A model generated the notes under the pieces. It was not told the origin of the DNA and made no database searches. It saw only the letters and a program-made list of their open reading frames with translations. A stretch of DNA of 64,000 nucleotides from Bryobacter aggregatus MPL3 (GTDB taxonomy: Bacteria; Acidobacteriota; Terriglobia; Bryobacterales; Bryobacteraceae): positions 930,001-994,000 of the forward strand of contig NZ_JNIF01000004.1 in assembly GCF_000702445.1 (NCBI RefSeq), read 5' to 3'. This document shows positions 1 through 64,000 of the stretch, piece by piece. Positions within the stretch are counted from its first letter, which is position 1; every line of letters starts with the position of its first letter. The position numbers and the translations under genes are program-made.

Positions 1-1661
1 AAATTGCCCTTGAGTGCGGAACGGGCCGATTCCTGTTTGCCTTCATGCACCGCCTTGATGCCGTTGAAGTAAAGCTCGAAACCATCTTTCTTGCTCCGGC
101 TTCCGTCATAGGTAAACGCGACGTGATACCAGCCGCCCGCCGTCATCTTCGCACCGTTGCCGCCCCGGGCGACGATCGATTCGCCGTTGTCGCCAATCAA
201 GCGCAACAACGGTTGGCGACCCTGGATGTCCAGGCTCCAGCCACGGATATTTTTGCTCTCTTTCTCCATCGAATTGGTTTGTGAGAGGATGGTCCAGTTT
301 TCATCAGGCTTCGGGTAGTAGACCCAGGCAGCAATGGTGAAAGGCTTGTCGGGATCGATCAGTTGGAAGCGCGGAATCTCTTTGAGCCCACCTTCCGCCG
401 GGAACTCAATCTGTTCGAGAGCCCATTCCGGTTTGAAGGACTTGGGCAACTCCAGCTTTGCGCCCGCTTGGGGAGACAGATGATCGGCACGTTCGCCAAG
501 CTTGCCGCGCAGGGCAATCATCTGGTGATCGAGAGTCGCCCAACGCGATTCATCCTGCTTGGCGGGGAGGAAAATCACTGGTGGGGTATCGCTGATATTG
601 CCATCGAGCGGCTTCTGCTCGGTATTACGGAAGAAGGCCGCCATTGAATAGAAGTCCTTCTGAGTGATGGGGTCAAACTTGTGATCGTGGCAAGTGGCGC
701 AGCCGACGGTGAGGCCCATAAAGACGGTGCTCGTGGTGTCGACACGATCCTTCGCGTACATCACCGCGACTTCATCTTCAATCACTCCTCCCTCATTGGT
801 GGTGACATTGTTGCGATGGAAGCCGGAGGCGATCAACTGCTCCTTTGTCGGATTCGGCAACAGGTCGCCGGCAATCTGATCGCGAACAAAGTTGTCGAAA
901 GACTGGTTCCGGTTGAAGGCTTGGATCACCCAGTCGCGGTAAAGCCAGATCTCGCGATAGTTATCGATGTGCAGGCCGTGCGTGTCGGCATAGCGAGCGG
1001 CGTCGAGCCAGTAACGCCCGCGATGCTCGCCGTAATGCGGAGAAGCGAGCATCTGATCCACATAACGTTCCCAGGCTCCGGGTTGTTGGTCTTTAAGAAA
1101 GGACTGGACTGCGGCTTCCGACGGCGGCAGTCCTGTCGCGTCCAGGGCCGCACGGCGGGCTAAGGTTCGGCGATCGGCTTGGGCCGAGGGCGTGAGACCT
1201 TCTTTTTCGAGACGTGCGAGAATAAAGTGATCGATCTCATTCGTCGGCCACGCAGTTTGTTTCACGGTTGGCAACGGAGATTTGACGGGGGTCAGAAAAG
1301 CCCAATGCTCCTGCCAGTCGGCACCCTGATCGATCCAACGTTTGAGAACGTCGATCTGCGCCGCCGTCAAATTTTTGTGAGAGGCCGGAGGCGGCATTCG
1401 AAGCGCTGTTTTCTCGTGCAGGATTCTTTTTAGAATCAGACTATTGGCAGAATCGCCCGCAACGATCGGCGTGCCATTCTTTCGTGCTCGAAATGCTTCA
1501 GACTTAACGTCAAGACGAAGTCCCGCCATGCGCGTCTCTTTATCAGGGCCATGGCAATGGAAACAGGAATCGCTTAGAATAGGACGCACTTCCCGCCGGA
1601 AATCAACGTGTTCTGTGGCAAAAACAACGAGGCCCGATAAGAGTAATAGCGAGAGCTTCAT
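1..1661 (-). CDS. PSCyt1/DUF1549 cytochrome-type protein with LamG-like region, 3' end cut by window edge
   Basis: The ATG at 1661 opens a frame that runs unbroken off the window start (about 553 residues seen). A short signal peptide (residues 1-16) precedes a planctomycete-type cytochrome c domain with a CxxCH heme site (C33-H37, CFHCH). A DUF1549 domain follows, carrying a second motif, CATCHDHK, near residue 321. The last 150 or so visible residues read like a concanavalin/LamG fold (for example GWSLDIQG and WYHVAFTYDG), a common insert in this family; a DUF1553 domain is expected beyond the edge. These proteins are envelope proteins of unknown function, usually encoded next to a DUF1501 protein, which here would lie outside the window. 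It is divergent from mltD across 54 bp. Family assignment is secure; function is not. Confidence 0.9.
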   Translation of the reverse strand, partial: MKLSLLLLSGLVVFATEHVDFRREVRPILSDSCFHCHGPDKETRMAGLRLDVKSEAFRARKNGTPIVAGDSANSLILKRILHEKTALRMPPPASHKNLTAAQIDVLKRWIDQGADWQEHWAFLTPVKSPLPTVKQTAWPTNEIDHFILARLEKEGLTPSAQADRRTLARRAALDATGLPPSEAAVQSFLKDQQPGAWERYVDQMLASPHYGEHRGRYWLDAARYADTHGLHIDNYREIWLYRDWVIQAFNRNQSFDNFVRDQIAGDLLPNPTKEQLIASGFHRNNVTTNEGGVIEDEVAVMYAKDRVDTTSTVFMGLTVGCATCHDHKFDPITQKDFYSMAAFFRNTEQKPLDGNISDTPPVIFLPAKQDESRWATLDHQMIALRGKLGERADHLSPQAGAKLELPKSFKPEWALEQIEFPAEGGLKEIPRFQLIDPDKPFTIAAWVYYPKPDENWTILSQTNSMEKESKNIRGWSLDIQGRQPLLRLIGDNGESIVARGGNGAKMTAGGWYHVAFTYDGSRSKKDGFELYFNGIKAVHEGKQESARSALKGN

Positions 1662-1715
1662 GTATCCCGTCATCTTATCGCGCTTAAATTCCGTAGACTG
1701 TAGGTATTCCAAACG

Positions 1716-3230
1716 ATGAAGGTTTTGCTCGCTCTCCTCACTGCGACTCTCGCATTCGGCGATACGAAAATTGCAAATCATCCCCGTGTCCGCGAGGCCG
1801 AGCGTCTGGTGAGCGAGGGGCGTTCTGCCGTTTCTGCAGGGAATCCTGCGGAGGCTCGCAATTTTTTCGATCGGGCCATCGACCACCTGCTCGAAGCGCC
1901 GGCTGAAGATCCGGATCGGGAATCGCTCGACCGTTATATCCAGAACCTGGCGGCGAAGATCTACGCGATTGATCTTGAATCGCTGGGTGCCGCACGGAAT
2001 CTCGACGATGTCCGCTTTGACAAGAGTCCGCTCGATGACATTCGCGAACTCACTTTCCCCGTCGATCCGCGCATGAAGTCAAAGGTGCAACAGGAGTTGC
2101 AAGCTACCTCGTCACAATTGCCGCTTGTTGTGAACGACACCGTTCTCGGCTTCATCAACTACTTTGCCAATGGCAGAGGCCGCAGGACGCTCGAGTATGC
2201 GCTGAAGCGCTCGGGCAAGTACCGGCCGATGATCTTCCGCGTGCTCGCGGAAGAGGGTGTTCCTGCCGAATTGATCTATCTGGCACAAGCCGAATCGGGC
2301 TTCATGCCGCGCGCCGTCTCCTATAAGGCTGCCGTGGGAATGTGGCAGTTCATTCAGGACACTGGTAAGCTCTACGGCTTGGCGCAGACGGCCTGGACCG
2401 ACGATCGTCTCGATCCCGAACGCGCCACGCGCGCCGCGGCCAAGCATCTTCGCGATCTCTACGAGCAATTGGGCGACTGGCATCTGGCGCTCGCTGCTTA
2501 CAACTGTGGTCCGGGTTGCGTCGACCGGGCTGTACAAAAGACAGCCTTCGCCGACTACTGGGAACTTCGCAATCGCCACGCGGTGCCGATTGAAACTACC
2601 AACTACGTCCCGATCATCCTCGCGCTGACGATCATCATGAAAAACCCGGTCGACTATGGGCTTGGCGATCTGGAGATGGACGCGCCGATCGAGTACGACA
2701 CGATCGAAGTCTATGCGAATACCAGTCTGCAGTTGGCTGCCGATGCGGCGCAGGTCCCCGTGACGACGTTGCAGGACATGAATCCAGCGGTGCTCCACAA
2801 TATGGTGCCGCAGGGCTATTTTCTCCGCGTGCCGAAGAACAGCGCCGCCGACGTGGTTGCCGCGCTCGAACGCGTTCCAACCGACAAACGCAACTCCTGG
2901 CGATTGCACCGCGTACAGAGTGGCGACACGGCGCAAAGCATTGCGCGGCAATACCAGTCGAACCCGGCACTTTTGGAAGAAGCGAATCCGTCGCTGGAGC
3001 CCGCCAGCTTCGCAGTGGTTCCGCTCACCGTAGCAGCTCCCAAGCCCACCCGAGTCGTGATGCGCCGCACTACAGCTCCAAAAACAGCTCCCAAAGCGGC
3101 CCCGGCTGCCCGCCACACGAAGCTTCCCACGAAAGCCAGCGCCCTAAAAGCTCCGGTTGTCAGTACTAAAAAAACGATTCACCCGCCATCCGTAAAGAGG
3201 CCGAGCAAACCAAGCAGCTCCAAACGCTAG
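1716..3230 (+). CDS. mltD: Membrane-bound lytic murein transglycosylase D-like (SLT + LysM)
   Basis: Encodes 504 aa. A signal peptide (residues 1-15) is followed by a helical N-terminal region and a lytic transglycosylase SLT domain at about 175-300. The catalytic glutamate is E193 in the motif AQAESGFMP, followed by YKAAVGMWQFI and the AAYNCGPG motif typical of the family. Two LysM-like peptidoglycan-binding segments lie near 328-375 and 395-430 (HRVQSGDTAQSIA). The C-terminus is a basic Lys/Pro/Ala-rich tail of about 60 residues. The enzyme cleaves the glycan strand of peptidoglycan to give 1,6-anhydromuropeptides in the periplasm. There is no lipobox, so it may be soluble or wall-bound rather than a lipoprotein as in E. 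coli. It is convergent with the next gene, with 3 bp between the stops. Confidence 0.9.
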   Translation: MKVLLALLTATLAFGDTKIANHPRVREAERLVSEGRSAVSAGNPAEARNFFDRAIDHLLEAPAEDPDRESLDRYIQNLAAKIYAIDLESLGAARNLDDVRFDKSPLDDIRELTFPVDPRMKSKVQQELQATSSQLPLVVNDTVLGFINYFANGRGRRTLEYALKRSGKYRPMIFRVLAEEGVPAELIYLAQAESGFMPRAVSYKAAVGMWQFIQDTGKLYGLAQTAWTDDRLDPERATRAAAKHLRDLYEQLGDWHLALAAYNCGPGCVDRAVQKTAFADYWELRNRHAVPIETTNYVPIILALTIIMKNPVDYGLGDLEMDAPIEYDTIEVYANTSLQLAADAAQVPVTTLQDMNPAVLHNMVPQGYFLRVPKNSAADVVAALERVPTDKRNSWRLHRVQSGDTAQSIARQYQSNPALLEEANPSLEPASFAVVPLTVAAPKPTRVVMRRTTAPKTAPKAAPAARHTKLPTKASALKAPVVSTKKTIHPPSVKRPSKPSSSKR

Positions 3231-3233
3231 CTG

Positions 3234-4835
3234 CTATTGGTGCGCTTTCGGGTCGAGCTCGACCATGCGGCTTCCGTGACTGGGACCCAGGCTGAATCGT
3301 AATGATTCAATGCCTCGTCCGTCCGCCTTGGGGTTCTGATAGAGTTCGATGAACTTTCCCTGCACCGCCCGGCGGCTGAGCAATGTGAAGTTCGCTGCCG
3401 CCACTCTTCGCAGCCGGGTCGTTTCGGCCCGTCTGGACCAATCGTCAATCAGCACGTAGGTCACCGGAATTTTCTGGAGTTCCTCGAGCAAGGCCTGATC
3501 CTCGGGGAACAGCTCCCGGTAATTCTGCCCATTCCAGTCCTGCTCGCTGAGGAACTTCGTTCCGCGGATCGTGGCGTTGCGACGGCGTGGATCTTGAATC
3601 AGCTCATGGACCAGAACCGCTCCTTCACCAATCGAATCGCTCAACACAAGCAATGCTCTGGGGCTCTGCGAAGCAGGAATGTCGAGAAGAATCTCCTTGT
3701 ACCCATCCCGCGGCTTGGCGTTGAACTCCTGTAAGGGGAGGAAACAAAGCAGCAGGCACGCCAGGAGCACAGGAACAGCAAATGGTTTTCTGAGAGAAGC
3801 GAGCGCGATGGCCCCTTGGCACGCCAGAATCAGCAGGAAGGGGACCACTGGCAACAGAACGCGATCTTCAAAGGACAAGCCACTCAAAACCAAGAAGGCA
3901 ATCATGGAGACTGCAAATGCCGCTGCCATCGCCCATCGCAACTTGTGTGCGCCCTCTCGCAGGCGAAATCCTGCCAATAAGCCGATGGCAGAGAGTGCCC
4001 AAGCCGCCGGAGGCAATACAGGAAGCAGTCCCGCAACAAACATCTGAAACCTGCGCGCAATGACCCCTGTTTGCAAAACAGCTTGCGCACTACCAGTCGG
4101 ATACCCAGATTCCGTCGATTGGGCATACACGTAGAAGGGGGCGGCAAGGAGAACAACCAGCACGCCGCTGATCCAATACCAACGATCGAGATAAATACGC
4201 CAGCGCCCCGCCAACAAGGGAGCCAGGCCAACGGCAAGCAGAATCACCCAGGCATTTCCTTTGGTGAGAATGGCCGCACTGGCAACCAGTGAGAAGAGGA
4301 AGAGGTCGGCCCGCCGGTACTTCTCGAAATAGCGGACCCAGAAAAACAAGGCGGCCATGCTTAGAAACGCCACCATCGCGTCGGAGAGGACTTCACTCGC
4401 TCCGATGCGAAACACGTTGAGATTGAGCAGCACGGCACACACCGCGAAGGCTGCCGTCCATCCCAGGTCCCGGCGCGCCCACCAGAACGTGCCTGCCATC
4501 AAGAGCAGCGCAGTGAGCATCACAAGGGCTCTGGCACTCGAGACCGTCTCTCCCGCAATGCCAAACCAAACGGCTTCTACCAGGTAATAGAACGGTGGCC
4601 AATGACCGATCGCGACCTTCGGATAATGCACATAGAACTCGGATGCAAAGGCAACCGGGTTCGTTCCCGCTCCGCCACGGAGATAGTCGGCCACCATCAC
4701 ACCCGAAGTGAAGTGTGCCGCCTCATCGGGATGAGTGGCCAAGTCTTTGCCCCAGGTACGGGTTTCCAGTTGTAGGAGCTGCCACGCTCCAAAAAGAATC
4801 CAGGCCAGAATGACGCAGCGAAGAACCAGCTTCAT
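3234..4835 (-). CDS. GT-C fold (ArnT/PMT-like, GT39 family) membrane glycosyltransferase
   Basis: Encodes 533 aa with about ten predicted membrane helices over the first 370 residues and a soluble C-terminal region. After the first helix comes an acidic loop with HPDEAAH, the position where ArnT/dolichyl-P-mannose transferases carry their catalytic aspartate. It probably moves a sugar from a polyprenyl-phosphate donor to an extracytoplasmic acceptor; donor and acceptor cannot be read from sequence. Its ATG overlaps the stop of the DUF1501 gene by 4 bp (4832-4835), so it should be translationally coupled and transcribed with the cytochrome/DUF1501 pair. A glycosyltransferase in that operon is unusual enough to suggest that the exported proteins or their substrate are glycosylated; this is inference. 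Confidence 0.75.
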   Translation of the reverse strand: MKLVLRCVILAWILFGAWQLLQLETRTWGKDLATHPDEAAHFTSGVMVADYLRGGAGTNPVAFASEFYVHYPKVAIGHWPPFYYLVEAVWFGIAGETVSSARALVMLTALLLMAGTFWWARRDLGWTAAFAVCAVLLNLNVFRIGASEVLSDAMVAFLSMAALFFWVRYFEKYRRADLFLFSLVASAAILTKGNAWVILLAVGLAPLLAGRWRIYLDRWYWISGVLVVLLAAPFYVYAQSTESGYPTGSAQAVLQTGVIARRFQMFVAGLLPVLPPAAWALSAIGLLAGFRLREGAHKLRWAMAAAFAVSMIAFLVLSGLSFEDRVLLPVVPFLLILACQGAIALASLRKPFAVPVLLACLLLCFLPLQEFNAKPRDGYKEILLDIPASQSPRALLVLSDSIGEGAVLVHELIQDPRRRNATIRGTKFLSEQDWNGQNYRELFPEDQALLEELQKIPVTYVLIDDWSRRAETTRLRRVAAANFTLLSRRAVQGKFIELYQNPKADGRGIESLRFSLGPSHGSRMVELDPKAHQ

Positions 4836-6208
4836 GAACTCTTCAGGAGCCAGTCCGTAAACTCTCCCTCTCCATGGACGTCGGTCAATCGTTGATCGCG
4901 GCCCTGGAAGCGGTATGTGACTTTCGTATGATCCAGCCCCAGCAGACGGAAGATCGTTGCATGCATGTCATGAACGCTCTTGCGTTCTTCGACGGCGCGC
5001 AATCCAAATTCATCGGTGGCGCCGAGCGCACGGCCGCCCTGGATGCCCGCCCCGGCCATCCACATCGAAAAGCCATAGGGATGGTGATCGCGGCCATTCT
5101 TTCCTTCCGCAAGCGGTGTCCGGCCAAACTCGGTCGACCAGACGACCAGCGTCGAACTGAGCAATCCGCGTCCTTCCAAGTCGGCGAGCAAACCGGCAAT
5201 CGGCAAATCGCTCTTCTTCGCCATCTTGTTGTGGCTACCCAACAGATCGTTGTGGGCATCGTCCCAGTCGTCTCCGAGATTGGTTCCGGAGTAGAGCTGC
5301 ACGAAGCGCACGCCACGCTCCACCAGCCGGCGCGCGAGCAGACACTTCCGGCCGAAGTCATCGGTCATTGCTTCTCCAATGCCATACAGCTTGCGAGTGG
5401 CATCGGACTCCGTCGAAAGATCCACCACATCGGGAGCCTCCGACTGCATGCGATAAGCAAGCTCGTAGGAGGAGATGCGCGCATCGAGCGTCGTGTCTTC
5501 CTCGCGGCTGGCATAATGCTTCTTATTCATGCGCGTGATGAGGTCCAGCGTCTCGCGCTGCGACACATCGGAGACCCCGTCCGGAGAAGCGAGATGCAGC
5601 ACCGGACTCTTGCCGGTACGGAACACCGTGCCCTGATACACCGCGGGTAGAAATCCGCTTCCGTAAGCTCCTGATCCGCTTTTCATCGCTCCATCGCTCA
5701 TCACCACAAAGCTCGGAAGATTCCGGTTCTCACTGCCCAGTCCGTAGACCGACCAGGCGCCGAGCGACGGCTTGCCAGGAAACTGGCTGCCGCTTGCTCT
5801 CAAATAAATAGCCGGGGCATGATCGAAGGCATCGCCATAACAACTGCGAACGACAGCGAGTTTATCAGCGTGCTTGCGGATCTCCGGAAACAGATCGCTG
5901 ATCTCCAGGCCACTCTTCCCACCACGCTGAAAATTCCAGGGGCTTCCGCGCATCAGCGCTTTCCGGAAGTCGATGCGGCTGGTGATGAGACCCTCTCCGA
6001 CACTGCCGGGCAGTGGCTGCCCGCTCAGCCGGGTCAGTGTCGGTTTGGGGTCGAAGGTATCCACCTGGCTGACTCCGCCGTGCATGAAGAGAAAGATGAC
6101 GTTCTTCGCCCGCGCCTGTTCAGCCGCGCGTGAAATCATACTTGCAAAGGCCAGGCTTCCAAAACCCTTGCCCGCATTCAAAAAGAATTTTCGTCTCGAT
6201 GATTCCAT
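4832..6208 (-). CDS. DUF1501 (sulfatase-fold) protein with Tat signal
   Basis: The start is taken at the ATG at 6208 (458 aa), because GGAG lies 7 nt upstream and the frame then opens with a Tat-type leader (SSRRKFFLNAGKGFGSLAFA). An upstream in-frame ATG at 6235 would overlap the previous gene. DUF1501 proteins have an alkaline-phosphatase/sulfatase-like fold. Characteristic pieces here are FLFMHGGVSQVDTFDPKP, the VRFVQLYSG block, WSTEFGRTP and the late DHHPYGFSMWMAG block. Function is not established; they are nearly always encoded immediately downstream of a PSCyt/DUF1549/DUF1553 gene, as here (4 bp gap). Export before or after cofactor folding by Tat is likely. The stop overlaps the start of the glycosyltransferase gene. 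Confidence 0.9.
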   Translation of the reverse strand: MESSRRKFFLNAGKGFGSLAFASMISRAAEQARAKNVIFLFMHGGVSQVDTFDPKPTLTRLSGQPLPGSVGEGLITSRIDFRKALMRGSPWNFQRGGKSGLEISDLFPEIRKHADKLAVVRSCYGDAFDHAPAIYLRASGSQFPGKPSLGAWSVYGLGSENRNLPSFVVMSDGAMKSGSGAYGSGFLPAVYQGTVFRTGKSPVLHLASPDGVSDVSQRETLDLITRMNKKHYASREEDTTLDARISSYELAYRMQSEAPDVVDLSTESDATRKLYGIGEAMTDDFGRKCLLARRLVERGVRFVQLYSGTNLGDDWDDAHNDLLGSHNKMAKKSDLPIAGLLADLEGRGLLSSTLVVWSTEFGRTPLAEGKNGRDHHPYGFSMWMAGAGIQGGRALGATDEFGLRAVEERKSVHDMHATIFRLLGLDHTKVTYRFQGRDQRLTDVHGEGEFTDWLLKSS

Positions 6209-6212
6209 GTCT

Positions 6213-8603
6213 TTACTCCACATAAAGAAACTCATTCGTATTCAATAAACCACGCACCAACTCGCGCTGCGCTGCCGGCGCGCTCCCCAGCAACGCGGTT
6301 TGCTTTGTCACAAACTCCCGCGCCATCGCCACTTCTTCAGGACTCGGCGGCCGCTGCAGCACCGCTTTCCAGATCGCTTCAGGATCGCCCTTCGCAGACA
6401 GAGCCAATGCGTTTGCCTGGTCCACCGTAAACTTCGAATTCAACAGGCTCAAGCTCTGCGTCGAAGTGGTCGAGCTCTCCCGGCGAGAGCAACTCAACAC
6501 GCCATCAGGGCTATCAAAGACTTCCAGCATCGGCATCCGGTACGTCCTCTTTACCAGCATATAGACCGATCGCCGGGTGTGCTCTTCACGATCGGAACTC
6601 ACCGGCCACGCGCTGCCCGGCGGTTGGCTCATGCCATACAGTTCTTCCGCCGCCAGTTCCGGCACCACGGGACGTCCATACATTTTCGGATTCAGCGTGC
6701 CGCTGGCCTGCAGCACCGCGTCGCGGATCTCTTCCGCCTCCAGACGCCGCCGCGTGAAGTGCGACAAATACTGGTTCTCCGGATCCTTGTCGCGAACGCC
6801 AGGAGCAATCGCTGCCACCTGCCGGTAGGTGGCAGACAACAGAATCATGCGATGCAGCTTCTTGACGCTCCAGCCGTCGTCGACAAAGCGCTTGGCCAGA
6901 TAGTCGAGCAATTCCGGATGGCTCGGCGCGGAGCCGCGTGCGCCATAATCGCTCGAACTCGCGACAATGCCACGGCCGAAATGATACTGCCAGACGCGAT
7001 TCACCATCACGCGGGCCGTTAGCGGATTCGATGGCCTTGCAATCCATTCGGCCAGGGCCGCACGCCGGCGCGTGGTGAGCGAATCGAGAGGTGGCGGGGC
7101 AATGGCGCCTCCTCCCAGAGCCGTGAGGAAGCCGGGCTGTACTTCTTCTCCATAAGGAGTTCCCTTGCCTGGGACATAAGTTTTGGGAGCCTCGCGGCCC
7201 ACGTCGGTGACGCCAGGAGAAAAAGGTCCGGGCGCATAGCTCCCAAACTGCGACAACAGCCGCTTCTTCAAATGCTCCAACTTGGCCTGATCGGCATCGT
7301 TCAATACGGCCCAGATCTGGTCGTCGGAAGGATTGATCTTTTTGAAATTTGCTTCGTAGATGGCCTTTTGTTCCGGCGTCCGCTTCTCTTCCTCGGCGGC
7401 AAAGGCGGCCTGGAATTCCGGGCTGAGCTTTGCCAGCCGTTCCTTGCGCAGACGCTCATAATAGGGCTTCTTCAGCCGCGCCAGCTCGGAGCCGATGTCG
7501 AACAATTTGAAGTTGCGGCCCACCTCGTTCAGATCGTATCCGCGCGCATTGTTGTAATGCAGAAAGACCCGCGACTTCTGGAAGGGCGCAAAGACGGCCT
7601 GCAGCCGGTAGTAGTCCTTCTGCGGGATCGGATCGTATTTATGGTCATGGCAGCGGGCGCAGCCGACTGTGAGGCCAAGAAAGACGCCGGCGGTGGTATC
7701 GGTGAAGTCGGTCAGACTTTCCACCCGGTTGATGTCTTCCACCTTGTACAGCATGTCGCGATTCGCGCCCACTGCAAAGTATCCGGTCCCTTGCTGTTGG
7801 GCGGGATCTTCAAACAACTCATCTCCAGCGATCTGCTCCTTAACGAACTGATCGTAGGGCTTATCGGCATTGAAGCTGTCGATGACATAGTCGCGGTAGC
7901 GCCAGGCGTACAACGTAAAAGGATCCTGCTCAAAGCCCGCCGTATCGCCATAGCGAACCAGGTCCAGCCAGTGCTTACCCCACTTTTCGCCATAGTGCTT
8001 CGAGGCCAGCAAGCGGTCTACCAGCCGCTCGTAGGCGTCGCTGCTCTTATCAGCGCGAAAGGCTTCCACTTCCGCCATCGTCGGCGGCAGACCAGTCAAG
8101 TCATAAGTCAGGCGGCGAATCAGCGTAGGCCGGTCTGCCTCTGCGGACGGCTGCAATTGTTTCTCGCGTAACTTGGCGAGAATAAATCGATCAACATCAT
8201 TGCGGGCCCAGCTACCTTCCACCACTGGCGGCGCGACATTTTTGACCGGCTCAAAGGACCACCACTTGGGGGCCGCAGCCTTCGACTCACTTTTCTCGGG
8301 CCACTTGGCGCCTTGTTTGATCCAATCCCGAATCACGGCCAAGTCCGCATCTTTCAGCTTGCCGGTCGGAGGCATCATCGCCCGGCCCTTGCCGCTCATC
8401 ATCACCCAAAGACGGCTCTCCTCCACCTTGCCGGGCACAATGATTCCGTCGGCAAGATCTCCCTGCTGATCCAGACGCAATCCCGCCATCGCGCTGCTCC
8501 CATGGCACGAGTAACAGTTTTGACTCAGAATCGCTTCGGCACGCCGGGGCAAATCAGAATCAGCGGCAAACACAGCCGTCGCGAGGATTAGGATTCTCCA
8601 CAT
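6213..8603 (-). CDS. PSCyt1 + DUF1549 + DUF1553 cytochrome-type protein
   Basis: Full-length 796-aa member. A signal peptide (1-13) precedes a planctomycete-type cytochrome domain with heme motif C30-H34 (CYSCH). DUF1549 at about 125-330 contains CARCHDHKYDPIPQKDYY, and DUF1553 fills the C-terminal 260 residues (TARVMVNRVWQYHFGRGIV and SLSLLNSKFTVDQANAL). Two CxxCH sites suggest c-type heme attachment in the periplasm, so a redox role is plausible but unproven. First gene of an operon with the DUF1501 and GT39-like genes. It is divergent from the CocE hydrolase gene across 39 bp that hold a perfect 17-bp palindrome. The family is expanded in Planctomycetes, Verrucomicrobia and Acidobacteria. 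Confidence 0.92.
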   Translation of the reverse strand: MWRILILATAVFAADSDLPRRAEAILSQNCYSCHGSSAMAGLRLDQQGDLADGIIVPGKVEESRLWVMMSGKGRAMMPPTGKLKDADLAVIRDWIKQGAKWPEKSESKAAAPKWWSFEPVKNVAPPVVEGSWARNDVDRFILAKLREKQLQPSAEADRPTLIRRLTYDLTGLPPTMAEVEAFRADKSSDAYERLVDRLLASKHYGEKWGKHWLDLVRYGDTAGFEQDPFTLYAWRYRDYVIDSFNADKPYDQFVKEQIAGDELFEDPAQQQGTGYFAVGANRDMLYKVEDINRVESLTDFTDTTAGVFLGLTVGCARCHDHKYDPIPQKDYYRLQAVFAPFQKSRVFLHYNNARGYDLNEVGRNFKLFDIGSELARLKKPYYERLRKERLAKLSPEFQAAFAAEEEKRTPEQKAIYEANFKKINPSDDQIWAVLNDADQAKLEHLKKRLLSQFGSYAPGPFSPGVTDVGREAPKTYVPGKGTPYGEEVQPGFLTALGGGAIAPPPLDSLTTRRRAALAEWIARPSNPLTARVMVNRVWQYHFGRGIVASSSDYGARGSAPSHPELLDYLAKRFVDDGWSVKKLHRMILLSATYRQVAAIAPGVRDKDPENQYLSHFTRRRLEAEEIRDAVLQASGTLNPKMYGRPVVPELAAEELYGMSQPPGSAWPVSSDREEHTRRSVYMLVKRTYRMPMLEVFDSPDGVLSCSRRESSTTSTQSLSLLNSKFTVDQANALALSAKGDPEAIWKAVLQRPPSPEEVAMAREFVTKQTALLGSAPAAQRELVRGLLNTNEFLYVE

Positions 8604-8613
8604 ATTGCTATGT

Positions 8614-8630
8614 CGATTCTATTAGAATCG
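8614..8630. promoter_or_regulatory. 17-bp perfect palindrome between divergent genes, symmetric -10 boxes
   Basis: The sequence CGATTCTATTAGAATCG is an 8-1-8 perfect inverted repeat in the 39-bp gap between the cytochrome gene (start 8603) and the CocE gene (start 8643). It offers TAGAAT on both strands (8616-8621 minus, 8623-8628 plus), 12 and 14 nt before the two start codons. It can therefore be a pair of back-to-back -10 elements, an operator for a dimeric regulator, or both. Confidence 0.55.
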
Positions 8631-8642
8631 AACGAAGCCGCG

Positions 8643-10415
8643 ATGCAAGCCCTCTATCTTTTCCTTCTCTTCCTTCCGTTGGCAGGATTTGCCGCGGAAC
8701 CTGGTGGTAAACCTTACATGTACGAAATCCGGATCGAACGGCATAAAGCCGTACCGATGCGTGACTCAGTCACGCTCTATGCCGATGTCTATCGGCCCTC
8801 GTCCGAAGGACGGTATCCCACTCTCCTCGTGCGCACGCCCTACGGACTCCAGCGCGATGGCGTGCACGAAACGATGATCAAGTTTGCCCAGCGCGGCTAT
8901 TCCGTCGTCGTAGTGGACAACCGGGGCCGTTACGAGAGTGGCGGCAATTGGGACCCCTTCCGCAGCGAAGCGCAAGATGGCTACGACGCCATCGAGTGGG
9001 CCGCGAAACAAAACTTCTCAAACGGAAAAGTAGCCACGCAGGGAGGCTCTTATCTGGGACATGTCCAATGGGCCGCGGCAAGCCAGCAGCCGCCAAGCTT
9101 GGTGGCGATGTTCCCTGCCCTGGCTTCGACAAACATCTATGCCAATTGGATTACGCACGGCGGTGCGTTCCGGCTGAGTTTTAACTATGGATGGGGTGTT
9201 GTTCGAATGCCAAACCGGATCATGCTGCCGCAGTATTGGCACACCGAAGCGTATACTCCTGAAGAGCTCAAATATGAGAACATCCTCTGGCATCTTCCCC
9301 TGAACACGGGCGACCTCAAGAGTGCCGGTTCCGAGGTGAAGCACTATCGCGATTGGCTCGCCCACCCAAGCTATGACTCCTACTGGAAAGCGATCAGCGA
9401 TGAAGAGCGCATGAACAAGATGCAGGTTCCGGCCGAGGTCTCTGGCGGCTGGTTCGATATCTTTCTCGCCGGTACGATCAACGGCTACACGATGATGAAG
9501 CAGCAGGCCGCCACCGAACGGGCCCGTAAGAACACACGGATGATCATCGGACCTTGGGGGCACGGCCCCACGCAGAAGTACGGTGACGTCGACTTCGGTA
9601 AGGACGCGATGATCAATCAGTTTGACGAAGAGCTTGCCTTCTTCGATCACAATCTCAAAGGCCTGGACAACGGGCTTGACCGCAACCTCCCGGTCAAGAT
9701 CTTCTATATGGGCGTCAATAAGTGGCGCTCGGAGAAGGATTGGCCCATTCCGGACACCAACTACCGCGAGCTCTATCTCGGCGGCGCTGGCGCTGCGAAT
9801 TCTGTCCGTGGTGGGGGTACACTCAGCTTCGACAAGCCCGCGGCAACGCAGATCCACCAGTACAACTACAACCCTGAGGAACCTGTGCTCACCATGGGTG
9901 GCAACAATTGCTGCGGCACTCCCACGCCCGCTGGCCCCAAGGACCAGCGCCACATCGAAGGCCGGAATGATGTTCTGGTCTATACGAGTGAGTTCCTCAA
10001 GACGCCCATCTCGATTGCCGGTCCAGTGAAGATGAAGCTGACCGCGGCCACCGACGGGCCGGATACGGATTGGATGGTCAAGCTGGTCGATGTCTATCCA
10101 AACGGTTTTGCCATGCCCGTTGCCGAAGGCATCCTCCGGGCCCGTTTCCGCAACGGCCTCGACAAGCCGGAACTCCTCACTCCGAATACGGTTTACGATT
10201 TCACTGTCGACCTGGTGGGCACCGCGAATGTCTTCCAGCCCGGCCACCGCATCCGTGTCGACATCACTTCCAGCAACTTTCCGCAGTTTGATCGCAACCC
10301 GAATACAGGCGAAGCGCTCGGTGCCGGCACTCGAACTCGAGTCGCCCGGCAAAGTGTCCACACCGGTGGACCACGTCCCAGCCACATCGTCCTGCCCGTA
10401 GTCACCCAGCCTTGA
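8643..10415 (+). CDS. Exported CocE/NonD (X-Pro dipeptidyl-peptidase, S15) family hydrolase
   Basis: The start is taken at 8643 (590 aa), giving a clean signal peptide, MQALYLFLLFLPLAGFAAEP; an in-frame ATG at 8610 would lie upstream of the likely promoter. The alpha/beta-hydrolase domain (about 20-330) has RTPYGLQRDG, DNRGRYESGG and the nucleophile elbow GGSYLG with Ser136. The C-terminal jelly-roll domain typical of CocE/S15 enzymes ends with RVDITSSNFPQFDRNPNTG, which holds residues near the usual active-site region. The family hydrolyses amide or ester bonds next to bulky groups (X-Pro dipeptides, cocaine, acyl esters). The natural substrate is unknown. It is followed after 18 bp by the SelA-like gene, so the two are probably co-transcribed. 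Confidence 0.85.
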   Translation: MQALYLFLLFLPLAGFAAEPGGKPYMYEIRIERHKAVPMRDSVTLYADVYRPSSEGRYPTLLVRTPYGLQRDGVHETMIKFAQRGYSVVVVDNRGRYESGGNWDPFRSEAQDGYDAIEWAAKQNFSNGKVATQGGSYLGHVQWAAASQQPPSLVAMFPALASTNIYANWITHGGAFRLSFNYGWGVVRMPNRIMLPQYWHTEAYTPEELKYENILWHLPLNTGDLKSAGSEVKHYRDWLAHPSYDSYWKAISDEERMNKMQVPAEVSGGWFDIFLAGTINGYTMMKQQAATERARKNTRMIIGPWGHGPTQKYGDVDFGKDAMINQFDEELAFFDHNLKGLDNGLDRNLPVKIFYMGVNKWRSEKDWPIPDTNYRELYLGGAGAANSVRGGGTLSFDKPAATQIHQYNYNPEEPVLTMGGNNCCGTPTPAGPKDQRHIEGRNDVLVYTSEFLKTPISIAGPVKMKLTAATDGPDTDWMVKLVDVYPNGFAMPVAEGILRARFRNGLDKPELLTPNTVYDFTVDLVGTANVFQPGHRIRVDITSSNFPQFDRNPNTGEALGAGTRTRVARQSVHTGGPRPSHIVLPVVTQP

Positions 10416-10433
10416 TTCAGGAGACAATGCAAC

Positions 10434-11624
10434 ATGTCCTCACGCCGTACCTTTTTTGAAGCCCTCGCGAGTCTGCCGTTCTTTTCTACAAAAGCCACGG
10501 CGGCGAAGCTGAAAACACCGGACTACTTTAAGGATCTTGGCATCCGTCCCTTCATCAACGCTGCTGGCACCTACACGACGTTGACGGCCTCCCTGATGCC
10601 ACAGGAAGTCATGGACGCGATGGAGTACGCCTCTAAGCATTTTGTCCACCTCACCAAGGTGCAGGACGCTGTCGGCGCGCGCATTGCGACGCTACTCCAG
10701 GCAGAATCGGCGATGGTCACCAGCGGCGCCTCGGGCGCGCTCACGGTCGGCACCGCGGGTTGCATCACGGGCACGGACAATAAGAAGATCCTCCAGATTC
10801 CCGATCTCACCGGCCTCAAGGACGAGGTGCTGGTGCAGAAGGCGCATCGCTACGGCTACGACCATGCGGTGCGGGCCTGTGGCGTCAAGATGATTGAGAT
10901 CGAGACGGAAGAGGAGTTCCACCGTAAGGCTAGTCCGCGGACGGCGATGGCGCTCTTCTTTAACGACGCGGAGAAGCGCGGCAGAATCGATGGCAAAGGC
11001 TGGGTGCAGCTTGGCAAGCAGCACGGAATTCCGACCTTCATCGATGCCTCTGCCGATTCGCTTCCTGTCGAACGTCTCTCTCTCTACAACAAGATGGGCT
11101 TCGATCTGGTGACGTTCTCCGGTGGCAAGGGCATCTGTGCGCCGCAATCGACGGGCATTCTGATGGGACGGAAGAATCTGATCGAGGCTGCACGCCTCAA
11201 TACCAGCCCGTATTCAGATTCGATTGCCCGTGGGATGAAGGTGAATAAGGAAGAGATGATCGGTTTGTTGGTTGCCCTCGAGATGTTTCTCAAGCGCGAT
11301 CACAACGCCGAGTGGAAGGAGTGGGAGCGCCGTGTGGACACCATCCGGAAGTCCGCGGAAAAGCTTCCCACGGTCACCTCATCCGTCGAGGTTCCTGAAA
11401 TTGCCAACCACACACCGCATCTCAAGATGACCTGGGACCAATCGAAGATCAAGATCAGTCCCTTGGAAGTCAAAAAGAAGCTCTTCGACACGGAGCCCTG
11501 CATCGAGGTCACGCCGTCGACAGACCAGACGAATCTCGTCGTCACCGTGTGGATGCTAAAGCCCGGCGAAGCGGAGATCGTCGCCAAGCGGATTCAGGAT
11601 GTTCTGAAATCGGCAGTGGCCTAA
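10434..11624 (+). CDS. SelA-like PLP-dependent enzyme (aminotransferase class V fold) with twin-arginine-type leader
   Basis: Encodes 396 aa. The N-terminus, MSSRRTFFEALASLPFFSTK, looks like a Tat leader, so the protein may act outside the cytoplasm. The rest matches the L-seryl-tRNA selenium transferase/D-glucosaminate-6-P ammonia-lyase-like superfamily: FINAAGTYTTLTASLMP, SGASGALTVGTAGCITG, FIDASADSLP and the PLP lysine K232 in FSGGKGICAPQSTGILMG. Members in this clade are generally ammonia-lyases or aldolase-like PLP enzymes, not true SelA, and no selenocysteine genes are nearby. GGAG lies 10 nt before the ATG. It sits 18 bp behind the CocE gene and its stop overlaps that of the exported RidA gene on the other strand. 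Reaction unknown. Confidence 0.8.
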   Translation: MSSRRTFFEALASLPFFSTKATAAKLKTPDYFKDLGIRPFINAAGTYTTLTASLMPQEVMDAMEYASKHFVHLTKVQDAVGARIATLLQAESAMVTSGASGALTVGTAGCITGTDNKKILQIPDLTGLKDEVLVQKAHRYGYDHAVRACGVKMIEIETEEEFHRKASPRTAMALFFNDAEKRGRIDGKGWVQLGKQHGIPTFIDASADSLPVERLSLYNKMGFDLVTFSGGKGICAPQSTGILMGRKNLIEAARLNTSPYSDSIARGMKVNKEEMIGLLVALEMFLKRDHNAEWKEWERRVDTIRKSAEKLPTVTSSVEVPEIANHTPHLKMTWDQSKIKISPLEVKKKLFDTEPCIEVTPSTDQTNLVVTVWMLKPGEAEIVAKRIQDVLKSAVA

Positions 11625-12073
11625 ATGTAGGCGATCACGTCGATCTCAACCAGACTGTCACCAGGAATGCCGCCGGCTGCAGCAATGGTGGTTCGCACCG
11701 GCGGTTCCGTGCCAAAACGGCCGAGGAACACTTCGTTCATCCCTTTGTAGTCGTCGAGCGTGTTCAAGTACACGTTGCACTTCAACACCTTGTTCATGGA
11801 GGAGCCGGCATTCGTCAGCTCTGTCTCAATTTCTTTCAGGACGTGATCTGTGTGCGCCTTGATGTCTCCCTGAAAGTGAGCTCCTTTGCCTGCGATAAAA
11901 AGCAGGTTTCCGTAACTGACCGCGCCATTGAATAAGGGAGTCTTGGCAGGCTTCGGACCTTTGCGATGCACCTTCTTTTCAAGAGACCCGCTCTGCGCCA
12001 CCGCGCTTGATGCCGTCGCGAGCCATCCAGCTACCATGGTTGCCGCCGCTTGATAAAATCGTGTTCTCGTCAT
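11621..12073 (-). CDS. Exported RidA (YjgF/YER057c/UK114) family enamine/imine deaminase
   Basis: The start at 12073 (150 aa) is supported by a TATAGT box exactly 6 nt upstream (leaderless) and by an N-terminal signal, MTRTRFYQAAATMVAGWLAT..AVAQ. A longer frame to 12145 reads through that promoter. The RidA domain covers about 40-150 and keeps the diagnostic arginine R127 (EPPVRTTIAAA) and the acidic residue E143 (SLVEIDVIAYI). RidA proteins hydrolyse reactive enamines/imines released by PLP-dependent lyases, normally in the cytosol. An exported copy next to an exported PLP protein is notable. The last 4 bp overlap the SelA-like gene stop. Confidence 0.85.
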   Translation of the reverse strand: MTRTRFYQAAATMVAGWLATASSAVAQSGSLEKKVHRKGPKPAKTPLFNGAVSYGNLLFIAGKGAHFQGDIKAHTDHVLKEIETELTNAGSSMNKVLKCNVYLNTLDDYKGMNEVFLGRFGTEPPVRTTIAAAGGIPGDSLVEIDVIAYI

Positions 12074-12079
12074 GAGTTG

Positions 12080-12085
12080 ACTATA
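12080..12085 (-). promoter_or_regulatory. -10 box (TATAGT) for ridA, leaderless spacing
   Basis: TATAGT on the minus strand matches TATAAT in five of six positions and ends 6 nt before the ATG at 12073, so transcription would begin at or next to the start codon. No good -35 is visible 16-18 bp upstream. Confidence 0.5.
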
Positions 12086-12153
12086 ACTCGCCTGATCGCG
12101 AAGCCCTAGCCCAGGGACCTGCCCGCGGATTTGAAGTTTCACCATCTCCCCTC

Positions 12154-12181
12154 TTGCAGATTTGCTACAACACGATATGCT
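12154..12181 (+). promoter_or_regulatory. Candidate sigma70-type promoter for the H1-like gene
   Basis: TTGCAG (12154-12159) and TATGCT (12176-12181) are separated by 16 bp and lie 20 nt before the ATG at 12202. Their position argues against longer in-frame starts at or before 12154. Confidence 0.4.
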
Positions 12182-12201
12182 ATTCCCACGGACCTATCGC
12201 C

Positions 12202-12837
12202 ATGCTTGATCGCTATCACTACGTATCGCCCAATGAAGAAGTGGATGATCTGATGGAGGAAAATGTGACTTTCGGTAACGAGTTGTCTGAGTACAACTAC
12301 GACGATGAGGATGAAGATGATGCCGAACCGGTCGCCGAGCTGAAACCTGCGATCATGCCCGCGGCGCCCCCTCCTCCTCCGCCTGCTCCCCCTGCGCCGG
12401 ATGTACCGGTTGCTTACGACAAATCCGTAGAGGCAGAAGTAGTATCGATTGCCGCGTCCCCCCTGCACGATAAGGCGGAGGCCGTTGCCCGGAAAGCCTC
12501 TGCCACCAAAAAACCTGCGAAGAAGGCTCCCGCCAAGAAAGCCGCTCCGCCTGCCAAGAAAGCCCCGGCAAAGAAGGCTCCGCCCGTCAAGACACCCGCG
12601 AAAAAGGCTCCGGCAAAGAAAGCAGCTCCTGTGAAAGTAGCTGCAAAGAAAAGTCCTGCGAAGAAGGCGCCGGCCAAAAAAGTCACAGCGAAGAAGGTAG
12701 TGGCCAAGAAGGTTGCTGCGAAAAAAGTCGTAGCCAAGAAAATCGCCGCCAAGAAAGTAGTTGCAAAAAAGGTCTCGGCGAAAAAGGCTCCGGCCAAGAA
12801 GATCGCAGCCAAAAAGTCCGCAAAGAAGAAGCGTTAA
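12202..12837 (+). CDS. Lysine/alanine-rich histone H1-like protein with acidic, proline-rich N-terminus
   Basis: 211 aa from the ATG at 12202, chosen because it follows a candidate promoter and begins MLDRYHYVSPNEEVDDLMEE. Three parts are visible. An acidic head (about 10-50) has the run YDDEDEDD. A proline-rich linker (about 60-80) follows. The C-terminal 125 residues are built from xAKKx pentamers (KKAPAKKAAP, AKKVVAKKVAAKKV), ending in KKSAKKKR. Such tails resemble eukaryotic H1 C-termini and bacterial H1-like proteins (chlamydial Hc, Bordetella BpH1), which bind DNA non-specifically; the acidic head could self-inhibit or bind a partner. DNA binding is inferred from composition only. A strong bidirectional terminator follows the stop. 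Confidence 0.7.
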   Translation: MLDRYHYVSPNEEVDDLMEENVTFGNELSEYNYDDEDEDDAEPVAELKPAIMPAAPPPPPPAPPAPDVPVAYDKSVEAEVVSIAASPLHDKAEAVARKASATKKPAKKAPAKKAAPPAKKAPAKKAPPVKTPAKKAPAKKAAPVKVAAKKSPAKKAPAKKVTAKKVVAKKVAAKKVVAKKIAAKKVVAKKVSAKKAPAKKIAAKKSAKKKR

Positions 12838-12854
12838 TCGAGCTGGCAGCTCAG

Positions 12855-12895
12855 AAAAAAGGCATTCCGGATCGAAGGATTCGGAATGCCTTTTT
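12855..12895. terminator. Bidirectional intrinsic terminator
   Basis: A 9-bp perfect stem, GGCATTCCG (12861-12869) with CGGAATGCC (12882-12890), has a 12-nt loop. It is preceded by an A6 run and followed by a T run, so it can terminate both the plus-strand H1-like gene and the minus-strand gene ending at 12924. Confidence 0.9.
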
Positions 12896-12923
12896 CATCA
12901 AAAGCGATGGTTTCGCCCGGCCG

Positions 12924-13142
12924 TCAGCTCTCCTTGATCGTCTTCTTGCAGCGCTGGAACAGTTCGAGCAGCGCATCCGCATACTGTTCCGGCGAAGTGG
13001 ACCCCTTGGCTCCAAATCCGGTCTGCTGTCCGGTGGACTTCCCATATCCCGTTTGCACCGCAATGAACTTCATCATATCGAGCGCCGTCTCATCAACGTT
13101 ACTCTTTGCGCTATCTTGTGTAGTGTTTGTCGCTTCAGCCAT
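12924..13142 (-). CDS. Small conserved-looking hypothetical protein, divergent partner of HipA-like kinase
   Basis: 72 aa, beginning MAEATNTTQDSAKSNVDETA. I do not recognise a family. The N-terminal 20 residues are polar and probably disordered. The rest contains a hydrophobic helix (ALDMMKFIAVQTGYG), a Gly/Gln-rich turn and a C-terminal amphipathic helix (PEQYADALLELFQRCKKTI). No signal peptide or helix-turn-helix is seen, so it is not an evident HipB-type antitoxin. Reality as a gene is supported by a TAAAGT box 9 nt before the ATG, by the bidirectional terminator just after its stop, and by tight divergence (26 bp) from the HipA-like gene. Confidence 0.6.
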   Translation of the reverse strand: MAEATNTTQDSAKSNVDETALDMMKFIAVQTGYGKSTGQQTGFGAKGSTSPEQYADALLELFQRCKKTIKES

Positions 13143-13168
13143 GACGACACCACTTTAGCGCACCTCCC

Positions 13169-14017
13169 ATGCCTGTAACCGCGACCGCTTGGCTGCGTAC
13201 CTTGCGCGGCGGCTCCCAAACCCATCTCCTCGAAGCCGGCGACAAGCAACATTACGTCGTCAAACTCACCAACAACCCGCAGGGCTTGCGCACTCTCCTC
13301 AATGAGTGGATCGCCCAGCGCATCATGCGCTATCTCCGGATCCCTTGCCCCGACATCGAAATCATCGACATCCCCCAATCGGTGATCGATGCAAGTCCGA
13401 AACTCGGCATTGAGCGCAGTAAGGTGGTGACTCCTCCGGTGGCCGGTTGGCACTTCGGGTCTCGCTATCCCCTTCATCCTTCCCTGCATGGCGTTCACGA
13501 CATCCTCGGAGAAGCACAGCTCCTAAGCTGCCGGAATCTCCATCACTTTGCTGCCGCGCTCACCTTCGACAAATGGACCGCGAACGCCGATGCCCGCCAA
13601 TGTATTTTCTATCGGGCACGCCTGGTGGACGTCATGGACGACGACGGTTCCGATGATTTTGCAGACTCCACCTCACGCGGTCTGGTTGCCTCAATGATTG
13701 ACCAGGGCTACTGCTTCAATGGCGGCTATTGGGATTTTCCGGACGCACCTGGTTTCGGTCTCTACTACCGCGCGGACGTCTATCGCAAGATCCGAGGTTG
13801 GAAAGACTTTGAGCCCTGGCTCGAACGCATCCAATGCTTCCCCACCAGCGTTCTCGATCAAGCCTTCGGGGAATTGCCGCGTGCCTGGATGACGCCTCGG
13901 GATGAAGAGGAACTCCCTATCCTCCTTGAGCGCCTCTTCCGCCGCCGCTCGAAAGTGGCGAGCTTAATCGAGGCGACTCACGATCGCTATCCGAATCACT
14001 TCGTCAGTTGGCGCTGA
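13169..14017 (+). CDS. HipA-like (HipA_2 type) kinase-fold protein
   Basis: 282 aa, a compact HipA-related kinase fold lacking the N-terminal HipA_N/HipB-binding subdomain of E. coli HipA (440 aa). Visible motifs are HYVVKLTNNPQG (ATP-anchoring lysine region), LLNEWIAQRI (helix C-like), FDKWTANADARQ (the FD..N.D catalytic segment of HipA relatives) and SMIDQGYCF (equivalent of the Mg-binding DFG aspartate). Residues expected for catalysis therefore appear intact. Classical HipA phosphorylates glutamyl-tRNA synthetase; substrates of this short family are unknown. No HTH antitoxin lies beside it; the only close neighbour in divergent position is a 72-aa protein. The 3' end overlaps the ThiO-like gene by 22 bp. 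Confidence 0.75.
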   Translation: MPVTATAWLRTLRGGSQTHLLEAGDKQHYVVKLTNNPQGLRTLLNEWIAQRIMRYLRIPCPDIEIIDIPQSVIDASPKLGIERSKVVTPPVAGWHFGSRYPLHPSLHGVHDILGEAQLLSCRNLHHFAAALTFDKWTANADARQCIFYRARLVDVMDDDGSDDFADSTSRGLVASMIDQGYCFNGGYWDFPDAPGFGLYYRADVYRKIRGWKDFEPWLERIQCFPTSVLDQAFGELPRAWMTPRDEEELPILLERLFRRRSKVASLIEATHDRYPNHFVSWR

Positions 14018-14817
14018 ACTTCATCGGCCACCCACGCTGCGGTCCAAGGGGCGAGGAGTATGCCGTTTCGATAGTGCCCATAGGCGGCCACCACCCGCGC
14101 ATCGATCCGTCGAATCACGGGGCGCCCATCGGCGGTTGCGGGTCGAAAGCCAAACCACACCGCATCCGGTTCCTTGTCTGCAAGCGGAGGCCAAAGGGCA
14201 CGCGCCCGCTGCAACACTGCCGCCACTTGGGCTGCGTCGATTTGCCGGTCGAAGCCCACACGTTCTTCATTCGACCCAGCGATCACGCGCCCGTGTTGGC
14301 GTTGGAAGATGTAAGTTTCCCCGTGCCGGAGAATGTCCGGCAGAGTACCGGGCGGAAAGTGATCCCATGCCAGCAGATACCCCTTCACCGGTTCGACGGC
14401 GACGGGCATCGCCAACTGCGAAGCCCAAGCGCCTGCGCAGACCACCACTTGTTCCCCATTGCATTCAGCCAGGCTTGTGACATCACGCTGCACGGTCCGC
14501 ACCTGCTTGCTGAGTTCCCGCAACAGATCCCGCGGGTCCACTTGACCGTCCACTCCCTCACTGGCCGGGCGGAAGTCGATGTTGCCTCCCACCGCCGCAA
14601 CGAACCCAGGATACAGACGCGCCGATTCCACTCCGATCTGCCGCCACTCTTCATCAGGAAAGGCTTCTCCATGGGGCGCGATCATGCCCGCACCGGCCCA
14701 ACTCGCGCTTCCCACTCCCAACGGATCCCGTTCGTAGACGACGGCTTCGATCCCACGCCGTCCCAGTTCCCACGCACAACTCAGCCCAATCAGGCCCCCG
14801 CCAACTATTTCGATCAC
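13996..14817 (-). CDS. thiO: FAD-dependent amino-acid oxidase, glycine oxidase (ThiO)-like
   Basis: 273 aa from a GTG at 14817, which lies 8 nt after a TATTCT box. The N-terminal dinucleotide fold is clear (EIVGGGLIGLSCAWELGRRG) and is followed by the DAO family block GVGSASWAGAGMIAPHGE. The C-terminus carries the substrate/FAD motif DAVWFGFRPATADGRPVI and AYGHYRNGILLAPWTA. ThiO oxidises glycine to iminoacetate/glyoxylate and peroxide for thiazole synthesis. It is shorter than B. subtilis ThiO (369 aa) and no other thiamin genes are near, so another D- or secondary amino acid substrate is possible. Divergent from the class IV aminotransferase gene by 22 bp, which may link the two in amino-acid metabolism. 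Confidence 0.72.
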   Translation of the reverse strand: MIEIVGGGLIGLSCAWELGRRGIEAVVYERDPLGVGSASWAGAGMIAPHGEAFPDEEWRQIGVESARLYPGFVAAVGGNIDFRPASEGVDGQVDPRDLLRELSKQVRTVQRDVTSLAECNGEQVVVCAGAWASQLAMPVAVEPVKGYLLAWDHFPPGTLPDILRHGETYIFQRQHGRVIAGSNEERVGFDRQIDAAQVAAVLQRARALWPPLADKEPDAVWFGFRPATADGRPVIRRIDARVVAAYGHYRNGILLAPWTAAWVADEVQRQLTK

Positions 14818-14820
14818 TAA

Positions 14821-14835
14821 CCTCTAGAATAGAGG
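14821..14835. promoter_or_regulatory. 15-bp palindrome with overlapping divergent -10 boxes
   Basis: CCTCTAGAATAGAGG is a 6-3-6 perfect inverted repeat filling most of the 22-bp gap between the thiO-like and aminotransferase genes. It contains TAGAAT on the plus strand (14825-14830, 9 nt before ATG 14840) and TATTCT on the minus strand (14831-14826, 8 nt before GTG 14817). Confidence 0.5.
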
Positions 14836-14839
14836 GTTC

Positions 14840-15697
14840 ATGCACGACCTCATGCTTGTGAACGAGACGATTTTTCCGGCAGGTGCTCGGACCCTATCCC
14901 CGGGGCAGGTGGGAGCGGTCAATGGCTGGGGCGTCTTCTCTACCTTGCGTGTCCACCGTGGAGTCTTATTCGCTTGGGAACGTCACTATGCACGCATGTT
15001 GAAAGATGCCAGGCTCCTCCAGGTTCCCTTCCCCTCGAGCAGCGACGCCATGCTGGCGCAACTCCTCCGGCTGCTGGAAGCGAATCAGGCGCAAGAGGCC
15101 ACGCTCCGGGTGATCGTTCTCCGCAATCGCGGTGGACTTTGGGAAGGACCAGGCAATGATCGTCCCTTCGACCTCATTGCGTTTAGCACCAGCCTGAAGC
15201 ATTGGGGGGCCAGCGTTCGCCTCGGTCTTGTGCCCCAGGCGCGGCACGCTGCCAACCAGTTCGCCGGAACCAAGATGCTCAGTTGGAGCTTCAATCTTTG
15301 CCTCTACGATCAAGCCCAAGCCGATGGCTTCGATGAAGTTCTGCTCCTCAATGAACGGGGCGAGGTCTCGGAGCTGACCTCTGCCAATATCTTTGCGGTC
15401 TATGGCAACGAGGTGGTGACACCGCCGCTGTCTTCTGGTTGTCTTCCCGGTGTCACGCGAGCGCTGCTCTTGGAGGAGGTCCAGATTCCCGGATTGATCA
15501 TCCGGGAGGCCGTACTCACTCCCGCCGACCTGGAAAGAGCAGATGAAATTTTTATCACTTCCTCCACCCGCGATCTCCTCGCGGTGCGTGAAATCCAGAA
15601 TCTGAATATCCGGCAAGGCGGACAGATGCGTGCGGTTTTGAGTGCGGCCTTCCAGTCGCTGATCGAAAACTATTGTGCGGCCAGAACCCGCGCATAA
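14840..15697 (+). CDS. Class IV PLP aminotransferase (BCAT / D-amino acid transaminase / ADC lyase superfamily)
   Basis: 285 aa, usual length for the fold-type IV family. The PLP lysine is K145 (FAGTKMLSWSF). The C-terminal cofactor region has LLNERGEVSELTSANIFAVYG and LSSGCLPGVTRALLLEE, the phosphate-binding signature of the family. The arginine-containing N-terminal block is WGVFSTLRVHRGVLFAWERH. Assignment among branched-chain aminotransferase, D-amino acid transaminase and aminodeoxychorismate lyase is not possible by eye; the GVFSTLRV start and TSANIFAV motif fit ADC lyase/D-AAT better than IlvE. No pabA/B genes are present. The end overlaps the convergent NUDIX gene by 28 bp. Confidence 0.8.
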   Translation: MHDLMLVNETIFPAGARTLSPGQVGAVNGWGVFSTLRVHRGVLFAWERHYARMLKDARLLQVPFPSSSDAMLAQLLRLLEANQAQEATLRVIVLRNRGGLWEGPGNDRPFDLIAFSTSLKHWGASVRLGLVPQARHAANQFAGTKMLSWSFNLCLYDQAQADGFDEVLLLNERGEVSELTSANIFAVYGNEVVTPPLSSGCLPGVTRALLLEEVQIPGLIIREAVLTPADLERADEIFITSSTRDLLAVREIQNLNIRQGGQMRAVLSAAFQSLIENYCAARTRA

Positions 15698-16203
15698 CCC
15701 CGGCGGACATTGAGGGGTACACCAAGCAGATCGAAATCGACCGGCGCCACCCAGCGCACTGCAAAGCTCTCTTCGCTCACCACCAGTGTTGTTGCGGCGG
15801 CCCGGAAGCTAACCAGTACGTCATGGTGAAGATGGTAGGGTTCGATTTCGACGCCTTCTTTCCATTTGGCCGGAATACCATGGACATCTCCCCCAATGAT
15901 CCTTCCCGGATCCACCACCTGAAGCCCGGTTTCCTCCAGAACTTCCCGTGCTGCAGCGGCTTCCACACTCTCATCAGAAGCTTCCACGTGCCCCCCGGGC
16001 AACAGCCAGCGATCGAGACGGGCATGGTGTACCATCGCGATCGATTTGCCGTCCGGATGCAACACCAGACCGGTTGCTGTCAGATGACCAGGGCAGTATT
16101 GGGCGCGATCGAAGGGTCTCGCGCTATGAGTGAGCAGCATTGCAATGAGCTCAAGACTCTTCTCGTCGCCACTGGCATTGATTTTTAGATCAGGAATCCT
16201 CAT
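15670..16203 (-). CDS. NUDIX hydrolase
   Basis: 177 aa from the ATG at 16203 (AGGG about 9 nt upstream); an ATG at 16233 in frame is possible but less well placed. The Nudix box GX5EX7REUXEEXGU is complete in the segment GGHVEASDESVEAAAAREVL followed by EETGL, which binds the catalytic metal. The C-terminal part has SFRAAATTLVVSEESFAVRWV, as in the NUDIX class that hydrolyses 8-oxo-dGTP or ADP-ribose derivatives, but the substrate cannot be read. Cytoplasmic. It is convergent with the aminotransferase gene and shares 28 bp with it, with no evidence of functional linkage. Confidence 0.85.
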   Translation of the reverse strand: MRIPDLKINASGDEKSLELIAMLLTHSARPFDRAQYCPGHLTATGLVLHPDGKSIAMVHHARLDRWLLPGGHVEASDESVEAAAAREVLEETGLQVVDPGRIIGGDVHGIPAKWKEGVEIEPYHLHHDVLVSFRAAATTLVVSEESFAVRWVAPVDFDLLGVPLNVRRGYARVLAAQ

Positions 16204-16302
16204 AGAAGCAATCCCTAATGCTAGTACGGTCAACTGCCGATAAAGCTTGTGCAGACGAAAATTGAGACTCCAGCTTTGAAAAGGAGCCCTAGGTGGAAAC
16301 CG

Positions 16303-16334
16303 GGTGGCACCTGATTTCAGGAGGATTCGCCACC
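16303..16334. repeat. Imperfect hairpin upstream of the zinc-finger/LamG gene
   Basis: GGTGGC (16303-16308) pairs with GCCACC (16329-16334), and inside it CCTGA (16310-16314) pairs with TCAGG (16317-16321). A second hairpin, CTAGAA/TTCTAG, lies at 16341-16357. Neither has a T run. They occupy the longest intergenic gap (16204-16395) and could be transcript structure, an operator or an old repeat remnant. Confidence 0.35.
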
Positions 16335-16395
16335 TATGTGCTAGAAGCTGATTCTAGTCCTGGTTATTCTGTTCCTGGGCGATTCGTACTCTCTC

Positions 16396-17367
16396 ATGCG
16401 GTGTAGTTACTGTAAAGGCAAAATCGGCTTCTGGCGCGGTCTCTCGGATCGAGAGTATTGCAATGAGGAGCATCGCCGTCGTGGCCGGAATGTCACCGCC
16501 AGGCAAGCTCGCGAGAGCCTCATCTATGGCGACGAAGAGCTCTATGAGGTTGGCAATGAGGAGCGCAAGCAAAAACAGAAGCACTCCAAGCTGCAGGCGC
16601 AGATCATTGTTGTCTTGTCTACTGTCATGATTGGCGTCCTTGCGTTTTCTGCCGCCACAGGAAGCAGCGGCGGCACGCTCCACCAGCGGACCGTCTCCCT
16701 GACCGGAGAGCTTTCGCGCAGCAGTCCGCTCCTCTCGCAGGCGACCAATTACATCAAATCGATGTTGCCCAGCTCTCCGCCTGTCCGCATTCATGACGAC
16801 TTTACTGCCGGAATTGTCAGTTGGATGGGGGCCCGGACTTCCGATTGGTCCGTCGCTGGGGGCACTCTGCGTCCTGCCGGTCTACGGGTCTGGAAGCCAT
16901 CGGTGCAATTGTCGGATTACCGGCTTGAATTTGAAGGCCAGATCGACCGGAACGCCATGAGCTGGGCTTTCCGTGCTCCCGATCTGCGGAATTACTATGC
17001 CACCAAGATTGTTCTGAAAAAAACTAGTGGTGCAACCGTTGCAGATCTGGTTCGCTACACGGTCTTGAACGGTGCGGAACGCGACCGGTTGCGCCTGCCA
17101 CTTCCCATCGCCATCCAGCCCGATACGCTTTATCACGTGCAAATGAGCGTCCGGGGAGATCAGTTCATTACGAAGGTCAACGGACAGGTCGTCGATTCCT
17201 GGAAAGACAATCGTCTGAAGCGGGGCGGAATCGGCTTCTTCTCCGATAAGGGCGAGACGGCGTCGATCCATTGGGTGGATGTTCGCGAAGAACGGGATGG
17301 CATCTTCAATCGTCTTTTTTCACTTGGATTCTTCGTGCTGCCTGTTGCATTCGAGACCTTGGACTGA
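16396..17367 (+). CDS. Membrane protein with N-terminal zinc-finger-like motif and extracytoplasmic LamG/DUF1080-like domain
   Basis: 323 aa and not a family I can name. Residues 1-30 hold CSYCKGKIGFWRG..YCNEEHR, a CxxC...CxxxH cluster that looks like a small zinc finger. A charged segment (GNEERKQKQKHSKLQ) then leads into one membrane helix at about 72-95. After a Ser/Gly linker, residues 135-300 resemble a concanavalin/DUF1080 beta-sandwich: DDFTAGIVSWMGARTSDWSV, YRLEFEGQIDRNAMSWAF, GGIGFFSDKGETASIHWVDV. The expected topology is zinc finger in the cytoplasm and carbohydrate-type sandwich outside. The gene has a 192-bp upstream gap with hairpins. Its last 62 bp overlap the convergent DCC gene. 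Confidence 0.7.
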   Translation: MRCSYCKGKIGFWRGLSDREYCNEEHRRRGRNVTARQARESLIYGDEELYEVGNEERKQKQKHSKLQAQIIVVLSTVMIGVLAFSAATGSSGGTLHQRTVSLTGELSRSSPLLSQATNYIKSMLPSSPPVRIHDDFTAGIVSWMGARTSDWSVAGGTLRPAGLRVWKPSVQLSDYRLEFEGQIDRNAMSWAFRAPDLRNYYATKIVLKKTSGATVADLVRYTVLNGAERDRLRLPLPIAIQPDTLYHVQMSVRGDQFITKVNGQVVDSWKDNRLKRGGIGFFSDKGETASIHWVDVREERDGIFNRLFSLGFFVLPVAFETLD

Positions 17368-17728
17368 GCTCGCAGAACTCCTTCTTGCCAAAGACCCGGT
17401 AGCGCGACTTGGCAATCGCCGTATATACGCTGTCCCGCAACGCCAAGGGAAACAAACGAAGCCAACTGAGCGATCTCCACGGCCAGCCCAGATGCCAGAA
17501 GATGCGGAGCGCCGCGTCGCTTTTGCGCAGCCCGATGCCGTTCTCGATCAGCACCACGGAGTCCACCGATTGCGGCGCAAAACCCGCTTCGGACAACAGT
17601 CGCAGGCCCTCTTCACTCTGCAAGGGGACAAACTCGAATCTCTTCCGCCGATCCTGGCGCATCACAAAGGAAACGAAGCTGTCGCAAAGGTTACAGTAGC
17701 CGTCAAAGAGTACAAATAAACGGCTCAT
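17306..17728 (-). CDS. DCC (DUF393) thiol-disulfide oxidoreductase-like protein
   Basis: 140 aa, typical length. The name-giving motif sits at the N-terminus, LFVLFDGYCNLCDSFVSFVM, with DGxCxLC as a thioredoxin-like CxxC. FVPLQSEEGLRLL and VVLIENGIGLRKSDAALRI follow, as in other DCC proteins. They are predicted cytoplasmic thiol-disulfide proteins of unknown substrate. A TATGAT box ends 8 nt before the ATG at 17728, so the message is probably leaderless. That box overlaps in reverse the box in front of tRNA-Leu. The 3' end overlaps the LamG-type gene by 62 bp, one of the longer convergent overlaps in the window. Confidence 0.85.
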   Translation of the reverse strand: MSRLFVLFDGYCNLCDSFVSFVMRQDRRKRFEFVPLQSEEGLRLLSEAGFAPQSVDSVVLIENGIGLRKSDAALRIFWHLGWPWRSLSWLRLFPLALRDSVYTAIAKSRYRVFGKKEFCELSPRSRMQQAARRIQVKKDD

Positions 17729-17735
17729 TGAGGGT

Positions 17736-17742
17736 TATCATA
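17736..17742. promoter_or_regulatory. Overlapping divergent -10 boxes for tRNA-Leu and the DCC gene
   Basis: Plus strand TATCAT (17736-17741) ends 8 nt before the first base of tRNA-Leu at 17750. Minus strand TATGAT (17742-17737) ends 8 nt before the DCC start codon. The two boxes share five base pairs, so one symmetric element can drive both units. Confidence 0.5.
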
Positions 17743-17749
17743 GAGTAAC

Positions 17750-17834
17750 GCGGTCGTGGCGAAATTGGCAGACGCACTAGACTTAGGATCTAGCGGGGCA
17801 ACCCATCCGAGTTCAAGTCTCGGCGACCGCACCA
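17750..17834 (+). tRNA. tRNA-Leu, anticodon UAG
   Basis: 85 nt including the encoded CCA. The 7-bp acceptor stem GCGGTCG/CGACCGC pairs perfectly, the anticodon stem CTAGA/TCTAG closes loop CTTAGGA with anticodon TAG at 17784-17786, and a variable arm of class II type plus GTTCAAGTC T-loop are present. It reads leucine CUA (and CUN by wobble). The mature end CCA is followed directly by coding sequence of the M24-like gene in an open frame that runs through the tRNA. Confidence 0.97.
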
Positions 17835-17845
17835 GGCTCATCGAG

Positions 17846-19195
17846 CTGGATTGGCCGGGCTTTGACAACACGCTCGACGCCCTTTTCCCTCCCCCCACTC
17901 TCCATGCCAGTCGCCTTGAGGCTTTTGCACAGACGCTCGAACGGCGTGGCTTTACGCATGCCGTGGTCTACGGTGATCGGGAACACTTTGCAAATCTCCA
18001 TTTTCTGACCGGCTTCGATCCGCGTTTTGAAGAGGCCTTGCTTCTGGTCCGGCCGCAAGGGAAACCGCTGCTTCTGGTCGGCAATGAATGTGTCGCCTAT
18101 CTTCCGATCAGTCCACCCTGGAAGCTCGGTCAGCTGCGGCACGAACGCTACCAGCCCTTCTCACTCGAAGACCAGCCCCGCAATCAGTCCAGAACAATCG
18201 AGGCGATCTTCCGGGAGGAAGGCATCAGCGCTGGTTCCCGGATTGCCGCCATCGGATGGAAGACCTATTCCAACCCGCTCGCGAGCGACCTGCCCTCCTA
18301 TCTGGTCGATACACTGCGCAGCTTGGCCGGGCCCGATTCCGTCCGCAACGCAACTGGCTGGCTGATTCATAATTTGAGAGTTCACGCCTCGCCTTTCGAT
18401 CTTGCGAGCTTCGAGGCGAATAACGTCAAGGCCTCAGAGGCGATGCGCCGCATCCAGTTCGCCCTGCGTCCCGGTTTGAGTGATCAGGAATTACTCGCAG
18501 AAGCGAGCCGCTACGATGGCACGCCGCTGTCCTGCCATATGGGATGCAAGACGGGACCCAAACGAGTCAGCCTGGCCAGCCCCTCCGGCAATCGCATCGA
18601 GAGCGGCAATACCTGGTCCGCGAACATTGCCTACTGGGGGGCGAATATCTGCCGCTCCAACTGGGTGGCTCATGACGAGAGGGATCTCCCTGCCCCGGCT
18701 CGCGATTATGTGGCTGCCTTTGCCGCGCCTTATTTCACGGCCTTCGCCAACTGGCTGGAGAACCTCGAAGAAGGCGCAGCTTGCTCGGCTCTCTTTGACC
18801 AGATCCATCGCGAACTGCCGCAGGAGCTGTTCCATATCGAGCTGAATCCGGGACATCTCATTTCCTATGAGGAGTGGCCCAGTTCTCCGTTCTATGCCGA
18901 TTCCCAAGTCACACTGAGCTCAGGTATGGTGATCCAGTCTGATATCATTCCGAGCCATCCGGTCTACGCTTCGACACGTGCCGAGGACGGCTATGCCATT
19001 GCCAGCCGCGAACTCCAGCGCACCCTCCAACAGGACTATCCGCATGCATGGAAGCGCATCAGCCAACGCCGCGATTTCCTCCACAATGTGCTGGGCATCG
19101 AGATTCCCGACAGCCTGCTGCCCTTGTCCAACACGGCGGGCATCGTTGCTCCCTACGCTTTGGCGCCTCGCCGCATCTTTGCACGCGCCTGTTAA
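17846..19195 (+). CDS. Degenerate M24 (creatinase/prolidase-fold) peptidase-like protein, start codon unclear
   Basis: About 449 aa if it starts at the CTG at 17846. A creatinase N-terminal domain begins near ASRLEAFAQTLERRGFTHAV and the M24 pita-bread domain fills the C-terminal half. The metal ligands of active M24 enzymes are altered: where family members have a VDxG-type and an SDITR-type aspartate, this protein has TWSANIAYWGANICRSNWV. The late GH and E segments (NPGHLISYEEWP, IQSDIIP) are only partly kept, so it is probably not a metallopeptidase. No ATG, GTG or TTG occurs in frame between the tRNA-Leu end (17834) and GTG in AVVYGD, which lies inside the domain. The start must be CTG 17846, ATC 17840, or GTG 17756 inside the tRNA. 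Confidence 0.65.
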   Translation: MDWPGFDNTLDALFPPPTLHASRLEAFAQTLERRGFTHAVVYGDREHFANLHFLTGFDPRFEEALLLVRPQGKPLLLVGNECVAYLPISPPWKLGQLRHERYQPFSLEDQPRNQSRTIEAIFREEGISAGSRIAAIGWKTYSNPLASDLPSYLVDTLRSLAGPDSVRNATGWLIHNLRVHASPFDLASFEANNVKASEAMRRIQFALRPGLSDQELLAEASRYDGTPLSCHMGCKTGPKRVSLASPSGNRIESGNTWSANIAYWGANICRSNWVAHDERDLPAPARDYVAAFAAPYFTAFANWLENLEEGAACSALFDQIHRELPQELFHIELNPGHLISYEEWPSSPFYADSQVTLSSGMVIQSDIIPSHPVYASTRAEDGYAIASRELQRTLQQDYPHAWKRISQRRDFLHNVLGIEIPDSLLPLSNTAGIVAPYALAPRRIFARAC

Positions 19196-19258
19196 ACTGC
19201 AAACAGTTCCGAGCGGCCCCTGTTGCCTCCGCACCATTTTTTCTCTGAGGCCATTTGC

Positions 19259-20842
19259 TTGAATCGCACACTCTCCTCCTTCCTCGCTCTCACTTTAGCC
19301 GGCACCCTGATGGCCGAAGAGACGATCAATTTGTCCATTGCCAACCGGATCAAAACTGAGGCATTTTACAACTCGCAGATCATGGACCATCTCTTTTACC
19401 TGGCCGATGTCTATGGACCGAGATTGAATAATTCACCCGGGCACAAAGCCGCCGCGAGTTGGGCAATCGAACGGCTGAAGGGCTACGGTTTGACCAATGC
19501 GAAGCTCGAGGGCTGGGGACCTTTTGGCCAGAGCTGGCAATTGAAGCACTTCTCAGCGCACATGATCATGCCGCAGTATGCGCCGCTCATTGGCTTTCCG
19601 TTAGCCTGGACCGGTCCGACGGCGGGTCCTGTCCAGGCCGATGTCACCTTCCAGCTTCTGCGCAACGAGGCGGACCTGGAGAAGGCCAAAGGCAAGATCC
19701 GCGGCAAGATCGTCCTCGCGGTGGACAAGAAAGTGATCAACCCGAGCTTTGAGCCGCTGGCCCGCCGTCTCAGCGATGCCGATCTTCTCGCCCGTACCAA
19801 CACTCTCGACCCTTCCCGTTCCAGCTTCGGCCCGGCCACTCCACCTGTCGATCGGGAGGCGCTGCGCCGCTTTCGGGCTCGCGTCAATCAGTTTCTGATC
19901 GATGAGGGCGCGGTCGCGATGATCACCTATGGCACCAACGGCGATGGTGGAACGGTCTTCGGCACCGATGGCGGCTCGCGCGATCCCAAAGACCCCGTTC
20001 CACCACCCACCATCGTCCTCACCCCCGAACACTACAACCGCATGGCCCGTCTGATCGAACACCAGATTCCTGTTCGCATGGAACTCGATGTGCAAGTCGC
20101 CTTCCTCAAGGACAATCTGAATTCCTTCAATGTCATTGCCGAGATTCCGGGCACTGACAAGAAGGAGGAAGTGGTGATGCTCGGTGGGCATCTTGATTCC
20201 TGGCACGCCTCGACCGGTGCGACCGACAATGCCACGGGTGTCTCGGTTGCGATCGAAGCGGTGCGGATTCTGAAGAGTCTGCAGGTGCCGCTGCGCCGTA
20301 CGGTGCGCATTGCGCTGTGGGGTGGTGAGGAACAGGGTTTGCTTGGCTCGATGGCTTATGTCCAGGAACACTTTGCCAACCGCCAGACGATGCAGCCTAC
20401 GACGGAGTATTCAAAGTTGTCGGCCTACTACAACGATGACACCGGCACAGGCCGCTTCCGTGGTATCAGCATCGGTGGCAACGATATGGTCAAGCCTATT
20501 TTTGAGAAGTGGCTGGAGCCCTTTCACGATCTGGGTGCAAAGACCATCGCCGGTACAGTGGCGCCTCCCACGCGCCAACCAGGTGGCACCGATCACACCA
20601 GCTTCACCTGGATCGGATTGCCTGGCTTCGGCTTTCTCCAGGATCCGATGGAGTACGCGACGCGTACGCACCATTCGAACATGGACAACTACGATCGCGT
20701 CGTTCCTGGCGATGTGATGCAAGCTGCCGCCATCATGGCGTGGTTTGTCTATAACACTGCGAATCGCGAGGAGATGATGCCGCGCGTGCCGATGCCGAAG
20801 CCTCTGACAAGTTCGACGACGAATTCGACGTCGAGCCGCTAG
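19259..20842 (+). CDS. Exported M28 family zinc aminopeptidase-like
   Basis: 527 aa from a TTG at 19259, chosen because GAGG lies 8 nt upstream and it yields a signal peptide (MNRTLSSFLALTLAGTLMA). The ATG at 19223 would add a charged tail ahead of it. An inserted PA-like region precedes the peptidase core. Zinc ligands of M28 are visible in order: GGHLDSWHAS (His and Asp), GATDNATG (bridging Asp), WGGEEQGLLGS (catalytic Glu pair), YYNDDTGTGR (Asp) and THHSNMDNYDRV (last His). It should release N-terminal amino acids from peptides in the periplasm or outside. It is convergent with the kinase gene; their stops overlap at 20839-20842. Confidence 0.88.
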   Translation: MNRTLSSFLALTLAGTLMAEETINLSIANRIKTEAFYNSQIMDHLFYLADVYGPRLNNSPGHKAAASWAIERLKGYGLTNAKLEGWGPFGQSWQLKHFSAHMIMPQYAPLIGFPLAWTGPTAGPVQADVTFQLLRNEADLEKAKGKIRGKIVLAVDKKVINPSFEPLARRLSDADLLARTNTLDPSRSSFGPATPPVDREALRRFRARVNQFLIDEGAVAMITYGTNGDGGTVFGTDGGSRDPKDPVPPPTIVLTPEHYNRMARLIEHQIPVRMELDVQVAFLKDNLNSFNVIAEIPGTDKKEEVVMLGGHLDSWHASTGATDNATGVSVAIEAVRILKSLQVPLRRTVRIALWGGEEQGLLGSMAYVQEHFANRQTMQPTTEYSKLSAYYNDDTGTGRFRGISIGGNDMVKPIFEKWLEPFHDLGAKTIAGTVAPPTRQPGGTDHTSFTWIGLPGFGFLQDPMEYATRTHHSNMDNYDRVVPGDVMQAAAIMAWFVYNTANREEMMPRVPMPKPLTSSTTNSTSSR

Positions 20843-22524
20843 CCGCGCGCCGCCACCAACCCAATGCCCGCGGCGGTGGGGATCTCATCATTCTCTACCG
20901 CCGCCTTCTTGCTTTCTGCGTCAGGCAGATGGGTCTTCCACCAATCTGCAGCCGCATCTTCGCACCACTCCTTGACGTCATCGAGTGCCCGCAGGCGCCG
21001 CAACAACTCGCGGGCGCTTTGAATTCTGTTTGCGGGCTTCTTCTCCAGCAGGTCCATCACAATTTGTTCCAGCCCGGGAGAAAGCTGGGCACCCAGCCGG
21101 ATGCTGGGGAGCACCGGTGTTTTCTGCACATGCGCCAACGCCATGGCTGTGGGAGTGGGTTCCGCAAAGACAAGTTGGCCGGTCAATAAATAGTAGGCGA
21201 CGCAACCGAGCGAATAGAGATCGGCCCTGCCGTCGATTCCCTCTTCGCCGAGCGCGATTTCCGGGGGGAGATAGGCTGGCGTTCCAGTAGCGATTCCGTC
21301 CATCGTCAGGAGATTTGCTTCTCCATCCAGAACCCGGGTCTTCACCAAGCCAAAATCCAATACTTTGATGAAGTCGTAGTGAACGCCAATCTTTGCCATC
21401 ACAAGATTCTTCGGTTTGATGTCCCGATGCACCATCCCCGCGTGATGGGCTTCCTCGAGTGAGGCGGCAACTCCTTGCAGCACTTTCACGACGCGACCGG
21501 GTGGCATGGGGCCAAAACGTTCGACGATGGTCTGGAGATCAATGCCGTCCAGCATCTCCATCACGTAATAGTACGTTTCATCCTTGGTGCGGCCGTAATC
21601 GTAGAGAGCAACGGTATGCGGACTCCGCAGGCTGGCCGTCGCCTTTGCTTCCCGCTCAAAGCGTTGCCGCATCAGGCTTCCCTGCTTGCCACTTGCCTCT
21701 GCCAGCACATCGCCACGGATCAGTTTAACGGCCGCATCGCGGGCGAGCATCGTATGCTTGGCCCGCCACACTTCTCCCATTCCTCCCTTGCCAATCAGAT
21801 AGTCCAGCTTGTAGCTGCCCATCTCTTCAGCCTTGACTTGCTTCCACTGCATCGCAAAGATGCGCGCATTCAGCACATACATCCACACGGCCATCACAAC
21901 AATGGGCAGGATCCAGATCAGAAGCCGGTTCCAGGGCAGCGGTGTGTAACCGTGCAGATGCAGATTGAGGACGTAAGCCGCAGGCCAGGCGAGACAACTC
22001 AGCGCGGCGGCGAGGAGGGATTTCAGCGGAGCATTCGGCAGCAGAAGGCCACACAGCGCAAGCCAGATTGCGACGCCGCTATGGCCCAGGACAGGATCGC
22101 TGGGATCCCAAGGGATGGAGGTCTCAAAGATCGAAATCGCAAAGGCGACGCCGGACTGGAACACAATCCCCAGATCGAGAAGGGCTTGCTTGCTCACCCA
22201 TCCCTTGCGCTGGATGGTGAGGAAGCCCAGAGAAAGCAGGAGTACTCCGGCCATTGCCAATTGATTGGAGAGAAGACGGAAAGCGGTGGCAAACTCGGGT
22301 TGTAGCCAGCATTCGAGCCCTAGTACGACGACCGTCGCAACGGCGCACAGTGTTGAAATCCAGCACAGCCGGGCGGCTGTTTTCTCCAGTAGAGCTGGGG
22401 GGAGTTTGTAGGTTCCGGGACTCGGCGAAGCTTCGGCACCCCCACTACTCGCGCGCAAGATATCCATAAGGTCTTCTTCGGTTGGATTCCGATCCGCGAA
22501 ATTGGTTGCAGGAGATGTTAGCAC
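20839..22524 (-). CDS. Ser/Thr protein kinase with N-terminal six-helix membrane domain
   Basis: 561 aa from GTG 22524 (ATG 22467 is an alternative). Residues 52-220 hold about six hydrophobic helices. The Hanks-type kinase domain follows at 240-510: IGKGGMGEVWRA (P-loop), AAVKLIRG with ATP lysine K267, MVHRDIKPKN with catalytic D368, VLDFGLVKT with D390 of DFG, GTPAYLPPE and DLYSLGCVAYYLLTG. All catalytic residues are present, so it should be active. Most bacterial PknB-type kinases have kinase first and a C-terminal sensor; here the order is reversed and there is almost no extracytoplasmic domain, so it probably senses a membrane signal or partner. A C-terminal tail of about 50 residues is uncharacterised. 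The gene is monocistronic. Confidence 0.9.
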   Translation of the reverse strand: MLTSPATNFADRNPTEEDLMDILRASSGGAEASPSPGTYKLPPALLEKTAARLCWISTLCAVATVVVLGLECWLQPEFATAFRLLSNQLAMAGVLLLSLGFLTIQRKGWVSKQALLDLGIVFQSGVAFAISIFETSIPWDPSDPVLGHSGVAIWLALCGLLLPNAPLKSLLAAALSCLAWPAAYVLNLHLHGYTPLPWNRLLIWILPIVVMAVWMYVLNARIFAMQWKQVKAEEMGSYKLDYLIGKGGMGEVWRAKHTMLARDAAVKLIRGDVLAEASGKQGSLMRQRFEREAKATASLRSPHTVALYDYGRTKDETYYYVMEMLDGIDLQTIVERFGPMPPGRVVKVLQGVAASLEEAHHAGMVHRDIKPKNLVMAKIGVHYDFIKVLDFGLVKTRVLDGEANLLTMDGIATGTPAYLPPEIALGEEGIDGRADLYSLGCVAYYLLTGQLVFAEPTPTAMALAHVQKTPVLPSIRLGAQLSPGLEQIVMDLLEKKPANRIQSARELLRRLRALDDVKEWCEDAAADWWKTHLPDAESKKAAVENDEIPTAAGIGLVAARG

Positions 22525-22565
22525 TCACTAATAAACGCGGCGTGAGGGCGCGAAAAGGCTCAGGT

Positions 22566-22952
22566 CTACCAGAGGACCCGGACTGGGTATTGCGCAAAGG
22601 CGCGATCTGACGTGACGATCACCATTCCCTGCACGAGCGCCTGGGCGATCAACATCCGGTCAAAGGGATCGCGATGGAGCATCGGGAGCTTTTCGGCAGT
22701 GAGTGCATCTTCCTCGGTGAGCGGAAGCGTCTCGATACCCGATTCGTTGCGCAGTTCTGGAATCAGGACTTCAGGCCGCTCCGGGAGTTCCAACTGGCCT
22801 TGGGCGTACTTCCTTGAGATCTCCCAAGCCGACACAGCGCTCAGATAGACCTCGTTCTGTTCGTCACAAATGGCGACCCGCACCTTCGCGGAAAGTGCGG
22901 GCGAATCGGAGACAAACCAGAGAAAGGCGCAGGTATCGAGCAGCAGCTTCAC
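22566..22952 (-). CDS. PIN-domain toxin (VapC family)
   Basis: 128 aa. The four acidic residues of the PIN nuclease are in place: D6 (LLLDTCAFLWF), the glutamate in VSAWEISRKY, the first aspartate of HRDPFDRMLIAQA and the one in VTSDRAF. VapC toxins are Mg-dependent RNases that cut tRNA or rRNA. Its ATG overlaps the stop of the upstream antitoxin gene by 4 bp (22949-22952), the usual toxin-antitoxin order. The pair is flanked by the kinase gene and a GMC oxidoreductase gene and shows no sign of recent transfer in base composition. Confidence 0.9.
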   Translation of the reverse strand: MKLLLDTCAFLWFVSDSPALSAKVRVAICDEQNEVYLSAVSAWEISRKYAQGQLELPERPEVLIPELRNESGIETLPLTEEDALTAEKLPMLHRDPFDRMLIAQALVQGMVIVTSDRAFAQYPVRVLW

Positions 22953-23230
22953 TGCCCGGCAGCCTTGGCCTGGAGCGGAAAGACGGGGGCGCCCTCAAAA
23001 TCAGAAAGCTCCTGCTCGCTCATTGGAGCAAAGCAATCTTCCGTCCAGCTCATCCTGCCCTTGAGCAAGCCGGGGACTCGCTTCCGCGCCGCAGCAGGCT
23101 TGGGCGCGATGGGGCGAATCTCGGCAATGGGTTTGTTATGGCGATTGATCACAACGGTCACGCCCGCTACTACCTGGTCGAGAATCTTCGACAGATGAGT
23201 CTTTGCGTCTTGGATACTGAACTGATCCAT
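22949..23230 (-). CDS. Phd/YefM-type antitoxin
   Basis: 93 aa from the ATG at 23230, which has AGGA 7 nt upstream; an in-frame TTG at 23236 is less likely. The N-terminal DNA-binding Phd/YefM domain is plain: FSIQDAKTHLSKILDQVVAG, followed by VVINRHNKPIAEIRPI. The C-terminal 45 residues (RKRVPGLLKGRMSW..LSDFEGAPVFPL) are the toxin-neutralising part. It should bind and inhibit the PIN toxin and autoregulate the promoter lying in the AT-rich segment just upstream (23241-23275). Confidence 0.88.
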   Translation of the reverse strand: MDQFSIQDAKTHLSKILDQVVAGVTVVINRHNKPIAEIRPIAPKPAAARKRVPGLLKGRMSWTEDCFAPMSEQELSDFEGAPVFPLQAKAAGQ

Positions 23231-23274
23231 GACCAAATCCTATCACTATTCTGGTTTAAAATATAGTCTAATTC

Positions 23275-24930
23275 TCAACCTCTTTTCCCGGGATGACCGG
23301 CCGCGAGGATCCGTTCGCTGGTCCGGAAAGCCAAGGCCTGAATGGTTAACGAGGGGTTGAAGCCTCCATTGGTCACATGTACACTGCCGTCGGCGATGTA
23401 GACATTGGAAGTTCCGAAGACCCGGCAATCACGATCCACCACGCCTAACTTCGCCTCAGAGGCCATGCGTGCCGTTCCTGCCTGATGCTGGCCGCCGGAC
23501 AATCCCATTCCCGGGAGAGTCTCGACTACTTCAATGGCGCCGGCTGCCCGCAGCCACTCTGCTGCTCTGGCTGCCACATACTTTCCGGTCTTCAAGTCCG
23601 ACGGATGCTTGCGCCCGCTGAGCCGTAGGGTGGGAATTCCCCAGGCATCCTTGGCCACCGGGTCGATCTCGACACGATTCTCCCAGCGCGGCACTTCCTG
23701 TACGGGACCCTTGACGCCCATCGATCGTTTGTACCAGCGCCGCTGCCAGTCCTTATGCGCCTGGCCCCAGCGGGGGGCTCCGGGAGGCCGCACACTGCGG
23801 GCGAACAGATAGGGCAGACGGATGAACTCGTTCGCCAGCATTCCGCCGCCGACACAGCCTTCATTCCCATGATTGTGATCGCACAGCGCGACCCTTGCCG
23901 CAGGCCCCACGCCATCCCAGGTTTCCTGCTCAAAGAGCCCGAAAGCGCCGCTGTAGGCATGTCCCTGGAGATTGCGGCCCACCCAATCATAACGATTGCC
24001 GAGTCCATTGGGGTGCATTGCATTCTTGGAGTTCAAGAGCAAGCGCGGAGTCTCGGTTGCACTTGCGGCCACCACAACCACCCGGGCGAGTTGCTCGACC
24101 AGTTCGCCGTCGGCATTGAAATAAGCGACACCGCGCGCATCGCCTTTCTTGTCCAGAAGAACTTCTTTCACCACGCATTCCGTGCGCAACTTGCAATGGC
24201 CGGTTGCGATCGCTCTCGGAATCACGGTAACGGCGGTGGAACTCTTGGCATCCACCTCGCAGCGGAAACCGACACAGTGCGGACATTGCACGCAGGCGGG
24301 CCTGCCCTGGTAGGGGATTGAATTGATCGCCATCGGAATCGGAAACGGATGCCAGCCCAGCTTTCTCGCTGCGGGAGCCAGTAAGGAAGCCTCCCGGTTG
24401 AAAGGCAAGGGTGGCATGGGATAGTCTTTGCTGCGTTTGCCCTCAAAGTGATTGGCACCCGCCTTGCCGCTGACTCCAATCTCCCACTCGGCCTTGGCAT
24501 AGTAGGGCTCCAGTTCCTCATAGCGGAGGGGCCAATCCTCGAGCGTCGATCCCGCGGGGGCGCCATAGGTGCTGCGCATCTGGAAGTCTTTCGGCAGAAA
24601 GCGCCAGGCCATGGCCCCATAGCTGAGGGTGCCACCCCCGACGCAGGCAGCCACATTGTTGTAAGCGCCATCACTGGGAAGCACTTTGACCCAACGGCCA
24701 TTCTCTGCCTCGCGAATCCGGAGATGCCGTGTATCATCCGGTCCGAACGCGTTGCCGAGGACGGTGGTGCGCTGGGAGTGCAACTCCGAGTGTCCGGTTT
24801 CTGCAAAGGTCTGTGCTCGGCCTCTTTCGAGGAGAACGACATTCCAACCCGCCTTGGCGAGCTCATAGGCCACCACGCCTCCGCCGCCGCCGGCTCCAAC
24901 GATGACGGCGTCCACAGGATCAAGCGCCAT
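23275..24930 (-). CDS. GMC-family FAD oxidoreductase (large subunit of a gluconate-dehydrogenase-type complex)
   Basis: 551 aa. The FAD-binding fold is at the N-terminus (AVIVGAGGGGGVVAYELAKAG). A cysteine cluster, ACVQCPHCVGFRCEVDAKS, is typical of the membrane-associated gluconate/fructose/sorbitol dehydrogenase branch, and the catalytic histidine region GGQHQAGTARM and the C-terminal VYIADGSVHVTNGGFNPSLT complete the domain. It oxidises a polyol or sugar acid and passes electrons to a cytochrome or quinone. The small subunit gene lies directly upstream and overlaps by 11 bp; no cytochrome c subunit gene is adjacent. Substrate unknown. Confidence 0.88.
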   Translation of the reverse strand: MALDPVDAVIVGAGGGGGVVAYELAKAGWNVVLLERGRAQTFAETGHSELHSQRTTVLGNAFGPDDTRHLRIREAENGRWVKVLPSDGAYNNVAACVGGGTLSYGAMAWRFLPKDFQMRSTYGAPAGSTLEDWPLRYEELEPYYAKAEWEIGVSGKAGANHFEGKRSKDYPMPPLPFNREASLLAPAARKLGWHPFPIPMAINSIPYQGRPACVQCPHCVGFRCEVDAKSSTAVTVIPRAIATGHCKLRTECVVKEVLLDKKGDARGVAYFNADGELVEQLARVVVVAASATETPRLLLNSKNAMHPNGLGNRYDWVGRNLQGHAYSGAFGLFEQETWDGVGPAARVALCDHNHGNEGCVGGGMLANEFIRLPYLFARSVRPPGAPRWGQAHKDWQRRWYKRSMGVKGPVQEVPRWENRVEIDPVAKDAWGIPTLRLSGRKHPSDLKTGKYVAARAAEWLRAAGAIEVVETLPGMGLSGGQHQAGTARMASEAKLGVVDRDCRVFGTSNVYIADGSVHVTNGGFNPSLTIQALAFRTSERILAAGHPGKRG

Positions 24931-25381
24931 GCCAGTGCCCTCCCCCCATGTACTTTGCGATTCCTAACATCTTCCAACTCGCTTCCTCCCGGTTGCCGCC
25001 GTGCTCCGGGCTTCCATAGAAGCCCTGCATCGTGTGGTCGACCAGCATTTCGAAAAACGGAGTTTTCTCAATCCCTTGGAGGATGGAATCCTGTTCCTCG
25101 GCAACGGCCTGAAGAAAGTTGGGGAAGGACTGCTGGAAGGCTTGTAATCCACTGCGGTAGGCCGTGGCGAAGCGTGCGAGCGGACCGTTGAGCTGCTTGT
25201 CGAGATACTGCAGGCATCCTGCTTCGCGTGCTCCCGGGGTGTCGTCAGCCGGAATGATCCGGGCCATCAGAGCGTCAATCCAACGGGCATCTCCCGTTGA
25301 AAAGAATACCGTTTCTTGCGCGGAAACCGCTGGTGCAATCGCACTCAGCGCAACAAAATCCCGCCTTCGCAGTGAATCCAT
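24920..25381 (-). CDS. Gluconate 2-dehydrogenase subunit 3-like (small subunit) with Tat-type leader
   Basis: 153 aa from the ATG at 25381. That start has a TATGAT box 6 nt upstream (leaderless) and gives a twin-arginine-type N-terminus (MDSLRRRDFVALSAIAPAVS). An in-frame start at 25432 would read through the promoter. The body matches the subunit 3 family: ARIIPADDTPGAREAGCLQY and FFEMLVDHTMQGFYGSPEHG. Such subunits carry the Tat signal for the whole complex and export the folded FAD subunit with them. The stop overlaps the GMC gene start by 11 bp, so the two are co-translated. Confidence 0.85.
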   Translation of the reverse strand: MDSLRRRDFVALSAIAPAVSAQETVFFSTGDARWIDALMARIIPADDTPGAREAGCLQYLDKQLNGPLARFATAYRSGLQAFQQSFPNFLQAVAEEQDSILQGIEKTPFFEMLVDHTMQGFYGSPEHGGNREEASWKMLGIAKYMGGGHWHGA

Positions 25382-25387
25382 GGGGGC

Positions 25388-25393
25388 ATCATA
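25388..25393 (-). promoter_or_regulatory. -10 box (TATGAT) for the dehydrogenase operon, leaderless spacing
   Basis: TATGAT on the minus strand matches the consensus in five of six positions and ends exactly 6 nt before the ATG at 25381. Confidence 0.5.
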
Positions 25394-25473
25394 ACCCGGC
25401 AGGCTGCTGTTCTGGAAAATCAGCCTCTCCATGCTGATTTTTCAGACGATAAGGATCCTACCTAGATAAGAAT

Positions 25474-26391
25474 ATGGCAGCAAGCACCATTTCTCCGAGC
25501 GGCTTATCTCATCGACTGGAACTGCATAAGTTGTGGCTGGAAGAGAAGGTGGAGGGCGTGCGATTCCACTCAGAACGCGGTTGCTGGAACGACCTGCGCA
25601 TCGAGAAGGCCGATCTTCGCGCCGCCATTCTAACCGGATCGAGTTTTCTCGAGGCGGATCTCGCCCAGTCCAGTTTGAACCTTGCCGACCTTTGTTACTG
25701 TGACTTCCGCCGTGCACTGCTGACGAGTGTCGATTTTATGGGCGCGCGCCTTGAAAATACGGTTTTCATGTCCTCGTTTTTGAACTCCGCGGTGTTTGCG
25801 GATACCACCATCTCGGCCACAGATCTTTCCTATTCGTCGATGAAGCAGGCGATGCTGCAATCGGCACGCTGGCACAAATGTCTCTTCAATAGTGTCGATC
25901 TCACCCAATCTTGCGCGCAGCAATCGCAATGGTCGGAATGCAACCTGACGAGCGCCAATCTGAGCGAGGCGAACTTTTCCCGCTCGACGCTGTCCTTCTG
26001 CCGGCTCTACTCGGTCGAGGCAGAGCATGTGAACTTCATTGGGGCGAAGCTGCAGAACTGTGATCTCTCCCGGTCCCAGCTTTCCCAGGCCAAGTTCAAC
26101 TCGGCAGATCTCACCCAGTCGCAATTGAACGGAGCGCAGCTCGTTTCTGCCAACTTTCGAGAGGCCACACTGTTCGGGACGGAGTTGTACGGAGCCAATC
26201 TCGAGAATGCGCGTTTTGAAAATGCGAAACTTCGCGGGGCCGATCTGCGCGCCGCAAATCTGAAGAATGCTCGTGAGCTGACCAGCGACCAACTTGCGAG
26301 CGCACTCACCGACCAACGCACCATCCTCCCCTCTGGCATCCCAGGACCCTACGTCAAGCGTTCCGGCGCCGAGCGCCCTGCAACTCGCTAG
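25474..26391 (+). CDS. Pentapeptide-repeat protein
   Basis: 305 aa. From about residue 45 to 280 the chain is a near-continuous series of A(D/N)LXX-type pentapeptides (for example AILTGSSFLEADLAQSSLNL and GAKLQNCDLSRSQLSQAKFN), which fold as a right-handed quadrilateral beta-helix. About 45 repeats would make a rod roughly four times longer than small quinolone-resistance Qnr proteins. The N-terminal 40 residues and a C-terminal tail (LASALTDQRTILPSGIPGPY) are not repeats; this tail type is common in cytoplasmic bacterial pentapeptide proteins. No signal peptide. Function cannot be assigned; DNA mimicry of gyrase is only one possibility. It is divergent from the dehydrogenase operon by 92 bp. 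Confidence 0.85.
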   Translation: MAASTISPSGLSHRLELHKLWLEEKVEGVRFHSERGCWNDLRIEKADLRAAILTGSSFLEADLAQSSLNLADLCYCDFRRALLTSVDFMGARLENTVFMSSFLNSAVFADTTISATDLSYSSMKQAMLQSARWHKCLFNSVDLTQSCAQQSQWSECNLTSANLSEANFSRSTLSFCRLYSVEAEHVNFIGAKLQNCDLSRSQLSQAKFNSADLTQSQLNGAQLVSANFREATLFGTELYGANLENARFENAKLRGADLRAANLKNARELTSDQLASALTDQRTILPSGIPGPYVKRSGAERPATR

Positions 26392-26432
26392 ATTGCCAGT
26401 AACGAAGAGAGCCGTTCTGCGTAGTACTCATC

Positions 26433-27917
26433 ATGAAGTTTGCCGCCCTGATCTTTGCTTGCCTCAGTCTGCAGGCCCAGGCTCCGCGGGCGCTTGCGCC
26501 AGAAAGCGTTGTACTGCGCATCGAGACGGCAGCGGCGCCTCTCGAAGTCACCCTCCAGCAACTCATGGAGATCTTCCGCGACCCCGGCTTCAGCATGGCC
26601 GTCATCGACAACTATCAGATTGCATGGGCGAAGGGATATGGCACGACCCAGGCTGGCGGCAAAGTTCCGGTCACCACGGAGACTCTCTTTCAGGCGGCTT
26701 CGATCAGCAAACCGGTGAGCGCCGCTGGAATTCTTGCTCTCGTCCAAAGCGGAAAGCTGCAACTGGATGAGGATGTCAATGTGAAGCTCAGAAGCTGGAA
26801 GGTGCCGGAGAACCAGTTTACCACCACCGAGAAAGTCACCCTGCGTCGAATCATGAGCCACAGTGCCGGGCTCAATGTCCATGGCTTTCCTGGTTATCCG
26901 GTAGGGGCGCCGCTCCCCACTTTGGTCCAGATCCTGAACGGAGAGAAGCCAGCCAATACGGCAGCGGTGCGCGTTGAAGCGGTTCCGGGAACGGCTTCGC
27001 GCTATTCAGGCGGTGGCGTCACCATCGAGACGCTGCTGATCGAAGAAGTTACCGGCAAATCCTTCCCTGTTTTCCTGCAAGAAAGTGTCTTCAACAAGCT
27101 GGGAATGCGCAACAGTAGTTTCGTCCAAGTGCTGCCCCCTGCCCTTGCCAGCCGTGCGGCCATCGCTACGCATGCGGACGGAAAACCGGTAGACGGCAAC
27201 TGGCACCTGTATCCGGAACTGGCGCCCGATGGCCTCTGGACCACTCCCTCCGACCTTGCGAAATTTGCAATCGAAATTGCACTCTCCAAGCACGGCAAAG
27301 CAAATCGTATTCTGAGCCGCGCCCTAACGCTGGAGATGTTGAAACCGCAGATAGTGGCAGACGGCGGCGCTTCCGGCCTTGGTTGGGGACTGGGCGATGG
27401 CAAGAGTCCGGAACTCCTCCAACACAATGGTGCAAATAAAGGATTTGGATCGCAACTGATGATGTTGAGTGACTCGGGACAAGGGCTCGTGGCTATGGGG
27501 AACTCCGATGCGTTTTCTCCTGTCAGCCGCTTTGTGGCCTCCCATGTCGCGAACATGTACCACTGGAAGTGGCAGCCACCAGCCGGCGGGGCTGCGGATA
27601 TTCTCATCGTAATCAGTGCACTGCGCGGACTGGATGCAGCCTTGGCGCACGAGAACAAACTGACGCGCAATGCCAGCACTCTGAATGCGCTGGGTTACTA
27701 TCTGCTTGGTGGGAAGCGGCACGCCGAGGCAATTCGAGTCTTCGAGCGGAACATCGCCGCATTTCCGCAGGACTGGAACGGCTATGACAGTCTGGGAGAA
27801 GCCCATGCCGCCAGTGGCAACACGGCGCGGGCGATTGCGAATTATGAGAAGTCGCTCGAACTGAATCCGGCGAATGAAAATGGCCGCAAGGCCCTCAGGA
27901 AACTGCGGCCGAACTAA
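26433..27917 (+). CDS. Exported serine hydrolase (class C beta-lactamase family) with C-terminal TPR
   Basis: 494 aa. A short signal peptide (MKFAALIFACLSLQAQA) precedes a penicillin-binding/beta-lactamase-like domain. The nucleophile is in the SxxK motif SISKP within FQAASISKPVSAAGIL; the Tyr motif is SRYSGGG; the HxG-like motif is LLQHNGANKG. The last 100 residues form one or two TPR units (ALGYYLLGGKRHAEAIRVFE and GYDSLGEAHAASGNTARAIA). The combination is common in Acidobacteriota and Bacteroidota; the usual substrate is a D-amino-acid peptide or an ester, not an antibiotic. Its stop overlaps the convergent acyltransferase gene by 4 bp. Confidence 0.88.
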   Translation: MKFAALIFACLSLQAQAPRALAPESVVLRIETAAAPLEVTLQQLMEIFRDPGFSMAVIDNYQIAWAKGYGTTQAGGKVPVTTETLFQAASISKPVSAAGILALVQSGKLQLDEDVNVKLRSWKVPENQFTTTEKVTLRRIMSHSAGLNVHGFPGYPVGAPLPTLVQILNGEKPANTAAVRVEAVPGTASRYSGGGVTIETLLIEEVTGKSFPVFLQESVFNKLGMRNSSFVQVLPPALASRAAIATHADGKPVDGNWHLYPELAPDGLWTTPSDLAKFAIEIALSKHGKANRILSRALTLEMLKPQIVADGGASGLGWGLGDGKSPELLQHNGANKGFGSQLMMLSDSGQGLVAMGNSDAFSPVSRFVASHVANMYHWKWQPPAGGAADILIVISALRGLDAALAHENKLTRNASTLNALGYYLLGGKRHAEAIRVFERNIAAFPQDWNGYDSLGEAHAASGNTARAIANYEKSLELNPANENGRKALRKLRPN

Positions 27918-29002
27918 GCGCCAATCGGCAAGAAGCGGGACATGCCGACGCGCAGACCCCTCCAGCCCGACTGGTCATACCAGCCCTTCATCGTTGCAAG
28001 GATAACCATCGCGATTGTCAGTACGACGGTAACGAGGAGGGTATGCGGCAAGCTCAACGATTCCTTCCACATGTTGAACCAGCGTCCATAGACAAGCTCG
28101 ATATGAACCCAATAGACGGGCAAGCTATGTTGCCCCAGGGTGGCAATCCAACTCCAGCGCCCGGCTTGGTAGACCGTCCAGAGATAGCCCACTCCCGCAA
28201 GACACAGCAACACCCCCGTCTTGATCAAGACCAGTCCCGGCGAATCAATCCAGAAGTCGCTCTTCGTGTAGAGCGAATAGGGGATGCTCGAGAAGTAATT
28301 GGCGCCCATCATCAGCCCGAATCCGACGAGCATCGCCCACTGCATCATCTTGCCGTAGTCCTCGGCCGGAACCAAGCGGATGACACTCCCGGCAGAAACG
28401 CCGAAGGCAAGAAAAGCGCCCCAGGGGAAGAGCGGGAAGAAATTCGGGCCCGGCATCAGGTAATTTTTCACAAGCTCGGGGATGCCGGTCCAGTCTGCAT
28501 TGGCAACCAGCGGGGAGCAGCAGGCAATCACCAGTCCGGTGACGCCGGCGTACAGCACACGTTGCCGGGTGTCGAATGCGACCAGCCAGGCAAGCGCGGC
28601 CATGGTGAAGCCCATGCAGTTCAGGACATCGACTTTGAGAAGGTCGGAGACGCCCGAGTAAGGCCAGGCGAAAAGCCAGAGCTGGATGCGGAATAGAAAG
28701 GCGACGACAAAGAGATAGCGCGCCCGCACCATTGCGGCGACAAAGCGGTCCCAGTTGCTGAGCTCCTTCTTGCCCAGGCTATCCATCAGAAAGCCGAGCG
28801 TGACTCCGGTTAAAAAGAGGAAAAGCGCGGGCGGCATCCCACCCACGAACTGCGAGAGGACATAGGCCGACCCCTCCCGAAGGTCCTTGGCCATGAAGCT
28901 GTGCACAACATGACCCTGGAGCATGATGAGCGCACCCAGCCCACGAGTCCAGTCGAGAAAGCCCAGACGACTCTGGGAAGCGTGGATACGGTCCCGCGCC
29001 AT
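27914..29002 (-). CDS. Multi-pass membrane acyltransferase-like protein (DUF1624/HGSNAT-type)
   Basis: 362 aa with about ten predicted membrane helices. The first helix carries LDWTRGLGALIMLQGHVVHS, where the (D)RG...H pattern matches the DUF1624/heparan-alpha-glucosaminide N-acetyltransferase and related acyltransferase-3 families; that histidine is the presumed catalytic or acetyl-carrying residue. It probably transfers an acyl group across or at the inner membrane. Last gene of a five-gene minus-strand operon (31874 down to 27914), following the LolA-like gene by 2 bp. Exact family is uncertain, since DUF1624 and acyltransferase-3 proteins share this motif. Confidence 0.65.
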   Translation of the reverse strand: MARDRIHASQSRLGFLDWTRGLGALIMLQGHVVHSFMAKDLREGSAYVLSQFVGGMPPALFLFLTGVTLGFLMDSLGKKELSNWDRFVAAMVRARYLFVVAFLFRIQLWLFAWPYSGVSDLLKVDVLNCMGFTMAALAWLVAFDTRQRVLYAGVTGLVIACCSPLVANADWTGIPELVKNYLMPGPNFFPLFPWGAFLAFGVSAGSVIRLVPAEDYGKMMQWAMLVGFGLMMGANYFSSIPYSLYTKSDFWIDSPGLVLIKTGVLLCLAGVGYLWTVYQAGRWSWIATLGQHSLPVYWVHIELVYGRWFNMWKESLSLPHTLLVTVVLTIAMVILATMKGWYDQSGWRGLRVGMSRFLPIGA

Positions 29003-29004
29003 CG

Positions 29005-29685
29005 CTACTTCGAAGGATATTCCTTCTTAACGTTCTTGGGCAGGTCCAGACGAACAGCCTGATCGGAAATGGAAGGGTTGATCTTCAAATCGGTATAGGT
29101 GGCCTGATTGTAATCGCCCGAAGCCTGGTACAACTTCTGGCGCAGCGGATAGCCGTCGGCGATCGCGAGCCAAACCTCAATCTTCTTCAGCTTCATCAAG
29201 GGCGAGTCGCCCTTAGGGGTCAGTTCGACCTTCGTGGCCGCCTTGCCGTTGATCGACTCTTCCCCAAGCAATTTGAGCGTATAGGCCTTCTGCAATTCCT
29301 TGGCGGTGGTTCCGAAGCCAATCAGAATTCCCTGGCTGATCAGCGCGTCGATCTTTCCGACATCGACAATCTGCACCGTGTTGATCTTGGGCAGATAGTT
29401 CTGGATCTTCTTATCGGCGTAGCTGATCTGCTTGACGTCAGGGGAGGAGAAATCAATCCGCATTTCTACCTGGCCGGGCTTGCGCTTGAGCAGGAGGATC
29501 TCGCCCACTTCCTTGCTCGCATCCTTGAGCACGGCGGTGTAATCCACCCGCTCCAGCTTGGCGCTCATCGAGCGAAAGGAAGCCGCATTCTGATCGAGTT
29601 TTGCTAACAGATCGGGTAGACTCAGGGGCGCGGCCAGCAGTGCCGCGCTCGCGCAAAACAACAGGCTAATGCTTCGCGTAAGCAA
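29005..29685 (-). CDS. LolA-like periplasmic lipoprotein carrier
   Basis: The start is placed at TTG 29685 (226 aa): AAAGG lies 5 nt upstream and the frame opens directly with a signal peptide, MLTRSISLLFCASAALLAAP. The in-frame ATG at 29739 would overlap the previous gene by 74 bp and put a hydrophilic stretch before the signal. The mature part reads as the LolA/LppX half-barrel: FRSMSAKLERVDYTAVLKDA, GEILLLKRKPGQVEMRIDFS, SYADKKIQNYLPKINTVQI and KIEVWLAIADGYPLRQKLYQ. LolA proteins carry hydrophobic ligands or lipoproteins across the periplasm. Position in an operon with an acyltransferase and a prenyltransferase-fold protein hints at lipid ligand traffic. Confidence 0.8.
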   Translation of the reverse strand: MLTRSISLLFCASAALLAAPLSLPDLLAKLDQNAASFRSMSAKLERVDYTAVLKDASKEVGEILLLKRKPGQVEMRIDFSSPDVKQISYADKKIQNYLPKINTVQIVDVGKIDALISQGILIGFGTTAKELQKAYTLKLLGEESINGKAATKVELTPKGDSPLMKLKKIEVWLAIADGYPLRQKLYQASGDYNQATYTDLKINPSISDQAVRLDLPKNVKKEYPSK

Positions 29686-30001
29686 GGAAACCTTTGACTT
29701 CGTTTTCGGCGTCGTAGAGGGTCTCAAGGCGTACCACATCCCATTTCTCCTTGTACTTTTGCTCGATCATGCGCGAAGCGTCCGCCCGGCGCCGATCTTC
29801 GCTCACTTGTCCCAGTACATGCGGGTCGATGTAGAAGACGAAAGCTCCATCACTGGCGGGTACCATCACCACACTTGAAGCCCTGGGTTGATCCCGAAAA
29901 ATCTCCCGAGGCGTAAAAAAAATAAAGACAAGCAACAGCGCGACAATGATGTCGTACTGCCAACTCGCACGGGCAAATTCCCAGAAGATCCAGCGTCGCA
30001 T
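29666..30001 (-). CDS. Hypothetical single-pass membrane protein
   Basis: 111 aa; family not recognised. A short basic N-terminus (MRRWIFWEFARASWQYD) leads to one membrane helix at about 18-35 (IIVALLLVFIFFTP), then a soluble region of about 75 residues with ASSVVMVPASDGAFVFYIDP and a C-terminal alpha/beta-like segment (EKWDVVRLETLYDAENEVKG). Topology predicts the soluble part outside the cytoplasm. Third in the five-gene operon, 23 bp after the DUF362 gene and overlapping the LolA-like start by 20 bp. Co-occurrence with LolA-like and acyltransferase genes suggests an envelope role; nothing more can be said. Confidence 0.7.
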   Translation of the reverse strand: MRRWIFWEFARASWQYDIIVALLLVFIFFTPREIFRDQPRASSVVMVPASDGAFVFYIDPHVLGQVSEDRRRADASRMIEQKYKEKWDVVRLETLYDAENEVKGFLAYAKH

Positions 30002-30024
30002 ACCGAATCTTCATGATACTAGCT

Positions 30025-31002
30025 TCAGCTCAACCGTAACGCTTCGAACTGCGGGAGGACCGCAAAGGAGCGCGCCAATCCTGCCAGATTTTCGCCTCTC
30101 TGCTCGATCGACCTCTCTTCGATGGCCCCCAAACCAGAGATCTTCAGCGCCGAGGCATCCCGGAGATATTTCATCTGCAGGGGATCCAGCTTCATGAGGC
30201 GTGCGCAGGTGGCATCGACGGCGGCGACATCGCGGCCCATCACCATGACTCCTGCCGCAACAGGCTTTCCCTGAATGGGGCCATTGCCTTCCATCCCGAC
30301 TATGCCGTCGACGATGGCGAAGGTTTTTCTCAGGATCCGGTTCAGCTCGACGATGGAGCGATCGATCCCCTGGTAGTGTAGAAAGTTTTTCGGCCAGCCG
30401 TAGATTGCACCCGGCACGACGCCGAAGAAGTTCTTCATGCTCAAGGTGGCCCCGGCCCAATGGTGTGTTTTCATCTTGGCAACGCTGACGACCAGATCGG
30501 CATTGAGGATCGTTTGTGGCAGATACAGATCGACGCTGTTCTCGAAGGCTTTGATTTTTTTGACATCATCGAGGTTCAGGTCGACAAAACGGCTGTCGAA
30601 ATCTGGCATGATCTTGCGATATCCGGCCTGATCGGCGAGATCCCAGGTGTCCCGGCGGTGGCCCGGCCCTTCTCCCATCCAGACCTCGCGGGCTCCGAGT
30701 TTCAGGAATAGTTCCCGCACCGCAAACACGAGCCGCGGGTCGGTGTTAATGACTGTATCTTCGTCAAATTCCACGAGATTGGGCTTCAAGACGACCCTTT
30801 TGTCCTGGAGTTCCCGGGCGGCGCTTGGCCAGGCGGCCTTCATCCCTTCGTCCAGGCGCGCCAAGAGCTCCTGTTCATAGGAAGCGGCTTTCACAATGGC
30901 TACGGGCGACTTCTCCACTAGCATTTCCTTTGGGGCTTCTTTTTTCGAGCAGGCTTCCAGTCCTGCGATGCTTCCTGCGGCGATGAGATCTCGCCGCGTC
31001 AT
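30025..31002 (-). CDS. DUF362 lipoprotein with Tat-type N-terminus
   Basis: 325 aa. The N-terminus MTRRDLIAAGSIAGLEACSK combines a twin-arginine-like pair with a lipobox whose cysteine is C18, so it is probably an exported lipoprotein. The DUF362 domain covers the rest: RVVLKPNLVEFDEDTVINTD, VSVAKMKTHHWAGATLSMKN and VDGIVGMEGNGPIQG are the usual conserved blocks. DUF362 proteins are often fused or linked to ferredoxin-type Fe-S domains, but none is present here. Function is unknown. The ATG overlaps the stop of the prenyltransferase-fold gene by 4 bp (30999-31002), so translation is coupled. Confidence 0.85.
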   Translation of the reverse strand: MTRRDLIAAGSIAGLEACSKKEAPKEMLVEKSPVAIVKAASYEQELLARLDEGMKAAWPSAARELQDKRVVLKPNLVEFDEDTVINTDPRLVFAVRELFLKLGAREVWMGEGPGHRRDTWDLADQAGYRKIMPDFDSRFVDLNLDDVKKIKAFENSVDLYLPQTILNADLVVSVAKMKTHHWAGATLSMKNFFGVVPGAIYGWPKNFLHYQGIDRSIVELNRILRKTFAIVDGIVGMEGNGPIQGKPVAAGVMVMGRDVAAVDATCARLMKLDPLQMKYLRDASALKISGLGAIEERSIEQRGENLAGLARSFAVLPQFEALRLS

Positions 31003-31874
31003 GGCAGAAAGACTCCCGCCGGGTCCGATTCCGCGAGAATCTCAATCGAAGCCAACATGAGATTCCGGCTCGGGTGCGGTTCTTCCGTGGCCGCCCGGTA
31101 GCCGCACTCGATGCCATGCAGACGCAGGGCCAGGGCGAGCAACGCACGTCCGTAGGCTCCCTGGACGGTGGCAAAGTCCGCCTTGGCGCGCGCGAGGCTT
31201 GGCTCTAAGATAGCTGCATCGATCCTGCTACCAGCCAGCCCCAGCAGGGCGAGTCCTGTCGTTTCTGGATAGGCCGGGAGTGTCTCCCCCAGCACCTTTT
31301 TATTGCCGTAGTTCCAACCGCCATCACTGCAACGCCGGTCGAGCAGCATCTGGGTGCCCAGTTCCCGCCGGTAGCGAAGCGCTACTTCCGGGGCTAGACC
31401 CTCCATCCAGCGCAGGGCGAGCAGTCCATGGGCAGTGGGTTCGACCCAACTGTTGTTGCCCGGCCTCCAGGGCCAGCCTTTCAGCCGCGGATTCTGGTCT
31501 GCCTGCGCCATCCCCATGGCATAAAGCAGGCGCTGCCGGAAACCACCCTCGGCCCCTTCAGTCTTAAGAATCCAATCCGCCATCCGCTCGAGTGGCTTGG
31601 TTCCGGTTTGGGCTCGCTTGAGGAGCGGAAAAGCCAGATTGGTGACCCAACTACTACCTGGAACACTCGGAGAAGGGGCAAGCCCTCCATCTTTTTCTTG
31701 CCTTGCCAATAGGAATGCAATTCCCGGTTCCCACGTTGCGTCTGCACTTCCCATGGCCCGCAATGCGTATGCAGTCGCCTCCACCCGGCTCTCTTGCCCA
31801 GCGAAATAGCCCCAGCCCCCGTCGCGATTCTGACTCGTCCGTAAAAGACTGCGCCGGGCCTCGATCCTACTCAT
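30999..31874 (-). CDS. Prenyltransferase/squalene-cyclase-fold repeat protein
   Basis: 291 aa of alpha/alpha-toroid repeats: NRDGGWGYFAGQESRVEATA, GGLAPSPSVPGSSWVTNLAF, DRRCSDGGWNYGN and similar QW-like elements. The DxDD catalytic motif of squalene-hopene cyclases is absent, and at under half their length it forms one toroid domain, so it is not a terpene cyclase. The fold is also used by prenyltransferase beta subunits, complement C3d and alpha-2-macroglobulins as a binding platform. No signal peptide is evident. First gene of the operon with DUF362, a membrane protein, LolA-like and acyltransferase genes; role unknown. Confidence 0.75.
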   Translation of the reverse strand: MSRIEARRSLLRTSQNRDGGWGYFAGQESRVEATAYALRAMGSADATWEPGIAFLLARQEKDGGLAPSPSVPGSSWVTNLAFPLLKRAQTGTKPLERMADWILKTEGAEGGFRQRLLYAMGMAQADQNPRLKGWPWRPGNNSWVEPTAHGLLALRWMEGLAPEVALRYRRELGTQMLLDRRCSDGGWNYGNKKVLGETLPAYPETTGLALLGLAGSRIDAAILEPSLARAKADFATVQGAYGRALLALALRLHGIECGYRAATEEPHPSRNLMLASIEILAESDPAGVFLP

Positions 31875-31921
31875 ACACCCTGCTATCGACCAGCGCAGCC
31901 TAAGGCTTTAGCCGCATCCGT

Positions 31922-31927
31922 TAATCT
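31922..31927 (+). promoter_or_regulatory. -10 box (TAATCT) before the first DinB-like gene, leaderless spacing
   Basis: TAATCT ends 7 nt before the ATG at 31935, within the pattern seen at other unit starts. No ribosome-binding site is present. Confidence 0.4.
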
Positions 31928-31934
31928 AATACCC

Positions 31935-32372
31935 ATGAGCAAAGAAGCTTCTGCCGAGTTGCGGAAATGCCTGGAATCCTTTGTATTTCAGGTCAATGAC
32001 ATCGATTGGCAGTCTCCCTATGGTCCCGGAAAGTGGCGGCGGATCGAGGTTCTTGGTCATCTGGTTGATTCAGCAGCGAACAACCATCTCCGTTTTGTGC
32101 GGGCGCTGCTTGAGGAGGAGCTTGCCGGCTCCAAGTACGACCAATTGGGCTGTGTCCGCGTGCAGGCGTATGCGAGCTATCCGGCAGACCAGTTGGTCGC
32201 CCTGTGGGTCTCCTACAACCTGCTGCTGTGCCATGTCATGGACCAGATTCCCGACTCCAAACGAAATACCGTTTGCAGAATCGGAGAAAACGAACCCGTG
32301 AGTTTAGACTTTCTCGTCACCGACTACGTTTCCCACCTCAAGGCCCATCTTGCACAGATTACCGGAGACTGA
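31935..32372 (+). CDS. DinB-superfamily protein
   Basis: 145 aa four-helix bundle of the DinB/YfiT group. Putative metal-binding histidines sit at H42 (RRIEVLGHLVDSAAN) and in the last helix (DYVSHLKAHLAQI). The family includes bacillithiol- or mycothiol-dependent transferases and many uncharacterised metal-dependent proteins; DinB itself was named for DNA-damage induction in Bacillus. No SOS box is visible. The protein is cytoplasmic. It is monocistronic, and its last 14 bp overlap the convergent Gfo/Idh/MocA gene. Confidence 0.8.
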   Translation: MSKEASAELRKCLESFVFQVNDIDWQSPYGPGKWRRIEVLGHLVDSAANNHLRFVRALLEEELAGSKYDQLGCVRVQAYASYPADQLVALWVSYNLLLCHVMDQIPDSKRNTVCRIGENEPVSLDFLVTDYVSHLKAHLAQITGD

Positions 32373-33375
32373 CCATGCGGCCTGTCTTCACGCTGTCCCT
32401 GGCTGCCACCAGAATCTGAGTGGCCACCAGATTATTCTCGAGACTCGATAATCCGGCTGGTTTCAGCTTGCCCCGCGCAACGGCTTTCAGATAAGAGATG
32501 GAGTCGGCCTCATCCGGCTTCAGGTCGGCAGGCGTGATGGCTTCCTCGACGCGATCATTCACCCGGCGCCGCCGCACGAGGTTGCCCCCGAAGGCATTCG
32601 CATAAGCTTTCTCGCCGTAGACCTCAAAGTCCTTGCGGGAGAAGGGCCAATTCCAACTGCCCTCAATGATTCCCTGCGCGCCGTCGTATTCGACAATGAT
32701 TGTGGCTTCATCGTCGACTCGTGGGTAGATTTCCGGCTTGTTTTGCTTCACACTCGCAAAGACGCGTAAGGGCTTTTGGTTGTCCATCATCCAGGTCATC
32801 AGATTTGCGCCATAGCAACCAAAGTCAAAGAGTGCGCCTGCTCCATTGCGGACCGGGTCTGTGAGCCAGCTGAAGAACTCCGGCCCCGTCCCAATCTCCT
32901 TAGGTCCCTGGTGGCCGTCCATGGCGACCATTTTGCGGATCTTCCCGGCTGCCTTCTCTTCCTTGAAGAATCGCCAGACTTCGCCGTGGCTCTTGTACCA
33001 GGTGGTTTCGTAGTTGACGAAGATCGGAATTCCGGCGCTGGCCGATAAGGCGGCCATTGCGCGCGCGTCCTCATTGGTGGTGGCGAGCGGCTTCTCCATC
33101 ATCATCGGAAGCTTGAGCGAAGCGCACAGTTTCGCGACTTCGAGATGGCGGTCGGTGGAGGCGAAACAGGCGACGGCTTCGACAGCTTCACCTTTCAGCT
33201 TGGCTCGATCCTCGAACGGGATGGGGCCAATCACTTCCACATCGGGCCGTTTTGCTGCCGCATTGACAAATCCCCGGACATGGCCATGTTCCGTCCCCAC
33301 GACGGCAACGCGGAATTTTTTCTCATCAGCAGCCAGCATTGCCGGCGCAAGAAGCAAGGTTCTACGATCGATCAC
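32359..33375 (-). CDS. Gfo/Idh/MocA family NAD(P)-dependent oxidoreductase
   Basis: 338 aa from a GTG at 33375, which has a TAGAAT box 6 nt upstream. A weak leader (MIDRRTLLLAPAMLAADEKK) precedes the Rossmann domain FRVAVVGTEHGHVRGFVNAA. The catalytic lysine is K95 in LPMMMEKPLATTNEDARAM. The substrate domain includes GALFDFGCYGANLMTWMMD. Members oxidise or reduce sugars, inositols or related polyols; this one could be exported with its cofactor if the RR leader is a genuine Tat signal, which is a common situation in Acidobacteriota and Planctomycetes. Monocistronic, divergent from the next gene by 48 bp. Confidence 0.87.
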   Translation of the reverse strand: MIDRRTLLLAPAMLAADEKKFRVAVVGTEHGHVRGFVNAAAKRPDVEVIGPIPFEDRAKLKGEAVEAVACFASTDRHLEVAKLCASLKLPMMMEKPLATTNEDARAMAALSASAGIPIFVNYETTWYKSHGEVWRFFKEEKAAGKIRKMVAMDGHQGPKEIGTGPEFFSWLTDPVRNGAGALFDFGCYGANLMTWMMDNQKPLRVFASVKQNKPEIYPRVDDEATIIVEYDGAQGIIEGSWNWPFSRKDFEVYGEKAYANAFGGNLVRRRRVNDRVEEAITPADLKPDEADSISYLKAVARGKLKPAGLSSLENNLVATQILVAARDSVKTGRMVSLR

Positions 33376-33381
33376 GCGACC

Positions 33382-33392
33382 ATTCTATAGAA
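33382..33392 (-). promoter_or_regulatory. -10 box TAGAAT inside palindrome TTCTATAGAA
   Basis: TAGAAT (minus strand, 33387-33382) ends 6 nt before the GTG at 33375. It overlaps a 10-bp perfect palindrome TTCTATAGAA (33383-33392) in the divergent gap, the same core seen at 8614-8630. Confidence 0.5.
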
Positions 33393-33423
33393 AATATGGA
33401 TCGAAGCCGATAGTGCCATTAGC

Positions 33424-34554
33424 ATGTGCCAGATTCGTCCTTTCGCTATTCTTGCTTTCGCCGTTGCAATTCTCCACGCGGAGACGGACTATCGCTTTGC
33501 GTTCCCGCAGTCCGAGATCCTGCTCGGGGTGGATGTCAAATGGCTGCTCAAAAGCAGCATCGGGTCTACGCTCCGGACGGAGATCCACGGCGGGCTGGGC
33601 GAACTGAAGCCATTGGAAGCGATTCTCGATCAGATCGAGACCGTACACCTTTCCGCGGTTTCCAGAGGCGCCAAACCGGGCGCCGGACAACAAAGTGACG
33701 TTGTGTTGCTGGTGCAGGGAAAGTTCGATGTGGACAAGTTGATCGAACTGGGGACCAAGAACGGCATGCGGGTAGAACAATGGGGCAAGACGAAAGTCTT
33801 GAGTCAGCCCCGGCCTAAGCCATCTCCAGGCAAGAACCGGCCGGTCAGCCTCCAGAAGGTGCAGTTCCAGGCGGAGCTTCCCCACGGGAAACCAGTCTTT
33901 GCGATTTACGACTCGAAGAATGTTTTGATTGCGGAAGAAGCGCCCTTGCGTGTTGCGATGGAACGCATGGAAACCAACCTCAACCCCCAAGCCAATCCCC
34001 TTTTTGATCGCGCACGGAATCTCGAATCGGAGAATGATTTCTGGCTGGTCGGAAGCACGGCGCCTCTGAACTTGAGCCAGGCTCCGGGTAAGAATACCGA
34101 TCCGATGTCGCAGATGGCGAGCCAAGTGCGGAACTTCTCGCTGGGCATGTCTGTCCGGCGCGATATCTCGCTCGATCTCCAACTACAGACCACGACCCCC
34201 AAGGCTGCCACACAGATGCTGGATCTGCTCAAAGGTGTTGTGACGATAACGCGCATGAATACGACTGCCGCGGAACCTTTTCCCATCGATCTCGAGAACG
34301 CACTGCAAATGAGCGCATCCGGCAACATGATCCGCGCTTCTTTGAATCTGGAGCAAGCAGAGTTAGACAAACTGATGACGAGTGGATTGCTCAAGAGTCG
34401 GCCTGCGGCAAAGGTTGTGGCAGAAGCCCCTAAGCCCGTGGAAGCGCCGAAGCCCGTGATGCCTGTGGCGCCCGCAAAACCGATTGCTCCTGTCCGTAAG
34501 ACCGTCATGATCTATGGCTTACCCGAGGGGCCGAAGGAAGTTCCGATCCAATAG
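33424..34554 (+). CDS. Secreted hypothetical protein with Pro/Lys/Ala-rich tail
   Basis: 376 aa; no family recognised. A signal peptide (MCQIRPFAILAFAVAILHAE) is followed by a domain of about 310 residues with alternating hydrophobic strands (FPQSEILLGVDVKWLLKSSI, DNDFWLVG-like SENDFWLVGSTAPLN, SLGMSVRRDISLDLQLQTTT). The last 60 residues repeat AxAPKPV units (VAEAPKPVEAPKPVMPV) and end IYGLPEGPKEVPIQ. This looks like a globular envelope domain with a flexible wall-spanning tail. It is followed 21 bp later by a 100-aa secreted protein gene with its own putative -10 box. Confidence 0.75.
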   Translation: MCQIRPFAILAFAVAILHAETDYRFAFPQSEILLGVDVKWLLKSSIGSTLRTEIHGGLGELKPLEAILDQIETVHLSAVSRGAKPGAGQQSDVVLLVQGKFDVDKLIELGTKNGMRVEQWGKTKVLSQPRPKPSPGKNRPVSLQKVQFQAELPHGKPVFAIYDSKNVLIAEEAPLRVAMERMETNLNPQANPLFDRARNLESENDFWLVGSTAPLNLSQAPGKNTDPMSQMASQVRNFSLGMSVRRDISLDLQLQTTTPKAATQMLDLLKGVVTITRMNTTAAEPFPIDLENALQMSASGNMIRASLNLEQAELDKLMTSGLLKSRPAAKVVAEAPKPVEAPKPVMPVAPAKPIAPVRKTVMIYGLPEGPKEVPIQ

Positions 34555-34563
34555 CAAATGCTC

Positions 34564-34569
34564 TAGACT
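34564..34569 (+). promoter_or_regulatory. -10 box (TAGACT), leaderless spacing
   Basis: TAGACT ends 6 nt before the ATG at 34576, in a 21-bp gap. AAGGGC sits between it and the ATG but is too close to serve as a normal ribosome-binding site. Confidence 0.4.
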
Positions 34570-34575
34570 AAGGGC

Positions 34576-34878
34576 ATGCTGGTCACGTTGTTCCTGCTCC
34601 TCTCGGTGGAAGCGAGTGCCGCGAATCGCGGCGCAGCGCCGAAGATTTCAGGCCCTCCGCCGGCGCCAACACACCAGAATCGAAGTATCCGGACGGTCCG
34701 GCCCTATCGCCGTGCTTATGGATTGGGTTATGGCGGCTTCTATAACAGCACAAGCATCGAGCGGATTCCCGCCGAACCGGCTTCGCCACTGCCCGAAGAT
34801 AAGCTGCACGAACTGGTAGTGAGCCCCACTTACAAGCAGGACAAGATCACTCCGAAGATGATCGAGATTCCAAACTAA
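34576..34878 (+). CDS. Small secreted hypothetical protein
   Basis: 100 aa, of which 1-16 (MLVTLFLLLSVEASAA) are a signal peptide. The mature part is short, basic and proline-rich (KISGPPPAPTHQNRSIRTVR, RRAYGLGYGGFYNSTS) and ends in DKLHELVVSPTYKQDKITPK. No domain is recognised. Clean codon structure, signal peptide and a well placed -10 box support a real gene. It lies between two exported proteins of unknown function, so an envelope role is likely. Confidence 0.65.
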   Translation: MLVTLFLLLSVEASAANRGAAPKISGPPPAPTHQNRSIRTVRPYRRAYGLGYGGFYNSTSIERIPAEPASPLPEDKLHELVVSPTYKQDKITPKMIEIPN

Positions 34879-34916
34879 GCACAAGCCTCTCTTTGTTAGG
34901 CTAAATCACGATACCC

Positions 34917-36296
34917 ATGTGCCGTGGCCTGTTCTTATTTCTCTTTCTCCGTTGTTCCATCCTTGCTCAGATAGACGTCTATCCAGAGATTCGCGCGTTG
35001 CTACGGGAGGCGGAAACGGCTTTCTCTGAGTTGCGGCCTGTTGACCGTGCCCGCTGGACCCGGGATCATATCGCCACTCTCTATTCGAAGGCTGGTTATT
35101 TTGCTGACGCAGATCGAGTTTTCGGAGCGGAGGAAAGTGGATGGCCTCGGCATTTGAAGGCCTTCGCCGTCTACGGAAGGGCTGCCGATGCCGAGAAGTT
35201 AGCAAATGCGATGACAGACCCGGAAGTGAAAGCGCAGAGCCTGATGTCTCTTGCCGATGTGGCTTGGAAGATGGGGCAGCCCGGAGAAGCCAAGCGTTTG
35301 TATCAGGCTGCTCTCGCCGTTCTGCCGAAGTATGCAAACGTCGGACACCGCGCCAATAATCAGGCGACCATCACTCGAAACATCAGCTATCTCGGCGAAG
35401 AACCGCCTTACCGCCTCTCTGCTGTTCCGACACCCCGTGAGCGGTCTCTGCCCGGTGCTTCGCCAGTTGCTCCCTTCCCCATTACGACCGATGGTTTTCG
35501 GAGTCGCGACTCGAAGACCGTGTCCAGCCAGTCCAAGGCGGACAATGATCTTCTGGAGCGGCTTTTCGAGAGAATGCGGGCGCAGGATCGCGAAGGGCTC
35601 AATGCACTGCTTGAGTCGGCGCAAACCCCCTTTCAGAAGACCCTCGGCTTTGCCTGTATCGAACACATTCTCATTCAGCTGCATCAGCCGGAGGCCGCGG
35701 AATCCTTCGCCAATCAGATTCCGGAAAGCACGCCTGATACCCGTTTGGCAAAGGCAGAAGCGATGCGTGCGGTGGGCGCGGAATGGCTTCGTTTGAAGAA
35801 TTTGGACCGGGCACGGACCGCCTTCTCGGCTGCCACTGCTCATGTGCAATCAGCGCCCGATCTTGTCTGGGGACAGACCATGGTACTGACCGGAATGGCT
35901 GCCGTCCAGGCCCGGTATGGTATGAGCACGGAGAGCGCACGGAGTTTCGAACTGGCTGTCGAGTATGGACGGCGATTGCCTCTCTTTCCGACTCCACCCA
36001 AAGGCGGCTCCTATCCTAAGCCTTCTGGAGTTCATTATCGGGACGAGGGATACCGGGCTATGTTGATTGCAGCAATTGAGGTGAATCATCTGGCTTTCGC
36101 GCAAAAGGTGTCGGCGCTTTGGTCCCAGGATGCCACCGATGCGGCGACCTCCATCGTGAATAGCTGGCTCCAGGCAGGCATGGTCGAGCCTGCCACACTC
36201 TTCGCGCGGCAAATCAAAGATCCGCAACAAAGAACCGATGCCTTCATCGCACTTGCAAAAGATCGCGCTTTTCTCGACGGCGTTCCGAATCTCTAA
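34917..36296 (+). CDS. Exported helical-repeat (TPR-like) hypothetical protein, intact paralogue
   Basis: 459 aa. A signal peptide (MCRGLFLFLFLRCSILAQ) is followed by helical repeats of TPR type, for example AWKMGQPGEAKRLYQAALAV and RTAFSAATAHVQSAPDLVWG, with a Pro/Ser-rich linker near residues 160-200. Family not recognised. A second, decayed copy follows 9 bp downstream (36306-37661) and aligns along the whole length: both share the pattern YPE(I/L)R..LREAE, LFER(M/I)xAxDxxxL and LAKAEA. Proteins of this type usually act as scaffolds; no enzyme motif is seen. Confidence 0.75.
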   Translation: MCRGLFLFLFLRCSILAQIDVYPEIRALLREAETAFSELRPVDRARWTRDHIATLYSKAGYFADADRVFGAEESGWPRHLKAFAVYGRAADAEKLANAMTDPEVKAQSLMSLADVAWKMGQPGEAKRLYQAALAVLPKYANVGHRANNQATITRNISYLGEEPPYRLSAVPTPRERSLPGASPVAPFPITTDGFRSRDSKTVSSQSKADNDLLERLFERMRAQDREGLNALLESAQTPFQKTLGFACIEHILIQLHQPEAAESFANQIPESTPDTRLAKAEAMRAVGAEWLRLKNLDRARTAFSAATAHVQSAPDLVWGQTMVLTGMAAVQARYGMSTESARSFELAVEYGRRLPLFPTPPKGGSYPKPSGVHYRDEGYRAMLIAAIEVNHLAFAQKVSALWSQDATDAATSIVNSWLQAGMVEPATLFARQIKDPQQRTDAFIALAKDRAFLDGVPNL

Positions 36297-36305
36297 TCAC
36301 TACCG

Positions 36306-37661
36306 ATGTTTCGCTTCATACTTTTTCTTCTTTTCACTGCTACGCACAAGCTCAGACCGCTTTAGATCTCTATCCGGAATTGCGCTTGCAACTTCGTGAG
36401 GCAGAAAAGCTGGCCCTGTCGATACCCAATTGGGAGCAGCGACTGAAGAGCCTTGACTGGGTAGGCCGGATTTATGCGCGGGCCGGATATCTCGAAGATG
36501 CCAAGCGCGCGTTTGGGAAGCAGGCGGCAGTTCCCTATGCGATCTGGACTGCACGCCTGGTTTCTGGAGATCTACCGGGAGCCTTACGGGATATTGCGAC
36601 GATTCCTAGCGAACCAATGCAGTGGTGAGCGCTGCTGACTTTCTGTGGAGGATGGGGAAGCGGGACGAAGCGTTGCGGCCACTGGACCGAGCGCTAGAAC
36701 TTTCGGCTCAGATTCCCAACCCTGCGCTTCGCAAGCAGGCCCTGGACGGGATCGGCCGGAATCAGAAGTATTTCTTAGACGACCCTCCCCGCTTACTCAC
36801 GATGAAAGGCGAAACAACACAGCGCCCTGCTCCAAAGGACGATCTCACTCCGTCCTTTCCGGTTCAGATCGAAGGATTCCGCGATCCGGCTTCAAAGAGG
36901 AAGTCCGCACGGCGCAGAATCGGGATTTCCTGAAGAAACTCTTCGAGCGCATCGCCGCAGGCGACCCGAAAGCAGTGCAGCCGATGGACGATCCAGCGAC
37001 CACTGCCTTCCAGCGCATGCTCTGGTCTGCCAGCGCAGTTCTTTTTGGGATTGGGCAGCGCGACTTGCCAGCGGCGGCGATGAGGGTGGCGGAGATACCG
37101 GAAAGCGATTCCGATCTCTCCCTGGCCAAAGCGGAGGCTGCCGTTTTCATGGGCCGGGCCTTCGTCCAAGCGGGCAAGCCCTTAGAGGCCGATCTCCACT
37201 TTGCCAAGGCAAAAGCACTGATCGCCGCCGTGCCAGATCTTCCCTTTGGAACGTTCTGGGTGACGACGGCCCTTGCTACGGCACAGGCGAAGGCTGGGCA
37301 GATGGCCGAGAGCCGGCAACAGTTGCAGTTCGCCATGTAGTTTGCCCAACTGTTGATCGCCGCAAGGACAAAGGATCCAGACGCTGAGCTGCCCGCCTAC
37401 AGTCGAGATGTGGCCTATCAGCGATTGCTCCAGGCTTCGCTTCACTCCGGCCAGAAGGAGGTCAGTCTCGAAGTTTCACGTCTATGGATGGCTATCGATC
37501 GAAATGCAACCTACCTGGTGGTCGGGCTTTGGCTCGAAACGGCAAGAGACGAAGAAGTGCAACAGTTTGTGGACTCAATCCAGAGCCTAGCTGGACGTTT
37601 GGCCGCACTTCTCACGATGACTGATGTGCAGCTGAACCGGCTTGGTGCTCCTTACTTCTAG
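36306..37661 (+). pseudogene. Decayed tandem copy of the 34917-36296 gene (three frameshifts, one stop)
   Basis: Homology to the preceding gene can be followed in pieces. The start ATG 36306 (MFRFILFLLF signal) is out of frame with the next part by a shift between 36306 and 36350. The second piece (ALDLYPELRLQLREAEKL onward) ends at a stop near 36626. The third begins about 36622 (VVSAADFLWRMGKRDEALRP) and loses frame near 36890-36905. The fourth (DFLKKLFERIAAGDPKAVQP onward) runs to an in-frame TAG at 37338-37340, after which the same frame continues to 37661 (DPDAELPAYSRDVAYQRLLQ). Total length fits a 450-aa protein. Frameshifts near short homopolymers could be sequencing errors, but four lesions make decay more likely. 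Confidence 0.8.
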
Positions 37662-38428
37662 GAGGGCAGTGCCGTCAGACACGCGTAATAGCCGCGAAAC
37701 AGGACTTCGTGCGGCTTGTGATCCCACACCGGCGCCAATGTCTCTGAGCACCATTGCCGGATGGAATCGAGTTCGACACCACGGCGTACGGCCGCGGCGA
37801 CGTTTGTCTCCGTCAGCATGTAGTTCAGATAGAAGGCTGGATCGAGGCGTACCCCAATCTCAAAGACCTCTGCCTTCTGTAACTGGAAGCCGAAATCCAG
37901 ACCGCCGAGAATCTCGGGGCTGAGGGTGCGGGCCTCGGAGAGGGGCCAGGGGTAGCGATTCACAAAATCGCCAAACCATTGGTCCAATCTATCCGAATGT
38001 CGAAAGCTTCTTCCCGGAGAAAAATCGTAGGCGACGAGCACACCAGTGGGGGCCAGAACGCGTGCCGCTTCCTCAAAGAACGGAACGAGCTTCACGTAAT
38101 TCAAGGAACCTGCCGCACTGATCAGATCGACGCAGCGATCGGCGACTGGAATCGACTCTGCCGTGCCAACCAGAAAATCGGCACTGGGAGCGACGGAGCT
38201 GGTCCAACGCAGCATCGCCTCGGCCGGCTCCATGCCGATGCGATGCTCGGCTAAGCCACCGAGAGCTCTCGTCGAAACACCCGCGCCACAGCCCACATCG
38301 AGCGCCCGATAGAAAGGCCGGGGCCGGCCTAGTGCCTGGTAAGCTTTTGCCATGACAAGCGGATGTACCGCCGGCCGGGAATTCGCATAGCCAGCCGCCA
38401 TCTCTTCAGTACCGAATGGATTGCTCAT
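37658..38428 (-). CDS. Class I SAM-dependent methyltransferase
   Basis: 256 aa. SAM-binding motif I is YRALDVGCGAGVSTRALGGL, followed by the acidic motif II (HRIGMEPAEAMLR) and a motif IV-like DLISAAGSLNYVKLVPFFEE. These place it in the UbiE/Methyltransf_11 group of small-molecule methyltransferases; the substrate is unknown. Cytoplasmic. A TAAAAT box lies 9 nt before the ATG at 38428. It is convergent with the pseudogene and shares 4 bp with its final stop. Confidence 0.88.
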   Translation of the reverse strand: MSNPFGTEEMAAGYANSRPAVHPLVMAKAYQALGRPRPFYRALDVGCGAGVSTRALGGLAEHRIGMEPAEAMLRWTSSVAPSADFLVGTAESIPVADRCVDLISAAGSLNYVKLVPFFEEAARVLAPTGVLVAYDFSPGRSFRHSDRLDQWFGDFVNRYPWPLSEARTLSPEILGGLDFGFQLQKAEVFEIGVRLDPAFYLNYMLTETNVAAAVRRGVELDSIRQWCSETLAPVWDHKPHEVLFRGYYACLTALPS

Positions 38429-38509
38429 TGGTTCGTCATTTTAGCTTTTCGGCGATATTCTCTCAAGCAAACCTGATAGAACAAAGGGAATAGAGTTTCC
38501 GGTACTGTC

Positions 38510-39010
38510 ATGCATCCCAAGTTCATCTCCATCGGTTCCAAGCGAATCCTCGGCCTCAGTGCTCCTTTCTTCTCCATCCTGACGCCTGAGGGCAATGCGC
38601 CAGAGGTCATTCCGGCGTTGTGGGCCAGATTCATGGCTCGCGCTGCCGAAATTAAGGATCGTCCGAGCCTGAATACCTTTGGTCTGTCGGAATGCCTGGA
38701 AAGCGAAGATGCCCGGCCGGGAGAGCTGTTGTATACAGCAGGTGTAGAAGCCGCGGAGTCGCAAGAGATTCCTGACGGCATGTCGGAACATCGAATTCCG
38801 GCCGGACTGCATGCCGTATTCACTCATGTGGGGCTTCTTCAGGAGTACCCCAAGACGCTCCGTGCCATCTATCAGGTATGGCTGCTGCAATCCGGAACCC
38901 GGCTCCGGGCGGCTCCCCATTTCGAAGTCTATGACTCGCGTTTCCATGCCGACGCATCCGATTCTGAATTTGATATCTACATTCCGATCGAAGGCGACAC
39001 CGTGAACTAG
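38510..39010 (+). CDS. GyrI-like / AraC effector-binding domain protein
   Basis: 166 aa consisting of a stand-alone effector-binding domain of the SOUL/GyrI-like group: FISIGSKRILGLSAPFFSIL at the N-terminus, EIPDGMSEHRIPAGLHAVFT in the middle, and the family's final motif SEFDIYIPIEGDTVN. No HTH is attached. Such free-standing domains bind small hydrophobic or cationic ligands; E. coli GyrI (SbmC) inhibits gyrase. The gene precedes pxpB by 23 bp on the same strand and may share its transcript, with no obvious functional link. Confidence 0.85.
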   Translation: MHPKFISIGSKRILGLSAPFFSILTPEGNAPEVIPALWARFMARAAEIKDRPSLNTFGLSECLESEDARPGELLYTAGVEAAESQEIPDGMSEHRIPAGLHAVFTHVGLLQEYPKTLRAIYQVWLLQSGTRLRAAPHFEVYDSRFHADASDSEFDIYIPIEGDTVN

Positions 39011-39033
39011 CATTCGAGACGACAATAGAAGAC

Positions 39034-39708
39034 ATGGACGTATCGTTTCGCCAAGCCTGCGAGGCTGCAGTCCTTGTCGAGTTTGGCTCCGGACAAGGCT
39101 CAGAGGTTCGACCTGATATCGTGCAGCGCGTCCATCGGCTGGTAGCCCTGCTGGACCGCTCGACGGTTCCTGGCATTGAAGAGATCACCCCGTCGTACTC
39201 GAATCTCCTCATCGAGTTTGATCCACTGCAACTGAGCCCGGAAAATGTTGAGGAACACGTGAGATTTTGCCTGGAGCAGATTGGTCAAATTGAACTTCCA
39301 ATTCCGCAACAGATGGAGGTTCCGGTCTTCTATGGCGGGGAATATGGCCCCGATTTGCATAGTTCGGCTGACTTGTTGAAGATGAGCGTTTCGCAATTGG
39401 TGCAGGCGCATTGCGACCAGACCTACTCGGTGGCTTTCTTTGGCTTTCTGCCCGGCTTTGCTTATCTGCAAGGTTGGCCGGCGAAGTGGAGCCTCTCCCG
39501 GCTGAGTACGCCACGCACGAAGGTGGTGGCTGGCAGCGTGGCGATTGCGGGTGTCCAGACCGGCATCTATCCGACGGAGTCTCCTGGTGGCTGGCGCATC
39601 CTCGGGCGGACACCGCTCAAGGTGATTGACACCGCTCGGACGAACTTTTCACTGTTCTCGATTGGCGCCCAGATTCGCTTTTATCCCTCGAACCCATCCG
39701 CATGGTAA
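39034..39708 (+). CDS. pxpB: 5-oxoprolinase subunit B (KipI/allophanate hydrolase subunit 1 family)
   Basis: 224 aa, normal length. Conserved blocks are EITPSYSNLLIEFDPLQLSP, the metal/ATP region FFGFLPGFAYLQGWPAKWSL and the family signature VAGSVAIAGVQTGIYPTESP followed by GGWRILGRTP. PxpB works with PxpA and PxpC to open 5-oxoproline to glutamate using ATP. The next gene, pxpC, starts 7 bp before this stop. pxpA (LamB/YcsF family), commonly encoded next to these, is not in the window; it may be elsewhere or the pair may act in a related amide reaction. Confidence 0.9.
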   Translation: MDVSFRQACEAAVLVEFGSGQGSEVRPDIVQRVHRLVALLDRSTVPGIEEITPSYSNLLIEFDPLQLSPENVEEHVRFCLEQIGQIELPIPQQMEVPVFYGGEYGPDLHSSADLLKMSVSQLVQAHCDQTYSVAFFGFLPGFAYLQGWPAKWSLSRLSTPRTKVVAGSVAIAGVQTGIYPTESPGGWRILGRTPLKVIDTARTNFSLFSIGAQIRFYPSNPSAW

Positions 39709-40631
39709 ATCCCGGTATCCGCATTCTTGACCCTGGCTTTCTCACCACGATCCAGGACCAACCTCGCTTTGGACTCGCTCGCTACGGCCTGAGCGAAGCG
39801 GGCCCGATGGCGAGCGTCAGCTATTTTGAAGCAAATTATCTGGCGGGCAACGATGAGCCGCAACCGGGCATTGAAGTGACCATGAAACCGGCGCGGCTCC
39901 TGTTTACCGGCGCAACTCGCATCGGAATTAGCGGCGCCGACTTTGGCTGGCGTCTCGATGGCCGCCCGATTTCGATGCATCAGAGTATTGAAGTGCGGGC
40001 TGGTTCGACGCTACAGGGCGACTATTGCCGCACGGGGCTGCGGGGCTATATCGCCTGCAATGGGGGCATCCAGATCACCCGCTGGCAAGGGAGTGCGGCA
40101 ACCCATGTGCAAAGCGGGCTCGGTGGACAGAAGCTGGAACGTGGCGCGGAACTCAAACTTGCACTTCCCGTCGCTGCCCCGCCCCGCTTTCTGAGGGAGC
40201 ACCCGCATAGCCCGCTTCTCAATGGAAGTGCGAAGGTGTTGCGCATTGTGGATGGACCACATGCGTCTCTCTTTCCACCGGAGTCGATGTCGCTCTTTCT
40301 CGGCACCTCCTACAAGGTGACAGAATTGTCGAGCCGGATGGCGATTCGTATCGATGGCCTGCAACTATCCGCGCCGCGCGAACCGCTTCTCAGCACGGGT
40401 GCCTGGCATGGAGCGATTCAGGTGCCTCCCTCGGGGATCCCTCAAGTGCTGGGGACGGATCATCCGGCGACAGGTGGCTATCCGATTCTGGGGTCTGTCA
40501 TTCGTGCCGACCTCGAGGTGCTTGGCCAACTGCGGCCGCGGGAGGAGATTCGCTTTGGACGGGTGAGTCTGGAGACGGCACGCGCTCTTTATAAGAGAAT
40601 GGCTGACGCCTGGCGCGCACTCTCGGTCTAA
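39702..40631 (+). CDS. pxpC: 5-oxoprolinase subunit C (biotin-dependent carboxylase-like family)
   Basis: 309 aa. N-terminal signature LDPGFLTTIQDQPRFGLARY is that of PxpC/KipA, followed by GLSEAGPMASVSYFEANYLA and the late motif GIPQVLGTDHPATGGYPILG. It overlaps pxpB by 7 bp, as expected for a two-subunit complex. Together they form the ATP-dependent 5-oxoproline-opening unit when PxpA is present. A strong hairpin follows the stop, but its T run lies on the other side, so it serves the minus-strand tRNA-His better. Confidence 0.9.
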   Translation: MVNPGIRILDPGFLTTIQDQPRFGLARYGLSEAGPMASVSYFEANYLAGNDEPQPGIEVTMKPARLLFTGATRIGISGADFGWRLDGRPISMHQSIEVRAGSTLQGDYCRTGLRGYIACNGGIQITRWQGSAATHVQSGLGGQKLERGAELKLALPVAAPPRFLREHPHSPLLNGSAKVLRIVDGPHASLFPPESMSLFLGTSYKVTELSSRMAIRIDGLQLSAPREPLLSTGAWHGAIQVPPSGIPQVLGTDHPATGGYPILGSVIRADLEVLGQLRPREEIRFGRVSLETARALYKRMADAWRALSV

Positions 40632-40635
40632 ATGC

Positions 40636-40661
40636 AAAAGCGGCTCCCGAGGGGAGCCGCT
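40636..40661 (-). terminator. Intrinsic terminator for tRNA-His
   Basis: A 10-bp perfect stem, AGCGGCTCCC (40639-40648) with GGGAGCCGCT (40652-40661), has a 3-nt loop and is followed on the minus strand by TTTT (40639-40636). It lies 40 nt beyond the tRNA-His 3' end. It may also stop plus-strand transcription after pxpC, though without a T run. Confidence 0.75.
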
Positions 40662-40701
40662 ACAAGAAACGAAGGATCGATGTATTGGAATGAAGAGTTT
40701 T

Positions 40702-40778
40702 TGGGGTGCCCAACGGGGCTTGAACCCGTGACATCCGGAATCACAATCCGGCGCTCTACCAACTGAGCTATGGGCACC
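40702..40778 (-). tRNA. tRNA-His, anticodon GUG
   Basis: 77 nt including the histidine-specific extra G at position -1 (paired with C73) and the encoded CCA. The D-stem GCTC/GAGC, the anticodon stem CCGGA/TCCGG around loop TTGTGAT (anticodon at 40744-40742) and the T-arm loop GTTCAAGC are all standard. Confidence 0.97.
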
Positions 40779-40798
40779 GCAACAACTCTTTCAGTTTA

Positions 40799-42256
40799 TC
40801 ACTTTGTCATTCCCGCTTGCTTCCACATCTGATCAATTTTTTGTTTTACATCCTGATTCATGGTGATGACGGGCGGCCAGGGACGGGTGAAGCCTTCACT
40901 GACCCATTTCTTGGTGCCGTCGATGCCCATTTTGGACCCGAAGTTCGGGAGACGGCTAGAGTGGTCGAGCGAATCGATCGGGCCGAGCGCAAACTCGATG
41001 TCGCGTTGCGGGTCGATGTTGTTCAACACTTTCCAAACGACTTCCGAATAGTTCGTCACGTCGACCTCCTCGTCCACCACCACAATACATTTGGTGAACA
41101 TCGCTTGGCCCAGGCCCCAGATGGCGTGCATCACCTTGCGCGCGTGGCCAGGATAAGCCTTGCGAATGCTCACCAGCATCAGGTTGTGGAAGACCCCTTC
41201 GGCGGGCATTGAGATGTTGCGCACCTCTGGAATCTGCAGCTTCATGAGCGGCAGAAACACACGCTCGATCGACTTGCCCATCCAATAATCCTCCATCGGA
41301 GGCGGCCCGACGATAGTGGCCGTGTAGGTGGGCTTCTTGCGATGCGTGATCGCCGTGATGTGGAAGACCGGATAGTCGTCCTCAAGCGAGTAGTAGCCGG
41401 TGTGATCGCCAAAGGGACCTTCTGTACGCAGTTCGCCGAGCTCCACATAGCCTTCGAGCACGATTTCGGCCTGCGCCGGCACTTCGAGATCGACGGTTTC
41501 GCACTTTACCATCTCGACGGGCTTGGAGCGCAAGAAGCCGGCAACCATCATCTCGTCGATCTCCGGCGGCAGGGGCAGAATCGCGGAGTACATCGTGGCG
41601 GGGTCGGCGCCGATAGCGACGGCAACCTCCATCCGCTTCTGCTTGCCTTCGGCAAGAAGGCGGCGGTAGTGGTCGGCGCCCTGCTTGTGCAATTGCCAGT
41701 GCATGCCGGTGGTTTTGGAATCGTAGACCTGCATGCGGTACATGCCGCAGTTGCGCTTGCCGGTGGCCGGGTTCTTTGAGAAGACCAGCGGCAGCGTGAT
41801 GAAGCGGCCTCCGTCCTCGGGCCAGCAATGCAGGATGGGGAAATCGTCGAGCGAGAAGTTATCTTTCTGGATCACTTCCTTCACCGGACCGGTGGAGACT
41901 TCCTTCGGGAAGAAGCTGCCTACCTCGGCGAGCATCGGCAGCATTTTGAGTTTGCTCATCAGGCCGCCGGTAGGCATCTTCATCTGCACGAAGTCGGTGA
42001 TGCGGTCTGCGATCTCGTCGAGCGAATCGACCCCGAGTGCAATCTGCATGCGCCGGTCGCTGGCAAAGAGGTTGATGGCCAGCGGCACATTCGATCCCTT
42101 CGGCTTCTCAAAGAGCAGCGCAGGCCCTCCGGACTTGACCGCCCTGTCAGCAAACTCCGTGATCTCCAGATAAGGATCCACTTCAAAGGGAATGCGTTTG
42201 AGCTCTCCGGCTTTTTCCAGGGCAGATAGGAACTCGGAGAGGTTGAGGTAAGACAT
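40799..42256 (-). CDS. UbiD-family prenylated-FMN-dependent (de)carboxylase
   Basis: 485 aa, full family length. Typical UbiD blocks include ITEFADRAVKSGGPALLFEK, FPILHCWPEDGGRFITLPLV, GMYRMQVYDSKTTGMHWQLH, GPFGDHTGYYSLEDDYPVFH and GPPPMEDYWMGKSIERVFLP. Closest functional classes are the 3-octaprenyl-4-hydroxybenzoate and menaquinone-pathway decarboxylases, which need prFMN made by a UbiX partner; no ubiX is in the window. Aromatic or alpha,beta-unsaturated acid is the expected substrate type. The ATG at 42256 has AAGGAG directly abutting it, too close for normal use. A CATAAT box 8 nt upstream suggests a leaderless message. Divergent from fabG by 19 bp. Confidence 0.9.
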   Translation of the reverse strand: MSYLNLSEFLSALEKAGELKRIPFEVDPYLEITEFADRAVKSGGPALLFEKPKGSNVPLAINLFASDRRMQIALGVDSLDEIADRITDFVQMKMPTGGLMSKLKMLPMLAEVGSFFPKEVSTGPVKEVIQKDNFSLDDFPILHCWPEDGGRFITLPLVFSKNPATGKRNCGMYRMQVYDSKTTGMHWQLHKQGADHYRRLLAEGKQKRMEVAVAIGADPATMYSAILPLPPEIDEMMVAGFLRSKPVEMVKCETVDLEVPAQAEIVLEGYVELGELRTEGPFGDHTGYYSLEDDYPVFHITAITHRKKPTYTATIVGPPPMEDYWMGKSIERVFLPLMKLQIPEVRNISMPAEGVFHNLMLVSIRKAYPGHARKVMHAIWGLGQAMFTKCIVVVDEEVDVTNYSEVVWKVLNNIDPQRDIEFALGPIDSLDHSSRLPNFGSKMGIDGTKKWVSEGFTRPWPPVITMNQDVKQKIDQMWKQAGMTK

Positions 42257-42264
42257 CTCCTTTT

Positions 42265-42270
42265 ATTATG
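42265..42270 (-). promoter_or_regulatory. -10 box (CATAAT) for the UbiD gene
   Basis: CATAAT on the minus strand (five of six consensus) ends 8 nt before the ATG at 42256, within the 19-bp divergent gap. Confidence 0.45.
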
Positions 42271-42275
42271 GAAGG

Positions 42276-43010
42276 GTGACGACGAGAACAGCATTGGTGA
42301 CCGGCGCAAGCCGTGGAATTGGTTTGGCTTGTGCGAAGGCGCTGGCGAAGGCGGGCAACAAAGTGGTGCTTGCTGCGCGCAACCTGGAGAAGCTGGAAGC
42401 AGCTGCTGCGAGCATTCGCGAAGAAGGCGGGCAGGCGCTGGCGATCACGATCGATCTGTCCTCTCCTGAATCAATCCAGGAGAGCATCAAGAAGGCGATT
42501 GCCGAAGCGGGCCCGATTCACATCCTGGTGAACAACGCAGGCGTGACCAAGGATGGTCTGTCGATGCGGATGAAGATGGACGATTGGAACCAGGTGATCC
42601 AGACGAATCTGACCGGCGCCTTTGTCGCGGCGCAGGCCGTGATGTCCGGCATGATGAAGGAGCGCTGGGGCCGCATCATCAATATCGCGAGCGTGGTGGG
42701 TGAGATGGGCAATCCTGGGCAGGCGAACTATGTCGCCTCGAAGGCCGGGCTGATCGGGCTGACCAAGAGCCTGGCGCAGGAGCTTGCTTCCCGCAACATC
42801 ACGGTGAATGCGGTGACGCCCGGATTCATCGAGACCGACATGACCGCCGTGTTGAGCGACGAGCAGAAGGAACGCATCACGAGTCTGATTCCGTTGAAGC
42901 GTCTGGGCCAGGCGGACGACATCGCCGCCGCTGTGGCCTTTCTCGCGAGCGACAACGCGAGCTACATCACCGGGCACATTTTGAAGGTGAATGGCGGCAT
43001 GTACATGTAG
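42276..43010 (+). CDS. fabG: 3-oxoacyl-ACP reductase-like short-chain dehydrogenase
   Basis: 244 aa from GTG 42276, chosen because it is the first in-frame start and leaves the Rossmann motif at the usual place (ALVTGASRGIGLACAKALAK). NNAG (ILVNNAGVTKDG), the catalytic serine in INIASVVGEMGNPGQ and the YxxxK motif YVASKAG are all present, as is the PGFIETDMT segment typical of FabG. It should reduce 3-oxoacyl-ACP with NADPH in fatty-acid synthesis, though many FabG-like enzymes use other substrates and no fab genes lie nearby. Convergent with the DUF1501 gene (2 bp between stops). Confidence 0.85.
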   Translation: MTTRTALVTGASRGIGLACAKALAKAGNKVVLAARNLEKLEAAAASIREEGGQALAITIDLSSPESIQESIKKAIAEAGPIHILVNNAGVTKDGLSMRMKMDDWNQVIQTNLTGAFVAAQAVMSGMMKERWGRIINIASVVGEMGNPGQANYVASKAGLIGLTKSLAQELASRNITVNAVTPGFIETDMTAVLSDEQKERITSLIPLKRLGQADDIAAAVAFLASDNASYITGHILKVNGGMYM

Positions 43011-43012
43011 GG

Positions 43013-44401
43013 CTAGGCCTTACGCTTTTCGCCCCAGAGTTCCGGTACCATCGTCTCGCCGCCGACGATGGTGGGCCGCTCGGCTCGCCCGTTGTGCATG
43101 TAGGTGAGCCGTTTGTGATCGAGGCCCATCAGCCAGAGAATCGAAGCGTGGATGTCGTGGACATGCGAGGCTTTTTCCACAGCCCGCAAGCCAATCTCAT
43201 CGGTGGCGCCGATGGTTTGGCCGCCTTGAACGCCTCCACCAGCAAAGAACATCGTGAAGCCCCAGGGGTTGTGATCGCGGCCATCGCCCTTCTCATTGAA
43301 CGGCGTGCGGCCGAATTCCCCGCCCCACACAATCAGCGTGTCGTTGAGCATGCCGCGGCGCTTGAGATCGGTGAGGAGCCCGGCAATCGGCTTGTCCGAG
43401 GCCTTGCACCATCTGCCGTGATTGCCTTCGATATTGTTGTGCGCGTCCCAGCCGCTGCCCGAGCCGCAGTAGAGTTCGACAAAGCGGACGCCGCGCTCGA
43501 CCAGACGGCGCGCCAGCAGACAGTTGCGGCCAAAGGTTGCTGTTGCCGCCTCGTCCAGACCGTAGAGCGATTTGGTCTCTTCGCTCTCCCGGCTGAGATC
43601 GACCGCCTCTGGGCCCGCGGCCTGCATCTTGTAGGCCAGCTCGTAGCTTTTCAAGCGCGCATCCAGTTCTGAGTCTTCCTGCTTGTCCGCACTCCAGTTT
43701 TGATTCAGTTGCGAGAGGAAATCGAGCTTGCTGCGCTGGCGTTCGGGCGTCTGTCCGAGGCCCAGTTTTGTGTTCAGGATCGGCGTGTCACCCTGGCGGA
43801 ACAGCGTCCCCTGGTGCGTCGCCGGAAGAAAACCGGCAGACCAGTTCTTCGTGTTGCCAAGCGGATCTCTGTCGTCGATCAACACGGTAAAGGTGGGCAG
43901 ATTCGTGTTGGCGCTGCCCAGGCCATAGTTGATCCAGGCCCCCATGCTGGGGCGGCCGGCGAGAATATCGCCCGTGTTCATCTGGCAGACGCTGCCGACG
44001 TGATTTAAGCCGTCGGCAACACAACTACGGACAATCGCCAGGTCGTCGGCATGGTTGGCGATGTGCGGATACCAGTCGCTGACCCAGGTGCCGCTTTGGC
44101 CATACTGCTTCCACTTGCGTGGTGAGCCGAGCAGCGAGTTGTTGCCGGTGCCCATCGCGGTGATGAGCTTGCCAAAGCTAGCTGGCATAGGTTGCCCGTG
44201 CAACTCATTGAGCTTCGGCTTCGGGTCAAACAGATCGATGTGGCTGGGCCCGCCTTCCATAAACAGGAAGATGACGGCCTTCGCCTTGGGCGTGTGGTGG
44301 GGCTTGGGATTCTGTTCCGCCGCGAGCATCGAAGAGAAGGCCATCGCAGCCAATCCGCTTCCACCTTGCATCAGGAATTGCCGGCGCTTGTGCAGTGACA
44401 T
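43013..44401 (-). CDS. DUF1501 protein with Tat signal
   Basis: 462 aa. The leader MSLHKRRQFLMQGGSGLAAM carries the twin arginines; the body matches the copy at 4832-6208 in order: VIFLFMEGGPSHIDLFDPKP, RGVRFVELYCGSGSG, WGGEFGRTPFNEKGDGRDHN and WLMGLDHKRLTYMHNGRAER. Same sulfatase-like fold, function not established. It is the last gene of an operon with the NHL and PSCyt2/DUF1553 genes (14 bp gap). Confidence 0.9.
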   Translation of the reverse strand: MSLHKRRQFLMQGGSGLAAMAFSSMLAAEQNPKPHHTPKAKAVIFLFMEGGPSHIDLFDPKPKLNELHGQPMPASFGKLITAMGTGNNSLLGSPRKWKQYGQSGTWVSDWYPHIANHADDLAIVRSCVADGLNHVGSVCQMNTGDILAGRPSMGAWINYGLGSANTNLPTFTVLIDDRDPLGNTKNWSAGFLPATHQGTLFRQGDTPILNTKLGLGQTPERQRSKLDFLSQLNQNWSADKQEDSELDARLKSYELAYKMQAAGPEAVDLSRESEETKSLYGLDEAATATFGRNCLLARRLVERGVRFVELYCGSGSGWDAHNNIEGNHGRWCKASDKPIAGLLTDLKRRGMLNDTLIVWGGEFGRTPFNEKGDGRDHNPWGFTMFFAGGGVQGGQTIGATDEIGLRAVEKASHVHDIHASILWLMGLDHKRLTYMHNGRAERPTIVGGETMVPELWGEKRKA

Positions 44402-44415
44402 TCAGGATCCCTTCT

Positions 44416-46587
44416 CTAGTTGATATACAGAAACTCGTTGGAGCTCAGGAGCGTGTGGCAGAGATCTTCGAGCGCAGCTTCCGGGCTGCCTGCGATCTTC
44501 TCCTGCTTCGCGAGGAAGCTGGCCGCCTGGTCCAGTTCTTCGGGCTTGGGAGTCCGTGAATATACGATGCGAATGGCGCGCTCGGCCTTGCCTCGGGTGT
44601 CGATGCCGCGATCGTTTTCGACGCGTGAAGCCAGCGATTTCGCCCATTGCTGGATCAGCTTTCCGTTCATCAACTCCAAGGCCTGATCGGGCGTCACCGT
44701 CGTTTGCCTCCGGGCGCAACTCTCGTGCGTGTCGGGCATGTCGAAGCTCTGGAACATCGGGTAGCGCAGGTTGCGCCGCACAAAGATGTAGACGCTGCGG
44801 CGATTGCTCGCCTCGTCATCGGCAGCGGAGTTCCATAGCTTATAACCCTTGGGCATCGCGCCGTCCGGCAGGGGCGGGAAGATGCCGGGGCCTCCCATCC
44901 TGGCATTCAAGAGCCCACTCACCGAGAGCATGGAATCGCGAATCGACTCGCCTTCCAGGCGCCGCCGCGAGTACTTCCACAGCAGCTTATTATCGGGGTC
45001 GATCTTCGCCGCATCAACACGGCTGGTGGAGCTCTGCTGGTAGGTGGCGCTCACTAGAATCCGCTTGTGCAGCTTCTTGATGCTCCAGTTGTCATCCTGG
45101 GTGAAACGGCTGGTAAGCCAATCGAGAAGCTCCTTGTGCGAGGGGCGTTCGCCCATCACTCCAAAGTCGCTGGGCGTGCCAACGATGCCACGGCCGAAGT
45201 GATAATGCCAGACACGGTTCACCATCACGCGGGTCGAAAGCGGATTGTCCGCACTGGCCAGCCAGTTGGCGAGCGCGCTGCGGCGTCCTGTCGAGTTGGC
45301 GGTGGGCTGGACCTTGGCATTGCCGGGGTCGATGATGCTGAGGAAGCCGGGTTGCACTTCCTCCATCTGGCCGTCCCAGGCGCCGCCACGCAGCACATAG
45401 GTCTTGGGGGCCGTATTCGAGCCATCGATCATGGTCTGCACCGTTTGCAGGGGCTCTGGCTGCAAGGAATCGAAGCCTTTCAATTCCTGATCGAGAACGC
45501 GGTAACGAGCGGCTTTTTCGCCCTTCAGCTTTGCTGCAATTTCTGCGTTGGTGAACTGCACCTGCGGCACTGCCTTGTGGAACATCATCCACTGGTCGGG
45601 AGTGCGATCTTCGGGCTTCATGGTGAGGATGCCTTGGATCTCTTCGGGAAAGCGTTCCAGGCGTTCCTTGTAAAACGCATCGCGAGCGGGTTGCAACAGG
45701 CTTTCCATCTCTGTGCGGATCTTCAGCGTCGCCTCTTCCCACTTTGCCCGCTGTGCTTTGTAGGCAGCTTGCTTTTCCGGAGGATCGAGAACGACACCTT
45801 CCTCGATTCTGGTGTTGACGAAGAAACTCTGCAGCCGGTAGTAATCCTTGTGCAGGATGGGGTCGAACTTGTGATCGTGGCAGCGCGCGCAAGCTACCGT
45901 CACTCCGAGAAAGGCATAGCCCACGGCATCGGTGATGTCGTTCAGTTGTTCCTGCCGGCGCAGGCGGATGTGCGCTGCATTGTACTCGTCGGGAAAGTGG
46001 CGGTTGAAGGACACGCCGATGAGCGCTTCCTGATTGCCGGGGTACAACTCGTCGCCCGCAATCTGCTCCTTGACGAAGCGGTTGTAAGGCTTGTCGGCAT
46101 TGAAGCTTTGGATGACATAGTCACGATAGCGCCACACATCGGGGCGCGTATCATCGGCCTTGAATCCATCGGAATCGGCATAGCGCGCAATGTCCAGCCA
46201 GTGCCGGGCCCAGCGCTCTCCATAGCCGGGCGAGGCGAGCAGGCGGTCGATGACCTTTTCCCAGGCCTGTGATGACGAGTCGTCGAGAAAGCGCTGCACT
46301 TCTTCCGGGGTTGGGGGGACACCTGTGAGGTCCAGGGTGGCGCGGCGGAGCAGAGTGGCTTTGTCCGCAGCAGGATTCGGACTGAGGCCTTTTGCCTCCA
46401 GCTTTTCCAGTACGAAGGCATCGATTTCGTTCTTCGCCCAGCCCTGTGTTTTCACAATGGGCAGCGGTGCTTTTGCAAGCGGTTGGATTGCCCACCAGCG
46501 CTTTTGCATGACCGTGAATGTTCTCGTCTCTTCTGCCGCAGTGAGAAGCAGCAATCCACTGAAAACAATCCAGATCAGCAATTTCAC
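44416..46587 (-). CDS. DUF1549/DUF1553 protein lacking the PSCyt1 heme domain
   Basis: 723 aa from GTG 46587. After a signal peptide (MKLLIWIVFSGLLLLTAAEE) the sequence goes directly into the DUF1549 entry (RWWAIQPLAKAPLPIV, WAKNEIDAFVLEKLEAKGLS), so the N-terminal heme c domain of the other two copies in the window is missing. The internal motif CARCHDHKFDPILHKDYY in DUF1549 is kept, and DUF1553 follows (RVMVNRVWHYHFGRGIVGTP). It lies 4 bp behind the NHL-repeat gene and 14 bp before DUF1501. The upstream NHL protein may take over the role of the missing domain; that is speculation. Confidence 0.9.
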   Translation of the reverse strand: MKLLIWIVFSGLLLLTAAEETRTFTVMQKRWWAIQPLAKAPLPIVKTQGWAKNEIDAFVLEKLEAKGLSPNPAADKATLLRRATLDLTGVPPTPEEVQRFLDDSSSQAWEKVIDRLLASPGYGERWARHWLDIARYADSDGFKADDTRPDVWRYRDYVIQSFNADKPYNRFVKEQIAGDELYPGNQEALIGVSFNRHFPDEYNAAHIRLRRQEQLNDITDAVGYAFLGVTVACARCHDHKFDPILHKDYYRLQSFFVNTRIEEGVVLDPPEKQAAYKAQRAKWEEATLKIRTEMESLLQPARDAFYKERLERFPEEIQGILTMKPEDRTPDQWMMFHKAVPQVQFTNAEIAAKLKGEKAARYRVLDQELKGFDSLQPEPLQTVQTMIDGSNTAPKTYVLRGGAWDGQMEEVQPGFLSIIDPGNAKVQPTANSTGRRSALANWLASADNPLSTRVMVNRVWHYHFGRGIVGTPSDFGVMGERPSHKELLDWLTSRFTQDDNWSIKKLHKRILVSATYQQSSTSRVDAAKIDPDNKLLWKYSRRRLEGESIRDSMLSVSGLLNARMGGPGIFPPLPDGAMPKGYKLWNSAADDEASNRRSVYIFVRRNLRYPMFQSFDMPDTHESCARRQTTVTPDQALELMNGKLIQQWAKSLASRVENDRGIDTRGKAERAIRIVYSRTPKPEELDQAASFLAKQEKIAGSPEAALEDLCHTLLSSNEFLYIN

Positions 46588-46591
46588 GCCA

Positions 46592-47602
46592 TTATCTTAA
46601 TGCAATTTGCATCCGGCGGATACGGTGTGCCTCGCTGTCGGCGATGTAGAGAACTCCCTTTCGATCGACGAAAACGCCGTGAGGCCGGTTCATCTTGCAC
46701 TGCAAGGGATCGCCATCCGGCCCGTCGCCTTTTTCGCCTGTCCCGGCCACCCGGGTCAAGGTGCCCTTCTTCAGGTTGAAGCGCTGCACGGCGTGGTTCT
46801 CCGTGTCCGCAATGAACAGATTCTGCTTTGGGCCGGCAGAGATGCCCTTGGGCCCATTCATCCCCGTGCTGGCCAACAGATGGTAAGTGCCATGCTTCGG
46901 GTCCACTTCATACAATGCGTTGCCCTGGCGCTTGATGATGTAGAGCTTGCCGTCGGCAGCAACTTCGATCGCGCGCGGAGCGAGCAGCGGTGTGTCGAAG
47001 GTCTTGGCGCCTTCGACTGGATCCTTCTTCTGCCCATTGCCGAGGTAGGTTTCGATGAGGCCGGATTTCAGATCAATGCGGCGCACGCGGTCGTTGCCAA
47101 TGTCGCAGATGAGCAGACGGCCTGCGTGGTCAAAGACGATGCTATGTGGCTGGCGCAGGCTAGCCTTTACAGCGTAGCCGCCATCACCGCTAAAGCCGGC
47201 TTTGCCGGTTCCGGCAATGGTGCGGATGAATCCGGATTTCTTGTCGACCCGGCGAATTACATGATTGGTCATGTCGGCAAAGAACAGATTGCCTTTTGTG
47301 TCAAAACGTACCTCATAGGGTTGGTCAATTTCGGCCTTGGTTGCAAGATTGCCATCGCCGGAATTACCCTTCACGCCGGTGCCGACGACAATCGAGGTCT
47401 TGCGTGTTTTAAGATCCATGCGCCGGATGACGTGGCCATCGATGTCGCACCAATACAGCGCGCGGTCTGGACCGATCGTCAGGCCATAGGGATTGTTCAC
47501 CTGCGTATCGCTCAAGCCCGGCTTGCCGTCTCCAATCAGCGTCTCGATCTTCTGCGCAGAAGCGGTGGCGAGCAGGGTGAGGAGGAGGAAGAAGGTCTTC
47601 AT
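46592..47602 (-). CDS. Exported NHL-repeat beta-propeller protein
   Basis: 336 aa from ATG 47602, giving signal peptide MKTFFLLLTLLATASAQ. Six NHL-type blades follow, each with a pattern such as NNPYGLTIGPDRALYWCDID, GHVIRRMDLKTRKTSIVVGT, PYEVRFDTKGNLFFADMTNH and HGVFVDRKGVLYIADSEAHR. The repeat G(T/I)GxxGxxGDGG is frequent (IAGTGKAGFSGDGGYAVKAS), as in many NHL proteins of Acidobacteriota. Such propellers bind proteins or ligands; no enzymatic residues are recognised. First gene of the three-gene operon with DUF1549/DUF1553 and DUF1501. Confidence 0.85.
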   Translation of the reverse strand: MKTFFLLLTLLATASAQKIETLIGDGKPGLSDTQVNNPYGLTIGPDRALYWCDIDGHVIRRMDLKTRKTSIVVGTGVKGNSGDGNLATKAEIDQPYEVRFDTKGNLFFADMTNHVIRRVDKKSGFIRTIAGTGKAGFSGDGGYAVKASLRQPHSIVFDHAGRLLICDIGNDRVRRIDLKSGLIETYLGNGQKKDPVEGAKTFDTPLLAPRAIEVAADGKLYIIKRQGNALYEVDPKHGTYHLLASTGMNGPKGISAGPKQNLFIADTENHAVQRFNLKKGTLTRVAGTGEKGDGPDGDPLQCKMNRPHGVFVDRKGVLYIADSEAHRIRRMQIALR

Positions 47603-47682
47603 CGTTTGTCCAATTGTGCAACAGGATTCAACTGCTGAAACCGGAACAACATTTTTGCGTCCAACCGGACAGGAGGCAATCG

Positions 47683-48093
47683 ATGACCAAACAGATCCTC
47701 GTCCTGACGCTGTTGGCGAGCACGGCGGCATTTGCGCAATATGGCCGCTACCCGAATCGGGGTGGCTACGGTTATGGTCCGAGTAATCCTTACTCGAGTA
47801 GCCAGCGCTTTATTGATGGCATTCAAAATGACTTGCAGCGCATTGGACAACGCGCTGCGTGGGACGGCTGGGCGCGCCGGCAATTTAGCGACGCTGTGAA
47901 TAACCTTGAGCGCTTTCAGGCCAACGCCTCGCGAGGCAAGTTTGACAACGGGCGCCTCGATCAGGCAATCGACAATTTGAATCGCCTGCTTACGGCGCGG
48001 GAGTTGTATCCGCAAGACAAGCAACGCATTGCTTTTCATCGCGACCAACTCCGCACCTTCCGGGCCAATCGAGGCATTCCGCCCCGCTATTGA
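47683..48093 (+). CDS. Small secreted hypothetical protein, Gly/Tyr-rich N-terminus
   Basis: 136 aa from ATG 47683, set by a full AGGAGG ribosome-binding site (47671-47676) 6 nt upstream, one of the few classical ones here. Signal peptide MTKQILVLTLLASTAAFAQ, then a Gly/Tyr-rich stretch (YGRYPNRGGYGYGPSNPYSS) and a helical domain (SQRFIDGIQNDLQRIGQRAA; NLERFQANASRGKFDNGRLD). Fold resembles small periplasmic helical proteins; family not recognised. An intrinsic terminator follows inside the 3' end of the convergent gene. Confidence 0.75.
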   Translation: MTKQILVLTLLASTAAFAQYGRYPNRGGYGYGPSNPYSSSQRFIDGIQNDLQRIGQRAAWDGWARRQFSDAVNNLERFQANASRGKFDNGRLDQAIDNLNRLLTARELYPQDKQRIAFHRDQLRTFRANRGIPPRY

Positions 48094-48105
48094 CCTGCTC
48101 CCAAT

Positions 48106-48759
48106 TTAAGACTTCCTCACACCCGGTTTCTTCCATGGAGCCGGGCTTTTTTTCGGAGTGCTTGCGGGGCGCGGCGGCAGCTTGGGAGCAGCGATTTCGC
48201 GCCACTCCCCTGGCTGCAGGCCTTTCAGATTCAATTCACCAGAGGCGACACGGATCAGCCGTAACGTGGGCAGGCCCACGGCGGCGGTCATCCGCCGCAC
48301 TTGGCGATTGCGGCCCTCTGTCAGCGTGATCTCCAGCCAACTGGTTGGAATCGCAGCGCGGAAACGTACCGGTACATTGCGCGGCGGCAGCGTGGCGACG
48401 TCTTCCTCAGACAAGAGCCGCGCCTGAGCAGGCTTGCTGGTGTAATCCTGGACCGCGACTCCTGCCCTCAGCTTGGCAATTGCTTCCTCGCTGGCCTCCC
48501 CTTCTACTTGCACCCAGTAGGTCCGGGAATGTCCGAAGCGTGGATCGGTCCAGCGATGCTGCAACTCTCCATCGTTGGTGAGCAGGACCAGCCCTTCGCT
48601 ATCCCAATCGAGACGGCCTACGGGATATACGTTCGGGACATCAATGTACTTGGCGAGCGTTTCATGGACACTCCCAGGCTCCGGCGTAAACTGCGTGAGA
48701 ACCCCATATGGCTTCCAAAACAGCAGATACCGCATGCGGTTCACACGCAGGGTTGTCAT
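48106..48759 (-). CDS. RsuA/RluE-family pseudouridine synthase
   Basis: 217 aa. No S4 domain; the catalytic core starts at once (MRYLLFWKPYGVLTQF). The signature with the catalytic aspartate is VYPVGRLDWDSEGLVLLTND, and ITLTEGRNRQVRRMTAAVGL is the second conserved block. RluE (modifies 23S U2457 in E. coli) is the closest class, based on the missing S4 domain and KPYGVL start. The last 25 residues (KLPPRPASTPKKSPAPWKKP) are a basic tail encoded over the opposite strand's terminator. End of a four-gene minus operon starting with ggt. Confidence 0.85.
   Translation of the reverse strand: MTTLRVNRMRYLLFWKPYGVLTQFTPEPGSVHETLAKYIDVPNVYPVGRLDWDSEGLVLLTNDGELQHRWTDPRFGHSRTYWVQVEGEASEEAIAKLRAGVAVQDYTSKPAQARLLSEEDVATLPPRNVPVRFRAAIPTSWLEITLTEGRNRQVRRMTAAVGLPTLRLIRVASGELNLKGLQPGEWREIAAPKLPPRPASTPKKSPAPWKKPGVRKS
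48122..48153 (+). terminator. Intrinsic terminator lying inside the convergent pseudouridine synthase gene
   Basis: CCCGG (48122-48126) pairs with CCGGG (48141-48145), extendable by one or two weaker pairs, and is followed by C and T7 (48147-48153). It is placed 30 nt after the stop at 48093 and lies within the last 45 codons of the minus-strand gene. Confidence 0.65.
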
Positions 48760-48762
48760 CGC

Positions 48763-49677
48763 TTAACCGACAAACGCATTCAGGTAATTGCGGCTGATCT
48801 GGAGGCTGCGTTTGCGTGCCTCGAGGGTGCCTTCATAGGCGCGGTCTTCCACTTCGATGGCGAGCGGACCGTCATACACCTCCGCCAGCGCGCCGAGGAA
48901 CTGGCCCCAGTTCACGTCGCCCATGCCGGGGAGCTTCGGCGTGTGGTACTCGTTCGGGTGGGCAAGCAGCCCCACCTCATTGAGACGGTCGCGATCGAGA
49001 CGAGCGTCCTTGGCGTGCATGTGGTGCAGGCGATCTTTGAACTCGCGCAGCACTTTGACATAGTCCATGCCCTGCCACACGAAATGACTCGGATCAAAGT
49101 TCAAGCCGAAGTTGGAGCTGGGAATATCGTTGAACATCCGGCGCCAGATCACCGGCGTGGTGGCAAGATTCTTGCCGCCGGGCCATTCGTCCTTTGAGAA
49201 GGACATCGGGCAATTCTCGATTCCCACCTTCACGCCGTGGTCGTCGGCAAAGTCGATGAGCGGCTTCCAGGTGGCGAGGAAGCGTGGCCAGTTGTCTTCG
49301 ACGCTCTTGGTCCAGTCACGGCCGACAAAGGTGTTGACCACTCCAATGCCCAGCAGCTTTGAGGCTTGGATCACGGCCTTAATGTGATCGACATAAACCT
49401 TAGCTTCCGCCTCGTCGGGCGTCAGCGGATTGGGGTAATAGCCCAGACCGCTGATGGCGACTCCGGTCTTTGCCGTCAGGTCCTGTACCCGCTTGGCGGC
49501 ATCGGCATCAAAGCCAACGACGTCAATATGGGTGACGCCGGCATAGCGGCGTTCGGCCTTGCCTTTGGGCCAGCACATCACCTCGACGCAGCGAAATTTC
49601 TCTTCGCTGGCAAAGGTCAATACTTCTTCAAGAGTGAGATCGGGAAGGATCGCGGATACAAAGCCAAGTTGCAGCAT
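48763..49677 (-). CDS. Sugar phosphate isomerase/epimerase (xylose isomerase-like TIM barrel)
   Basis: 304 aa of the AP endonuclease family 2 superfamily: [75 protein letters not shown] and the metal-binding E in [11 protein letters not shown]. Conserved Glu/Asp/His metal ligands appear intact. These enzymes isomerise or epimerise sugars or sugar-like compounds (IolE/IolI, hydroxypyruvate isomerase). The substrate is not predictable. It sits 16 bp after the DUF218 gene and 3 bp before the pseudouridine synthase gene. Confidence 0.88.
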
Positions 49678-49693
49678 GATTGGTTCTCTTCCA

Positions 49694-50368
49694 TCAAAAC
49701 ATATGCCAGGGCTTGTCTACGGAAAACCATTCCGGACAACTCGTCCGATAGCCATGCTGGCGGCGGAACGGATTGCGTTCTGACTTCTTGGCCTGGAACT
49801 CGGGACCCAGGCTGTAGGGATCTGCCAGGTACTGGGCACGCGCTTTTTCTTCAGCTCGCTGTGCCTGTGATAGATCCTCAGGATCATTCGGACCAATGTA
49901 GCGGAAGCGCTCGCGAGGCCAACCAATGGCCTGCCGGTGCAGATTCTCAAAGCGTTGCTGCTTAAAGGCCCAACTGACGAGGGTCACGTGTTCCGGATCT
50001 TGTCCCCGGACCTCCCGGTAACGGCAAATGCCAAAAAGCAGATTCTCAAAGCTGTCCCGCGCAAACTCTTCGAGGTAGCTGCGCTGGGCAACCTCAGGAT
50101 GTCCAAACCATTGCAGATGCTCCGCCAGCAGCCAATAGCTGAGGCTCTCGCTCCGCGGACCAGCATCCCGGCGCGTGGCCCCTCCCGAGAAGATCAAAAT
50201 CGACTGGGGATCTGCTGCCGCTTCTGTCACCGCACGCCGGATGTGTTCGACATACTTTGGCGGTTCTCCGCGCTGGAAATCGAGCAGATGCCAGGCCTTA
50301 TCGTCTTGATAATTGCTCAGGTCCCGCACAATGGCGTGACCCGCAACCAGGATCGCTGTCGAACTCAA
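49694..50368 (-). CDS. DUF218/YdcF-like protein
   Basis: 224 aa from a TTG at 50368 that overlaps the ggt stop (TTGA). DUF218 hallmarks: [13 protein letters not shown] at the start, [20 protein letters not shown] in the middle and the [18 protein letters not shown] segment with conserved acidic and asparagine residues. The family (YdcF, SanA, ElyC, fungal relatives) is linked to cell envelope integrity in bacteria; YdcF binds SAM, but activity is unclear. No signal peptide or membrane helix here, unlike SanA/ElyC, and the length fits the soluble fungal-like branch. Confidence 0.8.
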
Positions 50369-52215
50369 AACGCTTTGGCGACTCGAAATGCGTAAGGATC
50401 GGCGCCGGCTTCGATCGTGCCATCCGGCTGCAGCAGAATCATCGTTGGAGCGGCTCCTGAAGAGAAGCGCGATCGGAACTCAACGCGATGGCCGCGATTC
50501 TTGAGAGCAATGGCCACAGGCCGGCCAAAGCGTTCATCCACCAGCAGACTGCCTGGGTTCATTGCATGGTTATCAAAGCTCGATACCAGATGCCGCGACT
50601 GGAAGCGCGGAGCCGCCACCGCCTGTTGCGCATTCATCCCGAACTCCACCACGTTGAAGAACATCTGCACCAGGCTCTGGTCCTGATTGTCGCCGCCCGG
50701 GGTGGACATCACCATGTAAGGCTTGCCGTCTTTGAGGACAAGAGTCGGTGTCAGCGTCACCCGTGGACGTTTGCCGGGAGCAACATCATTCGGATGGTCG
50801 CCAATCAGGTAGAAGCTCTGCGCACGCTGCGTCAGCGGAATGCCGGTGTCCCCGACGATCACGCTGGGAAGAGCCGCACCGCTCGGCGTGGCGCTGAACA
50901 ATACGCCGTCTTTGTCGATCGCATTGACGCAGGTGGTGTCGCCATACATCAGGGCATCGTCAATCTGGCGGCGCACCAGTTCCTCTCTCGATGGATGCGT
51001 GCCATTCGCGTGCTTCACTTTGCCGGGGCGGAAGTCGAGGCTGGCTGCATCGGTAATGAGCGAGAAACGAGTCTTCGCGTATTCCTTCGACAGCAGTTCG
51101 GCGCTCGGCACCTTGGTAAACAGTGGATCGCCGTAGTAGGCGTCACGGTCGGCATAGGCGAGCTTCATCGCCTCGGTCATCGTATGAATGTACTGTTCCG
51201 ATCCGAAACCAAGCTTCGCGACGTTCGTGTTCTCCATCAGGTTCAGCAGTTCGATGGCAGCCGGGCCTTGGGTGTAGAAACCCGGCTTGTAGACGGTGTA
51301 ATTCTTATAGCTGCCCCCGAGGGAAGGCTCTGGCTTCACCCGGAAATTCGCCATGTCTTCGTAGCGGATCAGGCCGCCATTTGCTTTGGAGAAGGCGTCG
51401 ATCTTGCGGGCAATCTCGCCGCGATAAAAATAATCGCGCACCGCGTCAATGCCAAGCGTGCGCGGCTTCTTCAGTGCGGCCGCGCGTTGCTCTGCGGCCA
51501 CCATCGCCCGCAGCGTCTTGGCCAGTGCCGGTTGCTTGAAGGTCTCACCAGGACGGGGCATGTGACCATCGGGCATGAAATAAGCCTTTGACGTGGGCCA
51601 GCGATCAAAGAAGGGCCGCGCATAGCGCACGACCGCGGCGCGCATATCGTCCACCACCTGTTCGTCGGCCAGCTCAATGGCCGGCCCGATCACTTGCTCA
51701 AACGAAAGCGTGCCGTAGTCGCGAAGCGCCACCAGCCCGCCTTCCACCATGCCGGGGACAATTGCCGGCAGCAGGCCGGTGACAGGAAGATACTTCGTCA
51801 GTCCGTTCGGCTCGTTGGAATCGACTTCCAGCGGTTCCAGTTGGTGCTTGCGGAAAAACTCCGGCGTTCCCAGCTTCGGCATCGTGCCGACGCCCCCAAT
51901 CGTGACAACAGTGCCATCCTTGGTGCGGATGAGAATCGGAGCCTCGCCACCAAAGCCAAAATGGGAATACTCGGCCACAGCAGCCGCAAACATGGTGGCG
52001 ACACCGGCATCCACCGCATTGCCGCCCATCTTGAAGATCTTCATTCCGGCATCGACGGCAGCAGCGGTTCCGCCCGCAACTGCGCCATTTTTCCCGCGGG
52101 CTGGTTCCTTGGGAAGGAGCGCATCGGCCAGATCCCGCGTTTGAATCGTCTGTTGAGCCGTGCCGCAGGCAAGGAGCAGGGCAATAAGAATTAAGAGTGC
52201 AATTGGCCGCCGCAT
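50365..52215 (-). CDS. ggt: Gamma-glutamyltransferase, predicted lipoprotein
   Basis: 616 aa from ATG 52215, which has a TACAAT box 7 nt upstream; an in-frame ATG at 52239 would read through it. MRRPIALLILIALLLACGTA ends in a lipobox (LLAC), so the proenzyme should be a lipoprotein. Ntn-hydrolase Thr nucleophile is T427 at the autocleavage site (YGD-TTCVNAIDKDG), followed by the oxyanion/ligand block TPSGAALPSVIVGD and STPGGDNQDQSLVQMFFNV. It cleaves gamma-glutamyl bonds of glutathione and related peptides in the periplasm. First gene of an operon with DUF218, isomerase and pseudouridine synthase genes. Confidence 0.92.
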   Translation of the reverse strand: MRRPIALLILIALLLACGTAQQTIQTRDLADALLPKEPARGKNGAVAGGTAAAVDAGMKIFKMGGNAVDAGVATMFAAAVAEYSHFGFGGEAPILIRTKDGTVVTIGGVGTMPKLGTPEFFRKHQLEPLEVDSNEPNGLTKYLPVTGLLPAIVPGMVEGGLVALRDYGTLSFEQVIGPAIELADEQVVDDMRAAVVRYARPFFDRWPTSKAYFMPDGHMPRPGETFKQPALAKTLRAMVAAEQRAAALKKPRTLGIDAVRDYFYRGEIARKIDAFSKANGGLIRYEDMANFRVKPEPSLGGSYKNYTVYKPGFYTQGPAAIELLNLMENTNVAKLGFGSEQYIHTMTEAMKLAYADRDAYYGDPLFTKVPSAELLSKEYAKTRFSLITDAASLDFRPGKVKHANGTHPSREELVRRQIDDALMYGDTTCVNAIDKDGVLFSATPSGAALPSVIVGDTGIPLTQRAQSFYLIGDHPNDVAPGKRPRVTLTPTLVLKDGKPYMVMSTPGGDNQDQSLVQMFFNVVEFGMNAQQAVAAPRFQSRHLVSSFDNHAMNPGSLLVDERFGRPVAIALKNRGHRVEFRSRFSSGAAPTMILLQPDGTIEAGADPYAFRVAKAF

Positions 52216-52222
52216 GGGCTTG

Positions 52223-52244
52223 ATTGTAGCGCCGTTCATATAAT
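52223..52244. promoter_or_regulatory. Divergent -10 boxes for ggt and the zinc-ribbon operon
   Basis: Minus strand TACAAT (52228-52223) ends 7 nt before ATG 52215. Plus strand has a perfect TATAAT (52239-52244), 10 nt before ATG 52255. The plus box contains the ATG at 52243, which therefore cannot be the start if the box is used. Confidence 0.55.
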
Positions 52245-52254
52245 GGGTTTGGCT

Positions 52255-52425
52255 ATGGATCAGGACGCAGCAGCGCGCGAGACGTTACGAGAAGGCGTCG
52301 AACCGGACGGAGATCAGCACCCGATGCTGTTTTGTCCGGTGTGCAGTGTCAGGCTGGAGCAGCGCAAATGCAAGTTGTTCTGCACGCGTTGCGGCTACTA
52401 TATGTCCTGCTCCGATTATTACTGA
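52255..52425 (+). CDS. Small zinc-ribbon protein
   Basis: 56 aa from ATG 52255 (MDQDAAARETLREG). Residues 30-50 hold two CxxC knuckles, FCPVCSVRLEQRKCKLFCTR and CGYY, i.e. CPVC and CTRC spaced like a rubredoxin-type zinc ribbon. The rest is short and acidic. Such proteins usually bind nucleic acid or a partner protein. It is the first gene of an operon with DinB-like, M28 peptidase and prmA genes. A TATAAT box 10 nt upstream decides against the in-frame ATG at 52243. Confidence 0.75.
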   Translation: MDQDAAARETLREGVEPDGDQHPMLFCPVCSVRLEQRKCKLFCTRCGYYMSCSDYY

Positions 52426-52438
52426 GGATGAACTGTAC

Positions 52439-52933
52439 ATGAGCGAAGTAGCGGAATTGCTGGAACGTTTTCGGCGCGGTGGAGAATTACTCGCCTCTCT
52501 CACCACGGGCGCGGCCGGGGCTGAGTTAGACTTCCAGGCGAATGCGGATCTATGGAGTGTCCGGCAGATCGTCTGCCACCTGATGGATACCGAACTGGTT
52601 GCTCATGGGCGTCTCAGCGCTCTGATCGCCGAAGAAAACCCCACCCTTGTCGCCTTCGACGGCGCCGCCTGGACCGCAAATCTGAATTACCGCCAGCGTA
52701 AGTTTTCCGGCGCCGTGGAGCTCTACCGGCGCATGATTGCCGAAAATTATGATCTGCTGAAGGAACAGCCGGAATCTGTCTGGAGCCGCCAAGGCACCCA
52801 TACTGAAACCGGCCCCATCACCTTATTGCAGTTTTTCCGTGAGCACATCCAGCATGCTGAGGATCATCTCATGGAAGTTCGTGAAATCCGGCAAAAATAC
52901 AAAGCGTCCAAACAAACAGGAGCGGGTGCATGA
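52439..52933 (+). CDS. DinB-superfamily protein
   Basis: 164 aa from ATG 52439 (GAGGA 10 nt upstream). The DinB_2 bundle has the first metal-type histidine H47 in SVRQIVCHLMDTELVAHGRL and two more in the last helix, FFREHIQHAEDHLMEVREI, so a three-histidine metal site looks intact. WTANLNYRQRKFSGAVELYR is the usual middle block. Cytoplasmic; substrate unknown. It is unlike the copy at 31935 apart from fold. The stop overlaps the M28 gene start (ATGA, 52930-52933), so translation is coupled. Confidence 0.85.
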   Translation: MSEVAELLERFRRGGELLASLTTGAAGAELDFQANADLWSVRQIVCHLMDTELVAHGRLSALIAEENPTLVAFDGAAWTANLNYRQRKFSGAVELYRRMIAENYDLLKEQPESVWSRQGTHTETGPITLLQFFREHIQHAEDHLMEVREIRQKYKASKQTGAGA

Positions 52934-54540
52934 AACTACGCCAGATGGCGGCCATCGCGACGGTTGGCGCCACTCTCATTGCCGCGGAACGCAGCACGGA
53001 CATCAACTATGCCCAGGAAGGCAAACGCTGGTGGTCGCACGTCGAGGTGCTGGCCAAGGACGAGATGAAGGGCCGCAATGTCGGGAGCCCCGGCTTCCGC
53101 GCCGCGGCGAAGTATGTCGCCGCCGAGTTTGAAAAGGCCGGTCTTGCTCCGGGTGCCTCCAAAAGCAGCTACACCCAGAAAGTGCCGTTTCTGGAACGCA
53201 CGATTGATGAATCGAAATCTTCGTTGACCCTTACCCGCGATGGCAAGGCGGAGTTGCTCCAGTTAGGAGAAGACGCCAATATTGGAATCCGCAGCGCGCC
53301 CGCGGCCAGCGTCGAGGCGGAAATGGTCTTTGTGGGTTATGGCACCAAAGTCCCAGAAAACAATTACGACGATTTCAAGGGAGTGGACCTCAAGGGCAAG
53401 ATCGCCGTTTTCATCTCCGGACAACCAGAAGGCATTCCGGGCCCTCTCGCGAGCCATTACCAGAGCGCCTCAGAGCGGGCGCGCTTTCTTGCCGAAGCTG
53501 GTGCGATCGGATCGGCCACAATCGCGAATCCACGCAATAGCGACATTCCCTGGTCCCGCGCGACTCTGGCCCGGCTGATGCCTTCGATGTCGATCGATGA
53601 GCCCGGCACAGGCACGGACCGGCTGAAGGTCTCGCTCACCATCAACGCGGCACACGCCGACAAGTTTTTTGCGGGCTCCGGACACAGCATCGACGAGTTG
53701 TTTGCTCTGGCAAACCAACGGCAAGCTTTGCCGCACTTTCCTCTCCAAGGGAAGCTCACGGTGAAGGCCGCCTACACCCAGCGGAAGATTGAGGGTGAAA
53801 ATACGATTGGTATCCGCTATGGGACTGACCCTGCTCTTCGCAATGAGTTCATTGTCATCTCAGCCCATCTCGATCATCTCGGCGTCAACGACAAGATCAG
53901 CGGCGACCAGATCTATAACGGCGCGATGGACAACGCGAGCGGTGTCGCCAGCCTGATCGAAGCGGCCCGGCTCATCAAAGAAGCCAATCTCCCTCTCAAG
54001 CGCAGCATTGCCTTTATCGCGCTGACGGGCGAAGAGAAGGGATTGCTCGGCTCCTCCTGGTATGCGCAGCATCCGGTTTTCGGCCAGGAGAAGAAGGGGC
54101 GCGTGGTCGCCGATCTGAACATGGATATGTACCTTCCGCTCTTTCCGCTCAAGGCTCTGCTGATTTTGGGCGTGGACGAGTCGACCTTAGGCGATCTGGC
54201 GCGTAAAAGTGCGCAGGACGCAGGGATCGAAGTCTGGCCCGACCCGGCGCCGGAACGCAACACCTTTATCCGCAGTGACCAGTACAGCTTCATCCGAAAT
54301 GGCATTCCCGCGTTGGCCTTCAAATTTGGCTATCGGAAAGGGACCCCCGAAGAGAAGCTAGTGCAGGCCTGGCTGCGCGATCGCTATCATTCACCTGCAG
54401 ATGACCTCACGCAGCCGGTAGAGAAGGAAGCCGCTGCGCAATACAATCGCGTCCTCAGCTCCATCATCACGGCGGCAGCCAACGCTCCAGAAACGCCCAA
54501 GTGGAAGGATGCGAGCTTCTTTCAGAGATTCGCAAAGTAA
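52930..54540 (+). CDS. Exported M28 family zinc peptidase with PA domain
   Basis: 536 aa. A signal-like N-terminus (MKLRQMAAIATVGATLIAA) precedes an M28 core interrupted by a PA-type insert (VFVGYGTKVPENNYDDFKG, GKIAVFISG). Zinc/catalytic residues: His and Asp of VISAHLDHLG, Asp in NGAMDNASG, Glu pair in LTGEEKGLLGS, Asp in DLNMDMYLP and the last His of DRYHSPADD. The enzyme should remove N-terminal residues from peptides outside the cytoplasm. It differs from the 19259 copy, which lacks this PA spacing. Overlaps the DinB-like gene by 4 bp and precedes prmA by 3 bp. Confidence 0.9.
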   Translation: MKLRQMAAIATVGATLIAAERSTDINYAQEGKRWWSHVEVLAKDEMKGRNVGSPGFRAAAKYVAAEFEKAGLAPGASKSSYTQKVPFLERTIDESKSSLTLTRDGKAELLQLGEDANIGIRSAPAASVEAEMVFVGYGTKVPENNYDDFKGVDLKGKIAVFISGQPEGIPGPLASHYQSASERARFLAEAGAIGSATIANPRNSDIPWSRATLARLMPSMSIDEPGTGTDRLKVSLTINAAHADKFFAGSGHSIDELFALANQRQALPHFPLQGKLTVKAAYTQRKIEGENTIGIRYGTDPALRNEFIVISAHLDHLGVNDKISGDQIYNGAMDNASGVASLIEAARLIKEANLPLKRSIAFIALTGEEKGLLGSSWYAQHPVFGQEKKGRVVADLNMDMYLPLFPLKALLILGVDESTLGDLARKSAQDAGIEVWPDPAPERNTFIRSDQYSFIRNGIPALAFKFGYRKGTPEEKLVQAWLRDRYHSPADDLTQPVEKEAAAQYNRVLSSIITAAANAPETPKWKDASFFQRFAK

Positions 54541-54543
54541 TCA

Positions 54544-55326
54544 GTGCCCAATTTTTATATTCTGCTCCCCTGTAGTGAAGAGGAAAAAGACATCCTCATT
54601 TCCGACCTCTTCGATGCGGGTACAACCGGCATTGCGGAGCTGGATGAACCAGAGGGCCGCTACACGCTGAAGGCCAGCTTCGATACGCGGGAAGCCGCGA
54701 GCGGCTTTGGCGTCGAAGTCTTTGAAGACGCCACCGATTGGGTCACCATCAGTCATCTCGTCTGGAAGAGCCGGCTGGTGGGGGAACGATTTTACTTCGC
54801 TCCTTCCTGGAGCGATGAAGCGACGCCCGAAGGGCGCTGGCGCATTGACTACCAGGACGGCGCAGCCTGCGGGAGCGGCGAACATCCGTCCACCCGCCAT
54901 GCTCTGGAGGCAATCGAGAAATACCTGCAGCCCGGCATGCGCCTGCTCGATCTTGGCTGCGGTGCAGGCATCCTCTCCCGTGGGGCTCGCCTGCTGGGAG
55001 CCGGTCTGGTGGTGGGTGTCGATGTTGAGGACGATAGCTGCCACCTTACGCGCCAGCTCAGCGGAGTTCCGGTGGTACAAGGCATGGCGGACTGTATCGC
55101 GAGCGAGAGCTTCGACATCGTTGCGGCAAACATCAGCGCGGCTGTGCTGGTGAACTTTGCGGACGAGATTCTGCGCATCGTGAAGCCAGATGGCGTCGTG
55201 GTTCTGGCTGGATTCGGCGTCGAAGAAGCGGACCGCGTCAAGCAGATCTACGGCCTGCCGCTGCTTGGCGAGCGAAGTGAAGGGGAGTGGAGTTCGCTCG
55301 TTTTTCGTATGCCTGCCATGGGCTAG
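54544..55326 (+). CDS. prmA: Ribosomal protein L11 methyltransferase-like (PrmA)
   Basis: 260 aa from GTG 54544. SAM-binding motif I, LLDLGCGAGILSRGARLLGA, preceded by the PrmA-type GSGEHPSTRHALEAI and followed by GVDVEDDS, and the motif VAANISAAVLVNFADEILRI (NI in place of the NPP-type motif) fit PrmA, which trimethylates ribosomal protein L11. The N-terminal 80 residues correspond to the PrmA substrate-recognition domain but are shorter than E. coli PrmA (293 aa). Only 3 bp separates it from the M28 gene, so it is read from the zinc-ribbon promoter. Confidence 0.82.
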   Translation: MPNFYILLPCSEEEKDILISDLFDAGTTGIAELDEPEGRYTLKASFDTREAASGFGVEVFEDATDWVTISHLVWKSRLVGERFYFAPSWSDEATPEGRWRIDYQDGAACGSGEHPSTRHALEAIEKYLQPGMRLLDLGCGAGILSRGARLLGAGLVVGVDVEDDSCHLTRQLSGVPVVQGMADCIASESFDIVAANISAAVLVNFADEILRIVKPDGVVVLAGFGVEEADRVKQIYGLPLLGERSEGEWSSLVFRMPAMG

Positions 55327-55337
55327 ACAAACTTTTC

Positions 55338-55364
55338 TTGACACACCCGGCTATCCCCGATAAC
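55338..55364 (+). promoter_or_regulatory. Candidate promoter for the galactose operon
   Basis: A perfect -35 hexamer TTGACA (55338-55343) is followed by GATAAC (55359-55364) after 15 bp, a weak -10; TAACTT at 55361-55366 is an alternative. The predicted transcript starts only a few bases before GTG 55379, and no ribosome-binding site is visible. Confidence 0.45.
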
Positions 55365-55378
55365 TTAGGCCCTTACCC

Positions 55379-57076
55379 GTGTCCCTCCCACAGATTGAAC
55401 TTCATTGGATCGACTACGCGATCCTGCTCACCTACTTTGCGTTCGTGCTTGGCATCGGCTTCCAATTGCGGCGCCAGATGCAGTCGAGCGAAGATTACTT
55501 GCTTTCGGGGCGTTCGATTCCGGCCTGGATCGCCGGCCTTGCCTTTCTCTCCGCCAATCTTGGCGCTCAGGAACTGATGGGAATGGCGGCCTCAGGTGCC
55601 AAGTATGGCATCGCCACCAGCCACTTCTATTGGGTGGGCGCGGTGCCCGCTATGCTCTTTGTCGGCGTCTTTATGATGCCGTTCTATTACGGTTCGCGAG
55701 CGCGCTCGGTCCCGGAGTATCTGAAGCTCCGTTTTGATGAGAAAACCCGGGCCTTTAACGCCATTACCTTCGCCATTATGACGGTGATGTCTTCCGGCAT
55801 TTCTCTTTACGCCATGGGTCTGCTGCTTGCGTCCCTGCTCGGCTGGAACTTCGACGCGAGCATCGCCCTGGCTGCCGTAATTGTCCTTGTCTACATCTTC
55901 TTAGGTGGTTTGACCTCAGCGATTTACAACGAAGTTCTCCAGTTTTTCCTGATTTGTGCGGGCTTCTTGCCGCTGGTGATTGTGGGCCTTCATAACGTGG
56001 GGGGCTGGCACGGGCTCACCACCCAACTGGAGCGTGTCGCTGTTTCGAAAGGCTATGTCCCTGGCGCGTATACCGAGGCCTGGGCGCAGATGTCGAACCC
56101 TTCGGCAAACCCGATGGGCATTGAATGGTTCGGCATGGCGATGGGGCTTGGCTTCGTTTTGAGTTTTGGCTATTGGTGTACGGACTTTCTCGTCGTACAG
56201 CGCGCGATGGCCGCTGATTCCATGGCCGCCGCCCGAAAGACTCCGCTCATTGCTGCCGTGCCGAAGATGATCTTTCCTTTTCTGGTCATTCTGCCCGGCA
56301 TGATCGCCCTTGCGATTTCGAACCAGACCAACGGCGCCTTCCATTTGCCAGTCAAGCCGGACGGCACGTTGAACTACGACATGACGATTCCGCTGATGCT
56401 CCAGAACTTCTTCCCTGCCGGGATGCTCGGCCTTGGGCTCACTGCCTTGATGGCGAGCTTTATGTCGGGCATGGCGGGCAATGTCACGGCCTTCAACACC
56501 GTCTGGACTTATGACATCTACCAGGCCTACATCCGCCCCGGCCGCTCCGACGCGCACTATCTGAAGATCGGGAAACTGGCGACTGTCTTTGGCATCCTCG
56601 CTTCGGTCGCTGCCGCCTATGCGGCTGTGAAGTTCAATAACATCATGGATCTGCTGCAGTTGATCTTCGCCTTTGTCAACGCGCCGCTCTTTGCCACTTT
56701 CCTGCTGGGCATGTTCTGGTCGCGCACGAGTGCGAATGGCGCCTTCTTCGGTCTTGTTTCCGGGACTCTGGCTGCTGCGCTGCACCATGGCCTCACACTG
56801 CCGGTGGCGAGTGTGCCGGGGATCAAGGGGGGCTGGCTCGGTATGGTCGCTACTTATCCGAGCGAGATGGCACAGAACTTCTATACCGCCATCTGGGCCT
56901 GGACGGCGTGCTTTGTCGTCACGATTCTGGTCAGCCTGGTCACCAGTCCGAAGCCTGTCAGTGAATTGAAGGGCCTCGTCTACGCGCACACGGAGATACC
57001 CGCGGATCGCAGTCCGAAGCTGCTCGCCTGCGGGATTCTCGCCGTTCTGGTTGTACTGAACATCATCTTCTGGTAA
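55379..57076 (+). CDS. Sodium:solute symporter (SLC5-type), probable galactose/sugar uptake
   Basis: 565 aa from GTG 55379, with about 14 membrane helices. SSS-family blocks: SEDYLLSGRSIPAWIAGLAF, SANLGAQELMGMAASGAKYG, PEYLKLRFDEKTRAFNAI and the sodium-site helix GLGLTALMASFMSGMAGNVT. It should import a sugar with Na+. Its position as first gene of a cluster with galK and galT strongly suggests galactose as substrate; that is inference from context. It is followed after 6 bp by a 60-aa membrane protein gene. Confidence 0.9.
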   Translation: MSLPQIELHWIDYAILLTYFAFVLGIGFQLRRQMQSSEDYLLSGRSIPAWIAGLAFLSANLGAQELMGMAASGAKYGIATSHFYWVGAVPAMLFVGVFMMPFYYGSRARSVPEYLKLRFDEKTRAFNAITFAIMTVMSSGISLYAMGLLLASLLGWNFDASIALAAVIVLVYIFLGGLTSAIYNEVLQFFLICAGFLPLVIVGLHNVGGWHGLTTQLERVAVSKGYVPGAYTEAWAQMSNPSANPMGIEWFGMAMGLGFVLSFGYWCTDFLVVQRAMAADSMAAARKTPLIAAVPKMIFPFLVILPGMIALAISNQTNGAFHLPVKPDGTLNYDMTIPLMLQNFFPAGMLGLGLTALMASFMSGMAGNVTAFNTVWTYDIYQAYIRPGRSDAHYLKIGKLATVFGILASVAAAYAAVKFNNIMDLLQLIFAFVNAPLFATFLLGMFWSRTSANGAFFGLVSGTLAAALHHGLTLPVASVPGIKGGWLGMVATYPSEMAQNFYTAIWAWTACFVVTILVSLVTSPKPVSELKGLVYAHTEIPADRSPKLLACGILAVLVVLNIIFW

Positions 57077-57082
57077 ACAACA

Positions 57083-57265
57083 ATGGATCTCAGACTCATC
57101 ATTGGCCGTCTCTTCCTCGCCCTGGGGGCGCTTCTCGTGCTGGCGGCCTTCACCATCGATGCCGGGTCGAAGCCGCAGCTGTTTGGCGGCAACATCAACC
57201 TCGTCTGGGGAATCGTAATGTTAGCGATTGGTGTTGTCTTTACCATCGCGAGCCGTAAAACATGA
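57083..57265 (+). CDS. Small two-helix membrane protein in the galactose operon
   Basis: 60 aa: two hydrophobic helices, LIIGRLFLALGALLVLAAFT and NLVWGIVMLAIGVVFTI, joined by a short loop (DAGSKPQLFGGNIN). The stop overlaps the galK start by 4 bp. Family not recognised; similar two-helix proteins are common next to transporters. It could stabilise the SSS transporter or be a minor membrane protein of unrelated function. Its place inside a tightly coupled operon supports translation. Confidence 0.7.
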   Translation: MDLRLIIGRLFLALGALLVLAAFTIDAGSKPQLFGGNINLVWGIVMLAIGVVFTIASRKT

Positions 57266-58260
57266 CCACTACTTTCCGCGCGCCTGGACGCGTCAATCTG
57301 ATTGGGGAACACACCGATTACAACGAAGGCTTTGTCCTCCCGGCGGCCATCGGTTTTCACACCACCGTTACAGTCACTCCTTCCCAAAAACTAGAACTCT
57401 ATACTGCGAGCAACGCACCCGAAGGCTGGGAAATCTATGTCCTGGGGGTCTACGAACAACTCCTCAAGCATGGGATTGAAGTTCCGCCGGCACGTCTCGA
57501 TTTCAGCAGCACGCTACCGATGGGAGCCGGCCTTTCGAGTTCTGCCGCTCTCGAAGTCTCCAGCGCCCTGGCCTTTCTGAGCCTGGCCGAAACACGTCTG
57601 CAACGCATGAACATCGCCCGGCTCTGCCAGCTTGCCGAGATCGAAAATGTTGGCCTGCGCTGCGGCATTATGGACCAGTTCATCTCTCTGCATGGCCAGG
57701 CAGACCACGCGGTTCTGCTCGATTGCCGCAACTTCGATTTCAAAGCGGTGCCCATCCCGGAGGGCATTGTCTTTGTGATCGCAAACACGATGATCAAGCA
57801 CCAGCTGGCCGATGGAGAGTACAACCTGCGCCGTGAGGAATGCGAAATCGCCGCAACCGATCTCGGCGTCAGTAGTTTGCGCGATGCGACGTCCTGGGGC
57901 GACAACAAACGGGCGCGTCACATCGTTACGGAGAATCAGCGGGTTCTGAGCTTTGTCGAAGCGCTGGAATCCGGAGATCTGGCATCGCTCGGCGAACTGA
58001 TGGCTTCCTCACACGCGAGTCTGCGCGGCGACTTTGAGGTCTCTTGTCCGGAGCTCGACATCATGGTGGAAGAGGCGCAGACTTGTCCTGGGCTGATCGG
58101 AGCCCGGATGACGGGCGGCGGCTTTGGCGGCTCGACCATCAACCTGGTTCATGCCGATCAGGCCGAAGCGTTCCGTGCCGAACTCGCCCGCCGCTACTAT
58201 GCGAAAACCGGCATCAATCCGAGCCTGTTGATCACTCGTGCCGCGGATAGTGCCTCGTGA
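57262..58260 (+). CDS. galK: Galactokinase
   Basis: 332 aa, about 50 shorter than E. coli GalK, mainly in the middle. GHMP-kinase motifs are complete: the galactokinase signature GRVNLIGEHTDYNEGFVLP at the N-terminus, the ATP loop LPMGAGLSSSAALEVS, and the C-terminal MTGGGFGGSTINLV. The catalytic aspartate region CGIMDQFISL is present. It phosphorylates galactose at C1 with ATP. Overlaps by 4 bp both the upstream small gene and downstream galT, so the operon is translationally coupled. Confidence 0.95.
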   Translation: MTTTFRAPGRVNLIGEHTDYNEGFVLPAAIGFHTTVTVTPSQKLELYTASNAPEGWEIYVLGVYEQLLKHGIEVPPARLDFSSTLPMGAGLSSSAALEVSSALAFLSLAETRLQRMNIARLCQLAEIENVGLRCGIMDQFISLHGQADHAVLLDCRNFDFKAVPIPEGIVFVIANTMIKHQLADGEYNLRREECEIAATDLGVSSLRDATSWGDNKRARHIVTENQRVLSFVEALESGDLASLGELMASSHASLRGDFEVSCPELDIMVEEAQTCPGLIGARMTGGGFGGSTINLVHADQAEAFRAELARRYYAKTGINPSLLITRAADSAS

Positions 58261-59192
58261 ATCTGCCGCATCGCCGCTGGAACCCGCTCAATGGGGAGTG
58301 GGTTCTTGTCTCTCCCCACCGCGCGCTGCGTCCCTGGCAAGGCCAGGTGGATGCAGCGCAGGAGGCTGCGGCGCTGGCTTATGATCCCAGCTGCTATCTC
58401 TGTCCGGGCAACGAGCGGGCGGCAGGCAAACACAATCCGAATTACGAAGGCACCTATGTCTTCGAGAATGACTTCCCCGCTCTGCTGACGCACCAAACGA
58501 ACCCAATTCAGATGGGTCTGCTGCGATCGGAACCAGCCTGTGGCATCTGCCGCGTCCTCTGCTATTCGCCGCACCACTCGATTCGCCCTTCCACCGGAAT
58601 CGTCGACGCCTGGTGTGAGCAGTCGGCCGAGCTCTTTGCGCATCCCGATATCCAGTCCGTACAGATCTTCGAGAATCGCGGCGCCATGATGGGGGCCTCG
58701 AACCCACATCCACATGGACAGATCTGGGCCACCAGCTTCATTCCTCCCGAACTCGTGAAAGAGACCAACACACGCGTTCTTGGGGACTACTGGAAGCAGG
58801 AATGGCAACTGGCCGAGCGGCTGGTCTGTTCGAACGAGCACTGGGTGGTTGTTGTTCCCTATTGGGCGATTTGGCCCTTTGAAACGCTAGTCATTCCTCG
58901 GCGTGCCGTCGGCCGCCTCACGGATCTTGAGGATGTGGAACGCGAGACGCTGAGTGAGATTCTCGAGCGGCTGACTGCTCGCTACGACAAGCTCTTCGAC
59001 ACCAGCTTCCCCTACACCATGGGCTGGCACCAGCGGCCGAATGGCGTTGCCGATTTCTATCTGCACGCCCACTACTACCCGCCGTTGCTGCGTTCGGCAA
59101 CGATTCGCAAGTTCATGGTGGGCTTCGAGATGCTGGCCATGCCGCAGCGCGACATCACGCCCGAATCGGCGGCTCAGCTGTTGCGAAGCTGA
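58257..59192 (+). CDS. galT: Galactose-1-phosphate uridylyltransferase
   Basis: 311 aa from GTG 58257 (usual length 340-350). Zinc-type cysteines CYLC occur near residue 45, the active site SNPHPHGQIWATSF carries nucleophile H153, and the N-terminal RRWNPLNGEWVLVSPHR plus GWHQRPNG segment complete the family. It exchanges UMP between UDP-glucose and galactose-1-phosphate. With galK and the transporter it forms the upper Leloir pathway; galE and galM are not in the window. The last 38 bp overlap the convergent BNR-protein gene. Confidence 0.94.
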   Translation: MNLPHRRWNPLNGEWVLVSPHRALRPWQGQVDAAQEAAALAYDPSCYLCPGNERAAGKHNPNYEGTYVFENDFPALLTHQTNPIQMGLLRSEPACGICRVLCYSPHHSIRPSTGIVDAWCEQSAELFAHPDIQSVQIFENRGAMMGASNPHPHGQIWATSFIPPELVKETNTRVLGDYWKQEWQLAERLVCSNEHWVVVVPYWAIWPFETLVIPRRAVGRLTDLEDVERETLSEILERLTARYDKLFDTSFPYTMGWHQRPNGVADFYLHAHYYPPLLRSATIRKFMVGFEMLAMPQRDITPESAAQLLRS

Positions 59193-60132
59193 GCTGTCCT
59201 TCGTTCTCCCAACCCAGCAGCACTCCCCCATCCGGACGCGCCACCATGCTGACAAAGGCGCCCTCGCCGACTTGCTTCTTCTGTTGGTCAGGGCTGCGTA
59301 CGACGATGGATTTTCCTTCGGCCCAGGCAACCCAAAGTCCTTCTTTGCCGCGGACAATCACCGGCTGCTTGCCGCTGCCGAGCAACTCCTCATCGCTACC
59401 GGGCCGCGAGAGAAACACCTGCGTATCGCGACGCCAAACGGTCACCAGTTTCCCGTCGCCGTCGCGCACCATGCCGCCACCGTCCATCGGACAGGCGTTA
59501 ATCTTCCAGCTTCCGCTGCCCAACTTGACGGGCTTACTGCCCCATTCCATCGTGTACATATCGCGCATGCCGCCGAGGGCGTTGCGAAACATCACCGTTG
59601 CTTTGCCGGCTGTATCGACGAGCAGGCTGGGATGGCAACACTGGCAGATGGTACCGTCGGGCGAGGCATAAAGTTCGAGGTTCGGGCTCCAACTCTTGCC
59701 GCCATCGGAACTGATGGAGCCATAGAGCTTCATTCCTTCAGTACGAAGATCGAGCCAAGCCGCATAAATCTTGCCCCCGCCTGCGGCCATCGCGTGCAGA
59801 CCTTCGCGAGCCGAATTCGCCACATCGTTGACTCTCACCACCGACCCTTCCCGCCAGGCCCAGAGATCGCCATTTGCGATTCCACTCACCACGCCGTTCG
59901 CATAGCGCGGGCCACGGCGCATGCCGAGCATCAGTTTGCCTTTGCCGGAGTACACCGCGCGGTCGACCCAGCTCTTGCCAAGGTCATCGGAACTCTTCAA
60001 AATCGCATCGAGGCCATTGCCATAAGTGAGCCAGATCCGCCTTCCTTCGGCGCTGAGTTGAAGCTGCCGCCCACTCAGTTGCTGTCCCAGCAGAGGGAGC
60101 GCGCCAAGAGCAAGAAAACCACGTCGATGCAT
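59155..60132 (-). CDS. Exported BNR-repeat/sialidase-like beta-propeller protein
   Basis: 325 aa from ATG 60132, supported by a TATTAT box 7 nt upstream. The leader MHRRGFLALGALPLLGQQLS is a Tat-type signal. Asp-box-like segments (KSSDDLGKSWVDRAVYSGKG and SISSDGGKSWSPNLELYASP, with S-x-D-x-G-x-x-W) mark a sialidase-type propeller. One cluster, DGTICQCCHPSLLV, is an unusual CxCCH motif. No full sialidase active site is visible, so sugar or protein binding is as likely as hydrolysis. Convergent with galT (38-bp overlap) and divergent from a sulfatase gene. Confidence 0.78.
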   Translation of the reverse strand: MHRRGFLALGALPLLGQQLSGRQLQLSAEGRRIWLTYGNGLDAILKSSDDLGKSWVDRAVYSGKGKLMLGMRRGPRYANGVVSGIANGDLWAWREGSVVRVNDVANSAREGLHAMAAGGGKIYAAWLDLRTEGMKLYGSISSDGGKSWSPNLELYASPDGTICQCCHPSLLVDTAGKATVMFRNALGGMRDMYTMEWGSKPVKLGSGSWKINACPMDGGGMVRDGDGKLVTVWRRDTQVFLSRPGSDEELLGSGKQPVIVRGKEGLWVAWAEGKSIVVRSPDQQKKQVGEGAFVSMVARPDGGVLLGWENEGQLSFATAEPPIRA

Positions 60133-60138
60133 CATGCT

Positions 60139-60145
60139 CATAATA
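60139..60145. promoter_or_regulatory. Overlapping divergent -10 boxes in an 18-bp gap
   Basis: Plus strand CATAAT (60139-60144) ends 6 nt before ATG 60151. Minus strand TATTAT (60145-60140) ends 7 nt before ATG 60132. Both are five-of-six matches, share five base pairs, and together leave room only for leaderless transcripts on both sides. Confidence 0.65.
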
Positions 60146-60150
60146 TTGAC

Positions 60151-61539
60151 ATGCCTTTGATCTCCCGGCGAGGCCTGCTCGCCAGCCTCATGCCGCAGCC
60201 GCAGACCCAGCCGAACATTCTGTTCATCATGTCCGACGATCATGCCGCTCACGCCATCTCTGCTTACGGCAGCAAGATCAACTCCACGCCGAACATCGAC
60301 CGGCTGGCGAAGGAAGGCGTTCGCTTCGACAACTGTTTCTGCACCAATTCCATCTGCACGCCATCCCGGGCCGCGATTCTAACCGGCCAGTACAGCCACA
60401 TCAATGGCGTCAACACGCTCGATGACTCGATCGACATCAAGCGCCCCACAATTGCCACCCATCTCCAGAGCTTTGGCTACCAGACGGCGATGATCGGCAA
60501 ATGGCATCTGGGCACCCAGCCGCAAGGCTTCGACCATTGGCGCATCCTGCCGGGACAAGGTGTCTATTACGACCCGTTCTTCCTCGAGAAGACGGGCCGC
60601 AAGCAATACCAGGGTTATTGCACGGACATCATCACTGATTTTGCGATCGACTTCTTGAAAGAACGCGATGCGAGCAAACCCTTCTTCCTGATGTGCCACC
60701 ACAAGGCCCCTCATCGTCCCTGGGACCCTGGCCCGAAGTACAAAAATCTCTTCGATGACAAGGACATTCCGGAACCATCAAACCTCTATCAGCCCGTTGG
60801 CCGTGGCCTCAAAATGCGTGTTGGCGAAGACACCACCGAGCGCGACCTGAAAATGAAGCCGCCCGAAGGTCTCACCGGAGACGCACTCCGCAAGTGGGCC
60901 TACCAGCGCTATATGAAGGATTATCTGCGCTGTGTGCAGTCCGTGGACGATTCAGTCGGCCGCATCCTCGATCATTTAGACGCGAACAATCTGCGTGAAA
61001 ACACCATCGTGATCTACACCTCAGACCAGGGCTTCTTCCTCGGCGATCATGGCATGTTCGACAAGCGGCTGATGTATGAGGAGTCCTTGCGGATGCCTTT
61101 CCTGGCTCGCTACCCGAAGGAGATCAAGGCCGGCACGAGGAACAGCGATATCTCACTGAACATCGACTTTGCGCCCACCTTCCTCGATTACGCGGGCATG
61201 GGCCGCGACCCGAAGATGCAGGGGGAAAGCTTCCGTCAGAATCTGCAAGGCAGAACCCCGCCCACTTGGCGGCAATCGATGTATTACCGCTACTGGATGC
61301 ACGATGACCGGGACCACCATGTTCCCGGTCACTATGGCGTGCGCACGAAGACCCACAAGCTGATCCGCTACCAGACGACGGAGCCCGAGTATGAGCTCTT
61401 CGACATGAAGAAGGATCCGCATGAGATGACAAACCTTGCCTCGAAGCAGCCTGCTTTAGTAGCCACGCTCAAGCGGGAGATAACTCGCCTGCAGCATAAG
61501 TACGGCGATAAACCTTACGAACTAAGTTCGAGCCAATAA
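60151..61539 (+). CDS. Sulfatase (alkaline phosphatase superfamily), Tat-type leader
   Basis: 462 aa from ATG 60151, preceded by a CATAAT box at 6 nt; the frame stays open upstream into galT and the BNR gene, but that region is antisense. Leader MPLISRRGLLASLMPQPQTQ. Metal ligands are in NILFIMSDDHAAHA. The formylglycine-forming motif CTPSRAAILTGQYS has C69 (CxPSR). IGKWHLGTQPQGFDHW and SDQGFFLGDHGMFDKR are standard sulfatase motifs. It should hydrolyse a sulfate ester of a carbohydrate or choline, after activation by a formylglycine-generating enzyme not present here. The last 71 bp overlap the convergent amidohydrolase gene. Confidence 0.92.
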   Translation: MPLISRRGLLASLMPQPQTQPNILFIMSDDHAAHAISAYGSKINSTPNIDRLAKEGVRFDNCFCTNSICTPSRAAILTGQYSHINGVNTLDDSIDIKRPTIATHLQSFGYQTAMIGKWHLGTQPQGFDHWRILPGQGVYYDPFFLEKTGRKQYQGYCTDIITDFAIDFLKERDASKPFFLMCHHKAPHRPWDPGPKYKNLFDDKDIPEPSNLYQPVGRGLKMRVGEDTTERDLKMKPPEGLTGDALRKWAYQRYMKDYLRCVQSVDDSVGRILDHLDANNLRENTIVIYTSDQGFFLGDHGMFDKRLMYEESLRMPFLARYPKEIKAGTRNSDISLNIDFAPTFLDYAGMGRDPKMQGESFRQNLQGRTPPTWRQSMYYRYWMHDDRDHHVPGHYGVRTKTHKLIRYQTTEPEYELFDMKKDPHEMTNLASKQPALVATLKREITRLQHKYGDKPYELSSSQ

Positions 61540-62464
61540 CGGCGGGCAGGTCCCGGTAATCGCCGGTCTCGAGGATCAGAAAATTGGCATCCTTGCCGGG
61601 CGCCAGTGAACCCAATCGATGATCGAGCCGCAGCGCGGCGGCAGCATGCAGAGTTGCCGCCCGAATCGCTTCCTCGCAAGTCATGCCCATCTCCCGACAG
61701 GCCAGGTGCATCACCATTTGCATGGAGAAGCTTGGCGAGTCGCCTGGGTTGCTGTCGGTGCCCAGAGCAACCTTGACGCCGGCATCGATCAGTTGTCGCG
61801 CCGGCGCAAAGCGCCCGGCACGCGTGTAGTAAGCCATGGCTGGCAACAGCACGGCAAGGGTGCTGGTTTGGGCGAGGGTTGCCACATCGCGTTTGGTTGC
61901 GTGGAGCAGATGCTCCACACTGACCGCTCCGGCCTCCAGCGCCATCTCCAGTCCGCGATCGAGCACATGCACCTTCACCGGAGTTTTTGTGGCCAGCAAG
62001 CGCTCCGCCGTCATCCCTTCGGCCAGGGCATCGACAAAGTGTGGCTGTCTCCATAGGGTCCAATCGGGCGGCGCCATCTCAGTGCGAATCACATCATGGG
62101 GCATCGCATCAAGACACTTTTCGGGAGATCCATAACAGGTCTTGATCTCGACGGTTGTGGTCCCGAAGGCAAGCATCATCGCGATCTGGCGCTCGATTGA
62201 AGCACGGAGCTCTTCCGGCTGGGCTGCCGCCACAGCGCGGCAACGATCCTCGAAGCTGCCGTGCATCTGTCCCATGTTGGCGAGATGCGTGTGGCAATCG
62301 ACAAAGCCTGGCATCACGACGCGGCGCTCGGCGTCGACATCAGCCCGGGGCGCCGAGGCCATCGAGCCAAAGCGGATGACGACACCCTGGTCCACTTCGA
62401 GAAAAGCATTGTGGAGCGGCTCCGTTTCGAGCGTGAGTAGCGTTCCGATGTTCGCGATGATCAT
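61469..62464 (-). CDS. Amidohydrolase (imidazolonepropionase-like, metal-dependent)
   Basis: 331 aa from ATG 62464, whose ATGA overlaps the stop of the Ycf48-like gene, so the two are coupled; longer in-frame starts lie inside that gene. Metal site HxH is in VVMPGFVDCHTHLANMG. Other ligands lie in KVHVLDRGLEMALEAGAVSV-EHLLHA and LGTDSNPGDSPSFSMQ, closely following HutI/imidazolonepropionase and related guanidine/creatinine deaminases. ATLHAAAALRLDHRLGSLAP near the C-terminus is the family's post-barrel motif. No signal peptide. Substrate is probably a cyclic amide or amidine. Its last 71 bp overlap the sulfatase gene. Confidence 0.87.
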   Translation of the reverse strand: MIIANIGTLLTLETEPLHNAFLEVDQGVVIRFGSMASAPRADVDAERRVVMPGFVDCHTHLANMGQMHGSFEDRCRAVAAAQPEELRASIERQIAMMLAFGTTTVEIKTCYGSPEKCLDAMPHDVIRTEMAPPDWTLWRQPHFVDALAEGMTAERLLATKTPVKVHVLDRGLEMALEAGAVSVEHLLHATKRDVATLAQTSTLAVLLPAMAYYTRAGRFAPARQLIDAGVKVALGTDSNPGDSPSFSMQMVMHLACREMGMTCEEAIRAATLHAAAALRLDHRLGSLAPGKDANFLILETGDYRDLPAVIGSNLVRKVYRRTYAAGELSPA

Positions 62465-63564
62465 CGCAAGGACAGAATGGTTGCTTGATCGAGAGCTGCG
62501 AATACTTTGCCGGACGGCGTTGCCGAGAGATACACGCGCTGCGCCGCAGCACGGTAATCGACGGCAAGGTCTGTCCAATTCACATAATCCTTCGAATGCA
62601 GGATCCGTACCTTCGTAGGGACAGGCAGATTGCCCAGCCGCTCCGTACAGGCAAGATAGACCCCATCGCCTGGCAGATAGAGGATGTCGTGAACGTCTGC
62701 ATCCTTGACACGCAAGAGCTTCTCGCCCTTTCGTTTGCTGGTGGGATAGAAGGAGTACACTTCCCCACCGTAGGAGAAGGACTTCTCATACTTCACCAGC
62801 ATAAAACCAGTGCCATCGCTTCCAACCACGCTGCGATGGATCTGGCCGAAGGTGGATGCGTCCTGAGCGCTCCAAGAGAGGCCGCCGTCCCCAGTTTCCA
62901 GGCTCACCATGAGCTTTGGCGTTACACGCCTGCCCACCCGCTCTGGCTCCATCCATCCCGGTAAGCGCTCCGGAGTGGTCGTCTCGGAGCTTCCCATGAC
63001 AATGCCGACTTTGTTGTTCCAGAAGGCAATCAGACGGTAGGCCAGGTTCTCGCTATTGCCCTTGGCCTGCGCTCCTTCGGGCACATGGCGCCAAGTCTTG
63101 CCGCCATCCGAGCTGCGCATGAAGGTCTTTTTCTCACCGATGAGAAAACCGTTCTCAGCATCCAGGAAGTGAAGCTTGCGCGCTTCCTTCTTTTTCGAGA
63201 GCTTGCGCCAATCGCGGCCGGCTTCCGCGCTGAACCAGATCTCGCCCTTGTCGCTGACCGCCCATAGCAAAGAGTCGTCCAACACAAAGAGGGATTCAGG
63301 AATGAACTTTAACTCCGACTGTGTCCAGGTGTTTCCACCATCGTCAGTCGCCAGTTGAATGCCCTTGAAGCCGGAACCGCGATGGCTGAGTCCACCGAGA
63401 GCCCAACCGCGGCGATCCGATCCAAAAGCGAAGTCCACCAGCAACAGAACCGAATCCGGCGCCACATAGTGGAAAACTCTCGCAAACTTTGGACCGGCTG
63501 CAAAGACGGGCAAAGCCGCAAACAGGGCGCGGCGGCTAAGATGCAGCGGCTGCGACAAGGGCAC
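62461..63564 (-). CDS. Exported Ycf48-like beta-propeller protein
   Basis: 367 aa from GTG 63564, with the start inside the preceding GAF gene (29-bp overlap). A Tat-like leader (MPLSQPLHLSRRALFAALPV) is followed by propeller blades with the Asp-box-like GGNTWTQSELKF, EAGRDWRKLSKKKEARKLHF and DGGKTWRHVPEGAQ elements, as in photosystem II assembly factor Ycf48 and VPS10-type propellers. In non-photosynthetic bacteria these are exported proteins of unknown role. The stop overlaps the amidohydrolase start by 4 bp. Confidence 0.82.
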   Translation of the reverse strand: MPLSQPLHLSRRALFAALPVFAAGPKFARVFHYVAPDSVLLLVDFAFGSDRRGWALGGLSHRGSGFKGIQLATDDGGNTWTQSELKFIPESLFVLDDSLLWAVSDKGEIWFSAEAGRDWRKLSKKKEARKLHFLDAENGFLIGEKKTFMRSSDGGKTWRHVPEGAQAKGNSENLAYRLIAFWNNKVGIVMGSSETTTPERLPGWMEPERVGRRVTPKLMVSLETGDGGLSWSAQDASTFGQIHRSVVGSDGTGFMLVKYEKSFSYGGEVYSFYPTSKRKGEKLLRVKDADVHDILYLPGDGVYLACTERLGNLPVPTKVRILHSKDYVNWTDLAVDYRAAAQRVYLSATPSGKVFAALDQATILSLR

Positions 63565-64000
63565 CCACTTCCTCGGAAGTCACACCACTCTCCAGCCGGG
63601 CCAGACTCAACAGCACGCCCACTTGTTCGCCAACCGTAGTCAGGGTTTCCATTTCCTCGCCTGTGAAGACATGCGGTTTGCGATGTTGCACGTTGATGAC
63701 ACCCACTACCTTATTGCGTGCAATGATCGGTGCGGATAGGAAGGCCTCATACTGATCTTCCGGCAATTCGGCAAAGCCCTTAAATCTAGGATCTGTAAAG
63801 GCCTCTTTGCTGATGGCAACCAGCCGACGCTCGCGGGCCACCCAGCCCGTAAGACCTTCGTCCAGACGCAAACGCAAATTGCCGAGAGTTCCCGGCGAGG
63901 GGTTGTTCGAAGAACACAAGAGCAGGTCGCCCTTGTCCAGCAAGTACAGCAGACAAGAGTCCCCACGCATGAATTCCAATACCAACGCGTTAATACCAGC
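63536..64000 (-). CDS. GAF-domain protein, 5' end beyond window
   Basis: The frame is open to the window end (AGINALVLEFMRGDSCLLYL), so the true start lies outside; 154 residues are seen. They form most of a GAF domain: LRLRLDEGLTGWVARERRLV, FLSAPIIARNKVVGVINVQH and FTGEEMETLTTVGEQVGVLL, ending in a short helix (GVTSEEVGALVAAAAS). GAF domains bind small ligands such as cyclic nucleotides or sense redox state; here no output domain follows, so it is either a stand-alone sensor or has its effector N-terminally. It overlaps the Ycf48-like gene start by 29 bp. Confidence 0.85.
   Translation of the reverse strand, partial: AGINALVLEFMRGDSCLLYLLDKGDLLLCSSNNPSPGTLGNLRLRLDEGLTGWVARERRLVAISKEAFTDPRFKGFAELPEDQYEAFLSAPIIARNKVVGVINVQHRKPHVFTGEEMETLTTVGEQVGVLLSLARLESGVTSEEVGALVAAAAS

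Follow-up and report, generated by a model that had tools for sequence, protein, structure and literature searches.

The 64,000-nucleotide stretch of Bryobacter aggregatus MPL3 DNA analysed here (the window) carries an intact coding sequence for a divergent M24-fold protein that begins on the last base of a tRNA-Leu(UAG) gene and has no ordinary start codon where its homologues start. We propose, as a tentative reading with a probability of about 0.45, that the gene is expressed as a tRNA-mRNA cotranscript and weakly translated from a near-cognate codon, preferably ATC 17840. The MPL3 genome, designated G000 in our comparisons, comprises 5.75 Mb in four contigs, the largest of 4.3 Mb. The features that matter for this reading are listed below.

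17736..17741, + strand: TATCAT, a -10-like box in the tRNA promoter, lying 8 nt 5' of the tRNA and conserved in the genus
17750..17834, + strand: tRNA-Leu(UAG), anticodon TAG, with encoded CCA (ARAGORN; Rfam RF00005, 56.3 bits)
17756..17758, + strand: GTG in frame within the tRNA (tRNA nt 7-9), a rival start; the tRNA fold pairs or buries this codon
17834..17836, + strand: AGG, the R of the conserved R-L-I-E, which aligns with the ATG of the related species G002
17834..19195, + strand: startless coding sequence for the divergent M24-fold protein (453 aa and a stop codon), supported by homologues and purifying selection
17837..17845, + strand: CTC ATC GAG (L-I-E), the N-terminal motif and predicted beta-strand 2-4 (alignment; AlphaFold model)
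17840-17842, + strand: ATC, the preferred near-cognate start candidate, based on homologue N-termini
17846..17848, + strand: CTG, the second near-cognate start candidate, read from the sequence; it would drop family residues 1-4
17963..17965, + strand: first in-frame GTG past the tRNA, inside the N-terminal domain; a start rejected on homologue N-termini

The protein frame is open from 17750, inside the tRNA, to the stop at 19195, as an earlier sequence-only reading of this DNA had reported, and a frame scan, ARAGORN and Rfam all agree with that description. Its in-frame ordinary starts are GTG 17756 and TTG 17765, both within the tRNA, and next GTG 17963. The scan found no in-frame ATG, GTG or TTG between TTG 17765 and GTG 17963, which bears out the same reading's claim that none lies between the tRNA 3' end and the GTG inside the N-terminal domain. 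The A of AGG 17834-17836 is the final base of the tRNA CCA, so that R-L-I-E-L-D-W-P is kept in frame right up to the last tRNA base, and the assembled junction, which holds no start codon, reads CCAGGCTCATC. The gene is co-oriented with the tRNA and lies directly 3' of it, with 0 nt from CCA to the coding frame and neither promoter nor terminator between them, the arrangement of a tRNA-mRNA cotranscript. With this genome's codon usage, 43 codons would lack ATG, GTG and TTG by chance in ~6% of cases, and the missing ordinary start is by itself a slight anomaly. Comparison shows it to be exceptional: ~75 of ~75 homologues with a readable 5' end have an ordinary start and the window gene alone has none. 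The openness of the tRNA frame, on the other hand, is uninformative as we read it: frame 0 of the tRNA (VVA[KE]LADAL.LG.SGATHPSS.LGDRT) stays open across the genus in the orthologous tRNAs, irrespective of the sequence downstream, and an in-frame fusion would therefore be expected by chance about once in three.

Where the protein ought to begin was judged from its homologues. A search of genome contigs with the single protein returned no relatives, and an alignment query was needed to find them; the alignment-based search of genome contigs then recovered 360 candidate relatives over many phyla. Within the genus, 8/8 species carry a homologue. The motif R-L-I-E-x-D-W-P is common to 13 aligned homologues, and the N-terminus takes the form M(0-11 residues)-[R]LIExDWP in the eight genus species and in ~75 relatives from many phyla. 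Our survey of starts covered 79 further loci, counting only those with a readable 5' end, and all ~75 readable homologues have an ordinary start (ATG, GTG or TTG) at -11 to +2, counted from the conserved R; in one of them (G016) the start is a TTG at the L position of the motif. On the question, raised in the sequence-only reading, of whether relatives begin near ELDWPG, the alignment gives [R]LIExDWP with a start at or before the L.

At the place indicated by the alignment and the start survey, the window offers CTC, ATC and CTG, that is, near-cognate codons only. Among these candidates, ATC 17840, listed as an alternative in the sequence-only reading, fits the homologue N-termini best, with CTG 17846 second. 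CTG 17846 had been favoured in the sequence-only reading, but we disfavour it because the starts of homologues lie no later than the L of LIE and because it would remove residues 2-4, which AlphaFold predicts as a beta-strand within a block of mean pLDDT 94. That model was built from 53 sequences and has a mean pLDDT of 94.8, whereas a single-sequence model was unusable (pLDDT 36).

The same model places the protein in the pita-bread fold. Its Foldseek matches are prolidases, PepE, creatinase and the ectoine hydrolase DoeA (best E ~1e-17), with prolidase and PepE as the best. Pfam and NCBIfam models gave no match to the window protein, and Pfam Creatinase_N and Peptidase_M24 each match 6/13 relatives. 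The protein therefore has the same predicted fold as the M24 family represented by these enzymes but differs from it in the lack of a Pfam or NCBIfam match and in its putative metal ligands. On a tentative mapping to the 1wy2 profile, a weak alignment with an E of 0.15, the five M24 ligands D-D-H-E-E are replaced by N-N-H-D-E (N, N271, H341, D370 and E384), and N271, H341, D370 and E384 are invariant in 53 relatives. This pattern suggests that the branch, like creatinase or DoeA, works independently of metal or with an altered metal. The family encoded at 17834-19195 forms a branch of the M24 fold that is widespread and poorly covered by Pfam, with conserved SCHM and YWGxNxCR motifs.

The same junction occurs in a second species. 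In G002 the gene also stands behind the tRNA, with the junction CCA-ACCTTACCTCA-ATG-CTG-ATC-GAA and 11 nt between CCA and ATG; compared with G002, the window is shorter by 12 nt (in frame) and has AGG at the place of the ATG. No tRNA is joined to the gene in the other homologous loci, where the nearest co-oriented tRNA is 147 nt from the match (L078). Adjacency is thus found in the window species and this one sister species only, and an invariable pairing of tRNA and gene, which the sequence-only reading had raised for checking, is not supported. G000 and G002 are sisters in the trees of the startless gene's protein and of the protein encoded by the neighbour at 16396 (support 91/91 and 100/99), and the tRNA junction therefore probably arose once. 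This neighbour (16396-17367) encodes a 323-aa protein with no Pfam match and is conserved 5' of the tRNA in several genus species. The orthologous tRNA-Leu(UAG) has TATCAT 8-10 nt 5' of it in six other genus species (TAACAT in one), and the genes downstream of it vary.

Other species of the genus preserve what may be the older arrangement. In G001, G003 and G005 the gene is divergent from a macB-like gene and has -10-like boxes ~10-19 nt 5' of its ATG, and several species have a convergent kinase after it. In G000, contig C3 carries the macB orthologue (67% identity, against 37% for the next paralogue), whereas C4 carries, beside the tRNA, the gene together with an M28 peptidase and the kinase, to which the gene is still near; a rearrangement therefore appears to have stripped the gene of its own promoter. 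Upstream of macB in G000, neither the gene's former promoter nor its former start could be recognised. This genome contains ~60 MacB-like permease matches (contigs C3 and C4), several of them fragmentary or with internal stops. Directly after the orthologous tRNA-Leu(UAG), G001 has a phage-type tyrosine integrase (L039 1642-2883, - strand) and G005 an integrase fragment (L038 1644-1871, - strand), and the tRNA 3' end is therefore a target of recombination or integration in the genus. Recombination at this site is a possible cause of the rearrangement; a search of the window and four related loci for att-site repeats of the tRNA 3' end found none.

From these comparisons we infer an order of events at the junction. 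A rearrangement in the ancestor of G000 and G002 would have parted the gene from macB and from its own promoter, and the gene would have been joined to the 3' end of tRNA-Leu(UAG), with read-through from the tRNA promoter becoming its sole transcription. In the B. aggregatus lineage, the junction would later have lost ~12 nt together with the ATG, so that the final base of CCA is now also the first base encoding RLIELDWP.

The tRNA's TATCAT is the only promoter-like element positioned to transcribe the gene. Transcription from the tRNA promoter, already proposed from the letters of the window, would thus be the only credible route, by read-through. Trimming at CCA would then free an mRNA with its 5' end near 17835, and a near-cognate codon at this freed end may start low-level synthesis, most likely AUC 17840 (giving M-E-L-D-W-P) with CUG 17846 second. 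Shine-Dalgarno-like motifs precede 22% of unambiguous starts in this genome versus 11% of control positions, and a -10-like box lies 12-18 nt 5' of the start in 17% of cases versus a background of ~6%, a roughly threefold (~3x) enrichment. This 17% share matches the published leaderless fractions of 9.7-19.4% of genes in Acidobacteria (PMC3160421). Sparse Shine-Dalgarno use and the many -10-like boxes near starts therefore make a nearly leaderless message freed at CCA plausible. Leaderless initiation generally needs AUG or GUG, neither of which is present near the predicted 5' end at 17835; on the uncut transcript, GUG 17756 would lie ~7-9 nt from where transcription is predicted to start. AUC, like CUG, is a weak start codon, and a predicted 5' hairpin of the cleaved mRNA covers ATC 17840. 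In E. coli, CUG yields ~0.86% of the translation obtained with AUG, and it makes up 0.024% of bacterial start codons (PMC11497404).

A close rival to weak non-AUG translation is that the gene was recently silenced, the loss of the ATG having ended meaningful translation and the coding sequence being intact only because this loss is young; we consider this a real possibility, if not the favoured one. Start loss is a common first step in gene loss, and CTC, ATC and CTG are all poor start codons. No Shine-Dalgarno-like motif is placed for the remaining starts except the AGG straddling the tRNA end, and the 5' end of the message is predicted to be structured. Against silencing, the coding sequence has no stops or frameshifts and lacks its start alone; the window protein violates 0/74 near-invariant columns versus 5/74 in G002, and relative-rate tests gave no significant rate increase relative to G002 (chi2 0.01-3.56). 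Identity to G002 at the three codon positions is 70/79/42%, a pattern that therefore indicates purifying selection, and the gene, which is single copy in the genome, is retained in 8/8 genus species. The coding sequence is thus neither disrupted nor relaxed in the manner of a pseudogene. Its intact state speaks against an old pseudogene, but a very recent start loss would look alike. As for the tRNA-linked copy in G002 (L056 2498-3829), its count of broken columns is above that of most relatives, though it has an ATG.

Weak initiation behind a tRNA, as we propose for the window gene, can be set beside systems already described. Bacterial tRNA-mRNA cotranscripts include thrU-tyrU-glyT-thrT-tufB and tyrT-tpr of E. 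coli. The window gene resembles these in being a promoterless protein gene directly after a tRNA, with read-through transcription here predicted, but differs in having neither an intergenic leader nor an ordinary start. In animal mitochondria, tRNA punctuation makes the 5' ends of mRNAs, which are nearly leaderless and may have non-AUG starts of the AUN type. The predicted processed 5' end, the nearly leaderless message and the possible AUN-type start are shared with that system, whereas here a single bacterial gene is concerned, with putative cleavage and initiation and with no known modified initiator anticodon. A full equivalent of mitochondrial punctuation, in which CCA cleavage would yield a leaderless mRNA, ribosomes would start at a 5'-terminal AUC or CUG and a strong tRNA promoter would compensate for the weak start, seems to us unlikely. 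The leaderless genes of Acidobacteria (PMC3160421) are similar to the genus-ancestral form of the gene, which has a -10-like box near its ATG, but they start with AUG or GUG, neither of which is available at the window junction.

We regard as quite improbable a sequence error or culture-specific mutation, under which AGG would really be ATG and the true junction would be CC-ATG-CTC, i.e., CCATGCTCATC. A single T to G change parts AGG from ATG, precisely where G002 has its ATG. PacBio consensus errors are mostly indels, with substitutions rare at deep coverage. A single-indel error hiding an in-frame ATG is ruled out by the continuous in-frame RLIELDWP and by the tRNA, which is intact to CCA, and therefore only a substitution (ATG read as AGG) could explain the missing codon. 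The genome was assembled with HGAP from PacBio reads alone (read sample SRS1520682) at 176.8x coverage (PMC6992861), a depth at which a substitution error is very unlikely. The hidden ATG that had been named as a threat to the sequence-only reading is thus improbable.

About as improbable is a start at GTG 17756 on an unprocessed read-through transcript, which would give the protein a 26-residue tRNA-encoded extension. This option had been raised earlier, and it stands insofar as GTG 17756 is an ordinary start codon with a frame continuous into the protein; with a transcript whose 5' end, judging by the promoter, lies ~1-3 nt upstream of the tRNA, the codon would also be near leaderless. However, as tRNA nt 7-9, it is hidden by the tRNA fold, and the message carrying it would be cut by RNase P and in 3' processing. 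The open tRNA frame occurs in genus orthologues regardless of what lies after it, and a tRNA-type extension is found in no homologue. Peptides read from tRNA genes are also a known class of spurious annotation. AntiFam is a collection of spurious protein families.

Least probable of all is a start at GTG 17963 (AVVYGD), which is the first ordinary in-frame start past the tRNA but which we exclude because homologue N-termini lie ~40-42 residues earlier; codons 17834-17962 are moreover coding-like in this frame only (0.19 bits/codon versus -0.19 and -0.66), and such a start would cost the N-terminal domain its first strand and helix in the AlphaFold model.

If the protein is made, the window gene would offer a natural test of non-AUG initiation at a tRNA-processed RNA end, as in animal mitochondria, in bacteria that make little use of Shine-Dalgarno motifs and have many leaderless genes, and G002, which has an ATG at the same tRNA junction, would be a ready-made control. 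If the protein is not made, the window would instead show a gene that, once captured behind a tRNA, was silenced by nothing more than the loss of its start codon. Elsewhere in the window, two overlapping small genes at 22566-23236 (- strand) resemble, on a reading of their sequence, a PIN-domain toxin and a Phd/YefM-type antitoxin.
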